DNA from: Anoxybacteroides tepidamans
GTDB lineage: Bacteria > Bacillota > Bacilli > Bacillales > Anoxybacillaceae
Direction: 5' to 3'
NCBI RefSeq assembly: GCF_014201465.1
Contig: NZ_JACHEP010000021.1
Coordinates: 1-53,792, forward strand
DNA: 53,792 nt
Under the pieces are notes generated by a model. The model was not told where the DNA came from. It worked only from the letters and a program-made list of their open reading frames with translations, and ran no database searches. The position numbers were made by a program, and so were the translations under genes. Below are positions 1 to 53,792 of this stretch, in pieces. Every line of letters starts with the position of its first letter. The first letter of the stretch is position 1.

Positions 1-15
1 AAACTCTCCATTGAA
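1..15 (-). rRNA. 16S rRNA gene, 5' end only
   Basis: Read on the minus strand, the last bases before the window edge end in GGAGAGTTT, the universal start of bacterial 16S rRNA that normally continues GATCCTGGC. The gene therefore starts about here and runs leftwards out of the window. Upstream lie two rRNA-type promoters and a leader containing GTTCTTTGAAAACTGAAC (76-93), a sequence typical of Bacillaceae rrn leaders and spacers. The exact mature 5' end is uncertain by a few bases. Confidence 0.8.
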
Positions 16-118
16 AGTTTTATTCCATACTCATATCAATTACTCGTCATTCAATCGACGAGGACGCTTCGTTTTGTTCAGTTTTCAAAGAACATGCTGT
101 CTGATCGACGGCTTTTTT

Positions 119-148
119 ATACTAGCACGACAAACATAATCTTGTCAA
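119..148 (-). promoter_or_regulatory. rrn promoter P2 (sigma-A)
   Basis: On the minus strand TTGACA (143-148) is followed after 18 bases by TAGTAT (119-124). It is the nearer of two tandem promoters in front of the 16S gene, the arrangement usual in Bacillus rrn operons. Confidence 0.6.
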
Positions 149-184
149 TAAAAATTTCATTTAAATTTCCCAACGACGTCTATT

Positions 185-213
185 AATTTAACACTATCTT
201 CGTTTTTTGTCAA
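185..213 (-). promoter_or_regulatory. rrn promoter P1 (sigma-A)
   Basis: On the minus strand TTGACA (208-213) is followed after 17 bases by TAAATT (185-190). It is the upstream member of the tandem pair driving the rRNA operon at the left edge. Confidence 0.55.
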
Positions 214-371
214 CATCTTTCGTGCGTTATTTTGCTATTGCTATTCCAGCAAGTTTCTGCAAACAACAAAGCTTGATAAACGGACACTGCGATAAAAAGG
301 CTTCATAATTCCATATGACAAGCATAAGATGTTCATAAAAACACCCCATCGGACAAAAGGAGGTGGAAATA

Positions 372-1133
372 TTGCGTTTTTTCTACGCCTTAAACGGCCG
401 TTCTTTAAAAAAGGGGCTTATTATTATGTTTGCAGCATTTTTTACTGCGTTTATTTTATATGTACAAAAAACGTATCAGCCTGCATTTTCAACACCAAAT
501 GGCCCCAAAGCGATTTATAAAGCGAAAAAAAGTAAACACGAAATCGCCTTAACGTTTGATATTAGTTGGGGAGACGAAAATGCATTACCGATTCTAAATG
601 AATTAAAGAAAAACGGGATTAAAAACGCGACCTTTTTTCTATCTGCATCTTGGGCGGAACAACACCCGCAAATCGTCACACGAATTAAGGAAGACGGGCA
701 CGAAATCGGGAGCATGGGGTATAACTACACAGACTATACACAGCTCGAAGATGCAAAAATAAGACGCGATTTAATGCAAGCGGAAAAAGTGTTTGATACA
801 CTGGGCATTAAAAAAGTTACTTTACTTCGGCCGCCGGGTGGAAATTTCAATCCAAAAGTTTTAAAAATTGCTGATTCGCTAGGCTATACCGTTATTCATT
901 GGAGCATCGATTCAAAAGATTGGCTAAATCCCGGAGTTAACGCCATTATAAATAACGTCGTTCGCGAGATGGAGGCGGGAGATATTATTTTGCTCCACGC
1001 TTCCGACTCGGCTAAACAAACGGTGAAAGCATTGCCGCAAATTATTCAAACGATGAGGCAAAACGGTTATCGCAATGTCAACATTTCGGAACTTATTGAA
1101 AATGGTGAAACTTTAAATAAAGAAATAAATTAA
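372..1133 (+). CDS. pdaB: PdaB-type polysaccharide deacetylase of sporulation
   Basis: Polysaccharide deacetylase-family protein (NodB fold, carbohydrate esterase 4 type), equivalent to B. subtilis PdaB (YbaN), which is needed to keep spores intact late in sporulation. An N-terminal hydrophobic stretch (about residues 15-35) should anchor it or export it across the membrane. The fold is shown by [12 protein letters not shown], by [14 protein letters not shown], and by LRPPGG and LLHAS later on. I chose TTG at 372 because AAAGGAGGTG ends six bases before it; the in-frame GTG at 363 lies inside that ribosome binding site. The product is 253 aa, normal for the family. The usual catalytic metal-site residues look partly replaced, as known for this subfamily, so enzymatic activity is not assured. 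It reads convergently with kbaA. Confidence 0.93.
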
Positions 1134-1135
1134 GA

Positions 1136-1166
1136 AAGAGGCCTCTCTGTTTTGTGGGGCCTCCCC
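1136..1166. terminator. Shared terminator between pdaB and kbaA
   Basis: A hairpin with stem GAGGCC (1138-1143) and GGCCTC (1158-1163) lies between the convergent genes. The T-rich side (TTTCTT on the minus strand) favours kbaA. On the plus strand the T-tract is weak. Confidence 0.6.
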
Positions 1167-1171
1167 TATCG

Positions 1172-1771
1172 TTATTTCGTCCCTGTTAATTTATGCAAAA
1201 TGAGAAGCTGATACGCATTACATACTAGCAACGGAATCAACATTAAATATAACCAATATTCATCGTTAATTCGTAAAGCCGGAAACCACTCAATCACCGT
1301 AACAACCGTCATAAAAAACAGCGCCGGAACAAACGCTTCTTTATTCGTTTTTCTTTTCTTCATAAAAGCAACAACTAGTCCTACTAACAAGATGAACAAT
1401 GCGACCAATATGTAGCTTACGATCGATTCGCCTTTTTCCGCAAATACTTGATAGCGGAAATAGACTAAATCAAACAACACAAAGGAAATGAGCACAAGTT
1501 GGACCGAATTCCAAAGGGAAACAGAACGAAAAATCCCGAGTCCGAACCGATGAACGGTTAAATAAGCAAAAAAGCCCATTTGGCTAATGACGCTGAAAAT
1601 AAAACCAAATCCGATAAACCATACTAATACCGCGAAAAGTTCTCCTGCCTGCAACGGAACGAAAAGTTTTTTGTATTCACTCCATCGAATCACCATTCCC
1701 GTAATCGCCGTCGTTACCCCGCCGATTGCTAACGTTGTCAAAAATAAACGAACCCATTTGCGGCTGTTCAC
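1172..1771 (-). CDS. kbaA: KinB-signalling pathway activation protein KbaA
   Basis: Polytopic membrane protein of the KbaA family, which in B. subtilis is required for the sensor kinase KinB to feed the sporulation phosphorelay. About six hydrophobic segments cover most of its length, separated by short charged loops such as KKRKTNKE. The open frame reaches ATG at 1786, but GTG at 1771 gives a protein starting MNSRKWVRLF, which matches the family start better (199 aa); GGGGG a few bases upstream is a mediocre ribosome binding site, so the start stays uncertain. It is the last minus-strand gene before the rRNA operon, separated from salA by gerD on the other strand and by a mobile repeat. Confidence 0.9.
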   Translation of the reverse strand: MNSRKWVRLFLTTLAIGGVTTAITGMVIRWSEYKKLFVPLQAGELFAVLVWFIGFGFIFSVISQMGFFAYLTVHRFGLGIFRSVSLWNSVQLVLISFVLFDLVYFRYQVFAEKGESIVSYILVALFILLVGLVVAFMKKRKTNKEAFVPALFFMTVVTVIEWFPALRINDEYWLYLMLIPLLVCNAYQLLILHKLTGTK

Positions 1772-1800
1772 ACCCGAAACCCCCATTATCTTTCTTATTC

Positions 1801-2014
1801 TAGGCGTGTTGATTAACCAATAAAAACCAGTTTACATGAATCTATTCCTAGCTTTTCTGCCGGAGTCGGCAAGCGAATTGCTTGCCCTCCTCGAACAATG
1901 GACGCTTTGCGGGCAAAGAAGTGAGCCCGCTGGCGTTCCTGTTCGAGGAATGTGGCAGAAAAGCTTATGTTCAGCCATACTTTCAAGTAAAATAATGGAT
2001 AATCAACACTCGTG
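1801..2014 (+). mobile_element. Non-coding palindromic mobile element, copy 1
   Basis: A 214-bp element without a plausible gene. Its ends are inverted repeats: GTGTTGATTAACCA near the left end and the complement of GTGTTGATTATCCA near the right, extended by AGGC and CACGA respectively. It is flanked by a perfect 9-bp direct repeat TTCTTATTC (1792-1800 and 2015-2023), a target duplication. Inside, AGCTTTTCTGCC (1850-1861) pairs with 1954-1965. This encloses a hairpin 1868-1886 and a longer one whose arms are 1889-1897 with 1940-1948 and 1909-1914 with 1925-1930. Copies 2 and 3 are at 38359-38606 and 47039-47147. It resembles a MITE mobilised in trans; the driving transposase is not in the window. 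Confidence 0.88.
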
Positions 2015-2078
2015 TTCTTATTCCTTTAAAATTTTATCAGCCGTCTTTTAAAAACGCCAGCTTATTAATGAGTCAAGC

Positions 2079-2107
2079 GTATATTTTTTTGCCGGAAATT
2101 CATATTA
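2079..2107 (+). promoter_or_regulatory. Sigma-G promoter of gerD
   Basis: GTATA (2079-2083), 17 bases, then CATATTA (2101-2107) fits the forespore sigma-G consensus GNATR and CATNNTA, 39 bases before the gerD start. gerD is a sigma-G gene in B. subtilis. The mobile element and its target duplication end 55 bases upstream, so the promoter itself was not disturbed. Confidence 0.75.
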
Positions 2108-2145
2108 AGGATAAGGAACTTTTGCAGAAAGGAGCTTATCGATAC

Positions 2146-2769
2146 ATGAAAAACTGGACATTGCTCCTCTTATTTAGCTGTTTCGTTATTCTCGGTTCTT
2201 GCGCTCCGCAAGAAAGTAGTCCAGCTCCACCTGATTATGACCAAACAAAGAAAATGGTTGTTGATATTTTAAAAACAGATGAAGGAAAAAAAGCGATTCA
2301 AGATGTCATGACAGAAGATAAAATAAAACAACAATTAATTATGGATCAAACGGTTGTTAAACAAACGATTGAGCAGATTTTAACGTCTAAAAAAGGGATG
2401 GAATTTTGGAAAAAAGCATTTGAAGATCCGAAATTTACAGAAAGCTTTGCGAAAAGTTTAAAAGCTGAACAAGAAAAAACAATCAAAGCTCTAATGAAAG
2501 ACCCTGAATATCAAGGAATGATGATAGATGTTTTGCAAAATCCTGAAATGGAAAAAGCATTGCTAACTGTTTTAAAAAGCAAAGAGTTCCGTGGACATCT
2601 CCAAAAAGTGATGACAGAAACGTTCGATAGTCCATTATTCAAAGCAAAAATTCAAGACCTTTTAATTAAGGCAGCGGAAAACATGCAAGGGACAAAAAAA
2701 CAAGGCGCGACAGAAAGCGGAGGAGGAGAAGACAGCGGAGGCGATCAACAACAAGGAAAAACTCAATGA
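2146..2769 (+). CDS. gerD: Spore germination lipoprotein GerD
   Basis: GerD is a lipoprotein of the spore inner membrane that clusters nutrient germinant receptors into the germinosome. The 207-aa protein begins with a short positive and hydrophobic signal (residues 3-16) and a lipobox LGSC, with Cys19 as the lipidated residue. The middle is Lys/Glu-rich and helical (about 35-180), and the tail is low-complexity Gly/Ser/Gln after residue 190, as in the family. The ATG at 2146 is set by AAAGGAG about 12 bases upstream; an open frame continues to 2068 but crosses the promoter. It stands alone on the plus strand between two minus-strand genes and has its own terminator. Confidence 0.94.
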   Translation: MKNWTLLLLFSCFVILGSCAPQESSPAPPDYDQTKKMVVDILKTDEGKKAIQDVMTEDKIKQQLIMDQTVVKQTIEQILTSKKGMEFWKKAFEDPKFTESFAKSLKAEQEKTIKALMKDPEYQGMMIDVLQNPEMEKALLTVLKSKEFRGHLQKVMTETFDSPLFKAKIQDLLIKAAENMQGTKKQGATESGGGEDSGGDQQQGKTQ

Positions 2770-2905
2770 TGTTAACGTATCTATAAGTTGAAATTTTATG
2801 TTACATCCAGCTGATCACTCACCACGTTATATCATATGAGCTTGTGTTGAGAGGAAAACAAAAACGAAAAATCGGAAATTCTTTATTGCAACTTATATAG
2901 ACAAC

Positions 2906-2940
2906 AAGGAGCTATCTTTTGACAAATAGCTCCTTTTTTT
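2906..2940 (+). terminator. gerD terminator
   Basis: GGAGCTA (2908-2914) pairs with TAGCTCC (2927-2933) and is followed by seven T residues on the plus strand. It lies about 140 bases after gerD. Confidence 0.85.
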
Positions 2941-2949
2941 ACTAATTGA

Positions 2950-3966
2950 TTAACATTTCTCCACTACTTTTCGAGCGATGTTCATGTAAATTTCCCCAAT
3001 TGGATGATCTTCTCCATATACTGACGGAGCGAAATCTTCTTCATTCCAGTCTGGCTGTTGGAGCGGCAATTGCCCTAAAAGTTCTGTTTGCAACTCTTTT
3101 GCCAGCTTCTCGCCGCCTCCTCTGCCAAAAACATATTCTTTTTCACCCGTCAGCTTACTTTCAAAATAAGACATATTCTCAATGACACCAATCACTTCAT
3201 GCTCTGTGCGAAGCGCCATTGCTCCCGCTCGTGCCGCAACAAACGCTGCAGTTGGATGCGGCGTCGTCACAATAATTTCTTTACAGGAAGGAAGCATCGT
3301 ATGAACATCTAAGGCAACATCTCCTGTTCCCGGAGGCAAGTCTAACAATATGTAATCCAATTCGCCCCATTCCACTTCTTTGAAAAAGTTATTGAGCATT
3401 TTTCCTAACATCGGGCCGCGCCAAATGACCGGTGCATTATCTTCGACGAAAAAGCCCATCGAAATCACTTTTACCCCGAATCGTTCTACCGGAATGATTT
3501 TTTCGCCACGCACAACAGGACGCTCGACAATTCCCATCATATCCGGGATACTAAACCCATAAATATCCGCATCCACTAGCCCTACTTTTTTCCCAAGACG
3601 CGCAAGCGAAACAGCGAGGTTCACCGAAACCGTCGATTTTCCAACTCCCCCCTTGCCGCTGGCGATGGCAATATACGTCGTTTGTTTTTCCTCACCGCGA
3701 TGTTTAGCGATTTCCTCATCTGGTAGCTGAGCAAAACGTAACCCGACCGATGCCGCCCCAGCATTTTTTAACGTTTGGACAACAGCTGTTTGCACTTGCA
3801 GCTGTTCAGCCGTCCCCGTTTTCGCCAACGCAATTTTCACGCTTATGTGCCCCTTTTCTTCCTTAATTTTGATTTCTTGAATCGCATTCGTTTCTTTAAA
3901 CGGTTTATTTAAAAACGGGTCTTGTATGTTTTCCAACAGCGTTTGTACATCTTTTTCCGTTAACAT
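2950..3966 (-). CDS. salA: Mrp/SalA family P-loop protein
   Basis: Mrp/NBP35-type ATPase, equivalent to B. subtilis SalA (YbaL). Family members are iron-sulfur carrier or scaffold ATPases; in B. subtilis SalA also acts as a regulator that relieves repression of protease genes. The N-terminal 85 residues form the MIP18-like (DUF59) domain. The deviant Walker A motif GKGGVGKST is at 104-112, followed by VDADIYGFSIP and LDLPPGTGD. The product is 338 aa, the usual length. It follows cwlD, whose terminator lies between them, so it probably has its own promoter. SalA versus general Mrp function cannot be separated from sequence alone. Confidence 0.92.
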   Translation of the reverse strand: MLTEKDVQTLLENIQDPFLNKPFKETNAIQEIKIKEEKGHISVKIALAKTGTAEQLQVQTAVVQTLKNAGAASVGLRFAQLPDEEIAKHRGEEKQTTYIAIASGKGGVGKSTVSVNLAVSLARLGKKVGLVDADIYGFSIPDMMGIVERPVVRGEKIIPVERFGVKVISMGFFVEDNAPVIWRGPMLGKMLNNFFKEVEWGELDYILLDLPPGTGDVALDVHTMLPSCKEIIVTTPHPTAAFVAARAGAMALRTEHEVIGVIENMSYFESKLTGEKEYVFGRGGGEKLAKELQTELLGQLPLQQPDWNEEDFAPSVYGEDHPIGEIYMNIARKVVEKC

Positions 3967-4063
3967 TATTCATCACCAATCCCTTATATGTATTCGTTTT
4001 CATATTTTTACTATACCATATATAGCTATTGATCGTGAATGTTCGCCATCACAGGAAAAATAA

Positions 4064-4090
4064 AATCCTCCTTAGTCAGGAGGGTTTTTT
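4064..4090. terminator. Bidirectional-looking terminator at the cwlD stop
   Basis: CCTCCT (4067-4072) pairs with AGGAGG (4078-4083). On the minus strand it is followed by ATTTTATTTT and preceded by an A-run, so it should end cwlD transcripts. The cwlD stop codon (4072-4074) lies inside the hairpin. Confidence 0.75.
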
Positions 4091-4779
4091 TCGTTTGAAA
4101 AATAACGCAGCACTCCTTTGTAAATAGAAGCAGCAAGCTGAGTTTGGTAATGATCGGAAGCGAGCAGTTTACGTTCTTCTGGATTCGATAAAAAGCCGAT
4201 TTCGACAAGCGCACCCGGTTTTTTGGCATATTTCAATAAGTAGACGGTATTGATGATTTTCGCCGAGCGATCGGTATTTTCTAAATTACGGCGCAGTTCA
4301 GCCTGAATAAATTTGGCGAGCCGCTCATTTTCAATCAGAGACCCATAATAAAAAGTTTGCGCCCCACGCCATCTTGGCGACGGAATAGCGTTCAGATGAA
4401 TGCTAATAAACAAATCCGCCTCCGATTCATTGATCAGTTGGACGCGCTTTTTTAAATCTTCCACTTTTCGCCGGCTATACCCTTTTGTATCTTTTGCCGC
4501 CAAGTCGCTGTCATCTTCGCGCGTTAACAGGACGAGCGCACCTTGCTGCTGCAAATAATCGCGCAGCTTCACAACTACATTCAACGCTACTTCCTTTTCT
4601 AACACATCCCCGCCGACCGCCCCGCCATCAGGCCCGCCATGCCCAGGATCTAAAATAATAATCCTTCCTGAAAGAGGAAGATTCCACGATTTCGTGGAAC
4701 TTGTATTGGCAAAAATGTATTGAAAAAAAACGATGAGTAGAACGAAGCCAATTATTGCACCCCATAGTTTTATTTTCAT
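4072..4779 (-). CDS. cwlD: Spore cortex amidase CwlD
   Basis: N-acetylmuramoyl-L-alanine amidase (Amidase_3) that cleaves stem peptides from muramic acid during cortex synthesis, the first step toward muramic delta-lactam, which marks cortex for germination lysis. Residues 5-24 are a membrane or signal segment. Zinc and catalytic residues are visible: His47 in LDPGHGG, Glu61 in VLEKE, His128 in SIHLNA, and Glu193 in LVEIGFLSN. The 235-aa length is normal. GGAGG lies ten bases before the ATG. The stop codon sits inside the terminator hairpin, so the ribosome ends within it. It is downstream of ybaK with a 66-base gap and probably co-transcribed with it. Confidence 0.95.
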   Translation of the reverse strand: MKIKLWGAIIGFVLLIVFFQYIFANTSSTKSWNLPLSGRIIILDPGHGGPDGGAVGGDVLEKEVALNVVVKLRDYLQQQGALVLLTREDDSDLAAKDTKGYSRRKVEDLKKRVQLINESEADLFISIHLNAIPSPRWRGAQTFYYGSLIENERLAKFIQAELRRNLENTDRSAKIINTVYLLKYAKKPGALVEIGFLSNPEERKLLASDHYQTQLAASIYKGVLRYFSNEKNPPD

Positions 4780-4845
4780 TGCTTCTCCTCCTGCGTTTTC
4801 CCCTTATTTATCTTATATGGGACAAGAGGAGAAAGTAGAACCTTT

Positions 4846-5286
4846 TTAATGAAGTTTTAAACGCCAACGTTTTTTTCCTTTTTCAAATCCTTCTATCCAC
4901 CAATAGGTAATATAACGTTCGCAAGTATCATACAACAATTCACCAATTCGCATATCGTTAAGATCACCCCAAAAATATAAAAAGTCGAACAACGCATCCA
5001 TCAAATATTTTTCTTCCTGCGCTGAACGCTTTTTCACCATTTCTAACGGTTCCCCGTAATAACCGAACCGACTATAGCTTGCACCAAGTAAATATGCCTC
5101 TATCGCCATATCGATACACCCATCTTCAATCATTGAAGGAAATACACGATAAGCGGGATAAAAAGGGCGAAAATATCTATATGCTTGCTTTTGTATTTTT
5201 TTTAGCGACAACTCTCGCAGCATCTTTCGTTCATAGTTGATTTCTTTTTCCTTTTTCTTTTCTTTAAAAGATGTAATCACAGTCAT
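4846..5286 (-). CDS. ybaK: YbaK family protein (DUF2521)
   Basis: A 146-aa protein of the YbaK/DUF2521 family found in spore formers at this locus; no biochemical function is established. It is rich in aromatic residues (YRYFRPFYPAYRVFP, LFDFLYFWGDLND, YITYWWIEGFEKGKKRW) with a very basic N-terminus and no signal or membrane segment, so it is probably cytoplasmic. The ATG at 5286 follows AAAGGAG at a rather long spacing of about 12 bases. B. subtilis has ybaJ (a methyltransferase) between rpsI and ybaK; here it is absent. Its closeness to cwlD suggests a role in sporulation, which is inference. Confidence 0.85.
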   Translation of the reverse strand: MTVITSFKEKKKEKEINYERKMLRELSLKKIQKQAYRYFRPFYPAYRVFPSMIEDGCIDMAIEAYLLGASYSRFGYYGEPLEMVKKRSAQEEKYLMDALFDFLYFWGDLNDMRIGELLYDTCERYITYWWIEGFEKGKKRWRLKLH

Positions 5287-5363
5287 TTGTTTTCACGCTC
5301 CTTTGGAATGTAGTTTCTTACGTTTTATTCCAAACATGCGCGAAAAACGGCCGCCATCAAAAC

Positions 5364-5394
5364 AAAAATCCCAGCCATAACAGCCGGGATTTTC
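5364..5394 (-). terminator. Terminator after rpsI
   Basis: On the minus strand AATCCC-GGC pairs with GCTGGGATT around a short loop and is followed by TTTTGTTTT. It separates the rplM-rpsI transcript from ybaK. Confidence 0.8.
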
Positions 5395-5405
5395 CGAGCA
5401 TAATA

Positions 5406-5798
5406 TTAACGTTTTGAGAATTGTGGTGCGCGACGTGCACCTTTAAGACCGTATTTCTTACGTTCTTTCATGCGGGCATCGCGAGTTAATAAGCCTGCAC
5501 GTTTTAACGTTTGACGATACTCCGGATCTACTTCTAATAATGCGCGCGCAATACCGTGGCGAATCGCGCCAGCTTGGCCGGAGAAGCCACCACCATGTAC
5601 GTTCACTAATACATCGTAGCTTCCTAATGTTTCTGTTAATACGAGCGGTTGTTTGACAACTTCAATTAATGCTTGAGATGGAATGTAGTCTCGAATATCG
5701 CGATGATTGATGACAATGCGTCCGTCACCAGGAACTAAGCGTACACGTGCAACAGAACTTTTGCGACGGCCTGTGCCGTAATATTGTACCTGTGCCAA
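5406..5798 (-). CDS. rpsI: 30S ribosomal protein S9
   Basis: Ribosomal protein S9 of the small-subunit head, whose C-terminal tail reaches P-site tRNA. The start [20 protein letters not shown] and the basic C-terminus ending in QFSKR are diagnostic; the terminal Arg is the residue that contacts tRNA. At 130 aa it is full length. It lies 21 bases after rplM, forming the usual L13-S9 pair, and ends before a strong terminator. Confidence 0.98.
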
Positions 5799-5819
5799 AA
5801 TAATACCCTCCTTAATCGA

Positions 5820-6257
5820 TTATCCGCGAAGTTCGTAAACTTCTGGTTTTTGTGCTTGATGTGGATGTTCGCTTCCTCTGTAAACATGTAATTTTTTGAA
5901 CATTTGACGGCCAAGGCGACCTTTTGGAAGCATGCCGCGGACCGCTCTTTCAAGCATTTGTTCCGGGTAGTTTGTGCGCATTTCAAGCGCTGTTCTTACT
6001 TTTAATCCGCCTGGATGCAAGCTGTGGCGATAGTATAATTTGTCTGTCAATTTTTTGCCGGTCAATTCAATTTTTTCTGCATTAATGATGATGACATGAT
6101 CACCAGTGTCCACGTGTGGTGTATAAGTTGGTTTATGTTTACCGCGTAAAATTGCCGCTACTTCGCTAGCAAGACGCCCTAACGTTTTACCTTCAGCGTC
6201 GACAACGTACCATTTACGTTCTACTTCGTTTGGCTTCGCCATATAAGTTGTACGCAT
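5820..6257 (-). CDS. rplM: 50S ribosomal protein L13
   Basis: Ribosomal protein L13, an early assembly protein of the large subunit. The 145-aa sequence begins [20 protein letters not shown] and contains [12 protein letters not shown] and [12 protein letters not shown], both typical. A good ribosome binding site (AGGAGGG) precedes the ATG. It opens the two-gene operon with rpsI and is preceded by a separate sigma-A promoter and a hairpin leader that probably mediates feedback control. Confidence 0.98.
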
Positions 6258-6354
6258 GATTTTCCCTCCTAAAATAAAAAATGAACGAAACGTTATATAT
6301 TTATTTCAACACGATTATTTTCCGGGGCTAATCGTGGTTTTAAAATACATACCA
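6258..6354 (-). ncRNA. Probable L13-type ribosomal protein leader
   Basis: The untranslated leader between the promoter and rplM contains the stem CACGATTA (minus strand of 6329-6336) and TAATCGTG (minus strand of 6310-6317) around a GCCCCGG-containing loop. Bacillales are known to have an L13 leader motif in this position that is bound by L13. Assignment rests on location and one stem, not on a covariance search. Confidence 0.5.
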
Positions 6355-6360
6355 TATGAT

Positions 6361-6389
6361 ATGATATCTCTTTCCAATACCAATGTCAA
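6361..6389 (-). promoter_or_regulatory. rplM-rpsI promoter (sigma-A)
   Basis: On the minus strand TTGACA (6384-6389), 17 bases, then TATCAT (6361-6366). It lies just after the truA stop and gives a leader of about 95 bases before rplM. Confidence 0.75.
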
Positions 6390-6407
6390 GAAAATGTTAC
6401 ACTAGGA

Positions 6408-7151
6408 TTAGTTGTCATAAGCTACCTTCCATAAATATAATCCATGAGGCGGTGCCGTTTTTCCTGCAAGACGTCGATCTTTTCCTTCCAAAATAGAAGG
6501 GATGCAGTCCCATTTTCTTTTTCCTTGGCCGATTTCAAGCATCGTACCGACAAGAATTCGTACCATATTATACAAAAAGCCGTCGCCGATCCATTGAAAC
6601 TCAACTCCATCATCGGTAAAAAGAAGATTTGCTTCATAAATCGTCCGCACTCGGTCTTCAATTTCCGTTTTTGCGGAACAAAAACTTGTGAAATCATGCG
6701 TTCCTTTGACTAGCTGCAATGCTTGTTTGATCGCGTCATAGTCGAGCGGATACGGAAAATGATAAACATAATGGCGCGAAAATACGTCGCGCTCGACCGC
6801 CGTCCTGATTTTATAACGGTATTCTTTGGCAACCGCGCTGAATCGTGCGTGAAACGAAGCATCGACTTCTTGTATTTCCCGTATCGCAATATCATCTGGC
6901 AACATCGCATTTAATGCTTTTTTCCATCCGTCTGTTGGAAGGTGTAATGGAGAATCAAAATGAATCACTTGTCCATACGCATGAACCCCTGCGTCTGTTC
7001 TCCCGGAAGCAATAATACGGATCGCTTCCCCTTTATGCATGTTGGCCAAGACACGTTCCAGCTCGCCTTGCACCGTTCGCTTATTTGGTTGAATTTGGTA
7101 TCCAGCAAAGTGCGTGCCATCATAAGAAATGATGCATTTAAATCGTTTCAT
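6408..7151 (-). CDS. truA: tRNA pseudouridine synthase A
   Basis: TruA converts uridines 38-40 of the tRNA anticodon stem-loop to pseudouridine. The catalytic aspartate is Asp53 in GRTDAGVHA (50-58); the family start [15 protein letters not shown] and the later [11 protein letters not shown] are also present. The 247-aa length is normal. It follows ecfT by 13 bases and is likely co-transcribed with the transporter genes. A new promoter for rplM begins about 20 bases after its stop. Confidence 0.97.
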
Positions 7152-7164
7152 GTTTCATTCCCCA

Positions 7165-7959
7165 TTACGATCGTAGTAAAAACAAAAGAATCGCTACTGC
7201 CAAAACGGAAACAAGCAAGCACGTATCGAACCATCTCCACGTTAATAAACGATATTTCGTTCTTCCTTCCCCGCCGCGATATCCTCGCGCCTCCATCGCT
7301 ATTGCCAGCTCTTCCGCCCGCTTAAACGAGTGAATAAATAAAGGGACGAGTAAAGATATCATCGCTTTGATTCGTTCTCCGAGAGGCCCGCCGTAAAAAT
7401 CGACGCCTCGAGCGGCCTGTGCTTTCATGATTTTCTCCGTTTCTTCCATTAACGTTGGAATAAAGCGAAGCGAAATCGACATCATCAATGCCAGTTCATG
7501 AACAGGAACACGAAACCGCTTCAACGGACCGAACAAACTCTCAACCGCATCCGTTACTTCAACCGGTGTTGTAGAAATCGTTAACCATGTAGTAATCAAA
7601 ATGAATAAAAGAAAGCGGAGCGAAATAAATATTCCTTGTCTTATACCACCTTCATAAATCGTAAGCTCCCCGATTTGATAAAGCACAGCCCCTTCTTTAG
7701 TCATGAAAACATGCAACAAAAACGTAAAAAGTACAATCCAAAGAATCGGCCTCAATCCCTTTATCACAAATGAAAACGGAACTTGTAATAAAAGAAGAAG
7801 CACAAGCGTAAAAATGGTCAAAACAGCATAAGTCGCACTATTGTTGGCTAAAAAAACGATCCCTACATACATAAAAACAAGCAATAGCTTAGCACGGGGA
7901 TCCATGCGATGAATAACAGAATTTCCCGGCACATATCTTCCTATCATCATATTCATCAT
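7165..7959 (-). CDS. ecfT: ECF transporter transmembrane subunit EcfT
   Basis: The shared membrane coupling subunit of group II energy-coupling-factor transporters, which import vitamins and trace nutrients with interchangeable S-components. Several hydrophobic segments lie between residues 25 and 170 and near the C-terminus. The two coupling motifs that contact the ATPases are visible: AQAARG (about 180-185) and AMEARG (221-226). It has 264 aa. Its ATG overlaps the ecfA2 stop as ATGA, with GGAGGG upstream, which points to translational coupling. No S-component gene is in the window. Confidence 0.95.
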   Translation of the reverse strand: MMNMMIGRYVPGNSVIHRMDPRAKLLLVFMYVGIVFLANNSATYAVLTIFTLVLLLLLQVPFSFVIKGLRPILWIVLFTFLLHVFMTKEGAVLYQIGELTIYEGGIRQGIFISLRFLLFILITTWLTISTTPVEVTDAVESLFGPLKRFRVPVHELALMMSISLRFIPTLMEETEKIMKAQAARGVDFYGGPLGERIKAMISLLVPLFIHSFKRAEELAIAMEARGYRGGEGRTKYRLLTWRWFDTCLLVSVLAVAILLFLLRS

Positions 7960-8822
7960 GGATTCCCTCCAGAAAACAGCTTTTTAATCCCGTCTACCAA
8001 TTGATCGATCGTTAAGCATGGCGAAGGAATTTCTCTTCCAATTTTTTCTTCAAGCTTTCGCTTCAACAACACTGTTTCTGGCACATCTAAACCGAGCTGC
8101 AGAAGAGCGTCGGGATCATGGAAAATTTGCTGCGGCGTCCCTGTTTTCCACACCGTTCCTTTATGCATCACGATGAGATGATCCGCATATTTCGCCGCAT
8201 CTTCCATGCTGTGAGTAACTAAAATCGTTGTCAGTTTTTTCTCGCGATGGAGACGGGCAAACATCTCCATCATCTCTTTTCGACCCCGAGGATCCAACCC
8301 TGCTGTCGGCTCATCTAAGACAATGACATCTGGTTCCATCGCCAGTATCCCCGCAATCGCAACACGACGCATTTGTCCCCCGCTTAAATCAAAGGGAGAT
8401 TGATTTAAAACCTCCTCAGGAAGTCCTACTAATGAAAGAGCCTCTTTTGCTTTTTTTTTCGCTTCTTCCTCTGGAACGCCAAAATTAAGTGGCCCAAAGC
8501 AAACATCTTTCTCCACCGTTTCTTCAAACAGCTGATGTTCAGGAAATTGAAAAACAATGCCCACTTTGCGACGCAGCGGCTTTAACTGTTTCGGTTTTAT
8601 CGCCTTGGTAATCGTGTGTTCCCCGATCATTACCGTTCCATTTGTCGGCTGTAACAGTCCGTTTAAATGTTGCAATAATGTCGATTTTCCGGATCCTGTA
8701 TGGCCAATAATAGCGACATAAGTGCCACTTGCGATCGATAAATCGACATCATATAGCGCCCTTTGTGCAAACGGCGAGTTGGCATGATAAATATGTTCTA
8801 CTTGTTCAAATATAATGTCCAT
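7956..8822 (-). CDS. ecfA2: ECF transporter ATPase EcfA2
   Basis: Second ATP-binding subunit of the ECF module (B. subtilis YbaE). Walker A GHTGSGKST is at 40-48, a Q-loop region FQFPEHQLF at about 91-99, the ABC signature LSGGQ at 146-150 and Walker B VIVLDEP at 166-172. It has 288 aa; the C-terminal extension after residue 230 is typical of EcfA proteins. The start overlaps the end of ecfA1 by 25 bases, so the pair is translationally linked, as expected for an obligatory EcfA1-EcfA2 heterodimer. Confidence 0.96.
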   Translation of the reverse strand: MDIIFEQVEHIYHANSPFAQRALYDVDLSIASGTYVAIIGHTGSGKSTLLQHLNGLLQPTNGTVMIGEHTITKAIKPKQLKPLRRKVGIVFQFPEHQLFEETVEKDVCFGPLNFGVPEEEAKKKAKEALSLVGLPEEVLNQSPFDLSGGQMRRVAIAGILAMEPDVIVLDEPTAGLDPRGRKEMMEMFARLHREKKLTTILVTHSMEDAAKYADHLIVMHKGTVWKTGTPQQIFHDPDALLQLGLDVPETVLLKRKLEEKIGREIPSPCLTIDQLVDGIKKLFSGGNP

Positions 8823-9637
8823 AACTCATCCACCAACTCCTCTAATGTTACACTGTTTAACTGAAGGGGAAAACCTACCTTTTTCAATTCGTTTCTTACT
8901 TTCATCACAAACGGAAGATCTAATCTAATTTCCTCTAACTTCTCGCCAAGCGAAAAAATTTGTAGCGGCGTCCCTTCAGCTATCACTTCACCTTCGTTCA
9001 TTACGATAACTTTGTCCGCTTTCACTACTTCTTCTAAATCGTGGGTAATCGAAATCACTGTCATATTTTGCTTGATATTTAAGTTATATATAGCTTCAAG
9101 CACTTCACGTCTTCCTTTTGGGTCAAGCATTGATGTCGCTTCGTCTAAAATAATGAGATCCGGCTGCAACGCAATAATTCCGGCGATCGCTACCCGCTGT
9201 TTTTGCCCACCTGAAAGGTAGTGAGGTTCTTTTAATAAAAATTCCTCCATTCCGACTTGCTGAATGGCTGCTCTTACCCGCTCGATCATTTGCTCGCGGG
9301 GAACCCCATTGTTTTCCAAGCCAAAAGCGACATCGTCTTGAACGGTCGTACCGACAAACTGATTATCTGGATTTTGAAAAACAATGCCCATGCGCTTGCG
9401 AATATCCCATATCGTTTCCTCATTTAATATAGTATCAAATATTTTGATCACGCCGCTTTTTGCTTTTAATAAACCCATTAACAGTTTCGCCACCGTTGAC
9501 TTGCCAGAACCGTTATGTCCAACAAGCGCCACCCATTCGCCTTTGCGAACTTGAAAAGTGACGTTGCGAACCGATTCCTTCGGTTGATTCGGGTATTGAA
9601 AGGACAAATTTTTCACCGATAACGCGAGTTCCTTCAC
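8798..9637 (-). CDS. ecfA1: ECF transporter ATPase EcfA1
   Basis: First ATP-binding subunit of the ECF module (B. subtilis YbxA). Walker A GHNGSGKST is at 40-48, LSGGQ at 141-145 and LIILDEA at 161-167. The Walker B motif ends in DEA rather than DEP, a known feature of EcfA1. It has 279 aa. It heads the ecfA1-ecfA2-ecfT-truA run, about 370 bases downstream of rplQ and beyond the rplQ terminator, so it needs its own promoter; I could not identify one with confidence in the gap. Confidence 0.96.
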   Translation of the reverse strand: MKELALSVKNLSFQYPNQPKESVRNVTFQVRKGEWVALVGHNGSGKSTVAKLLMGLLKAKSGVIKIFDTILNEETIWDIRKRMGIVFQNPDNQFVGTTVQDDVAFGLENNGVPREQMIERVRAAIQQVGMEEFLLKEPHYLSGGQKQRVAIAGIIALQPDLIILDEATSMLDPKGRREVLEAIYNLNIKQNMTVISITHDLEEVVKADKVIVMNEGEVIAEGTPLQIFSLGEKLEEIRLDLPFVMKVRNELKKVGFPLQLNSVTLEELVDELWTLYLNK

Positions 9638-9690
9638 CCATTCTCTTCCTTTCCTCTATACTATATAAATACAACGGGGAGGTTTAACTT

Positions 9691-9726
9691 ATGGCGGACG
9701 AAAAAGTAGACTCCCTATTTTTTTGA
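9691..9726 (+). other. Very short reading frame with a good ribosome binding site
   Basis: GGGGAGG (9677-9683) precedes ATG 9691 by seven bases, and the frame reads MADEKVDSLFF before TGA at 9724. If the palindromic block between the two copies of ACTCCCTA (9710-9717 and 9854-9861) is removed, the same frame continues to a 25-codon peptide ending in GIYILYF. This suggests an interrupted small gene, or a coincidence. The peptide is not a family I recognise, and no plus-strand promoter is evident. Confidence 0.3.
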
Positions 9727-9853
9727 CTGTCGGAGGCAAGTCTGTGATTGGCCTTCGCGTGACAGAGGACCGAACAACCAACCGCTTCACCGACAAATTC
9801 ATTTGTCTGGAAGCGGTGTTGTTCGGTCACCCGACAGTCGAAACATACCGATT
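9718..9853. repeat. Long imperfect palindrome, possible inserted element
   Basis: Outer arms TTTTGACTGTCGG (9721-9733) and its near complement (9831-9843) enclose a very long hairpin. ACCGAACAAC (9769-9778) pairs with 9818-9827, ACCGCTTC (9781-9788) with 9810-9817, and GACAAA (9792-9797) with 9802-9807. The block is bounded by the 8-bp direct repeat ACTCCCTA. It has no T-tract, is not a simple terminator, and is unrelated to the three-copy element elsewhere in the window. Confidence 0.6.
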
Positions 9854-9941
9854 ACTCCCTAAAAGACGAAAACGTTAAAGTTCCAAATGGCATTTATATA
9901 CTCTACTTCTAACTCTACTATACAAGCAGTAGAAAGGGAAA

Positions 9942-9987
9942 TAAAAAAAGGGCATAGATCCAGTTTGAAACAAACTGTCTCGCCCTT
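9942..9987 (-). terminator. Terminator after rplQ (end of the S10-spc-alpha run)
   Basis: On the minus strand AAGGGC pairs with GCCCTT, with an inner stem CAGTTTG/CAAACTG, followed by TTTTTTTATTT. It is placed about 20 bases after the rplQ stop. Confidence 0.88.
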
Positions 9988-10006
9988 GTTAATCAACCGA
10001 ATCACT

Positions 10007-10369
10007 TTAAACGAGTTCAATAACAACCATTGGTGCGCCATCGCCGCGACGCGGACCAAGCTTCATAATGCGCGTATAGCCGCCTTGACGATCTTGGTAA
10101 CGTGGAGCAATATCGCTGAACAATTTTTGAATCGCATCTTGGCCTGTTTCCGTGTTGGCTACCTCTTTACGGATAAACGCAGCTGCTTGACGACGAGCAT
10201 GCAAGTCACCGCGTTTTCCTAAAGTAATCATTTTTTCAACGACCGAACGCAATTCTTTTGCGCGAGCTTCTGTCGTTTCAATACGCTCGTTAATAATTAA
10301 ATCCGTAGCTAAATCGCGAAGCAACGCTTTGCGTTGAGCGCTAGTACGTCCTAATTTTCTGTATGACAT
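10007..10369 (-). CDS. rplQ: 50S ribosomal protein L17
   Basis: Ribosomal protein L17, near the exit tunnel of the large subunit. The start [25 protein letters not shown] is diagnostic and 120 aa is the normal length for Bacillaceae. It is the last gene of the alpha operon part, 62 bases after rpoA, and is followed by a strong terminator. Confidence 0.98.
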
Positions 10370-10431
10370 GAGATGTCCCTCCTTTTTTGAATGACTTGTA
10401 ACATGAAAATGCCTAGTTAATCACACGTTAA

Positions 10432-11376
10432 CTAGTCATCTTTGCGTAAGCCTAACCCTAACTCCTCAAGTTTCGCTTTTACTTCCTCCAAGGATTTTCG
10501 GCCTAGGTTACGCACTTTCATCATATCTTCTTCCGTTTTTTGTGCAAGTTCTTGGACGGTATTAATTCCCGCGCGTTTTAAGCAGTTGTAGGAACGGACA
10601 GACAGATCGAGTTCTTCGATCGTCATTTCGAGCACTTTTTCTTTTTGGTCTTCTTCTTTTTCAACCATGATTTCCGCGTTTTGCGCTTCATCTGTAAGAC
10701 CAACAAAAATGTTTAAGTGCTCTGTTAAAATTTTCGCACCAAGAGAAACTGCTTCTTTTGGACCAATACTTCCATCTGTCCATACATCAAGCGTTAACTT
10801 GTCATAGTTCGTGACTTGGCCGACACGAGTATTTTCCACTTGATAAGCTACGCGCGATACCGGTGTATAAATCGAATCGATAGGGATAACACCTATTGGC
10901 TGATCCTCGCGTTTATTGGCATCAGCTGGAGCATACCCACGTCCACGTTTTGCCGTCATTCTCATGCGAAGGTGGCCGCCTTCAGCTAGCGTAGCAATAT
11001 GAAGGTCCGGATTCAATATTTCAACATCGCTGTCGTGAGTAATATCAGCAGCCGTGACAACTCCTTCACCCTGTACATCAATTTCAAGCGTCTTTTCTTC
11101 GTCAGAGTAAATTTTTAACGCAAGCTTTTTCACGTTTAAAATAATTGCTGTCACATCTTCTACGACGCCTTCAATTGTTGAGAACTCATGCAGTACACCA
11201 TCTATTTGAATAGATGTCACAGCGGCACCAGGGAGTGATTATAATAGGATACGACGTAAGGAGTTTCCCAAAGTTGTTCCTTATCCTCGCTCAAGTGGTT
11301 CAACGACGTATTTGCCATATTTGGCATCTTCGCTGATTTCAACCGTCTCGATTTTTGGCTTTTCGATTTCGATCAT
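10432..11376 (-). pseudogene. rpoA: RNA polymerase alpha subunit with two in-frame stop codons
   Basis: The frame from ATG 11374-11376 to the stop at 10432 covers exactly 314 codons, the length of B. subtilis RpoA, and the residues match the family throughout: [10 protein letters not shown] at the start, the dimerisation region, then the C-terminal domain [19 protein letters not shown] and the end GLGLRKDD. Codon 32, expected Tyr, is TAA (11281-11283). Codon 46, expected Ser, is TAA (11239-11241). Each differs from a sense codon by one C-to-A change on the coding strand. AGGAGGG precedes the ATG, so the start is normal. Internal restart (for example at GTG 11220) would remove residues needed for alpha dimerisation and polymerase assembly. 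No other damage is visible. Since the gene is essential, sequence errors are the simplest reading; a true lesion would require a second rpoA or suppression. Confidence 0.93.
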
Positions 11377-11480
11377 GATATATACCCTCCTTCAAAACGT
11401 CGAAACCCCGACCAAACGATACACGCCTAATCGAAATTCCCCCATGAATCAGTTCCCGAATGTGCGCAGTAGCTGAGTAA

Positions 11481-11546
11481 AATTTCTCTGCCAAAAACCA
11501 TATCATATCCCATTATTGACAAGGATACAAAATCTATACAGAGAAA

Positions 11547-11548
<2 letters not shown>
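11481..11548 (-). promoter_or_regulatory. Inverted repeat in the rpsK-rpoA gap
   Basis: A perfect 10-bp inverted repeat, AATTTCTCTG and CAGAGAAATT (11539-11548 and 11481-11490 on the minus strand), spans 48 bases between rpsK and rpoA and overlaps the rpsK stop codon. It has no T-tract. It may be an mRNA processing or control structure for alpha synthesis; this is inference. Confidence 0.35.
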
Positions 11549-11957
<409 letters not shown>

Positions 11958-11961
11958 TTAA

Positions 11962-12342
<381 letters not shown>

Positions 12343-12349
12343 TTAAAAA

Positions 12350-12493
<144 letters not shown>

Positions 12494-12496
12494 TCA

Positions 12497-12715
12497 TTAT
12501 TTATAACGATACGTAATTCTACCGCGAGTTAAATCGTACGGAGATAATTCTACCGTAACTTTATCTCCAGGTAAAATACGAATAAAATGCATGCGAATTT
12601 TACCAGAAACGTGCGCTAACACCGTATGACCATTTTCAAGTTCCACTTTAAACATCGCATTGGGCAATGTTTCAACAACTGTTCCTTCCACTTCAATTAC
12701 ATCGTCCTTCGCCAT
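12497..12715 (-). CDS. infA: Translation initiation factor IF-1
   Basis: IF-1 occupies the ribosomal A site during initiation. The 72-aa OB-fold protein begins [20 protein letters not shown] and ends [10 protein letters not shown]. An open frame extends upstream to 12760, but it overlaps the previous gene and the family start is the ATG at 12715. The gene overlaps the KOW-domain gene by 23 bases. Confidence 0.98.
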
Positions 12716-13034
12716 GGATCGGCTCTCCCTTCTTCGAATCAGTAACATATTCGTTGACAAATTTCGTTAATGCATAACGCAATTTGCCGTTTGTCACACG
12801 ACCAGTTTCAATAATGCTGTTTTGAACTTCCAAGGAAATATAGTCAAACACTTTGATGTGCTGGACATTTTTCCGTTTTGGAACGTCAAACTTCCGCCTA
12901 CTTCCATCAGCAAGCAAAACAAATCGCTCATCCACGATTCCAACGACGACAGCATATTGCCCTGCTTCACGACCATGTGTGATTAATACAATTTGTCCGA
13001 CTTGACATGGTGAGCCTATATGCAATGACCTCAC
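12693..13034 (-). CDS. KOW-domain RNA-binding protein (L14e-like, YbzG type)
   Basis: A small basic KOW-domain protein found between map and infA in Bacillaceae, annotated in relatives as a ribosomal L14e/L6e/L27e-like protein. The KOW segment [20 protein letters not shown] lies near residue 13, then a basic stretch [13 protein letters not shown]. Its function is not established; RNA or ribosome binding is inferred from the domain and from the neighbourhood. The start is uncertain: GTG 13034 gives 113 aa, and a TTG nine bases further in is also possible. It begins a few bases after the map stop and overlaps infA. Confidence 0.85.
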
Positions 13035-13040
13035 CTTCGA

Positions 13041-13786
13041 TTAGAGGGTAGTTAAAATCTCATAGCCGGTCTCTGTAATGGCGATTGTATGCTCGAAATG
13101 AGCACACATTTTTCCGTCTACTGTTACGACTGTCCAGTCATCTTCAAGCGTCCTTACATAACGGCTCCCCGCGTTGACCATCGGTTCAATGCACAACACC
13201 ATGCCTGGTTTTAACCGCGGTCCTTTATTCGGAGGACCATAATGTGGAATTTGCGGGTCTTCATGTAAGTTTTGACCAATTCCATGCCCGACATACTCAC
13301 GCACGATGGAAAAATTGTACGCTTCAACATATGTTTGAATCGCGTGAGAAATGTTCGATAAGCGGACGCCTGGTTTTGCTTCCTGTATTCCTTTATATAA
13401 CGATTGTTCCGTTACTTCAAGAAGTTTTTTCGTTTCCTCGGCAATTTCGCCGACCGGATACGTCCAAGCTGAATCCGCGTGATACCCATTGTATTGGGCT
13501 CCGATATCAATGCTAATGATATCGCCTTCCTTTAAGACGCGGTCGCCCGGAATGCCGTGAACCAATTCCTCATTCACCGAAGCACAGATGCTGCCCGGAA
13601 ACCCGTTATATCCTTTAAAGGAAGGAATTGCCCCATGTTGGCGAATCACAGTTTCCGCAATATGATCTAGCTCTTTTGTTGTAATTCCCGGCTTAATATG
13701 TTTTTGCAATTCTTGGTGAGTCAAAGCGACGATTCGCCCAGCTTCACGCATAATGTCAATTTCACGCGGGGTTTTGCAAATGATCA

Positions 13787-13787
<1 letters not shown>
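13041..13787 (-). CDS. map: Methionine aminopeptidase, type I
   Basis: Removes the N-terminal methionine from nascent proteins. In the 248-aa protein the five metal ligands are Asp94, Asp105, His168, Glu201 and Glu232, with His77 as the substrate-contact histidine in VHGIPG. The ATG at 13787 overlaps the adk stop by one base (TAATG), giving translational coupling; an upstream in-frame start at 13814 would lie inside adk and is not used. It lacks the zinc-finger extension of some type I enzymes. Confidence 0.97.
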
Positions 13788-14449
<662 letters not shown>

Positions 14450-14495
14450 TCAGCTCTAGATGAGGTAGAGGGAATGAGCTTCCCCGCCAACCTCT

Positions 14496-15788
14496 CTACT
14501 TAATAAAACCTTTGTAATGCCGTTTGACTAATTGACTTTCAAGCTGCTTCATCGTTTCAAGTGCAACCCCTACAACGATCAGCAAACTCGTTCCACCAAT
14601 TTGGGCGGACGCCGGCAAATTAGCAAACTTGACAAAAAAGACAGGAAGAACAGCGATCACTGCTAAGAATATTGACCCGACAAACGTAAGGCGATAAAGA
14701 ACTTTTGTTACATACTCTTGTGTGTTTCTTCCTGGGCGAATGCCTGGAATGTAACCACCTTGCTTTTTAAGATTGTCCGCCATTTGTTCCGGATTCACTT
14801 GAACAAAGGCATAGAAATACGTAAAGGCAATAATCAGTGCCACATATATAATCATACCAACTGGTTGTGTATAATCAAACGTTTTCTTAATCCACAATGT
14901 TACATCATTCGAGCCGAAAAACGATGCAATTGTCGGTGGAGCAATAATAAATGACACTGCAAAAATAACAGGAATAACCCCTGCCGGATTCACCTTTAAT
15001 GGCAAATGAGTAGAGTGACCGCCTACCGGACTGCGGCCCTCTAATCGCTTGGCATATTGAATCGGAATTTTACGAAACGCTTGTTGGATATAGATGACTC
15101 CAACAATCACCGCAATCACTGCTAAAGCGATAAGAAGTACGGTTACAATTCGTAAAAATAATTGATCGCCTGCATCTCCAAACTGCTGCGCATAAATTTG
15201 GTTAAGGGTCGATGGGATCCCTGAAACGATACCAGCAAAAATAATAATGGAAACTCCGTTTCCTACACCTTTTGCCGTAATTTGTTCCCCCAACCACATT
15301 AAAAATGCCGTCCCTGCCGTTAATACAGTAGCAATAAGCAAATATGTCGGTATTCCAGGGTTTTTAATTAATACCCCGCCCGTCAAATTATTAAAACCAT
15401 ACGACATCCCGAATGCTTGAATAAAACCAAGCACAATTGTAAAGTAGCGGGTAAACTGAGCTAATTTACGCCGTCCGACTTCTCCTTGTTTGGACCATTC
15501 CGTAAATTTAGGAACAACATCCATCTGTAACAATTGTACGATGATGGATGCTGTAATGTAAGGCATAATCCCCATAGCGAAAATGGAGAAGTTTTTTAGA
15601 GCCCCTCCTCCAAATGTGTTAAGAACACCAAACACATTCAGCTGATCTTGTATTTTTAGCACATCTGCGTTCACGCTTGGAACAGGAATAAACGTTCCAA
15701 TCCGAAACACAATGAGCATAAGGAGGGTAAACAGGATTTTCTTTCTTATATCACCCACGCGCATAAAATTGGAGATTGTTCGAAACAT
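14496..15788 (-). CDS. secY: Protein translocase subunit SecY
   Basis: Pore subunit of the SecYEG translocon. The 430-aa protein has about ten hydrophobic segments. It starts [18 protein letters not shown] and contains the cytoplasmic loop RKIPIQYAKRLEGRSPVGG, which interacts with SecA and the ribosome. The ATG overlaps the rplO stop by one base, so it is coupled to ribosomal protein synthesis. SecE is encoded in the same window (42069-42251). Confidence 0.98.
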   Translation of the reverse strand: MFRTISNFMRVGDIRKKILFTLLMLIVFRIGTFIPVPSVNADVLKIQDQLNVFGVLNTFGGGALKNFSIFAMGIMPYITASIIVQLLQMDVVPKFTEWSKQGEVGRRKLAQFTRYFTIVLGFIQAFGMSYGFNNLTGGVLIKNPGIPTYLLIATVLTAGTAFLMWLGEQITAKGVGNGVSIIIFAGIVSGIPSTLNQIYAQQFGDAGDQLFLRIVTVLLIALAVIAVIVGVIYIQQAFRKIPIQYAKRLEGRSPVGGHSTHLPLKVNPAGVIPVIFAVSFIIAPPTIASFFGSNDVTLWIKKTFDYTQPVGMIIYVALIIAFTYFYAFVQVNPEQMADNLKKQGGYIPGIRPGRNTQEYVTKVLYRLTFVGSIFLAVIAVLPVFFVKFANLPASAQIGGTSLLIVVGVALETMKQLESQLVKRHYKGFIK

Positions 15789-16228
15789 TAAATCACCTCA
15801 GTTTTACCGCCAGCAGCTTCAATCGCTTCTTTTGCAGCAGAGGAGAATTTATGTGCTTTTACTGTTAATTTTTTCTCGATTTGGCCGTTACCTAAAATTT
15901 TCACGCCAGCTTTTAACTTGCTGACTACACCTGTTTCTAGTAAAAGTTCAGGTGTTACTTCTGTACCGTCTTCAAAACGGTTTAACGCGTCAAGGTTGAC
16001 GATCGCATATTCTTTACGATGAATGTTTGTGAAACCGCGTTTTGGAAGACGACGGAACAATGGAGTTTGACCGCCTTCAAAACCGATTCTTACACCGCCA
16101 CCTGAACGAGCGTTCTGACCTTTATGACCTCTACCAGACGTTTTACCGTTACCAGAACCGATACCACGACCCACACGGTTGCGTTCTTTGCGGGAACCTG
16201 GTGCTGGTTGTAATTCATGAAGTTTCAT
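15788..16228 (-). CDS. rplO: 50S ribosomal protein L15
   Basis: Ribosomal protein L15, a late assembly protein of the large subunit. [20 protein letters not shown] and the glycine-rich [20 protein letters not shown] are diagnostic; 146 aa from the ATG at 16228. An in-frame ATG at 16252 exists but would overlap rpmD; AGGAGG precedes the chosen start. It follows rpmD and overlaps secY by one base. Confidence 0.97.
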
Positions 16229-16251
16229 CGCGAGGCACCTCCTTATGTTCA

Positions 16252-16440
16252 TTATTGTTCTAATTCTTGAACTTTCACAAGATGAGCAACTTTATTAATC
16301 ATTCCGCGAATCGCCGGATTGTCGTTATGAACAACTGTTTGATGCAATTTCCGTAATCCTAACGTTTTAACCGTTACGCGTTGATCTTCAGGACGACCAA
16401 TCACGCTGCGAGTGAGGGTAATCGCTAATTTTTTCGCCAT
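16252..16440 (-). CDS. rpmD: 50S ribosomal protein L30
   Basis: Ribosomal protein L30, 62 aa, with [20 protein letters not shown] followed by [19 protein letters not shown], typical of the short bacterial form. It is placed between rpsE and rplO in the spc order, 13 bases after rpsE. Confidence 0.97.
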
Positions 16441-16453
16441 TGTATTTCCCTCC

Positions 16454-16954
16454 TTATCCTAACAGTTCCTCAACTGTTTTACCGCGCAATTTTGCTACGT
16501 CTTCTGCACGTTTTAATTGTTTTAAACCGTCAATTGTCGCACGTACCATGTTAATTGGTGTGTTCGAACCGATCGATTTTGATAAAATATCGCTAATACC
16601 CGCTAACTCAAGCACCGCACGCGCAGGACCACCTGCGATAACCCCTGTACCTTCAGAAGCTGGTTTTAAGATGATTTCACCCGCACCGAAGTGGCCGATT
16701 ACTTCGTGAGGAATCGTTGTACCAACGATCGGTACAGTAATTAAATTTTTCTTAGCGTCTTCAATCGCTTTGCGAATCGCATCTGGAACTTCTTGAGCTT
16801 TTCCTGTTCCAAATCCGACATGACCGTTCTTATCACCAACAACAACTAAAGCAGCGAAACGGAATCGACGTCCACCTTTTACTACCTTTGCTACGCGGTT
16901 AACGGCAACAACGCGTTCTTCAAGTTCAAGTTTATTTGGATCAATGCGACGCAT
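16454..16954 (-). CDS. rpsE: 30S ribosomal protein S5
   Basis: Ribosomal protein S5, important for decoding fidelity. The double-stranded RNA-binding-like N-terminal domain includes [20 protein letters not shown] at about residues 20-39; the C-terminal domain includes [20 protein letters not shown]. The VKGGR loop, where spectinomycin resistance changes fall, has the usual sequence. It has 166 aa. Confidence 0.98.
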
Positions 16955-16973
16955 CTCTGTCCCTCCTTTATAA

Positions 16974-17336
16974 TTAGAATTCTAAACCAGCTTCACGAGC
17001 AGCGTCAGCGAGTGCTTTTACACGTCCATGATATAAATATCCGCCGCGGTCAAACACGACGCTTTTAATTCCTTTTTCGAGCGCGCGTTTTGCAACTAAT
17101 TCGCCCACTTTTTGAGCTGCTTCTATGTTTCCTGTTGATTCTAAGTTAAACTCTTTATCTAATGTCGAAGCACTAACAATCGTTACTGCTTTTACATCAT
17201 CGATAATTTGCGCATAAATGTGTTTGTTTGAGCGGAACACATTTAAGCGTGGACGTTCAGCAGTTCCAAATACTTTTCGGCGCACACGGGCATGTCTTTT
17301 TTTACGAACTGCATTTTTATCAAGCTTAGTGATCAT
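16974..17336 (-). CDS. rplR: 50S ribosomal protein L18
   Basis: Ribosomal protein L18, which binds 5S rRNA. 120 aa from ATG 17336 ([20 protein letters not shown]), with [16 protein letters not shown] and the C-terminal [17 protein letters not shown]. The further upstream ATG at 17354 reads through the Shine-Dalgarno region and is not used. Confidence 0.97.
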
Positions 17337-17368
17337 TTCCGTCACTCCTTTCATTTACCTAAGCAGCA

Positions 17369-17908
17369 TTATTTTTTACCTGTTTTACCTTCTTTGCGGC
17401 GTACAACTTCACCTTCGTAACGAATCCCTTTTCCTTTATATGGTTCTGGCGCACGTACCGCACGAATATTTGCTGCTAATTCACCAACGCGTTGTTTATC
17501 CGCACCTTTTACAACGATTTTTGTTTGTGAAGGAACTTCGATCTCAAGTCCTTCTTCCGGTTCGATTTCAACTGGATGAGAGTAACCGACGCTAAGGACA
17601 AGCTTTTTGCCTTGTTTCGAAGCACGGTAACCGACCCCTACTAATTCAAGGGCTTTCTCGTATCCTTTTGAAACTCCCTCCACCATGTTTGCAAGTAAAC
17701 TGCGAGTTGTCCCATGAAGAGTACGATGTTCTTTTTCGTCGCTTGGACGAGTAACCGTTAAAACGTTATCTGCTAACGTAATTGTCATATCAGGATGGAA
17801 AGTGCGAGTCAATTCGCCTTTCGGTCCTTTTACTGTAACTGTGCTACCATCGATTGTTACTGTTACACCAGCCGGAATTTCAATTGGTTTTTTACCGACA
17901 CGTGACAT
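17369..17908 (-). CDS. rplF: 50S ribosomal protein L6
   Basis: Ribosomal protein L6, two-domain protein near the GTPase-associated region. [17 protein letters not shown] starts the 179-aa product, and [20 protein letters not shown] near the end is diagnostic. GGAGGTGTC precedes the ATG at 17908; the alternative ATG at 17923 overlaps that site. It sits between rpsH and rplR. Confidence 0.97.
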
Positions 17909-17938
17909 ACTTGACACCTCCATTCTTCAAAAAACTAA

Positions 17939-18337
17939 TTACCAAATGTATGCTAACACTTCGCCGCCAGTTCCTTTTTGACGTGCTTCTTTGTCCGTTA
18001 AAATCCCTTGAGACGTAGAAAGGATCGCAATACCTAAACCGTTCAATACGCGAGGTACTTCATGAGCTTTCGCATAAACGCGCAAACCAGGCTTGCTAAT
18101 GCGTTTAAGACCAGTAATAACGCGCTCATTATTTGGACCGTATTTCAAGAAAATACGGAGGATACCTTGTTTGTTATCTTCAATGTACTCGACATCACGA
18201 ATGAAACCTTCACGTTTTAAAATTTCTGCGATTTCTCTCTTCATTTTAGAAGCCGGAACTTCTAGTTTCTCGTGACGTACCATATTCGCATTACGAATGC
18301 GAGTAAGCATATCTGCAATTGGATCTGTCATCACCAT
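17939..18337 (-). CDS. rpsH: 30S ribosomal protein S8
   Basis: Ribosomal protein S8, a primary 16S rRNA binder. [20 protein letters not shown] at the start and [20 protein letters not shown] near the end are diagnostic; 132 aa. In E. coli S8 is the translational repressor of this operon; no matching mRNA structure was recognised here. Confidence 0.98.
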
Positions 18338-18370
18338 TATGTTTTACCTCCTTCCCAATTCACGGGTTAA

Positions 18371-18574
<204 letters not shown>

Positions 18575-18590
18575 TTACGAATGGGATTCA

Positions 18591-19151
<561 letters not shown>

Positions 19152-19157
19152 TCACGA

Positions 19158-19469
19158 TTATTTATCTAAAATTTCACCAGATTTTTTCGCGTAACGTACT
19201 TTTTTACCATCTACTACTTTATATCCTACGCGAGTTGGAGTTCCAGTTTTAGGATCTAAAGGCATTACGTTCGAAACGTGAATTGGTGCCTCTTTGCTAA
19301 TAATACCGCCTTGAGGATTCGCTTGAGATGGTTTTGCGTGTTTTTTAACGATGTTTACACCCTCTACAAGCACTCGGTTTTTCTTAGGGAATGCCGCAAG
19401 AACAACACCTTGTTTCCCTTTGTCTTTCCCAGAGATTACTTGTACTTTATCACCTTTTTTTACATGCAT
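19158..19469 (-). CDS. rplX: 50S ribosomal protein L24
   Basis: Ribosomal protein L24, an assembly initiator with a KOW motif: [20 protein letters not shown] near the start. 103 aa from ATG 19469; the in-frame ATG at 19481 lies within the Shine-Dalgarno region. It ends [12 protein letters not shown]-like, as in relatives. Confidence 0.97.
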
Positions 19470-19506
19470 CGTAGTTCGCACCTCCTTGAAAGGCTTTCCC
19501 TTTTCA

Positions 19507-19875
19507 TTAAATTACTTCTGGAGCTAAAGAAACGATTTTCATAAAGTCTTTTTCACGCAATTCACGCGCAACAGGTCCAAAAATACGAGTTCCGCGTGGA
19601 CTCTTATCGTCACGGATGATGACGCATGCGTTCTCGTCAAAGCGAATGTAAGAGCCATCTGTACGGCGCACACCGCGCTTTGTGCGGACAACGACTGCTT
19701 TTACGACCTGACCTTTTTTAACAACGCCACCTGGTGTTGCGTCTTTAACTGTCGCGACTACAACATCACCGATGTTCGCATAGCGACGACCTGAACCACC
19801 TAACACTTTAATGACAAGCACTTCACGCGCACCAGAGTTATCAGCAACTTTCATACGAGTTTCTTGTTGAATCAT
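19507..19875 (-). CDS. rplN: 50S ribosomal protein L14
   Basis: Ribosomal protein L14, part of intersubunit bridges. [20 protein letters not shown] and [20 protein letters not shown] are diagnostic; 122 aa, the universal length. It lies between rpsQ and rplX with a GGGAGG site. Confidence 0.98.
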
Positions 19876-19922
19876 TTACGAAACCTCCCTTCGGAATTAT
19901 ATCACCGATCCGAACATGATCA

Positions 19923-20201
<279 letters not shown>

Positions 20202-20209
20202 TCAAGCAT

Positions 20210-21493
<1,284 letters not shown>

Positions 21494-21496
21494 TGA

Positions 21497-21838
21497 TTAT
21501 CCCTCCTTCTTTTCTGAAACAACGATCGTAATATGACTCGTACGTTTGTTAATCGCACTTGCACGGCCCATCGCACGAGGACGGAAACGTTTTAATGTTG
21601 GACCTTCATCAACATATGCTTCTGTGATCACTAGGTTGTTAACATCCATATCGTAGTTGTGTTCTGCATTGGCTACTGCAGATTTTAGTACTTTCTCGAT
21701 GATTGGAGAAGCAGCTTTCGGAGTGTGACGAAGAATCGCTACTGCTTCACCTACTTGCTTACCTCGAATTAAATCAATCACTAAACGTGCTTTACGAGGA
21801 GCAATACGAACTGTTCTCGCAACAGCTTTAGCTTGCAT
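21497..21838 (-). CDS. rplV: 50S ribosomal protein L22
   Basis: Ribosomal protein L22, whose beta-hairpin lines the exit tunnel. [20 protein letters not shown] and the hairpin region [18 protein letters not shown] are intact, with no deletion of the kind linked to macrolide resistance. It has 113 aa. Confidence 0.98.
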
Positions 21839-21858
21839 AAATGATGCCTCCTCTCATA

Positions 21859-22137
21859 TTAACGTTTTGTTTTCTTATCATCGCCAGCATGGCCTTTGAA
21901 CGTACGTGTTGGCGCAAATTCACCGAGCTTATGTCCTACCATGTCCTCTGTAATGTACACAGGCACATGTTTGCGTCCATCGTACACGGCAATCGTATGA
22001 CCGATGAATTGAGGGAAAATGGTTGAACGACGAGACCAAGTTTTAATTACTTGTTTTTGCCCTGCCTCATTTAATTTTTCAATTTTTTTCATTAAATGAT
22101 CATCACAGAAAGGACCTTTTTTTAAGCTGCGACCCAT
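21859..22137 (-). CDS. rpsS: 30S ribosomal protein S19
   Basis: Ribosomal protein S19 of the small-subunit head. [20 protein letters not shown] and [20 protein letters not shown] are diagnostic; 92 aa. It lies between rplB and rplV with a GGGAGG site. Confidence 0.98.
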
Positions 22138-22194
22138 AAATAAACCTCCCTTCGTGATTGTTCTACGGTTCTTAAGAACCGTAGTTCAACCCCG

Positions 22195-23025
22195 TTATTT
22201 TTTACGACGACGTACAATAAATTTATCCGATTTGTTTTTCTTTTTGCGCGTTTTGAATCCAAGAGTTGGTTTACCCCATGGAGTCATTGGTGACTTACGT
22301 CCGATTGGCGCTTTACCTTCACCACCACCATGCGGGTGATCAACAGGGTTCATAACAGAACCGCGAACCGTTGGACGAATGCCTAACCAGCGAGCGCGTC
22401 CTGCTTTCCCGATGTTGACAAGTTCATGTTGTTCGTTACCAACTTGACCAACCGTTGCACGGCAAGTTCCTAAAATCATGCGGACTTCACCAGAAGCTAA
22501 ACGAACAAGTACATACTTACCTTCTTTACCAAGCACTTGCGCAGACGTACCAGCAGAACGAACAAGCTGTCCGCCTTTACCTGGTTTTAATTCAATGTTG
22601 TGTACTAATGTACCAACAGGAATGTTTGCAAGTGGCAATGCGTTACCTACTTTAATGTCCGCATCTGGACCAGACATGATTTCCATACCTACTTCTAAGT
22701 TTTTTGGAGCGATAATGTAACGCTTCTCACCATCTACATAATGGATTAATGCGATATTTGCTGAACGGTTTGGATCATATTCGATTGTAGCAACGCGTCC
22801 TGGAATGCCATCTTTGTCGCGTTTGAAATCGATGATCCGATATTGGCGTTTATGACCGCCACCTTGATGACGAACCGTCAATTTACCTTGGTTGTTACGA
22901 CCACCTTTTTTCTTTAAAGGCGCAAGTAATGATTTCTCTGGCTTGTCAGTTGTGATTTCTGAGAAATCAAGAACTGTCATGCCACGGCGACCATTTGACG
23001 TTGGTTTATATTTTTTAATCGCCAT
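22195..23025 (-). CDS. rplB: 50S ribosomal protein L2
   Basis: Ribosomal protein L2, essential for subunit association and close to the peptidyl transferase centre. [20 protein letters not shown] opens the 276-aa protein; the functionally important histidine lies in [15 protein letters not shown] in the C-terminal part. It follows rplW by 27 bases. Confidence 0.98.
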
Positions 23026-23052
23026 GTCGGTTTCCCTCCTTCGCTTTTAAAC

Positions 23053-23340
23053 TTATACTTCAAATAGTTCGATCTCTTTGCTGTCTGGCGTTAACGTAAC
23101 AATCGCTTTGCGACGGCGGTTTGTAAGTCCGCTGTAACGGCCGACACGCTTAAATTTGCCTTTATAGTTCATGATGTTAACTTTTTCAACTTTTACACCA
23201 AAGATCGCTTCAATAGCGTCTTTTACTTCCGTTTTGTTCGCTTTCACATCAACTTCAAATGTGTATTTTTTTTGTGCCACTAAACTCATTGAGTTTTCAG
23301 TGATAACGGGGCGCTTAATAATATCGCGAGGATCTTTCAT
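23053..23340 (-). CDS. rplW: 50S ribosomal protein L23
   Basis: Ribosomal protein L23, docking site for trigger factor and SRP at the tunnel exit. [18 protein letters not shown] and the basic [19 protein letters not shown] are diagnostic; 95 aa. Its ATG overlaps the rplD stop by one base. Confidence 0.98.
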
Positions 23341-23963
23341 TACGCAAGCACCTCCTCTACTTTTTCCACAGCAGCTTTTGTAATAACAAGCTTATCGTGG
23401 TTTAAAACATCAAGAACGTTAATTCCATTTGCCGTAACAACCGTTACTCCTGGAATGTTGCGTGCAGACAACATAATGTTTTCGTTAATATCTGCTGTCA
23501 CGATTAAAGCTTTGCGATCAACAGAAAGGTTGCTTAAAATTTTCACCATTTCTTTCGTTTTTGGCGCTTCAAGCGCTAAGTTGTCTAATACAACGATGTT
23601 GTTTTCAAGAACTTTTGAAGATAAAGCAGATTTAATTGCTAAACGACGAACTTTTTTCGGTAATTTATAGCTGTAGCTGCGTGGAACCGGACCAAACACC
23701 GTACCACCACCGCGCCATTGTGGAGAGCGAATCGAACCTTGGCGAGCGCGTCCAGTACCTTTTTGACGCCATGGTTTGCGGCCACCGCCGCTTACTTCAG
23801 CGCGATTTTTTGTTTTATGCGTCCCTTGACGTAAAGAAGCACGTTGCATAATCACTGCTTCAAATAACACATGTTTGTTTGGCTCAATACCAAATACGGA
23901 ATCACTTAATTCGATTTCTCCAACAGTTGCTCCGTTTTGGTTATACAATGCTACTTTTGGCAT
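23340..23963 (-). CDS. rplD: 50S ribosomal protein L4
   Basis: Ribosomal protein L4, whose long loop lines the exit tunnel: [20 protein letters not shown] at about residues 58-77. It has 207 aa. In E. coli L4 represses the S10 operon; Bacillus lacks that exact mechanism, and no obvious L4 site was recognised here. Confidence 0.98.
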
Positions 23964-23990
23964 TGGATAATTCCTCCTTTCTTAAGAAAG

Positions 23991-24626
23991 TTATTTCACT
24001 TTCGCCTTAACCGCACTTTTAATGACAACAAGTCCTTTATTCGGACCTGGTACGTTTCCTTTAATAAGAAGTAAGTTGCGTTCTGCATCTACTTTTACGA
24101 TTTTTAAGTTTTGCACTGTTACGCGTTCTCCGCCCATGCGACCTGGCAATTCTTTAGATTTGAATACACGGTTTGGCGCAATAGGACCCATTGAACCAGG
24201 GCGGCGATGATAACGAGAACCGTGAGCCATTGGTCCACGAGATTGGCCATGGCGCTTGATCGCACCTTGGAATCCTTTACCTTTTGAAATTCCTGTTACA
24301 TCTACAATCTCGCCTTCAGCGAAAATATCTACTTTGACTTCCTGACCAACTTCATATTCCGCAACGTTTGCACCGCGGATTTCACGAATGAAGCGCTTAG
24401 GCGCAGTATTCGCTTTCGCTACATGTCCTTTTTCCGGTTTGTTCGCCAATTTTTCCCGTTTATCTTCAAAACCTAATTGAATCGCTTCATAACCGTCGTT
24501 TTCAACCGTTTTCTTTTGAAGAACAACGTTTGGAGTCGCTTCAATTACCGTTACAGGAATTAAGTCACCGTTTTCCGCGAATACTTGCGTCATCCCGATT
24601 TTTCTACCTAAGATTCCTTTGGTCAT
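23991..24626 (-). CDS. rplC: 50S ribosomal protein L3
   Basis: Ribosomal protein L3, one of the first to bind 23S r[23 protein letters not shown] and [20 protein letters not shown] (with the residue region near the peptidyl transferase centre) are diagnostic; 211 aa. It follows rpsJ by 32 bases. Confidence 0.98.
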
Positions 24627-24658
24627 TCGTCACACCTCCTATAATTTCATTTTTACAA

Positions 24659-25093
<435 letters not shown>

Positions 25094-25099
25094 TTAAAC

Positions 25100-25128
25100 A
25101 TTATACAGAGATCGACGCTAAATTGCAA
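25100..25128 (-). promoter_or_regulatory. S10 operon promoter (sigma-A)
   Basis: On the minus strand TTGCAA (25123-25128), 17 bases, then a perfect TATAAT (25100-25105). This lies between the tuf terminator and rpsJ and should drive the run of more than 25 genes from rpsJ to rplQ. Confidence 0.82.
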
Positions 25129-25206
25129 GTAAAATCTTGTATAAGGTTGTTTGTACACTTCCATTATTCATCTATATGTCTGCCTTCAACCGATCTTGAA
25201 AAAGCA

Positions 25207-25240
25207 GAAAAAAACAGGTTTGCCCTGAGACAAACCTGCT
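25207..25240 (-). terminator. tuf terminator
   Basis: On the minus strand AGCAGGTTTG pairs with CAAACCTG around a short loop, followed by TTTTTTTCTGC. It ends the str transcript about ten bases after tuf. Confidence 0.9.
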
Positions 25241-25250
25241 TTTGATTCGA

Positions 25251-26438
25251 TTACTCAATGATAGAAGATACAACGCCAGCGCCTACTGTACGGCCGCCTT
25301 CACGAATGGAGAATTTTGTACCTTCTTCGATCGCGATTGGCGCAATTAATTCTACTGTCATTTCGATGTTGTCACCAGGCATAACCATCTCTACGCCTTC
25401 AGGAAGAGTGATGATACCTGTTACGTCCGTTGTACGGAAGTAGAATTGTGGACGATAGTTAGAGAAGAATGGAGTGTGACGTCCACCTTCTTCTTTCGAT
25501 AATACGTAAACTTCTGCTTTAAATTTTGTGTGTGGTGTAATTGTACCTGGTTTTGCAAGTACTTGACCACGTTGTACTTCGTCGCGAGATACACCGCGAA
25601 GAAGCGCACCGATGTTGTCACCAGCTTCTGCTTGGTCAAGAAGTTTACGGAACATTTCTACACCAGTAACTGTCGTAGATTTTGGTTCTTCAGAAAGACC
25701 AATGATTTCTACAGCGTCACCAACTTTTAATGTACCACGTTCAACACGACCAGTTGCAACTGTACCACGGCCAGTGATCGAGAATACGTCCTCAACTGGC
25801 ATCATGAATGGTTTGTCAGTTTCACGTTGCGGAGTTGGGATGTACTCATCAACTGCGTTCATAAGCTCGATGATTTTTGCTTCCCACTCAGCATCGCCTT
25901 CAAGAGCTTTTAATGCAGAACCTTTGATAACTGGAATTTCATCTCCAGGGAAGTCGTATTCAGATAATAAGTCACGTACTTCCATTTCAACAAGCTCTAA
26001 TAATTCTTCGTCGTCTACCATATCGCATTTGTTTAAGAATACTACGATGTATGGTACACCTACTTGACGAGATAGAAGGATGTGCTCACGAGTTTGTGGC
26101 ATTGGACCATCAGCAGCAGATACTACAAGGATCGCGCCGTCCATTTGTGCAGCACCTGTGATCATGTTTTTCACGTAGTCTGCGTGACCTGGGCAGTCAA
26201 CGTGTGCATAGTGACGAGCGTCTGTTTCATATTCAACGTGTGCAGTTGAGATTGTGATACCACGTTCACGCTCTTCTGGAGCAGCGTCGATTTGATCGTA
26301 AGCACGAGCTTCTGCTTTACCTTGTTTTGCAAGAACTGTTGTAATTGCAGCTGTTAAAGTTGTTTTACCGTGGTCAACGTGGCCGATTGTACCAATGTTA
26401 ACGTGTGGTTTAGAGCGTTCAAATTTCGCTTTAGCCAT
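25251..26438 (-). CDS. tuf: Elongation factor Tu
   Basis: Delivers aminoacyl-tRNA to the ribosome as a GTP complex. The GTPase motifs are GHVDHGKT (19-26), DCPGH (about 81-85) and NKCD (about 136-139). It has 395 aa and is nearly identical to the Geobacillus stearothermophilus protein as I remember it. It is the last gene of the str group, 129 bases after fusA, and ends at a strong terminator. The gap before it holds a stem GGAGTAAAT/ATTTACTCC (26495-26521) without a T-tract. Confidence 0.99.
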
Positions 26439-26567
26439 TAGAAATATCCTCCTTAATGTAAAAATTTAAAGTTTTATAAGTTATAGGATGCCTAGGAGTA
26501 AATCTGTTATGTATTTACTCCCAAGTCTTACATAAGTATTTATACTTGAACAATGCTAGAAAATCAA

Positions 26568-28646
26568 TTATTCACCTTTATTTTTTTTGATGATTTCATC
26601 AGCAATATTCTTCGGAACTTCTTCATAGTGGTCGAATACCATCGAGAATGTTCCACGACCTTGAGTGTTAGAACGTAAAGAAGTTGCATATCCGAACATT
26701 TCAGATAGCGGAACCATTGCACGAACAACTTGTGCGTTGCCACGAGCTTCCATACCTTCTACACGTCCGCGCCGAGAAGTGATGTCACCCATAATATCCC
26801 CAAGATATTCTTCAGGGATGACCACTTCTACTTTCATAATTGGCTCAAGTAATACAGGAGCACATTTTGCTGCTGCATTTTTCAATGCAAGGGATGCAGC
26901 AATTTTGAACGCCATTTCACTCGAGTCAACATCGTGGTAAGAACCATCGAATAGTTTTGCTTTAATATCGACAACTGGATATCCAGCAAGAACCCCATTT
27001 TGCATTGCGTCTTCAAGGCCTGCTTGAATTGCTGGGATATATTCTTTTGGAACGACCCCACCAACGATCGCGTTTTCAAATTCGAATCCTTTTCCTTCTT
27101 CATTTGGTGAGAATTCGATCCAAACGTGACCGTATTGACCGCGGCCACCAGACTGACGCACAAATTTACCTTCTACTTGCGCAGACTTACGGAATGTCTC
27201 GCGGTATGCTACTTGTGGAGCGCCAACGTTTGCTTCAACTTTAAATTCGCGGCGCATACGGTCAACAATGATATCAAGGTGAAGCTCACCCATACCGGAA
27301 ATAATCGTTTGGCCCGTTTCTTGATCCGTATATGCACGGAATGTTGGATCTTCTTCTTGAAGCTTTTGTAGCGCTGTACTCATTTTATCTTGGTCAGCTT
27401 TTGATTTTGGCTCGATTGCAACCGAAATAACTGGCTCTGGGAATTGCATAGACTCTAAAATAACAGGGTCTTTTTCATCACACAACGTATCGCCAGTTGT
27501 TGTATCTTTTAAACCTACTGCTGCAGCAATGTCACCTGCGTATACTTTTGAAATTTCTTCGCGGTGGTTTGCATGCATTTGTAGGATACGACCGATCCGT
27601 TCACGTTTACGTTTTGTTGAGTTCAACACGTACGAACCAGAATCTAACGTACCGGAATATACGCGGAAGAACGTCAATTTACCAACGTAAGGGTCTGTCA
27701 TAATTTTGAACGCCAGTGCTGCAAATGGCGCATCATCACGAGATTCACGAACCGTTTCTTCTTCTGTATCTGGAACAACCCCTTTAATCGGCGGGATGTC
27801 CACTGGAGAAGGTAAGTAATTAACAACACCATCAAGCATTAATTGAACGCCTTTGTTTTTGAACGCAGAGCCGCAGAATACAGGAAAGAATTCAACCGAA
27901 ACAGTCGCTTTACGGATAGCCGCTTTTAGCTCTTCTGTCGTAATTTCTTCTCCTTCTAAATACTTCATCATTAATTCTTCATCAAGCTCTGCTACTGCCT
28001 CGATTAATTTGCTGCGATATTCTTCTGCCATATCGCGATAATCTTCAGGAATTTCGATGCGCTCAATGTTTTTTCCCAACTCATCGTGATAGTGGTATGC
28101 GCACATCTCAACAAGGTCAATAATGCCAGAGAACTGATCTTCCGCACCAATCGGCAATTGAACTGGATGCGCATTCGCTTGTAAACGATCATGAAGCGTT
28201 TTTACAGAGTATAAGAAATCCGCGCCAATCTTGTCCATTTTGTTCACGAATACGATACGCGGAACACCGTATGTCGTTGCTTGACGCCATACCGTTTCTG
28301 TTTGTGGCTCTACCCCAGATTGCGCATCAAGTACTGCTACCGCACCGTCTAAAACGCGTAAAGAACGTTCAACTTCCACCGTGAAATCTACGTGTCCTGG
28401 TGTATCGATGATGTTAATGCGGTGACCTTTCCATTGCGCTGTTGTCGCCGCAGACGTGATCGTAATCCCACGTTCTTGCTCTTGCTCCATCCAGTCCATA
28501 GTAGCAGCGCCTTCATGAACTTCACCAATTTTATGGACGCGCCCTGTATAGAAAAGGATGCGCTCAGTTGTCGTTGTTTTACCGGCGTCGATATGAGCCA
28601 TGATACCAATATTGCGAGTGTTTTCTAAGGAGAACTCTCTTGCCAT
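26568..28646 (-). CDS. fusA: Elongation factor G
   Basis: Translocase GTPase of elongation, also involved in ribosome recycling. The P-loop is AHIDAGKT (17-24), with DTPGHVDF and NKMDK further on; domains II to V follow, ending in IIKKNKGE. It has 692 aa, full length. It lies between rpsG and tuf. The 150-base gap to rpsG contains a possible stem, AATAGGTGA with TCACCTAT (about 28712-28760), of unknown role. Confidence 0.99.
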
Positions 28647-28796
28647 CTTGGTTTTTTCTCCTTCCTTTAAGGTAAGTATCGTGTTTGATAAAATGTTGCA
28701 AATATAGGAATATAGGTGAGTATATGAACGAGGTCACCCGATCGTCTTCACCTATTTCCTAATTATGCAATAATGGATAACATAATTGTGAGATAA

Positions 28797-29791
<995 letters not shown>

Positions 29792-29842
29792 TCATAATTT
29801 ATGCAAAAACAAAGTTTTTGTAGTAAACCCACAAAAACAGTT

Positions 29843-30091
29843 TTAACGAATGATCGCAACAGCCGCTGCTCCTACTTGAATTTTACACACTTTCCCAAGC
29901 TTTTTCATGGAATCTACTTTCACAACAGGAATATTCGCTTCTTTTGCTGCTGTCACGATTTTATCAATAATCGCCGGATCAGCATCTTCAGCAACAATCA
30001 CTTCCTGTACGTTCCCTTCTTTTAGAGCTCGCACTGTTTGCTTTGTTCCCACTACAAATTGTTGCGCCTGTAATACTTTTTCATAAGACAT
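29843..30091 (-). CDS. rplGB: L7Ae-family ribosomal protein (YbxF type)
   Basis: An 82-aa L7Ae/L30e-fold protein that binds kink-turn RNA, equivalent to B. subtilis YbxF (RplGB), found between rpoC and rpsL in Firmicutes. [18 protein letters not shown] and [20 protein letters not shown] carry the family pattern. Its cellular RNA target is not firmly known. It is the first gene after the str promoter. Confidence 0.93.
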
Positions 30092-30136
30092 CTTAAAATA
30101 TCCTCCAAAGTACCAGGTTTTTGGAACACCTTTATT

Positions 30137-30165
30137 ACATTAACATGTTCTTATGACGTTGTCAA
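30137..30165 (-). promoter_or_regulatory. Promoter of the str group (sigma-A)
   Basis: On the minus strand TTGACA (30160-30165), 17 bases, then TAATGT (30137-30142), with TG one base upstream giving an extended -10. It lies after rpoC and before rplGB and should drive rplGB-rpsL-rpsG-fusA-tuf. Confidence 0.7.
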
Positions 30166-30183
30166 CTCTTATTTAACGAATTT

Positions 30184-30213
30184 GTTACCGGCAAGGTTTC
30201 CCTTGCCGGTAAC
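30184..30213 (-). terminator. Strong hairpin after rpoC
   Basis: A perfect 13-bp stem GTTACCGGCAAGG with a GAAA tetraloop (read on the minus strand), about ten bases after the rpoC stop. There is no uninterrupted T-tract (AAATTCG follows), so it could be a weak terminator, or a 3'-end stabilising or processing structure. Confidence 0.55.
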
Positions 30214-30221
30214 TCCGTTCG

Positions 30222-33200
30222 TTATTTATTTGATGTTGTTACTTGCTCATCCGACTGTTTTTTGACAACCGGTTTGATTTTTCGGTAGCGTGCCATTCCT
30301 GTTCCAGCAGGAACGAGTTTACCGATAATGACATTTTCTTTTAAGCCAAGCAACTCGTCGCGTTTTCCTTTAATCGCTGCATCAGTCAAGACGCGCGTCG
30401 TTTCTTGGAACGAAGCAGCGGATAAAAACGAATCGGTTTCCAGCGACGCTTTCGTAATGCCGAGAAGCACTGGCCGAGCTGTTGCTGGGCGTTTTCCTTC
30501 AAGCAATACTTTGGTGTTCGCATCCGTAAATTGATGGATATCAAGCAATGTACCTGGAAGCACATCTGTATCTCCCGCATCGATGACACGAACTTTGCGA
30601 AGCATTTGGCGAACCATTACTTCAATGTGCTTGTCGCTAATTTCTACCCCTTGCATCCGATATACTTTTTGGACTTCACGCAATAAATATTCTTGTACCG
30701 CTGTAATGTCTTTTACTTTGAGAAGTTCTTTCGGATCGATCGAACCTTCTGTTAATTCTTGTCCGCGCTCGACATGCTGACCTTCTTGAACTTTCAGTCT
30801 CGCATTATACGGAGCGGTATATGTGCGAGTTTCTACTTCGCCTTTCACGACGATTTCTTGTTGACGGTCGCGCGTTTCATTAACCGAAATGACTACCCCG
30901 TCAATTTCAGAGATGACCGCTTGACCTTTCGGATTGCGCGCTTCAAACAATTCTTGAACACGCGGTAAACCTTGTGTGATATCGTCTCCAGCTACCCCGC
31001 CTGTGTGGAACGTACGCATCGTTAACTGCGTACCCGGTTCACCAATCGACTGCGCAGCGATAATTCCGACCGCTTCGCCCACTTCGACTTCAGCGCCGGT
31101 CGCAAGATTGCGGCCATAACATTTTTTGCATACACCATGGCGCGTATTGCATGTAAATGCTGAACGAATCCACACTTTGTCAATGCCTGCTTTAATAATC
31201 GCATTGGCGATATCTTCGGTAATCATTTCATTTTCTCTAACAATAATTTCGCCTGTCTCCGGATGTTTCACCGTTTTTCTTGCATAACGGCCGACTAAAC
31301 GCTCTTCTAGTTTCACAATGACTTCTGTTCCATCCGTCAATGCTCTGACAAGCATGCCACGGTCTGTACCGCAGTCGTCTTCGCGGACGATCACGTCTTG
31401 CGCAACATCGACAAGACGGCGCGTTAAGTATCCAGAGTCTGCCGTTTTCAACGCTGTATCTGCTAGCCCTTTACGCGCACCGTGCGTCGAAATGAAGTAC
31501 TCCAATACCGTTAATCCTTCACGGAACGACGATTTGATCGGCAACTCAATAATGCGTCCGGCTGGGTTCGCCATCAAACCGCGCATACCGGCAAGCTGCG
31601 TAAAGTTCGAAGCGTTACCGCGAGCACCGGAGTCGCTCATCATAAAGATCGGGTTGCGCTTATCTAAAGACTCCATTAACTTGCTTTGAATTTTGTCTTT
31701 CGCCGCGCTCCAAATCGAGATAACGCGCTCATAACGCTCTTCATCGGTAATTAAACCGCGTCTAAACTGCTTTAATACCGTATCGACTTTCGTTTGCGCT
31801 TCTTGTAAAATTTCTTGTTTTTCCGGCAAGACGACGATATCGGCAACACCGATCGTGATACCAGCTTTTGTTGAATACTTAAAGCCAAGGTCTTTCATGC
31901 GGTCAAGCATTTTCGACGTTTCTGTAATTTTGAAACGCTTAAACACTTCTGCGATGATATTACCGAGAACTTTCTTTTTGAACGGCGGAACAAGCTCACG
32001 CTTGCGAATTTCCTCTTTAACGTTGACACCTTTATCAAGGAAATATTTGTCCGGCGTTCTTTCTTCGATATTTTCCTGCGTCGGCTCATTAATATACGGG
32101 AATGATTTCGGTAAAATTTCATTGAAAATGAGTTTACCGACTGTTGTAAGTAACAGCTTGTTATTTTGCTCTTCTGTGAATGTCTCGTTTTTCAACGAAC
32201 CGGCATGGATCGCAATGCGAGTGTGTAAGTGCACATAACCGCTATGATAAGCAAGCAATGCTTCATCCGTATCTTTGAAAACCATTCCCTCGCCGATCGC
32301 TCCTTTACGTTCCATCGTCAAATAGTAGTTGCCTAATACCATGTCTTGTGAAGGAGTAACAACCGGTTTCCCGTCTTTCGGGTTGAGAATGTTTTGTGCC
32401 GCAAGCATAAGTAAACGAGCTTCCGCCTGTGCTTCGGCTGATAACGGAACGTGTACCGCCATTTGGTCACCGTCGAAATCCGCGTTATACGCTGTACATA
32501 CGAGCGGATGCAAACGAATCGCACGACCTTCGACAAGCGTCGGTTCGAACGCTTGAATTCCGAGTCGGTGCAATGTCGGTGCACGGTTTAAAAGCACCGG
32601 ATGTTCTTTAATCACCGATTCTAATACATCCCATACTTCCGGATGCACGCGCTCAATTTTCCGTTTCGCGCTTTTAATGTTATGCGCTAATCCTCGTTCA
32701 ACAAGCTCTTTCATCACAAAAGGCTTGAAAAGTTCTAATGCCATTTCCTTCGGTAAACCGCATTGATACATTTTTAAATTAGGACCAACGACAATGACCG
32801 AACGACCTGAGTAGTCAACACGCTTACCAAGCAAGTTTTGACGGAAACGGCCTTGCTTACCTTTTAACATATGCGATAACGATTTTAACGGACGGTTTCC
32901 TGGACCTGTTACCGGACGGCCGCGACGACCGTTATCAATTAATGCATCGACCGCTTCCTGAAGCATCCGTTTCTCGTTTTGCACGATAATATTTGGTGCT
33001 CCAAGATCTAATAAACGCTTTAGGCGATTGTTACGGTTAATAACACGGCGATATAGATCATTTAAATCCGATGTTGCAAAACGACCACCATCTAACTGAA
33101 CCATCGGGCGCAACTCAGGCGGAATGACCGGAAGTACGTCCAATACCATCCATGCTGGATCATTTCCGGAATTACGAAACGCCTCCAACACTTCCAAACG

Positions 33201-33824
33201 TTTAATCGCCCGAGCGCGCCGTTGTCCTTGAGCTGTTTTTAATTCTTCTTTTAGCGTTTCGACTTCTTTTTCAAGGTCGATATCTTGTAAAAGTTTTTTT
33301 ATTGCTTCTGCACCCATCGATGCTTGGAATGAGTTTCCGTATTTTTCACGATAGGCTCGATACTCTTTTTCTGAAAGAAGCTGCTTTTTCTCAAGTGGTG
33401 TATCCCCTGGATCTGTTACGACATACGAAGCAAAATAAATCACTTCTTCCAAAGCGCGCGGGGACATGTCTAAGACAAGTCCCATGCGGCTTGGAATCCC
33501 TTTAAAATACCAAATATGTGAAACAGGGGCAGCTAGTTCAATATGACCCATGCGTTCACGACGAACTTTCGCGCGTGTGACTTCCACACCGCAGCGGTCA
33601 CAAACTACACCTTTATAACGTACGCGCTTATATTTTCCACAATGGCATTCCCAGTCTTTTGTTGGACCGAAAATGCGCTCACAAAACAATCCATCTTTTT
33701 CTGGCTTTAATGTGCGATAGTTAATCGTTTCTGGTTTTTTGACTTCGCCGTACGACCAAGAGCGGATTTTTTCTGGCGAAGCGAGACCAATTTTCATATA
33801 CTCAAAATTATTTACATCTAGCAA
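30222..33824 (-). CDS. rpoC: RNA polymerase beta' subunit
   Basis: Catalytic subunit of RNA polymerase. The zinc ribbon is near the N-terminus ([20 protein letters not shown]), the active-site loop NADFDGD near residue 450 supplies the three magnesium-binding aspartates, and the second zinc site is [13 protein letters not shown]. The protein has 1200 aa and is full length. The beginning [19 protein letters not shown] equals that of Bacillus homologues. It follows rpoB by about 50 bases. The C-terminal tail after residue 1180 ([15 protein letters not shown]) is variable in the group. Confidence 0.99.
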
Positions 33825-33876
33825 GGGGCCTACCTCCCTCTCAATCTCCAGGTTTTACCCTTATTGCCTTATCGGT

Positions 33877-36800
33877 TTATTCCTTTGTTACGGCGTCTTT
33901 TTCTTCCTCTTTTTCAGAGTCGATCCCAACTGTAATCGCCTCTGCTGGCTGAACATCATCATCTTCATCGAAGTTTTCCATATTGATTTCTTTCTCGTCA
34001 CTAGAAAGGATTGTTACATCCATCCCTAAGCTTTGCAGTTCTTTAATCAATACTTTAAATGATTCCGGAACGCCAGGTTCTGGAACATTTTCGCCTTTGA
34101 CGATCGCTTCGTATGTTTTAACGCGACCGACGACATCGTCTGATTTGACAGTCAAAATTTCCTGCAACGTATATGCCGCGCCATATGCTTCAAGCGCCCA
34201 TACTTCCATCTCACCGAAACGCTGACCGCCAAACTGCGCTTTACCACCAAGCGGTTGTTGCGTCACAAGCGAATATGGGCCTGTCGAACGAGCATGAAGT
34301 TTATCGTCAACCATGTGCGCTAGTTTGATCATGTACATAATCCCGACCGATACACGATTATCAAACGGTTCACCTGTTCGTCCGTCATAAAGAACCGTTT
34401 TGGCATCACGAGCCATTCCCGCTTCTTCTAAGATCGCCCATACATCTTCTTCGCGAGCGCCGTCAAATACCGGAGAAGCGACGTGAAGACCGAGTTTTTT
34501 CGCTGCCATTCCAAGATGAAGTTCAAGCACCTGTCCGATGTTCATCCGCGACGGAACGCCTAATGGGTTTAACATAATATCAATCGGCGTACCATCCGGT
34601 AAGAACGGCATATCTTCTTCGGGAAGGATTCTTGAGATAACCCCCTTGTTGCCGTGACGACCAGCCATTTTATCGCCTTCGGAAATTTTCCGCTTTTGCA
34701 CGATGTATACACGCACAAGCTGATTCACACCCGGAGGAAGTTCGTCGCCGTCTTCACGGTTAAACACTTTAACGTCCAACACGATTCCGCCGCCACCGTG
34801 TGGTACACGAAGCGACGTATCCCGCACTTCACGAGCTTTTTCGCCAAAGATCGCATGCAATAGACGCTCTTCCGCTGTTAGCTCCGTTACTCCCTTTGGC
34901 GTTACTTTACCAACAAGTAAATCTCCGTCTTTCACCTCTGCACCAATTCGGACAATTCCTCGTTCGTCTAAATTACGCAGCGCATCTTCTCCAACATTCG
35001 GGATATCACGTGTAATTTCTTCTGGTCCAAGTTTTGTGTCGCGCGACTCGGATTCATACTCCTCAATATGAATCGATGTGTAAACATCGTCTTTGACAAG
35101 ACGCTCGCTCATAATAATGGCATCTTCGTAGTTGTAGCCGTCCCATGTCATGAAGGCAACAAGCACGTTGCGACCGAGCGCAAGTTCACCTTTTTCCATG
35201 GAAGGACCGTCCGCAAGAATTTCACCTTTTTCCACGATATCGCCTTTTTTCACAATCGGGCGTTGGTTGTAACATGTTCCTTGGTTGGAACGAACGAATT
35301 TGAGAAGGCGGTATTTATCAAGATCGCCTTTTACTTCTTTGCCATCGACTTCAACTAAACGGCGAACCCAAATTTCTTTCGCTTCCACCCGCTCGACAAT
35401 TCCGCGATGCTTGCAAATGACTGCTGCTCCAGAGTCTTTCGCCGATACATATTCCATTCCAGTTCCGACAATCGGCGCTTCTGGCTGCAATAACGGAACG
35501 GCTTGGCGCTGCATGTTCGCTCCCATTAACGCGCGGTTCGAGTCGTCATTTTCTAAGAACGGAATGCACGCAGTCGCTGCCGATACAACTTGTTTTGGCG
35601 ATACATCCATGTAGTCAACGCGATCACGTTTTACCACAATGTTCTCCCCGCGGAAGCGCGCCACAATATCTTCATCTAAGAATGTACCGTCTTCAGCGAT
35701 TCTTGCGTTTGCTTGTGCAACAACGTAATTGTCTTCTTCGTCCGCTGTTAAGTAGTCAATGCGGTTCGTAACCTTTCCTGTTTCAGGATCGACACGACGG
35801 TACGGCGTTTCAATAAATCCGAATTTATTCACTTTCGCATACGTAGACAGCGAGTTAATTAAACCGATGTTCGGACCCTCTGGCGTTTCAATCGGACACA
35901 TGCGGCCATAGTGAGAGTAGTGAACGTCACGCACTTCAAATCCAGCACGCTCACGAGTCAAACCGCCTGGCCCTAATGCAGAAAGACGGCGTTTATGCGT
36001 CAATTCCGCAAGCGGATTCGTTTGGTCCATAAATTGTGAAAGTTGTGAGCTACCAAAAAATTCTTTAATAGCGGCAATTACCGGGCGAATATTAATGAGT
36101 TGCTGCGGCGTAATCGTGTTTGTGTCCTGAATCGACATGCGTTCACGAACTACACGTTCCATGCGAGATAAACCGATTCGGAATTGGTTTTGCAACAATT
36201 CCCCAACCGAACGAAGACGCCGGTTTCCTAAATGGTCGATATCATCCGTATCCCCCACTCCGTGAAGAAGGTTAAAAAAGTAGCTGATTGATGCAATGAT
36301 ATCGCTAGGTGTAATATGTTTAACGCCTTCGGCAATGTGTCCGTTGCCAATGACATGAATGATTTGCTCGCCATCCGGATCATTCGGCGAGTAAATTTTA
36401 ATGGACTGCAATGTAAACTCTTCATCTACCACGCCGCCAGACGGTTTATACGTACGGAACCCGATGCCTTTTTCTAAATAAGGCAAAATTCGATCTAGTG
36501 TTCGACGATCAATCACTGTTCCTTTTTCAGCAATAATTTCACCGGTTTCAGGGTGTACGAGCGTTTCTGCAAGGCGTTGGTTGAAAAGTCTATTTTTGAT
36601 ATGAAGCTTTTTATTAATTTTATAACGCCCTACACTTGCTAAGTCATAGCGCTTCGGATCAAAGAAACGAGAAATGAGCAAGTTTTTTGCGTTTTCTACT
36701 GTTGGCGGTTCGCCTGGACGTAAGCGTTCGTAAATTTCAAGTAACGCTTTTTCCGTGCTTTCTGTATTGTCTTTTTCAAGCGTATTGCGAAGATATTCAT

Positions 36801-37440
36801 TCTCACCAATTAAATCGATAATCTCTTGATCAGACCCGAATCCGAGAGCGCGCAAAAGCACCGTTACAGGCAATTTGCGAGTACGATCAATACGAACATA
36901 TACAACATCTTTCGCGTCTGTTTCGTACTCTAACCATGCACCACGGTTCGGAATAACGGTCGCAGAAAAACCACGCTTACCGTTTTTGTCTACTTTTCCG
37001 CTATAATATACACTTGGAGAGCGTACAAGCTGAGAAACAATGACACGCTCTGCACCGTTGATGATGAACGTTCCTGTTTCTGTCATGAGAGGAAAATCCC
37101 CCATGAAAACATCTTGTTCTTTAACCTCGCCTGTTTCTTTATTGATCAGGCGCACTTTCACACGAAGTGGTGCTGCATATGTCACATCGCGTTCTTTTGA
37201 TTCTTCCACCGAATATTTCGGCTCCCCTAAACTATAATCGATAAATTCAAGAGAGAGATTTCCGGAAAAATCTTCAATCGGGGAAATTTCTTTGAACATT
37301 TCTCTCAGACCCTCGTCAAGAAACCATTGATAAGAGGAAGTCTGAATTTCGATAAGGTTTGGTAACTCTAGCACTTCACTAATACGCGCGTAACTTCTTC
37401 GTTGGCGGTGTCGTCCATATTGAACTAGTTGACCTGTCAA
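33877..37440 (-). CDS. rpoB: RNA polymerase beta subunit
   Basis: Second large RNA polymerase subunit, about 1187 aa. The rifampicin region [20 protein letters not shown] is of the sensitive type, with no known resistance substitutions. The C-terminus is acidic ([17 protein letters not shown] and onward), as in other Bacillaceae. The start is TTG at 37440 ([15 protein letters not shown]), as in B. subtilis; GAGGGG lies eight bases upstream, and the in-frame GTG at 37449 overlaps that site. Its own promoter and a hairpin leader precede it. Confidence 0.98.
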
Positions 37441-37523
37441 CTGATTCACCCCTCAAATTCAAACATTGATGAAATAGAAGGCAATCTTCCTTTGAAGGAA
37501 GACAATTTTTGCCTTACTATTAG

Positions 37524-37560
37524 ACAAAAGAAAAATGGTTTCTATAATAAGAAAACCACA
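37524..37560 (-). terminator. Hairpin with T-run in the rpoB leader (possible attenuator)
   Basis: On the minus strand TGGTTT (37553-37558) pairs with AAACCA (37536-37541) and is followed by TTTTTCTTTTG. It lies downstream of the rpoB promoter and upstream of the gene, so it would reduce transcription into rpoBC. A second stem TCTTCCTT/AAGGAAGA follows at about 37480-37500. Confidence 0.45.
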
Positions 37561-37606
37561 TTTTCACCTATTTATAGATTTTATAATCTTTCCCATTAAA
37601 AACAAA

Positions 37607-37636
37607 ATTATACATAACGTACGTTGAATAACTCAA
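37607..37636 (-). promoter_or_regulatory. rpoB promoter (sigma-A)
   Basis: On the minus strand TTGAGT (37631-37636), 18 bases, then TATAAT (37607-37612), in the 250-base gap between ybxB and rpoB. Confidence 0.65.
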
Positions 37637-37687
37637 TGAGGTTACACATTTGGCATTTTATAATGCTATCATAGGTAAAAAAAACTG

Positions 37688-38290
37688 TCAATCTTTTTTT
37701 GCCTTTATGATATAATATCCTTTTTTCTTTGTGACCACTTCTACTTCGGCAAACAACGACTGCAGTTTTTCAAGCGCGGAAGGGGCGCCTTGTTTCTTTT
37801 GAATAACAACCCACAACTCTCCGTTAGGAAGAAGGTGAAGAATACTTTGTTCAAAAATGGAGTACACCACTTTTTTTCCTGCGCGAATAGGTGGATTGGT
37901 TAAAATCGCCGCAAACTCTTTATTTTCTACTTGTTCAAATAAATCGCTTTGATACACGGTCGCATTATCAATCTGATTAAGCTGCCGATTTCGACTTGCT
38001 AATTCAATCGCCCGCTCATTAATATCGATCATTTCAATTTTACGATCCGGAAAAGATTTCGCTACCGCTAAACCGATCGGACCGTAGCCGCAGCCAACAT
38101 CTAAAAAATTACCCTCGATCGCCGGCTCCTCAAACGTTTCGATTAATAAACGCGAACCGAAATCCACTTCACGCTTTGAAAAAACACCGCGATCTGTAGT
38201 AAATATGAACTCATGTCCCCTTAGTGTATAATTCCATATTTGCGGATTGCTCGAAGAAGAAGGAGTTTGGGAATAATAATGTTCGCTCAA
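37688..38290 (-). CDS. ybxB: RsmC-like class I SAM-dependent methyltransferase (YbxB)
   Basis: Methyltransferase resembling the catalytic half of 16S rRNA G1207 methyltransferase RsmC. The SAM-binding motif LDVGCGYGPIGLAVA is at about 66-80, and the catalytic NPPIR motif at about 135. It has about 200 aa, so it lacks the N-terminal pseudo-domain of E. coli RsmC. I prefer TTG 38290 (MSEHYYSQTPSS), which is eight bases from AAAGG and matches the family start, over ATG 38299, which abuts that site. It lies between rplL and rpoB, as in B. subtilis; the upstream gap is occupied by a mobile element, so its native promoter may have been displaced. Confidence 0.9.
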   Translation of the reverse strand: MSEHYYSQTPSSSSNPQIWNYTLRGHEFIFTTDRGVFSKREVDFGSRLLIETFEEPAIEGNFLDVGCGYGPIGLAVAKSFPDRKIEMIDINERAIELASRNRQLNQIDNATVYQSDLFEQVENKEFAAILTNPPIRAGKKVVYSIFEQSILHLLPNGELWVVIQKKQGAPSALEKLQSLFAEVEVVTKKKGYYIIKAKKD

Positions 38291-38358
38291 TGACATCATC
38301 CTTTCTCACTTAATCATCTTTTCCATTTTTCAACAAAACCATCATTATATAAGAAGGC

Positions 38359-38606
38359 CACGAGTGTTCATTATCCATTATTTTACTTAAAAATACAGGA
38401 TCATATAGCTGAACACAAGCTTTTCTGCCTCATCCCTCGAACAAGAACGGCAGCGGGCAAATGAAGTTGCCCGCAAAGCGTTCATTGTTCGAGGAGGGCA
38501 TGCGTATAGCATGCCCAGTCGGCAAGCGATTCGCTTGCCGACTCCGGCAGAAAAGCTAGGAATAGAGCCATCTAAACTTGTTTTTATTGGTTAATCAACA
38601 CGTCTG
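38359..38606 (-). mobile_element. Non-coding palindromic mobile element, copy 2 (reversed)
   Basis: The longest copy, 248 bp, in opposite orientation to the other two. The same ends are present (GTGTTGATTAACC at the right, GTGTTCATTATCCA at the left). The internal AGCTTTTCTGCC and GGCAGAAAAGCT arms enclose three hairpins: one with arms CCTCGAACAA/TTGTTCGAGG, one GGGCATGCGTATAGCATGCC, and one with arms GTCGGCAAGCGA/TCGCTTGCCGAC. Copy 1 lacks the middle one. Flanks match over seven of nine bases when read as a duplication (minus-strand GCTCCTTAT and CCTTCTTAT), suggesting an older insertion. It lies between the rplL terminator and ybxB. Confidence 0.85.
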
Positions 38607-38619
38607 ATAAGGAGCAAAA

Positions 38620-38655
38620 AATATTAAAAAGCCCGCTATAATTAGCGAGCTTTTC
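38620..38655 (-). terminator. rplL terminator
   Basis: On the minus strand AAAGCTCGC pairs with GCGGGCTTT, followed by TTTAATATTTTTT. It ends the rplK-rplA-rplJ-rplL transcripts just after rplL and before mobile element copy 2. Confidence 0.85.
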
Positions 38656-38672
38656 AATCCGTCTAGGCGAAA

Positions 38673-39041
38673 TTACTTAACTTCTACGCTAGCGCCAGCT
38701 TCTTCAAGTTTAGCTTTGATTTCTTCAGCTTCTTCTTTAGAAACGCCTTCTTTAACTGGCTTTGGAGTGTTGTCAACTAAGTCTTTTGCTTCTTTTAAGC
38801 CGAGGCCAGTAAGTTCACGCACAACTTTGATAACTTTGATTTTTTGTGCGCCGCCATCTGTAAGGATAACGTCGAATTCTGTTTTTTCAGCAGCAGCTTC
38901 GCCACCAGCAGCAGCACCGCCAGCAACTACTACAGGAGCAGCAGCCGTTACACCGAACTCTTCTTCGATTGCTTTTACTAATTCGTTTAATTCTAAAACA
39001 GTCATATTTTTAACCGCTTCAATGATTTGTTCTTTAGTCAT
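38673..39041 (-). CDS. rplL: 50S ribosomal protein L7/L12
   Basis: The stalk protein that recruits translation GTPases. The N-terminal dimerisation part (1-35), an Ala/Gly-rich hinge (about 36-52) and the conserved C-terminal domain with [20 protein letters not shown] are all present; 122 aa. It is translated after rplJ and followed by a terminator. Confidence 0.98.
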
Positions 39042-39102
39042 TGTAATATTCCTCCCTTAGTATCATTTTTCAATGTGATGAAATTAAGACACAAACACTA
39101 AA

Positions 39103-39603
39103 TTATGCACCTTGTTCTTCTTTCTTCTCTGCAACTGCTTTTGTAACAAGAGCGAAGTTGCGGATTGGTGCTTGAAGAACGCTAAGCAACATAGAAAGCA
39201 AGCCTTCACGAGAAGGAAGATTCGCAAGTGCTTTTACTTCTTCAACAGTAGCAACGTTACCTTCAATGACACCTGCTTTAATCTCTAACGCTTCGTGAGT
39301 TTTTGCGAATTCATTTAAGATTTTTGCCGGTGCTACTACATCATCGTTGCTAAACGCGATCGCATTTGGACCAGTAAGAACTTCGTCTAGTCCCTCTAAA
39401 CCAACTTCTGCAAGGGCACGGCGAGTTAATGTGTTTTTGTACACTTTAAACTCGATGCCTGCTTCACGAAGCTGTTTGCGGAGCTCTGTTACTTCCGCCA
39501 CGTTTAGGCCGCGATAGTCTACGATGATTGTCGATTTGCTTGCGCGGAACTTATCAGCGATTTCCGCTACAACTTGTTTTTTGAGTTCGATTGCGCTGCT
39601 CAT
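39103..39603 (-). CDS. rplJ: 50S ribosomal protein L10
   Basis: Anchors the L7/L12 dimers to the ribosome. [19 protein letters not shown] and the C-terminal helix region that binds L12 are present; 166 aa. It is preceded by a structured leader with a terminator hairpin, the usual site of L10(L12)4 feedback control. Confidence 0.98.
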
Positions 39604-39815
39604 CTTTACACCTCCTGTAGATCGTTAAAATCCAACACCACTTATACCGCAAAAAACCTCCATGTCAACGTAGACATGGAGGTATCGATCAAAGTGCCTA
39701 TACAGTGCACTTTTTATATACACAAACACCTCGGTAGGAAATTAAGCTCTTTAGAGCACCTACTGTCTACGGTACAAATGATATTCGTTTTTTCAGACAA
39801 CACATATCATACTAA
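39604..39815 (-). ncRNA. L10 ribosomal leader with attenuator
   Basis: The 235-base gap between rplA and rplJ is the standard place of the L10 leader. A strong terminator is present on the minus strand: CCTCCATGTC pairs with GACATGGAGG (39657-39684), followed by TTTTTTGCGG. Upstream sequence around 39760-39790 (with TAGGTGCTCTAAAGAGC) can form the receptor part. L10-L12 binding is known to favour termination in Bacillus. A family-model match was not run. Confidence 0.75.
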
Positions 39816-39838
39816 ACGATTTTTAAAAAGTCAATGAT

Positions 39839-40540
39839 TTATCGCGCTACAACAAATGTAGAAGGATCAACTTTAATTCCAGGTCCCATTGTTGAAGTAA
39901 CGGTTACGTTTTTCACGTACGTACCTTTCGCTGCAGCTGGTTTTACCTTTAAGATTGTTTCGTAAATTGTTGTGAAGTTATCGACAAGTTTTTCGTTGTC
40001 AAAAGAAATTTTTCCAATTGGAACGTGGATGTTACCTGCTTTGTCCACGCGATACTCCACTTTACCAGCTTTAATTTCTTTTACTGCTCTTGCTACGTCA
40101 AATGTAACTGTACCTGTTTTTGGGTTTGGCATTAACCCTTTAGGACCTAAAACACGACCTAATTTACCAACTTCACCCATCATATCAGGAGTTGCGACAA
40201 TTACATCAAAATCAAACCAACCTTGTTGGATTTTATTGATATAATCTGTATCGCCAACGTAATCCGCTCCTGCAACTTCAGCTTCTTTTGCTTTCTCACC
40301 TTTCGCAAATACTAACACGCGTTGTACTTTACCTGTTCCGTGTGGCAATACAACAGCTCCACGGATTTGTTGGTCTGCTTTTTTAGGATCTACTCCTAAA
40401 CGGAAAGCCACTTCTACCGTTGCATCAAATTTTGCAATGCTCGTTTTCTTTACAAGCTCGATTGCTTCTGTTACAGAATAAGCTTTAAAGCGGTCGACAA
40501 GCTTCGCCGCTTCTACGTATTTTTTTCCTCTTTTAGCCAT
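39839..40540 (-). CDS. rplA: 50S ribosomal protein L1
   Basis: Ribosomal protein L1 of the mobile stalk that helps release E-site t[39 protein letters not shown]-like text and [20 protein letters not shown] are diagnostic; 233 aa. It follows rplK by about 110 bases, a gap holding a strong hairpin. Confidence 0.98.
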
Positions 40541-40588
40541 TTTAAATTCCTCCTCATTGTGGTTTTAACGGAATAACCTCCCACGAAT

Positions 40589-40630
40589 AAAGGTTGCGAA
40601 AAGGAATGACTCCTTACAGTCGCAACCTTC
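40589..40630 (-). terminator. Hairpin between rplK and rplA
   Basis: AAGGTTGCGA pairs with TCGCAACCTT, with an inner stem AAGGA/TCCTT. On the minus strand it is followed by TATTCG, not a T-tract, so it may be a weak attenuator or a processing site rather than a full terminator. Confidence 0.45.
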
Positions 40631-40650
40631 TTTAGCCAGCTTATGCTACA

Positions 40651-41076
40651 TTAGTCTTCGATCACAATGCCCATGCTGCGGGCCGTACCTTCAACCATGC
40701 GCATTGCAGCTTCAATGCTCGCTGCGTTTAAGTCTGGCATCTTCGTTTCAGCAATCTCGCGCACTTTGTCGCGCTTGATCGTCGCTACCTTATTACGGTT
40801 TGGTTCACCGGAACCTGACTCAATACCAGCTGCTTTTTTCAATAAAACCGCAGCAGGCGGAGTTTTTGTAATAAATGTAAATGAACGGTCCTCGTATACC
40901 GTAATTTCAACAGGAATGATCAAACCTGCTTGGTCAGCTGTACGAGCATTGAATTCTTTACAGAATCCCATGATATTCACACCAGCTTGACCTAACGCTG
41001 GACCAACTGGTGGTGCCGGGTTCGCTTTACCTGCAGGGATTTGTAGCTTCACGACTTTAATTACTTTTTTAGCCAC
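40651..41076 (-). CDS. rplK: 50S ribosomal protein L11
   Basis: Ribosomal protein L11, part of the GTPase-associated centre and required for the stringent response. The 141-aa protein reads [20 protein letters not shown] and contains [20 protein letters not shown]. The start is GTG at 41076, preceded by AAGGAGG; the open frame upstream to 41202 is leader sequence. A GTG start in such a highly expressed gene is less usual and may be part of its control. Confidence 0.97.
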
Positions 41077-41368
41077 GAGACACACCTCCTTAAGTCCGTG
41101 ATGTGGTATTAGGGATTTTCCCTCCCACTCCATTAGGTTATGAATAATGCCGTTTTGTCCAACATTATTCTTCGCTAAAGTGTTAACCTTACACCCTTTC
41201 ATCTCCTAATTTAGACATAGGAGAACTCTTTTCTATTCTAAAAGCTCCCTTATACATCTTACGCTTTTGTTAAGACGCATAAGATCATTGCAACTTGAAT
41301 AGAATTTGTTTATTTATCGATTTATGAACGGTTGAATGATATCAGCCTCTACCACGAGATATACTGAC
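41077..41368 (-). promoter_or_regulatory. Long structured leader of rplK
   Basis: About 290 untranslated bases separate the promoter from rplK. Several stems are visible on the minus strand: TTCTATTC with GAATAGAA enclosing ATCTTA-GCG with CGTAAGAT, then TCTCCTA with TAGGAGA, then GAATAATG with CATTATTC. Autogenous control of this operon is known in bacteria; a specific ligand is not claimed. Confidence 0.5.
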
Positions 41369-41374
41369 TATAAA

Positions 41375-41403
41375 ATAGTATCACTTTTCCTTTTTGATTG
41401 CAA
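41375..41403 (-). promoter_or_regulatory. rplK promoter (sigma-A)
   Basis: On the minus strand TTGCAA (41398-41403), 17 bases, then TACTAT (41375-41380). It lies immediately after the nusG stop codon. Confidence 0.72.
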
Positions 41404-41415
41404 GTTATTTCATAA

Positions 41416-41949
41416 TTATATTTTTTCAATTTGTGAAAAATCAAGTTCGATTGGTGTTTCACGGCCAAACATGCTCACAAGCACCTTTACTTTCCGTCTG
41501 TCCGTATCAATTTCTTCAATCGTACCTGTGAAATTCGCGAAAGGACCTTCCTTCACTTGCACGGTTTCTTTCAATTCGTAGTCAAAATCAAGCTCTGTTA
41601 GCGACACTCCCATACGTTTTAAAATTAAACGAACCTCTTCTTCAAGCAGAGGAGTTGGCTTCGATCCAGCGCCGCTCGATCCAACAAACCCTGTTACTCC
41701 CGGCGTGTTTCGCACCACATACCATGAATCGTCCGTCATCACCATCTCAACTAACACATACCCCGGGAACACTTTTCGTTTCGTCACTTTTTTCTTTCCG
41801 TTTTTCATATCTGTTTCTTCTTCTTCCGGAACAATGACACGAAAAATTTTATCTTGCATTCCCATCGATTCTACTCTTTTTTCTAAGTTGGCTTTTACTT
41901 TATTTTCATAACCTGAATACGTATGAATCACATACCAGTTCTTCTCCAT
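41416..41949 (-). CDS. nusG: Transcription termination/antitermination factor NusG
   Basis: Binds RNA polymerase and modulates pausing; in Bacillus it promotes sequence-specific pausing. The NGN domain (MEKNWYVIHTYSGYENKVKA and onward) is followed by the KOW domain near the C-terminus (VKEGPFANFTGTIEEIDTDR). It has 177 aa. A terminator and a possible separate promoter lie between it and secE. Confidence 0.98.
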   Translation of the reverse strand: MEKNWYVIHTYSGYENKVKANLEKRVESMGMQDKIFRVIVPEEEETDMKNGKKKVTKRKVFPGYVLVEMVMTDDSWYVVRNTPGVTGFVGSSGAGSKPTPLLEEEVRLILKRMGVSLTELDFDYELKETVQVKEGPFANFTGTIEEIDTDRRKVKVLVSMFGRETPIELDFSQIEKI

Positions 41950-41991
41950 CGGCTGGGACTTAAACGTCCTTCCCTCCCTAACATTTTATAA

Positions 41992-42019
41992 ACAAAACAA
42001 AAACCCGTTTCCGGGCTTT
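41992..42019 (-). terminator. Terminator between secE and nusG
   Basis: On the minus strand AAGCCCG pairs with CGGGTTT across a GAAA loop, followed by TTTTGTTTTG. It should reduce read-through from secE into nusG. Confidence 0.7.
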
Positions 42020-42045
42020 CTAGTGTCTACACTTTATTATCTTTC

Positions 42046-42076
42046 ATTATACCATACGAAAATGGTGGTTATTCAA
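42046..42076 (-). promoter_or_regulatory. Possible nusG promoter
   Basis: On the minus strand a perfect TATAAT (42046-42051) with TG one base upstream (extended -10). TTGAAT (42071-42076) lies at a long 19-base spacing and overlaps the secE stop. Confidence 0.45.
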
Positions 42077-42251
42077 GCACCAAACGAATTAAAGAAGAAA
42101 TTCCTAAATCCACGACAGCAAAGAAGACAGTCATAAATGCAACAGTTGCCAATACAGTGATCGTATAGCTCACAAGTTCCTTCCGTTTTGGCCAACTTAC
42201 TTTTTTCATTTCGCGTGCGACTTCATTAAAAAATTTGACGATATGTTTCAT
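42069..42251 (-). CDS. secE: Protein translocase subunit SecE
   Basis: Small single-span partner of SecY. 60 aa: an amphipathic N-terminal helix (MKHIVKFFNEVAREMKKVSW), the conserved SWPKRKEL, then one membrane segment (about 30-52). GGAGG precedes the ATG at 42251; the longer frame to 42296 is not supported. It lies between rpmGB and nusG, the usual order. Confidence 0.96.
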   Translation of the reverse strand: MKHIVKFFNEVAREMKKVSWPKRKELVSYTITVLATVAFMTVFFAVVDLGISSLIRLVLE

Positions 42252-42316
42252 GATCGTAACCTCCAACAACTTCGAGCTGCCTTGACGATAATTCACTATA
42301 TTACCATATTGTACAT

Positions 42317-42466
42317 TTACTTCGTTTCACGGTGAACCGTATGCTCATTACACATTTTGCAAAATTTCTTGATCTCTAGACGCTCTTGAGCATTGCTGGC
42401 GTTTTTCATCGTTGAATAATTACGGTTGTTGCATTTGCTACAGGCTAACACTACTTTTTTGCGCAT
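42317..42466 (-). CDS. rpmGB: 50S ribosomal protein L33
   Basis: 49 aa, reading [20 protein letters not shown], then a middle part, and ending [15 protein letters not shown]. Two CxxC pairs (Cys9/Cys12 and Cys36/Cys39) make this the zinc-binding form located upstream of secE in Firmicutes. No strong Shine-Dalgarno precedes the ATG at 42466 (GGTGGAAC is the best). Confidence 0.94.
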
Positions 42467-42499
42467 ATATGTTCCACCGTTTCACAAGATGTCTTTAAA

Positions 42500-42529
42500 A
42501 ATTTACCATATACGTATTTCTTATGTCAA
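42500..42529 (-). promoter_or_regulatory. Promoter of rpmGB-secE (sigma-A)
   Basis: On the minus strand TTGACA (42524-42529), 18 bases, then TAAATT (42500-42505) with TG one base upstream. It lies just after sigH. Confidence 0.6.
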
Positions 42530-42561
42530 TGACAAATAAGTTTCAGCCTACTCCCATAGTT

Positions 42562-43212
42562 TTACAAACTAATTTCTCGGTACTCTAAATATCTTTCTAA
42601 TTTTCGTTTCACTCGTTGCAAAGCATTATCAATCGACTTAACATGACGGTTGAGTTCTTCAGAAATTTCTTGGTATGACCGTCCATCTAAATATAACACA
42701 AGAACTTTTCTCTCTAAATCACTCAATAACTCCGCCATTTTTATTTCAATATCATCTACTTTTTCACGATTAATAATTAGCTCTTCCGGATCGGTCGCTT
42801 TCGTCCCAGAAATGACATCCATCAATGTCCGTTCTGATTCGTCATCATAAATCGGTTTGTCAAGAGAAACATAAGAATTGAGAGGGATGTGCTTTTGCCT
42901 TGTTGCCGTTTTAATTGCAGTGATCATTTGTCGCGTAATGCACAATTCTGCAAAGGCTTTAAAAGAAGTAAGTTTGTCCTCTTTAAAATCACGGATCGCT
43001 TTGTATAAACCAATCATTCCTTCTTGAATGATATCTTCGCGGTCTGCCCCTACTAAAAAATAAGACCGTGCTTTCGCCCGCACGAAATTTTGATACTTAT
43101 GAATCAAAAAATCCAATGCATCGCTATCCCCTTGATGAACGCGTTCAACCAACTCTTCATCTTCAAACTGCTCGAATTTTTTGTCGTTTTTACTTTTGAA
43201 GCCCTCGCCCAC
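42562..43212 (-). CDS. sigH: RNA polymerase sigma factor SigH
   Basis: Sigma-70 family factor for the transition to stationary phase, competence and early sporulation. Region 2 includes NFVRAKARSYFLVGADREDI and GLYKAIRDFKEDKLTSFKAF; region 4 ends with SYQEISEELNRHVKSIDNAL. 216 aa from GTG 43212, placed six bases after GGAGGG; the open frame upstream to 43260 crosses the promoter. It is transcribed from its own promoter between rae1 and the gene. Confidence 0.97.
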   Translation of the reverse strand: MGEGFKSKNDKKFEQFEDEELVERVHQGDSDALDFLIHKYQNFVRAKARSYFLVGADREDIIQEGMIGLYKAIRDFKEDKLTSFKAFAELCITRQMITAIKTATRQKHIPLNSYVSLDKPIYDDESERTLMDVISGTKATDPEELIINREKVDDIEIKMAELLSDLERKVLVLYLDGRSYQEISEELNRHVKSIDNALQRVKRKLERYLEYREISL

Positions 43213-43246
43213 GCCGATCCCTCCGACCGCACAAATCGATAAAATT

Positions 43247-43276
43247 ATTATACAGTACAAATTTTTACAGCGTCAA
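43247..43276 (-). promoter_or_regulatory. sigH promoter (sigma-A)
   Basis: On the minus strand TTGACG (43271-43276), 18 bases, then TATAAT (43247-43252), about 35 bases upstream of the GTG start. In B. subtilis this promoter is repressed by AbrB; an AbrB site cannot be called from sequence. Confidence 0.72.
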
Positions 43277-43280
43277 CCAC

Positions 43281-43790
43281 TCATTTTTCGCCTCTTCGCC
43301 ATTTTTCAAAAATTCTTGCAATTTCATCAGTCAGAGGAATTTTGGACATCGGTTTTTGTTCATGAATTTTCTCTACTTTTTTTGTAATGCTCTGTTCAAT
43401 CGCCTCTACTTCCACCAGTAGTTCTCGCGCTGATTTCCGCAAAGCGCCTTGTCCAAAAATCGTCCATTGTTCCGTATAGTCAGACGTAGCGACATATACT
43501 TTTGTGCGAACATTGATTAATTGTTTTGCTAATTTTTCAATTCGCTCATCCGCCGTCTCATGCTCCCTTGTAAAAATGACATCCACTTGATGATTCGTAT
43601 ATTTTTTCTCGATTCCTTGTACGAGGTGTGCATCAAAAACGATAATAACTTTATTGCCGGTAAACCCTTGGTAATCGGCCATTTTCGAAATTAATAAGTC
43701 CCTTGCTGATGCTAGGTCATGTTCTTTTAGTTTTCGAAGTTCCGGCCAAGCACCGATAATGTTATAACCATCAACAATTAAAATATCCAT
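43281..43790 (-). CDS. rae1: Ribosome A-site endoribonuclease Rae1 (YacP)
   Basis: NYN/PIN-like ribonuclease that cleaves certain mRNAs within the ribosomal A site. The N-terminal MDILIVDGYNIIGAWPEL has Asp7 and Asn10 of the acidic site; VIIVFDAH and FTREHETADERIEKLAKQL supply further acidic residues. It has 169 aa, normal. It begins five bases after rlmB and ends at the sigH promoter. Confidence 0.95.
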   Translation of the reverse strand: MDILIVDGYNIIGAWPELRKLKEHDLASARDLLISKMADYQGFTGNKVIIVFDAHLVQGIEKKYTNHQVDVIFTREHETADERIEKLAKQLINVRTKVYVATSDYTEQWTIFGQGALRKSARELLVEVEAIEQSITKKVEKIHEQKPMSKIPLTDEIARIFEKWRRGEK

Positions 43791-43795
43791 GGAAT

Positions 43796-44533
43796 TTATT
43801 CTCCTAAAGGATACCGTTTACGATACACCTCATACATTAATAGGCTAGCAGCCACCGAAGCATTTAACGAAGTAACATTTCCTCTCATCGGCAAACGAAT
43901 TAAAAAATCGCATTTCTCTAAAATTAATCTGCCGATCCCTTTTCCTTCGCTTCCGATGACGAGCGCTAGTGGCATCGTTCCATCAAGCTGACGATAATCA
44001 TCACGAGCTTTTGCATCTGTGCCAACAATCCATACTCCTCGCTCTTTTAATTCATTAATCGTCCTCGCTAAATTGGTAACGCGGGCAACAGCAACATGTT
44101 CGATCGCTCCCGTTGAAGCTTTCGCCACCGTTGATGTCAGTCCAACTGAACGACGTTTCGGAATAATGATTCCGTGCACCCCCACTGCATCGGCTGTTCT
44201 CATAATCGACCCTAAATTATGCGGGTCTTCTAATTCATCTAACAACAAGAAAAAAGGTTGTTCGGTTCGTTCAGCTGCGCGACGGAATAGTTCATCGACG
44301 TCATAATATTGATAAGCCGCAACTTGTGCAACGACTCCTTGATGATTCTCACCCACCATTTGATCGAGCTTCTTTTTTGGTACATATTGCACAAGCACGT
44401 TCTTTTGTTTCGCTAGCTGAATAATCAATTGCATCGCTCCCCGCTGCGATCCTTCTGCAATCCAAATTTTATTCACCTCTCGCTCTGACTTTAGCGCTTC
44501 TATTACAGGATTCTTTCCGATAATAAGGTCCAT
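43796..44533 (-). CDS. rlmB: 23S rRNA 2'-O-ribose methyltransferase RlmB (SpoU family)
   Basis: SPOUT-type methyltransferase, equivalent to B. subtilis YacO, expected to methylate G2251 (E. coli numbering) in the 23S P loop. The N-terminal RNA-binding domain (1-75) is followed by the knot motifs LLDELEDPHNLGSIMRTADA, VIGSEGKGI, and LPMRGNVTSLNASVAASLLM near the end. It has 245 aa and begins two bases after mrnC. Confidence 0.95.
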   Translation of the reverse strand: MDLIIGKNPVIEALKSEREVNKIWIAEGSQRGAMQLIIQLAKQKNVLVQYVPKKKLDQMVGENHQGVVAQVAAYQYYDVDELFRRAAERTEQPFFLLLDELEDPHNLGSIMRTADAVGVHGIIIPKRRSVGLTSTVAKASTGAIEHVAVARVTNLARTINELKERGVWIVGTDAKARDDYRQLDGTMPLALVIGSEGKGIGRLILEKCDFLIRLPMRGNVTSLNASVAASLLMYEVYRKRYPLGE

Positions 44534-44535
44534 TT

Positions 44536-44955
44536 TTACAACTTCCTTTCTTGGCTTTCAATAACGTCAAACGAATGACATATCAACCTTTCCATTCGTT
44601 CTTCATTATTTTCTAAGAAATGATAACCGATAAGCGCTTCAAAAGCAGTGCTATATCGATACGTTTGGACATCAGTATTTTTAGGGATCGTGGCCGATTT
44701 AGCGTTTCTTCCGCGGCGTACGATAGCTTGTTCTTCTTCCGTCAATATCGATTGTTCCAATAGCGATAATAAAGCTTTTGCCTGCGCTTTTGCCGAAACA
44801 TACTGAATGGCTTGTCTATGTAATTGATTCGGTTTGACGTTCCCTTTAGAAAGGAGGCGATGCCGCACATACAATTCGTAGACGGCATCTCCTATATAGG
44901 CAAGGGCAAGACCGTTTAATTGTTTCGCATCTTTTACTTCAGGCAAGAAGTTCAT
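44536..44955 (-). CDS. mrnC: Mini-ribonuclease 3 (MrnC)
   Basis: Stand-alone RNase III catalytic domain that matures 23S rRNA in Bacillus. [20 protein letters not shown] includes the acidic residues, and the later [20 protein letters not shown] supplies the other half of the site. It has 139 aa and lacks a double-stranded RNA-binding domain, as the family does. It lies six bases after cysS. Confidence 0.96.
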
Positions 44956-44961
44956 CGGATT

Positions 44962-46359
44962 TTATCCTCTTTTCCATCTTGTTCCTTGCGGTGTGTCTTC
45001 TAAAATAATGTTTCTTGCTTTCAATTCATCGCGGATTTGATCTGCTAAAGCAAAATTGCGATTTTTCCGAGCTTCGTTCCGCTTTTGAATAAGCTCCTCA
45101 ATTTCGTTATCTAACAATAGTTCCGCTTTTAAAGAAATGCCTAATACATCGAGCAATTGTTCAAATTCATGCAAAAAGGCCCGGATCACGTTTTCGGATG
45201 TGTTCTTTTCCAACAAATAAACATTCGCTTGTCTGGACAGTTCAAATAACACGGCAATCGCATTGGCTGTATTAAAATCATCATCCATTTCTTTAATAAA
45301 TGCATCATGGCATTGGTTAATTTTATTCAACCATTGCTCGTCGCCATCCGTTAAATTGGTGCTGCTAGCAAGGCGATGTTTTAAGTTAAAATACGAAGTC
45401 TTTAATCGTTCTAACCCGTTTTTTGTGCTCTCCAGTAACTCTTCGCTATAGTTGATCGGATGACGATAATGTACGGAAAGCATAAAAAAACGTAATACTT
45501 GTGGATCAGTTTGCTTAATCATATCATGAACAAGCACGAAATTCCCAAGCGATTTGGACATTTTTTCGTTATTAATGTTAATATAGCCATTATGCAACCA
45601 ATATTTCGCAAATGTTTTCCCTGTCAATGCTTCGGACTGCGCGATTTCGTTTTCATGGTGCGGAAACGTTAGGTCTTGACCGCCCGCATGAATATCAATC
45701 GTATCGCCTAAATATTTGCGCGCCATCGCCGAGCATTCGATATGCCAGCCAGGTCTTCCTTTTCCCCAAGGGCTATCCCATGCAATTTCCCCCTCTTTTG
45801 CCGCCTTCCATAAAGCAAAATCGAGCGGATCTCGTTTCTTTTCTCCTACCTCAATACGCGCCCCAGCGCGAAGCTCGTCAATCGATTGATGCGACAATTT
45901 ACCATACTCAGCAAAGTTGCGTGTTTTGTAATACACATCCCCATCTACTTCGTATGCGTATCCTTTTTCAATTAATTTTTCAATGAATTCAATGATGATA
46001 TCAATATTTTCCGTCACGCGCGGATGGACGTTCGCCTTTTTGCATCCTAATGCTGCGATGTCTGCAAAATACGCTTCAATAAAGCGTTCGGCAATGGTCG
46101 GGACGTCTTCTCCTAATTCCCGTGCCGCCTTAATGAGTTTATCATCTACATCGGTAAAATTGGAAACATACTGAACCTCATAGCCGCGGAATTCTAAGTA
46201 ACGGCGGATCGTATCAAATACAATTGCTGGACGTGCGTTTCCAATATGGATGTAGTTGTACACAGTCGGACCGCATACATACATTTTGACTTTATTAGGC
46301 TCAATCGGTTCAAATACTTCCTTTTTTCGCGTCAATGTATTATAAAGCTGAATGCTCAT
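44962..46359 (-). CDS. cysS: Cysteinyl-tRNA synthetase
   Basis: Class I synthetase charging tRNA-Cys. HIGN (38-41) and KMSKS (266-270) are the ATP motifs, and Cys29, Cys209, His234 and Glu238 bind the zinc that selects cysteine. It has 465 aa, full length. The start overlaps the end of cysE by 20 bases. Expression should depend on the T-box upstream of cysE. Confidence 0.98.
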
Positions 46360-47005
46360 TTTGTGTCTTCCTTTCTTTTAGTTCTTTAATTTCGGTTCGC
46401 AATTTTTCAATTTCTTCTTCCAATTCTTTTAGACGGTCTGCGATTGGATCTGGTAAATCGGTATGATTTAAATCTTTTTTCACTTTTACTCCGTTGCGCA
46501 CAACGACTTTTCCAGGAATACCGACAACCGTTGAGTTCGGCGGCACATCTTTTAATACAACGGAACCTGCCCCGATTTTCGAATTTTCCCCAATCGTAAT
46601 CGAACCAAGCACTTTCGCGCCTGTCGCGATTAAACAGTTATCTTTAATCGTCGGATGACGCTTCCCTTTTTCTTTCCCCGTTCCTCCTAGCGTCACCCCT
46701 TGATATACCGTTACGTTATCACCGATTTCGCACGTCTCTCCAATCACAACTCCCATGCCATGATCGATAAAAAAGCGACGGCCGATTTTAGCGCCAGGAT
46801 GAATTTCAATTCCTGTGAAAAAGCGGCTAATTTGCGAAATCAATCTGGCAATGAAATAAAATTTTCGTTTATAAAAAGCATGAGCAATACGATGCGCCCA
46901 AATTGCATGCAATCCTGAATACGTCAAAATCACTTCCAAATAACTTCTTGCCGCTGGATCCTGCTCAAAAATCACTTCAATATCTTCCTTTAAAGTTTTA
47001 AACAA
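46340..47005 (-). CDS. cysE: Serine O-acetyltransferase
   Basis: Makes O-acetylserine, the direct precursor of cysteine. The left-handed beta-helix is visible as hexapeptide repeats from about residue 68 ([20 protein letters not shown] and onward). The active-site histidine lies in IDHGMG, and a basic loop GKEKGKRHP follows. It has 221 aa; the C-terminal charged coiled-coil (about 190-216) is longer than in E. coli but usual in Bacillaceae. A T-box precedes it, with a mobile element inserted between the two. Confidence 0.97.
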
Positions 47006-47038
47006 TGGTCTCCCCTCCAGTTTTCAAAAATGTAATAA

Positions 47039-47147
47039 CAGGCGTGTTGATGAACCAATAAAAACCAGTTAAGTTGGCTCTATTCCTAGCTTTTCTGCCA
47101 TACGATTCTGTATTTTTAAGTAAAATACTGGATAATCAACACTCGTG
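47039..47147 (+). mobile_element. Non-coding palindromic mobile element, copy 3 (short)
   Basis: A 109-bp internally deleted copy with the same ends (GTGTTGATGAACC at the left, TAATCAACAC at the right) and only one outer arm, AGCTTTTCTGCC. It is flanked by a perfect 9-bp direct repeat ATGTAATAA (47030-47038 and 47148-47156). It lies in the cysE leader, just after the T-box terminator T-run and upstream of the cysE ribosome binding site, so it should be transcribed with cysE when the T-box allows read-through. Confidence 0.88.
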
Positions 47148-47153
47148 ATGTAA

Positions 47154-47400
47154 TAAAAAAACGCCTCTGTGCTTATCACACAGAGACGCTCAAACGCGCG
47201 GTTCCACTCTGTTTAGCTAAACAAATGTTTAGCTCACTCGGCTCTTATAACGGAAGAGAATCCGCTCCACTCTACTACAGAACGTCTCTGGTTCGAAAGG
47301 AGGCTCTGAGGGGCATTTCAAAAACATTGAACATGAATCACTTCCAGCCAAGGTGACTCTCTCTGTAATGCCAATGTTTTTTACTTCTCCTCATCCACGC
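47154..47400 (-). ncRNA. T-box leader, probably cysteine-specific
   Basis: The T-box sequence TGGAACCGCG is at 47197-47206 on the minus strand, followed by a terminator: GCGTCTCTGTG pairs with CACAGAGGCG and then TTTTTTT (47154-47190). Upstream stem I elements (GAGAGAG near 47365) are present, and TGC (47313-47315) in GAAATGCCCC is a candidate specifier for cysteine. This matches control of cysE-cysS by uncharged tRNA-Cys, as known in Bacillus. The full fold was not computed. Confidence 0.9.
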
Positions 47401-47401
47401 T

Positions 47402-48871
47402 TTAGCCTATTGAACGAATCGCTTTTTCTAGACGGTTGATGACTGTTTCTTTTCCTAGTAATTGAATCGCTATAGGAAGCTCTGGGCCATGAGTTTGTCC
47501 AGTTGTCGCTACACGAATCGGCATAAACAATTTCTTTCCTTTTTGTCCCGTTGTCTTTTGCACAGATTTGATCGCCGCTTTAATAGCATCGACAGTAAAT
47601 GTCTCCAACGGTTTAATTTCTTCTAAAAATGCGCTGAGCACTTCTCGTACTTGCTCTTCTGCAAGCACTTCTTTTGCTTCCTCATTATACTCAATATCTT
47701 TCTTAAAGAACAACTCAGACAGTTCGACAATTTCTGCTCCATAACTCATTTGTTCTTGATATAAAGCAATTAAGTTGCGCGCCCACTCCCTTTGCTCGTC
47801 GCTCATTTGCTCCGGCAACCGTCCTGCCTTTACTAAATGAGGAAGAGACAATTCGACAAGCCGATCTAAATCGAGTTTCTTAATATATTGATTATTCATC
47901 CAGGTCAACTTTTGTTTATCAAACATCGAAGGCGATTTTGATAAGCGAGATACATCAAATATACGAATGAGTTCCTCTTTTGTGAAAATTTCTTCTTCCC
48001 CTTCTGGTGACCATCCTAATAAAGCAAAGAAGTTAAACATCGCCTCTGGTAAATATCCGAGTTCTTTATACTGGGATACAAATTGAATAATCGATTCATC
48101 ACGTTTCGATAATTTTTTTCGGTTTTCATTTACAATCAGCGTCAAATGCGCATATTGAGGCGTTTCCCATCCAAAGTATTCATAAATCATAAGCTGTTTC
48201 GGTGTGTTGGATAAATGTTCTTCACCGCGGAACACATGCGTAATTTTCATCAAATGGTCATCAATCACCACAGCGAAATTATACGTCGGAATACCATTGG
48301 CTTTTACAATGACCCAATCACCAATATCTTTCGATTCAAACGATACGTGGCCGCGAACCATATCCTCAAATTCATACACTTTTCCTTCAGGCACTTTTAC
48401 GCGAATCGTATACGGCTTTCCTTCCGCTTCTAGCTGCTTTACTTGCTCTGGAGTCAAGTGGCGGCATTTTCCGCTGTACTGTGGTGCTGCAATCCCTGCG
48501 GCCTTTTGCACCTCACGCTCTTGTTCCAATTCTTCCGGCGTACAGAAACATTTATATGCATGTCCCTTTTCTAACAATTCATTCGTATATTGGCGATATA
48601 TCTCAAGGCGCTCTGTTTGGCGGTAAGGGCCATATCCGCCGTCTTTATCTACCGATTCATCATATTCAATCCCAAGCCATTTCAAATTCTCTAGCTGGGA
48701 CTGTTCCCCGCCTTCTATATTCCGCTCAATGTCCGTATCTTCAATACGAATGATAAATTTTCCGTTATGATGACGCGCAAATAAATAGTTAAACAGAGCT
48801 GTACGCGCGCCGCCAATATGTAAATGGCCGGTCGGACTCGGCGCATAACGCACTCTCACTTCTTGTGGCAT
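47402..48871 (-). CDS. gltX: Glutamyl-tRNA synthetase
   Basis: Class I synthetase, probably non-discriminating (charging both tRNA-Glu and tRNA-Gln) as in Bacillus, which uses an amidotransferase. HLHIG (16-20) and KLSKR (253-257) are the ATP motifs. 489 aa from ATG 48871 ([15 protein letters not shown]), eight bases after GGAGGT; a TTG two codons upstream is also in frame. It precedes the cysE T-box, so the two are probably separate transcripts, as the T-box begins directly after its stop. Confidence 0.97.
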
Positions 48872-48944
48872 GATCAAAGACCTCCATCAACATTAAACTG
48901 TGTACTGTTATTTTAACATTATACCGCTGCAAAGTTCAAAATGA

Positions 48945-49421
48945 TTATTGCTTTTGCAATAAAACGACCGCCTGAGCAGCAATTCCCTCTCCGCGTCCCG
49001 TAAAACCAAGCTTTTCAGTTGTTGTTGCTTTTACGTTCACTCGAGAGCGCTCTCCTTCTAGTAGCTGAGCAATCCTTTCTTGCATTTTTTCAATATAAGG
49101 AGCCATTTTCGGCTTTTGCGCGATGATCGTACAATCTATGTTGACGAGCTTGTACCCTTCTTTTTTGACAAGATTCCATACATGTTGCAAAAGCAAAGCA
49201 GAATCGGCATTCTTATATTGCGGATCGGTATCCGGAAAATGTTTGCCGATATCCCCCGCACCAATCGCTCCTAAACAAGCATCCGCAATCGCATGCAATA
49301 GCACATCTGCATCGGAATGACCAAGCAGCCCTTTTTCATAAGGTATGTGAACGCCACCAATCATTAAAGGGCGGCCTTCGACTAATTGATGAACATCAAA
49401 TCCTTGTCCAATTCGAAACAT
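48945..49421 (-). CDS. ispF: 2-C-methyl-D-erythritol 2,4-cyclodiphosphate synthase
   Basis: Enzyme of the MEP isoprenoid pathway. The zinc ligands are Asp9 and His11 (FDVH) and His43 (LLHAI), with HSDADV in between. It has 158 aa. It follows ispD by four bases, the frequent ispD-ispF pairing. Confidence 0.97.
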
Positions 49422-49425
49422 ACAT

Positions 49426-50127
<702 letters not shown>

Positions 50128-51222
50128 CTATAATGCCTTTTGAAGAAGTTTTAGCTTTGCAAAAATCATTCTCCCTGCTGATGTTTGTAACACGCTCGTG
50201 ACTAATACGTCAACCCGCTTACCGATATATTCTTTTCCATCTTCTACAACAATCATGGTACCGTCATCTAAATACGCCACACCTTGATTGTGTTCTTTTC
50301 CGTCCTTAATAACTTGAACATTCAGTTCTTCTCCCGGAAGAACAACCGGTTTGACCGCATTCGCTAAATCGTTAATATTAAGCACTCGTACATTTTGAAG
50401 CTCGCATACTTTATTTAAATTGAAATCGTTCGTCACGACAACCCCTGATGTTAATTTTGCCAATTTCACTAATTTGCTGTCGACTTCTTGAATATCATCA
50501 AAATCTCCTTCGTAAATCTCTACTTTCATGTCCAGCTCTTTTTGAATGCGGTTTAAAATATCAAGGCCTCGACGACCGCGGTTTCGTTTTAAAACATCCG
50601 AGGAATCGGCAATATGTTGCAACTCCTCTAGCACAAAGCGGGGAATTACAATCGTTCCCTCTAAAAAGCCAGTTTGGCAAATATCAGCGATGCGTCCATC
50701 AATAATGACACTTGTATCAAGGATTTTTAAGGAGCGGCTTTTTTGGTTCTCATTCTCTTCTTCTGACCCTTTTTTCTTAGACATACGGTTAGAAATAGAA
50801 AATAAATTCATTAACTCATGCCGCTTTTTAAATCCAACTTGAAACCCTAAATAGCCAAGCAAAATCGTTAAAAAAACCGGTAACACTGTATTAACCACTT
50901 GAAATTGAAACGCTTTAAGCGGCATAACCACTAAAAAAGCAACGATTAATCCAAAAATCAATCCTAAACTGCCAAATAAAATATCGGTCACAGGCGCTTT
51001 CACCAATGACTCTTCCATCCAACGAATCAAATCGACGACATAATCCACTAACCAGAAAGTCATGATAAAGAAAATAAGTGCCCCTACAATCGCCAGCATA
51101 TATGGATTATTTAAAAACGAAAGATGATCAATATTCAATAGTGAAAATAAATTCGGTAGGAACATAATACCTAACGTGCCTCCAACCACTAAGAAAAATA
51201 ATTGAACCACTCTTCTTAACAT
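50128..51222 (-). CDS. yacL: Membrane-anchored PIN-TRAM domain protein YacL
   Basis: Four hydrophobic segments (about 5-25, 40-60, 78-100 and 108-132) precede a PIN domain beginning [16 protein letters not shown], with Asp169 as the first acidic residue, and a C-terminal TRAM-type RNA-binding domain (about 290-350). It has 364 aa. The combination suggests an RNase or RNA-binding protein at the membrane, but no substrate is known. In relatives disA lies between radA and this gene; here only a 112-base gap separates yacL from the remaining part of radA. Confidence 0.93.
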
Positions 51223-51334
51223 ATTTTCACCTCCTCTACTACATTATAAACAGTTTCCAATGTTTGAAACCAATCATAACACAGTTTTTAATCTTTTTAA
51301 AAAATTTGATACATATTTGTAAAGTTTCCATCGA

Positions 51335-51955
51335 TTATTTATGTCTTAACGCATATTCAAGCGCTTCTGCAACGTGAGAAACACCGATCACTTCCACTCC
51401 TTTTGGGATATTCCATCCCCCAAGATTGTTTTTAGGGATGATCACGCGCTGGAAACCGAGTTTTACTGCTTCTTGCACACGCTGTTCAATGCGGGAAACA
51501 CGGCGCACTTCCCCTGTTAGTCCTACCTCACCAATGATCACATCAGATGGGTTGGTTGGCTGATCGCGAAAACTAGAAGCAATGCTCACAGCAACCGCCA
51601 AATCAATGGCCGGCTCGTCTAATTTGACACCGCCTGCTACTTTTAAATAAGCATCTTGATTTTGCAGAAGCAAGCCGACCCGCTTTTCAAGTACAGCCAT
51701 CAATAAAGACACGCGGTTATGGTCAATTCCTGTGGCCATTCTTCGAGGGTTCCCGAAACTCGTCGGCGAAATCAACGCTTGAATTTCCACCAATACGGGT
51801 CTCGTTCCTTCCATCGAAGCCACAACCGTCGATCCAGCTACTCCACTTGACCGTTCTTCTAGAAACACTTCCGAAGGATTTTCAACTTCCAGTAACCCAG
51901 ATTCCCTCATTTCGAAAATACCGATCTCATTGGTCGACCCAAATCGATTTTTCTT
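51335..51955 (-). pseudogene. radA: RadA (Sms), C-terminal half only
   Basis: The 204-residue match starts at the KNRFG motif (about 51937-51952) and runs to the normal C-terminus, covering the Lon-like domain of this DNA recombination and repair helicase. The zinc finger and the Walker A ATPase core, about the first 250 residues, are missing. Upstream of the K of KNRFG the sequence diverges completely (residues MNIRLCK are not RadA), and no ribosome binding site precedes that ATG, so the fragment is probably not expressed as a functional protein. The break marks the edge of the accessory segment to the right. Confidence 0.93.
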
Positions 51956-52641
51956 ACATAACCTAATGTTCATTTTTTAAATCTTCACTCATTTTTAGAC
52001 GATTGACTTAAACAAACAACCAAATGTTGTTAAACAATTAAATGAACGATATGTTAAAAAACAAAAATTTATTACCGTATTATATGTAGTGAAAATCAAG
52101 AAATGTGGATGTCTTTTCTAATTATGCAATTGATAACTCAGAGACACAAATTATTGTTTTAGACGATAAACAACCACCACTTTAACCAAGTAATGTTAAA
52201 TAATTCAACAAACAATCTGATATTTAAATGAACTAACAATAATATTATGAAGAAACACAGGAAAATTATTAAAAACAAAGCAATTTATTACGTAAACCAA
52301 TTAATAGTTAGACGAACAAAAACACTAAAAAGAATGATACACTCTTCATCACATTGCACAAAATCCTCTTCGCTTTTAAAGATATTTAATACTTCTAAAA
52401 AGAGTGAACCCAGTATATACTGTTCCCTTATGTTTGCCAAGGGGCTAAATTAGGACTAGTTATTTACATCAAATAAAGTGCTGTTTTTTTAATTCGCCTC
52501 CAATTTCAATATCCCTCCCCAAACAAAGTTTCCATAATGTAGAATTTAATGTTGAAAATTGTTAATTTTTGTTGTTTGATATTAATGTACCTGAAACAAC
52601 AAATTCACATAAAGAGAGATAGAACTGGGGAGAGGAATGAA
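51956..52641. other. AT-rich accessory segment without a clear gene
   Basis: Base composition drops sharply at the radA break. No credible gene is seen on either strand up to the NYN gene. The first 350 bases hold short repeats: TTAGACGA at 51995, 52159 and 52308, and two pairs of ATGTT or ATATT units spaced 27 bp apart (52024 and 52051; 52193 and 52220). TTAAATGAAC occurs in both pairs. It could be the end region of an inserted element. Confidence 0.5.
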
Positions 52642-53508
52642 ATGACAAATACAGCTATATACATCGATTATGACAATGTGTTTATTACACTTGACCGATA
52701 TTATAAAAAATATGATACCTTAAACATTCAACAGGATTTTATTCAAAAGTTCTTCGCAAAATTTTCTAGCGACAATGTATTACATTCAAGGGCATACTTA
52801 AATTTTCATAATATTAGCTTAACGGATGAATTATTTAATGAGTTTAGGAAAAATATGGTTCAGTTATACCACATTCATTCTGGAAACAATACCTCTGATG
52901 TTCAGTTAATTATAGATGTAATAAAAAGCCTATATGATCCCAATGTCAAAATTGATAAATATATTATCGTTTCATCAGACAGTGATATGATACCTCTCAT
53001 TAATGAGTTAAAAATAAATGGAAAAGAATATGAAATTTATTATTTCGCATTCAATACCAACTTAGACTATCAAGACTATTTACAAGACACAAATTCAAAA
53101 TTTACCACCATTGAAAGCATCCTTGGCTTAGAAGTATATTCAAGAGAAAATGAAAGTAAATTCGATGATACTGAATACCTAAAAGGTATATTGACTTTTA
53201 TCAATAACTTAATAAACAAAACATATACAACATACTTAAAGGTAGACAATGGTGAAATTATTTCTGCTGGAGCTACACATAAAGGTCTTTTAAGGGATTA
53301 TCTAGAGCAAAATAATGTCTTTGTTCGAGAAGATTTAAAAAGTGGTTTCGCAATAGATACACTATTTAAAAAAGGTATTCTTTATGAATACGAACTATCT
53401 AATGGGTTCAAGGCAATTTTGATAAACGAAACAATTATTAACAGTAAAGGCATTACTTTAAATAACATTAAAAAAGAATCAGATTTTAAATTTCCAATTA
53501 CCGTTTGA
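52642..53508 (+). CDS. NYN-domain protein, putative ribonuclease
   Basis: 288 aa. The N-terminal NYN (LabA/limkain-type, PIN-like) domain shows the acidic residues: Asp9 and Asp11 in YIDYDNV, Asp86 and Asp92 in NTSDVQLIIDV, and Asp113 and Asp115 in SSDSDMIPL. Proteins of this type are metal-dependent RNases or regulators of RNA. The C-terminal part (about 205-288) has a winged-helix-like look but matches nothing I recognise. ATG 52642 follows GGGGAGAGG at normal spacing; the longer frame to 52549 lacks a site. It lies alone in an AT-rich accessory segment and reads against the surrounding housekeeping genes. A defence role is conceivable but unproven. It is not the Rae1-type NYN protein encoded at 43281. 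Confidence 0.85.
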   Translation: MTNTAIYIDYDNVFITLDRYYKKYDTLNIQQDFIQKFFAKFSSDNVLHSRAYLNFHNISLTDELFNEFRKNMVQLYHIHSGNNTSDVQLIIDVIKSLYDPNVKIDKYIIVSSDSDMIPLINELKINGKEYEIYYFAFNTNLDYQDYLQDTNSKFTTIESILGLEVYSRENESKFDDTEYLKGILTFINNLINKTYTTYLKVDNGEIISAGATHKGLLRDYLEQNNVFVREDLKSGFAIDTLFKKGILYEYELSNGFKAILINETIINSKGITLNNIKKESDFKFPITV

Positions 53509-53551
53509 CAAAAACTCGTATCAATTATAGAATAATGGCATAAGATATATT

Positions 53552-53640
53552 AAGCGTTTTATTAACAAAAGTATTATAAGCGATCTTTTTAAAAAATTAA
53601 TTCAAGCGATTTTTTAGAAAATGTAAGACTAAGCGATGAT
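53552..53640 (+). repeat. Four AAGCG-headed repeat units with a 26-27 bp period
   Basis: AAGCG begins at 53552, 53578, 53604 and 53631, spacings of 26, 26 and 27 bases. Units two to four extend to AAGCGAT, and units two and three share AAGCGAT followed by a T-run. They lie between the NYN gene and its terminator. Possible protein-binding direct repeats, such as iterons or transposase sites. Confidence 0.6.
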
Positions 53641-53642
53641 GA

Positions 53643-53676
53643 GAAAAAACTCCTTACGGGGAGTTTTTTCTTTTTT
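53643..53676 (+). terminator. Terminator downstream of the NYN gene
   Basis: AAAAACTCC pairs with GGAGTTTTT around TTACGG, followed by TTTCTTTTTT. The A-run on the other side could let it work in both directions. Confidence 0.8.
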
Positions 53677-53792
53677 ATTACCATTCATTTTCTTATTTAC
53701 TGTAGTTGAGCAATTTCGATAACAATAATTACCATTTAAAAAGAGACAAACAGGGCACCCCTTAGGCGACATGGAGCTGTTTTTTCACAACA

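Follow-up and report, generated by a model that had tools for sequence, protein, structure and literature searches.

Why does the gene for the RNA polymerase alpha subunit (rpoA), an essential gene, read with two in-frame TAA codons in this draft genome of Anoxybacteroides tepidamans? The gene lies in the window, by which we mean the whole 53,792-nucleotide stretch of DNA analysed; it is contig C21 of a 54-contig, 3.39-Mb genome (G000) that is 99.99% complete, and it carries clusters of ribosomal-protein and RNA polymerase genes. We hold with high confidence that the two TAA codons arose as base-calling or consensus errors of the assembly and are an artefact, not a trait of the organism.

An otherwise open rpoA frame

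The gene is positioned between rpsK and rplQ within the ribosomal-protein cluster (Table 1). Reading of the frame bore out the initial annotation on the length of the gene, on TAA at codons 32 and 46 with 42 bases between them, and on the remainder of the frame, which is open with no further internal stop. Pfam matches on the open part (10432-11220) are to PF01000, PF01193 and PF03118, and the nearest named relative of this RpoA is that of Anoxybacillus rupiensis (97% over the 262 open residues). Translation restarting at 11220, the next listed start codon past the second stop, would yield 262 residues, in which the match to the Pfam dimerisation domain begins no earlier than position 30 of 74; it is improbable that such a protein would replace alpha.

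Table 1. Coordinates of the features discussed, in window positions.
Feature	Position	Strand	Description
rpoA (RNA polymerase alpha subunit)	10432..11376	-	314 codons + stop; two in-frame TAA
TAA, codon 32	11281..11283	-	Tyr in relatives; TAT in 78/80 named loci, 2 unread there
TAA, codon 46	11239..11241	-	Ser in relatives; TCN in 79/80 named loci, 1 partly unread
Probable error cluster	11239..11309	+	7 differences vs two nearest relatives, both stops inside; all purine to T on + strand
Approximate shared dropout	11233..11322		rpoA codons about 19-48; 10-N gaps, contig ends and error-laden edges elsewhere

The bases that the stops replace differ from what was first proposed. Each stop had been described as a single C-to-A change. 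At codon 32, 101 of 109 other rpoA loci have TAT (a set that includes two genomes twice, and in which the remaining 8 are unread or damaged at this codon), so that the difference there is T/A; both nearest relatives (L083, L084) have TCC at codon 46, so that two bases differ. TAA is found at codon 32 or 46 in none of the 109 other loci.

If the stops were real, the cell would have to read TAA as sense in rpoA, by a suppressor tRNA or by leaky termination. The locus resembles known cases of stop-codon recoding and nonsense suppression in having in-frame stops in an essential gene, here one that is otherwise open and has no second copy in the assembly. It differs from them in that no decoding tRNA was found, genes of the window usually end in TAA, and the relatives carry sense codons at these places. 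The anticodon tta is present in 0 of 59 tRNA genes called by ARAGORN in 11 stretches with 60 Rfam tRNA hits, a search in which one Rfam hit at the edge of contig C36 was uncalled and a tRNA in an assembly gap would be missed. In the window, 45 of the 50 genes checked end in TAA, and rpoA alone among the 50 has internal stops. Moreover, the stops are accompanied by further differences in the same direction, as described below.

The second biological reading is that rpoA here has become a pseudogene, its function supplied by another copy, which could be missing from a draft of 54 contigs. No second rpoA was found in that draft, which has a single PF01000 match at its near-total completeness, and the gene keeps its place in the ribosomal-protein cluster with its frame otherwise open. 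Given the lack of a TAA-reading tRNA among those called, the single rpoA and the absence of TAA from the 109 loci, we assign both read-through and a pseudogene a negligible probability.

A different gene of the window is also broken. The window's radA (51335-51973, minus strand) comprises the C-terminal half only, and the N-terminal half lies on contig C24 (G000:C24:5554-14512, L176), where three large ORFs come next (441, 908 and 594 aa, the 441-aa ORF with a PF00589 match below the Pfam cut-off), together with a 230-aa ORF and another radA, this one separate and full-length. The arrangement resembles what we take to be a Tn554-like three-recombinase element, and it looks as if such an element interrupts the gene while supplying a copy of its own. 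Past the interrupted end of radA in the window, an ORF at 52549-53508 (plus strand) contains an NYN domain (PF01936, 64.3 bits) and may be cargo at the other end of this element.

A one-directional cluster of differences around the stops

The initial annotation was right about the two stops and missed both the wider damage, seven bases in one direction, and its recurrence elsewhere. The two nearest relatives used for comparison, G001 and G006 (95% and 93% identity in the part of rpoA queried), differ from the window at identical positions (11239, 11240, 11266, 11278, 11281, 11287 and 11309) within a stretch of 71 bases, and at each of them the window has A on the coding strand. A short stretch of one-directional difference is what an artefact would be expected to leave, and here 7 of 7 differences in 71 bases run from purine to T on the plus strand.

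This direction is uncommon in the surrounding DNA. Between 9900 and 22000, purine-to-T differences account for 60 of 699 (G001) and 89 of 1,095 (G006), or 8-10%, with the seven included, and in rpoA outside the cluster most differences are transitions (34/46 for G001, 53/68 for G006). A scan for consecutive purine-to-T or pyrimidine-to-A differences from G006 revealed no other run of at least five in 50,367 aligned bases; across 6,959 differences there is the run of seven at rpoA and otherwise just two runs of four. In the corresponding scan against G001 (19,756 aligned bases, 2,088 differences), the rpoA run is the only one of at least four.

The changed bases are also mostly at conserved positions. 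Five of the seven are absent from all 36 intact reference relatives. Among the 109 loci, every readable row has T at gene positions 68 and 96, and position 90 holds either T or C; at position 137, 107 of the 109 have C and one has A, the error-laden L103 (codon 46 AAC). At gene positions 99, 111 and 138, A occurs in 10, 3 and 2 of the 109 loci, the first two being the cluster bases at 11278 (10/109) and 11266 (3/109), and the bases at these three positions could individually be natural. The density of differences in the cluster (7/71) is modestly higher than in the rest of rpoA (46/874, G001; binomial 0.08), and the argument for error rests accordingly on direction and conservation, not on density.

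Recurrent gaps at the same codons in other assemblies

A 330-base query from the 5′ part of rpoA meets a gap or a split in 9 of the 41 family genomes (G002, G003, G004, G005, G008, G010, G011, G014 and G044), as against 1 of 41 (G005) in which a control query of equal length at the rpoA 3′ end is missing. This recurrence of trouble at one stretch, 9/41 assemblies versus 1/41 at the control, is again what an artefact would be expected to give. The break in G005 may be plain fragmentation, since its 3′ control is missing too.

The dropout takes two forms. Ten Ns are found at the place in six records (L002; L004; L085, from G002; L095, from G004; L100, from G008; L103, from G010), which we count as four genomes, L002 and L095 being one and L004 and L100 another; the rpoA gap is thus present in A. 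rupiensis DSM 17127 (L002) and A. mongoliensis DSM 19169 (L004). In the ~19-kb stretches around rpoA in G002, G004 and G008, it is the sole run of Ns. Contigs end at the dropout in G003, G005, G011, G014, G044 and L027. Unread bases at gene nucleotides 55-150 are present in 3 of 80 named loci (L002, L004, L027) and at control nucleotides 605-700 in 0 of 80; among the 30 loci of the first relatives search the corresponding numbers are 6 and 0. A pattern from the rpoA 3′ end matched in 193 of 199 order-level genomes and is not counted as evidence, and an apparent stop at codon 135 in L034 and L050 is an alignment slip, both rpoA frames being open.

L027 (1-40) is from Cytobacillus oceanisediminis CGMCC 1.10115, a member of another genus, and its contig ends at these rpoA codons. 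From this locus, the dropout may extend past the family.

Contig ends that gather at one place look repeat-like, and a mobile element in the relatives' rpoA could break their assemblies, the differences in the window then being its scar. The edges themselves speak against an insert, and we find this account scarcely credible. By eye, the ends in G003, G005, G011 and G014 run at most two to three bases past the gene match; the pieces from both sides of the Ns in G010 overlap on the same codons, which makes an insert unlikely; and in G008 (L004/L100) 28 gene bases are unread at the ten Ns, with intact gene on both sides. A search for a plasmid as the source of a matching contaminant returned five records, the best 90.8% identical, and gave no lead.

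The edges of the gaps carry a signature like that of the window. We denote as private those bases near a gap that are present in none of the 36 intact relatives (a test of length and motif admitted 36 of 93 candidate loci). Pieces that enter the gap in rightward reading have T at 12 of their 14 private bases (G010, 6/7; G014, 5/6; G011, 1/1), and those read in the leftward direction have A on the coding strand at 30 of 45, which is T in the reading direction (G000, 5/5; G010, 16/22; G014, 3/3; G044, 6/9; G002, 0/6), the edge bases being compared position by position without gaps, such that the far ends of the G010 and G044 right pieces may be shifted. The right edge of G002 and the single private base of L027, which is not T, are exceptions to the signature; the tally omits L027 as well as G003 and the left piece of G044 (start motif unmatched). 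The G005 left and G011 right edges have no private bases.

Bases at the rpoA gap edges are probably wrong in L103 (2280-2590, G010), L115 and L116 (G014) and L169 (G044), and L103 has a stop at codon 45 inside its error-laden edge. RpoA entries derived from the G010, G014 and G044 drafts are probably wrong or absent.

On the Illumina platform, miscalls to T increase late in reads (PMC2745764). The likeness to the edges described here is in wrong calls to T in the reading direction, which in that source replace first G and later A and C (PMC2745764). The difference is that the source covers early Genome Analyzer chemistry (PMC2745764), and the platform may differ here.

Origin of the dropout and its meaning

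Base errors, perhaps where coverage is low, had been favoured from the start over two genuine nonsense mutations, and support for them now comes from the one-directional cluster, the gaps and contig ends elsewhere, the single rpoA and the failure to find a TAA-reading tRNA. As we reconstruct it, reads around rpoA codons 19-48 would have been few and poor and mostly of one direction, that of the window's plus strand, and the consensus would have taken wrong T calls, which become A on the coding strand and twice complete a TAA. In the related drafts, the identical dropout would have led the assembler to leave a 10-N gap or to end the contig. The simplest reading, we infer, is that the place is covered in the present assembly only by poor reads of the plus direction. 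The good reads may have been removed by the read cleaning of one pipeline, through either an artefact k-mer filter or a host-read mapping filter.

The affected genomes are unevenly distributed among assembly types. With assemblies grouped by contig number, a grouping chosen after the data were seen, the damage is present in 9 of the 10 that have 20-60 contigs (G000 among them), in 1 of the 13 with a higher number, and in none of the 18 with 1-5 (Fisher test of 9/10 vs 1/13, p = 1.1e-4; leaving out G000 and G005, p = 4.4e-5). The contrast of 9/10 with 1/31 gives p = 2.8e-7, and as 18 of the 31 have 1-5 contigs the 13 other drafts are the fairer comparison. Genus partly confounds this association with assembly type, since 5 of the 12 many-contig drafts that are intact belong to the more distant genus g4, and the division has an exception on each side: G019 (60 contigs) is intact at rpoA and G005 (350 contigs) is broken. 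Among the named records, four have titles in what we take to be the JGI style (Ga numbers, DRAFT scaffolds), and three of these (L002, L004, L027) are broken and one (L039) intact, as against 0 of 76 others broken.

PMC5322786 describes a JGI procedure that cleans reads before SPAdes assembly: a BBDuk filter takes out those matching artefacts, and BBMap to masked human, cat and dog references takes out those with identity above 95%. The likeness to such a pipeline is that, were only error-rich reads to survive the filter, the outcome would be a local gap or a consensus rich in errors. A ~150-base read with seven errors is near 95% identity, by our own arithmetic close to the filter limit, and an accidental match of the filter to a conserved rpoA stretch would leave only error-rich reads, which is how most edges look. 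The difference is that the passage of this genome through the pipeline, and a match of rpoA to a filter reference, are assumptions only.

Alternatively, the stretch could be physically hard to sequence because of structure, modification or breakage; the stops would still be errors, and this account competes only with the proposed cause. As hard-to-sequence DNA would predict, several species share a failure at one short stretch, and in G010 and G014 its edges are laden with errors on either side. Single-strand folding predicted for this stretch in G001 is ordinary (z 0.07, -0.57), and G001 (180 contigs), which belongs to the window's own genus and differs from the window there only at the listed bases, is unbroken, like 11 further drafts of more than 60 contigs. 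Set against these observations, a physical cause is unlikely; the narrower proposal that cells or DNA of thermophilic Bacillaceae are refractory to sequencing, through a site-specific break, adduct or modification at the rpoA start, is considerably less likely again. Among the literature matches listed, no report of such an rpoA dropout was found in the portions of text available.

rpoA is almost certainly intact in the strain, and the two stops have no biological import. Absence, truncation or a "pseudogene" label of rpoA in these drafts should not be taken as gene loss. Of wider interest is the breakage of a core gene at one spot across a batch of drafts: if a read filter is the cause, other assemblies may be damaged by it too, and if the DNA were refractory, the shared dropout would be a trace of biology in these organisms, even with both stops being errors.
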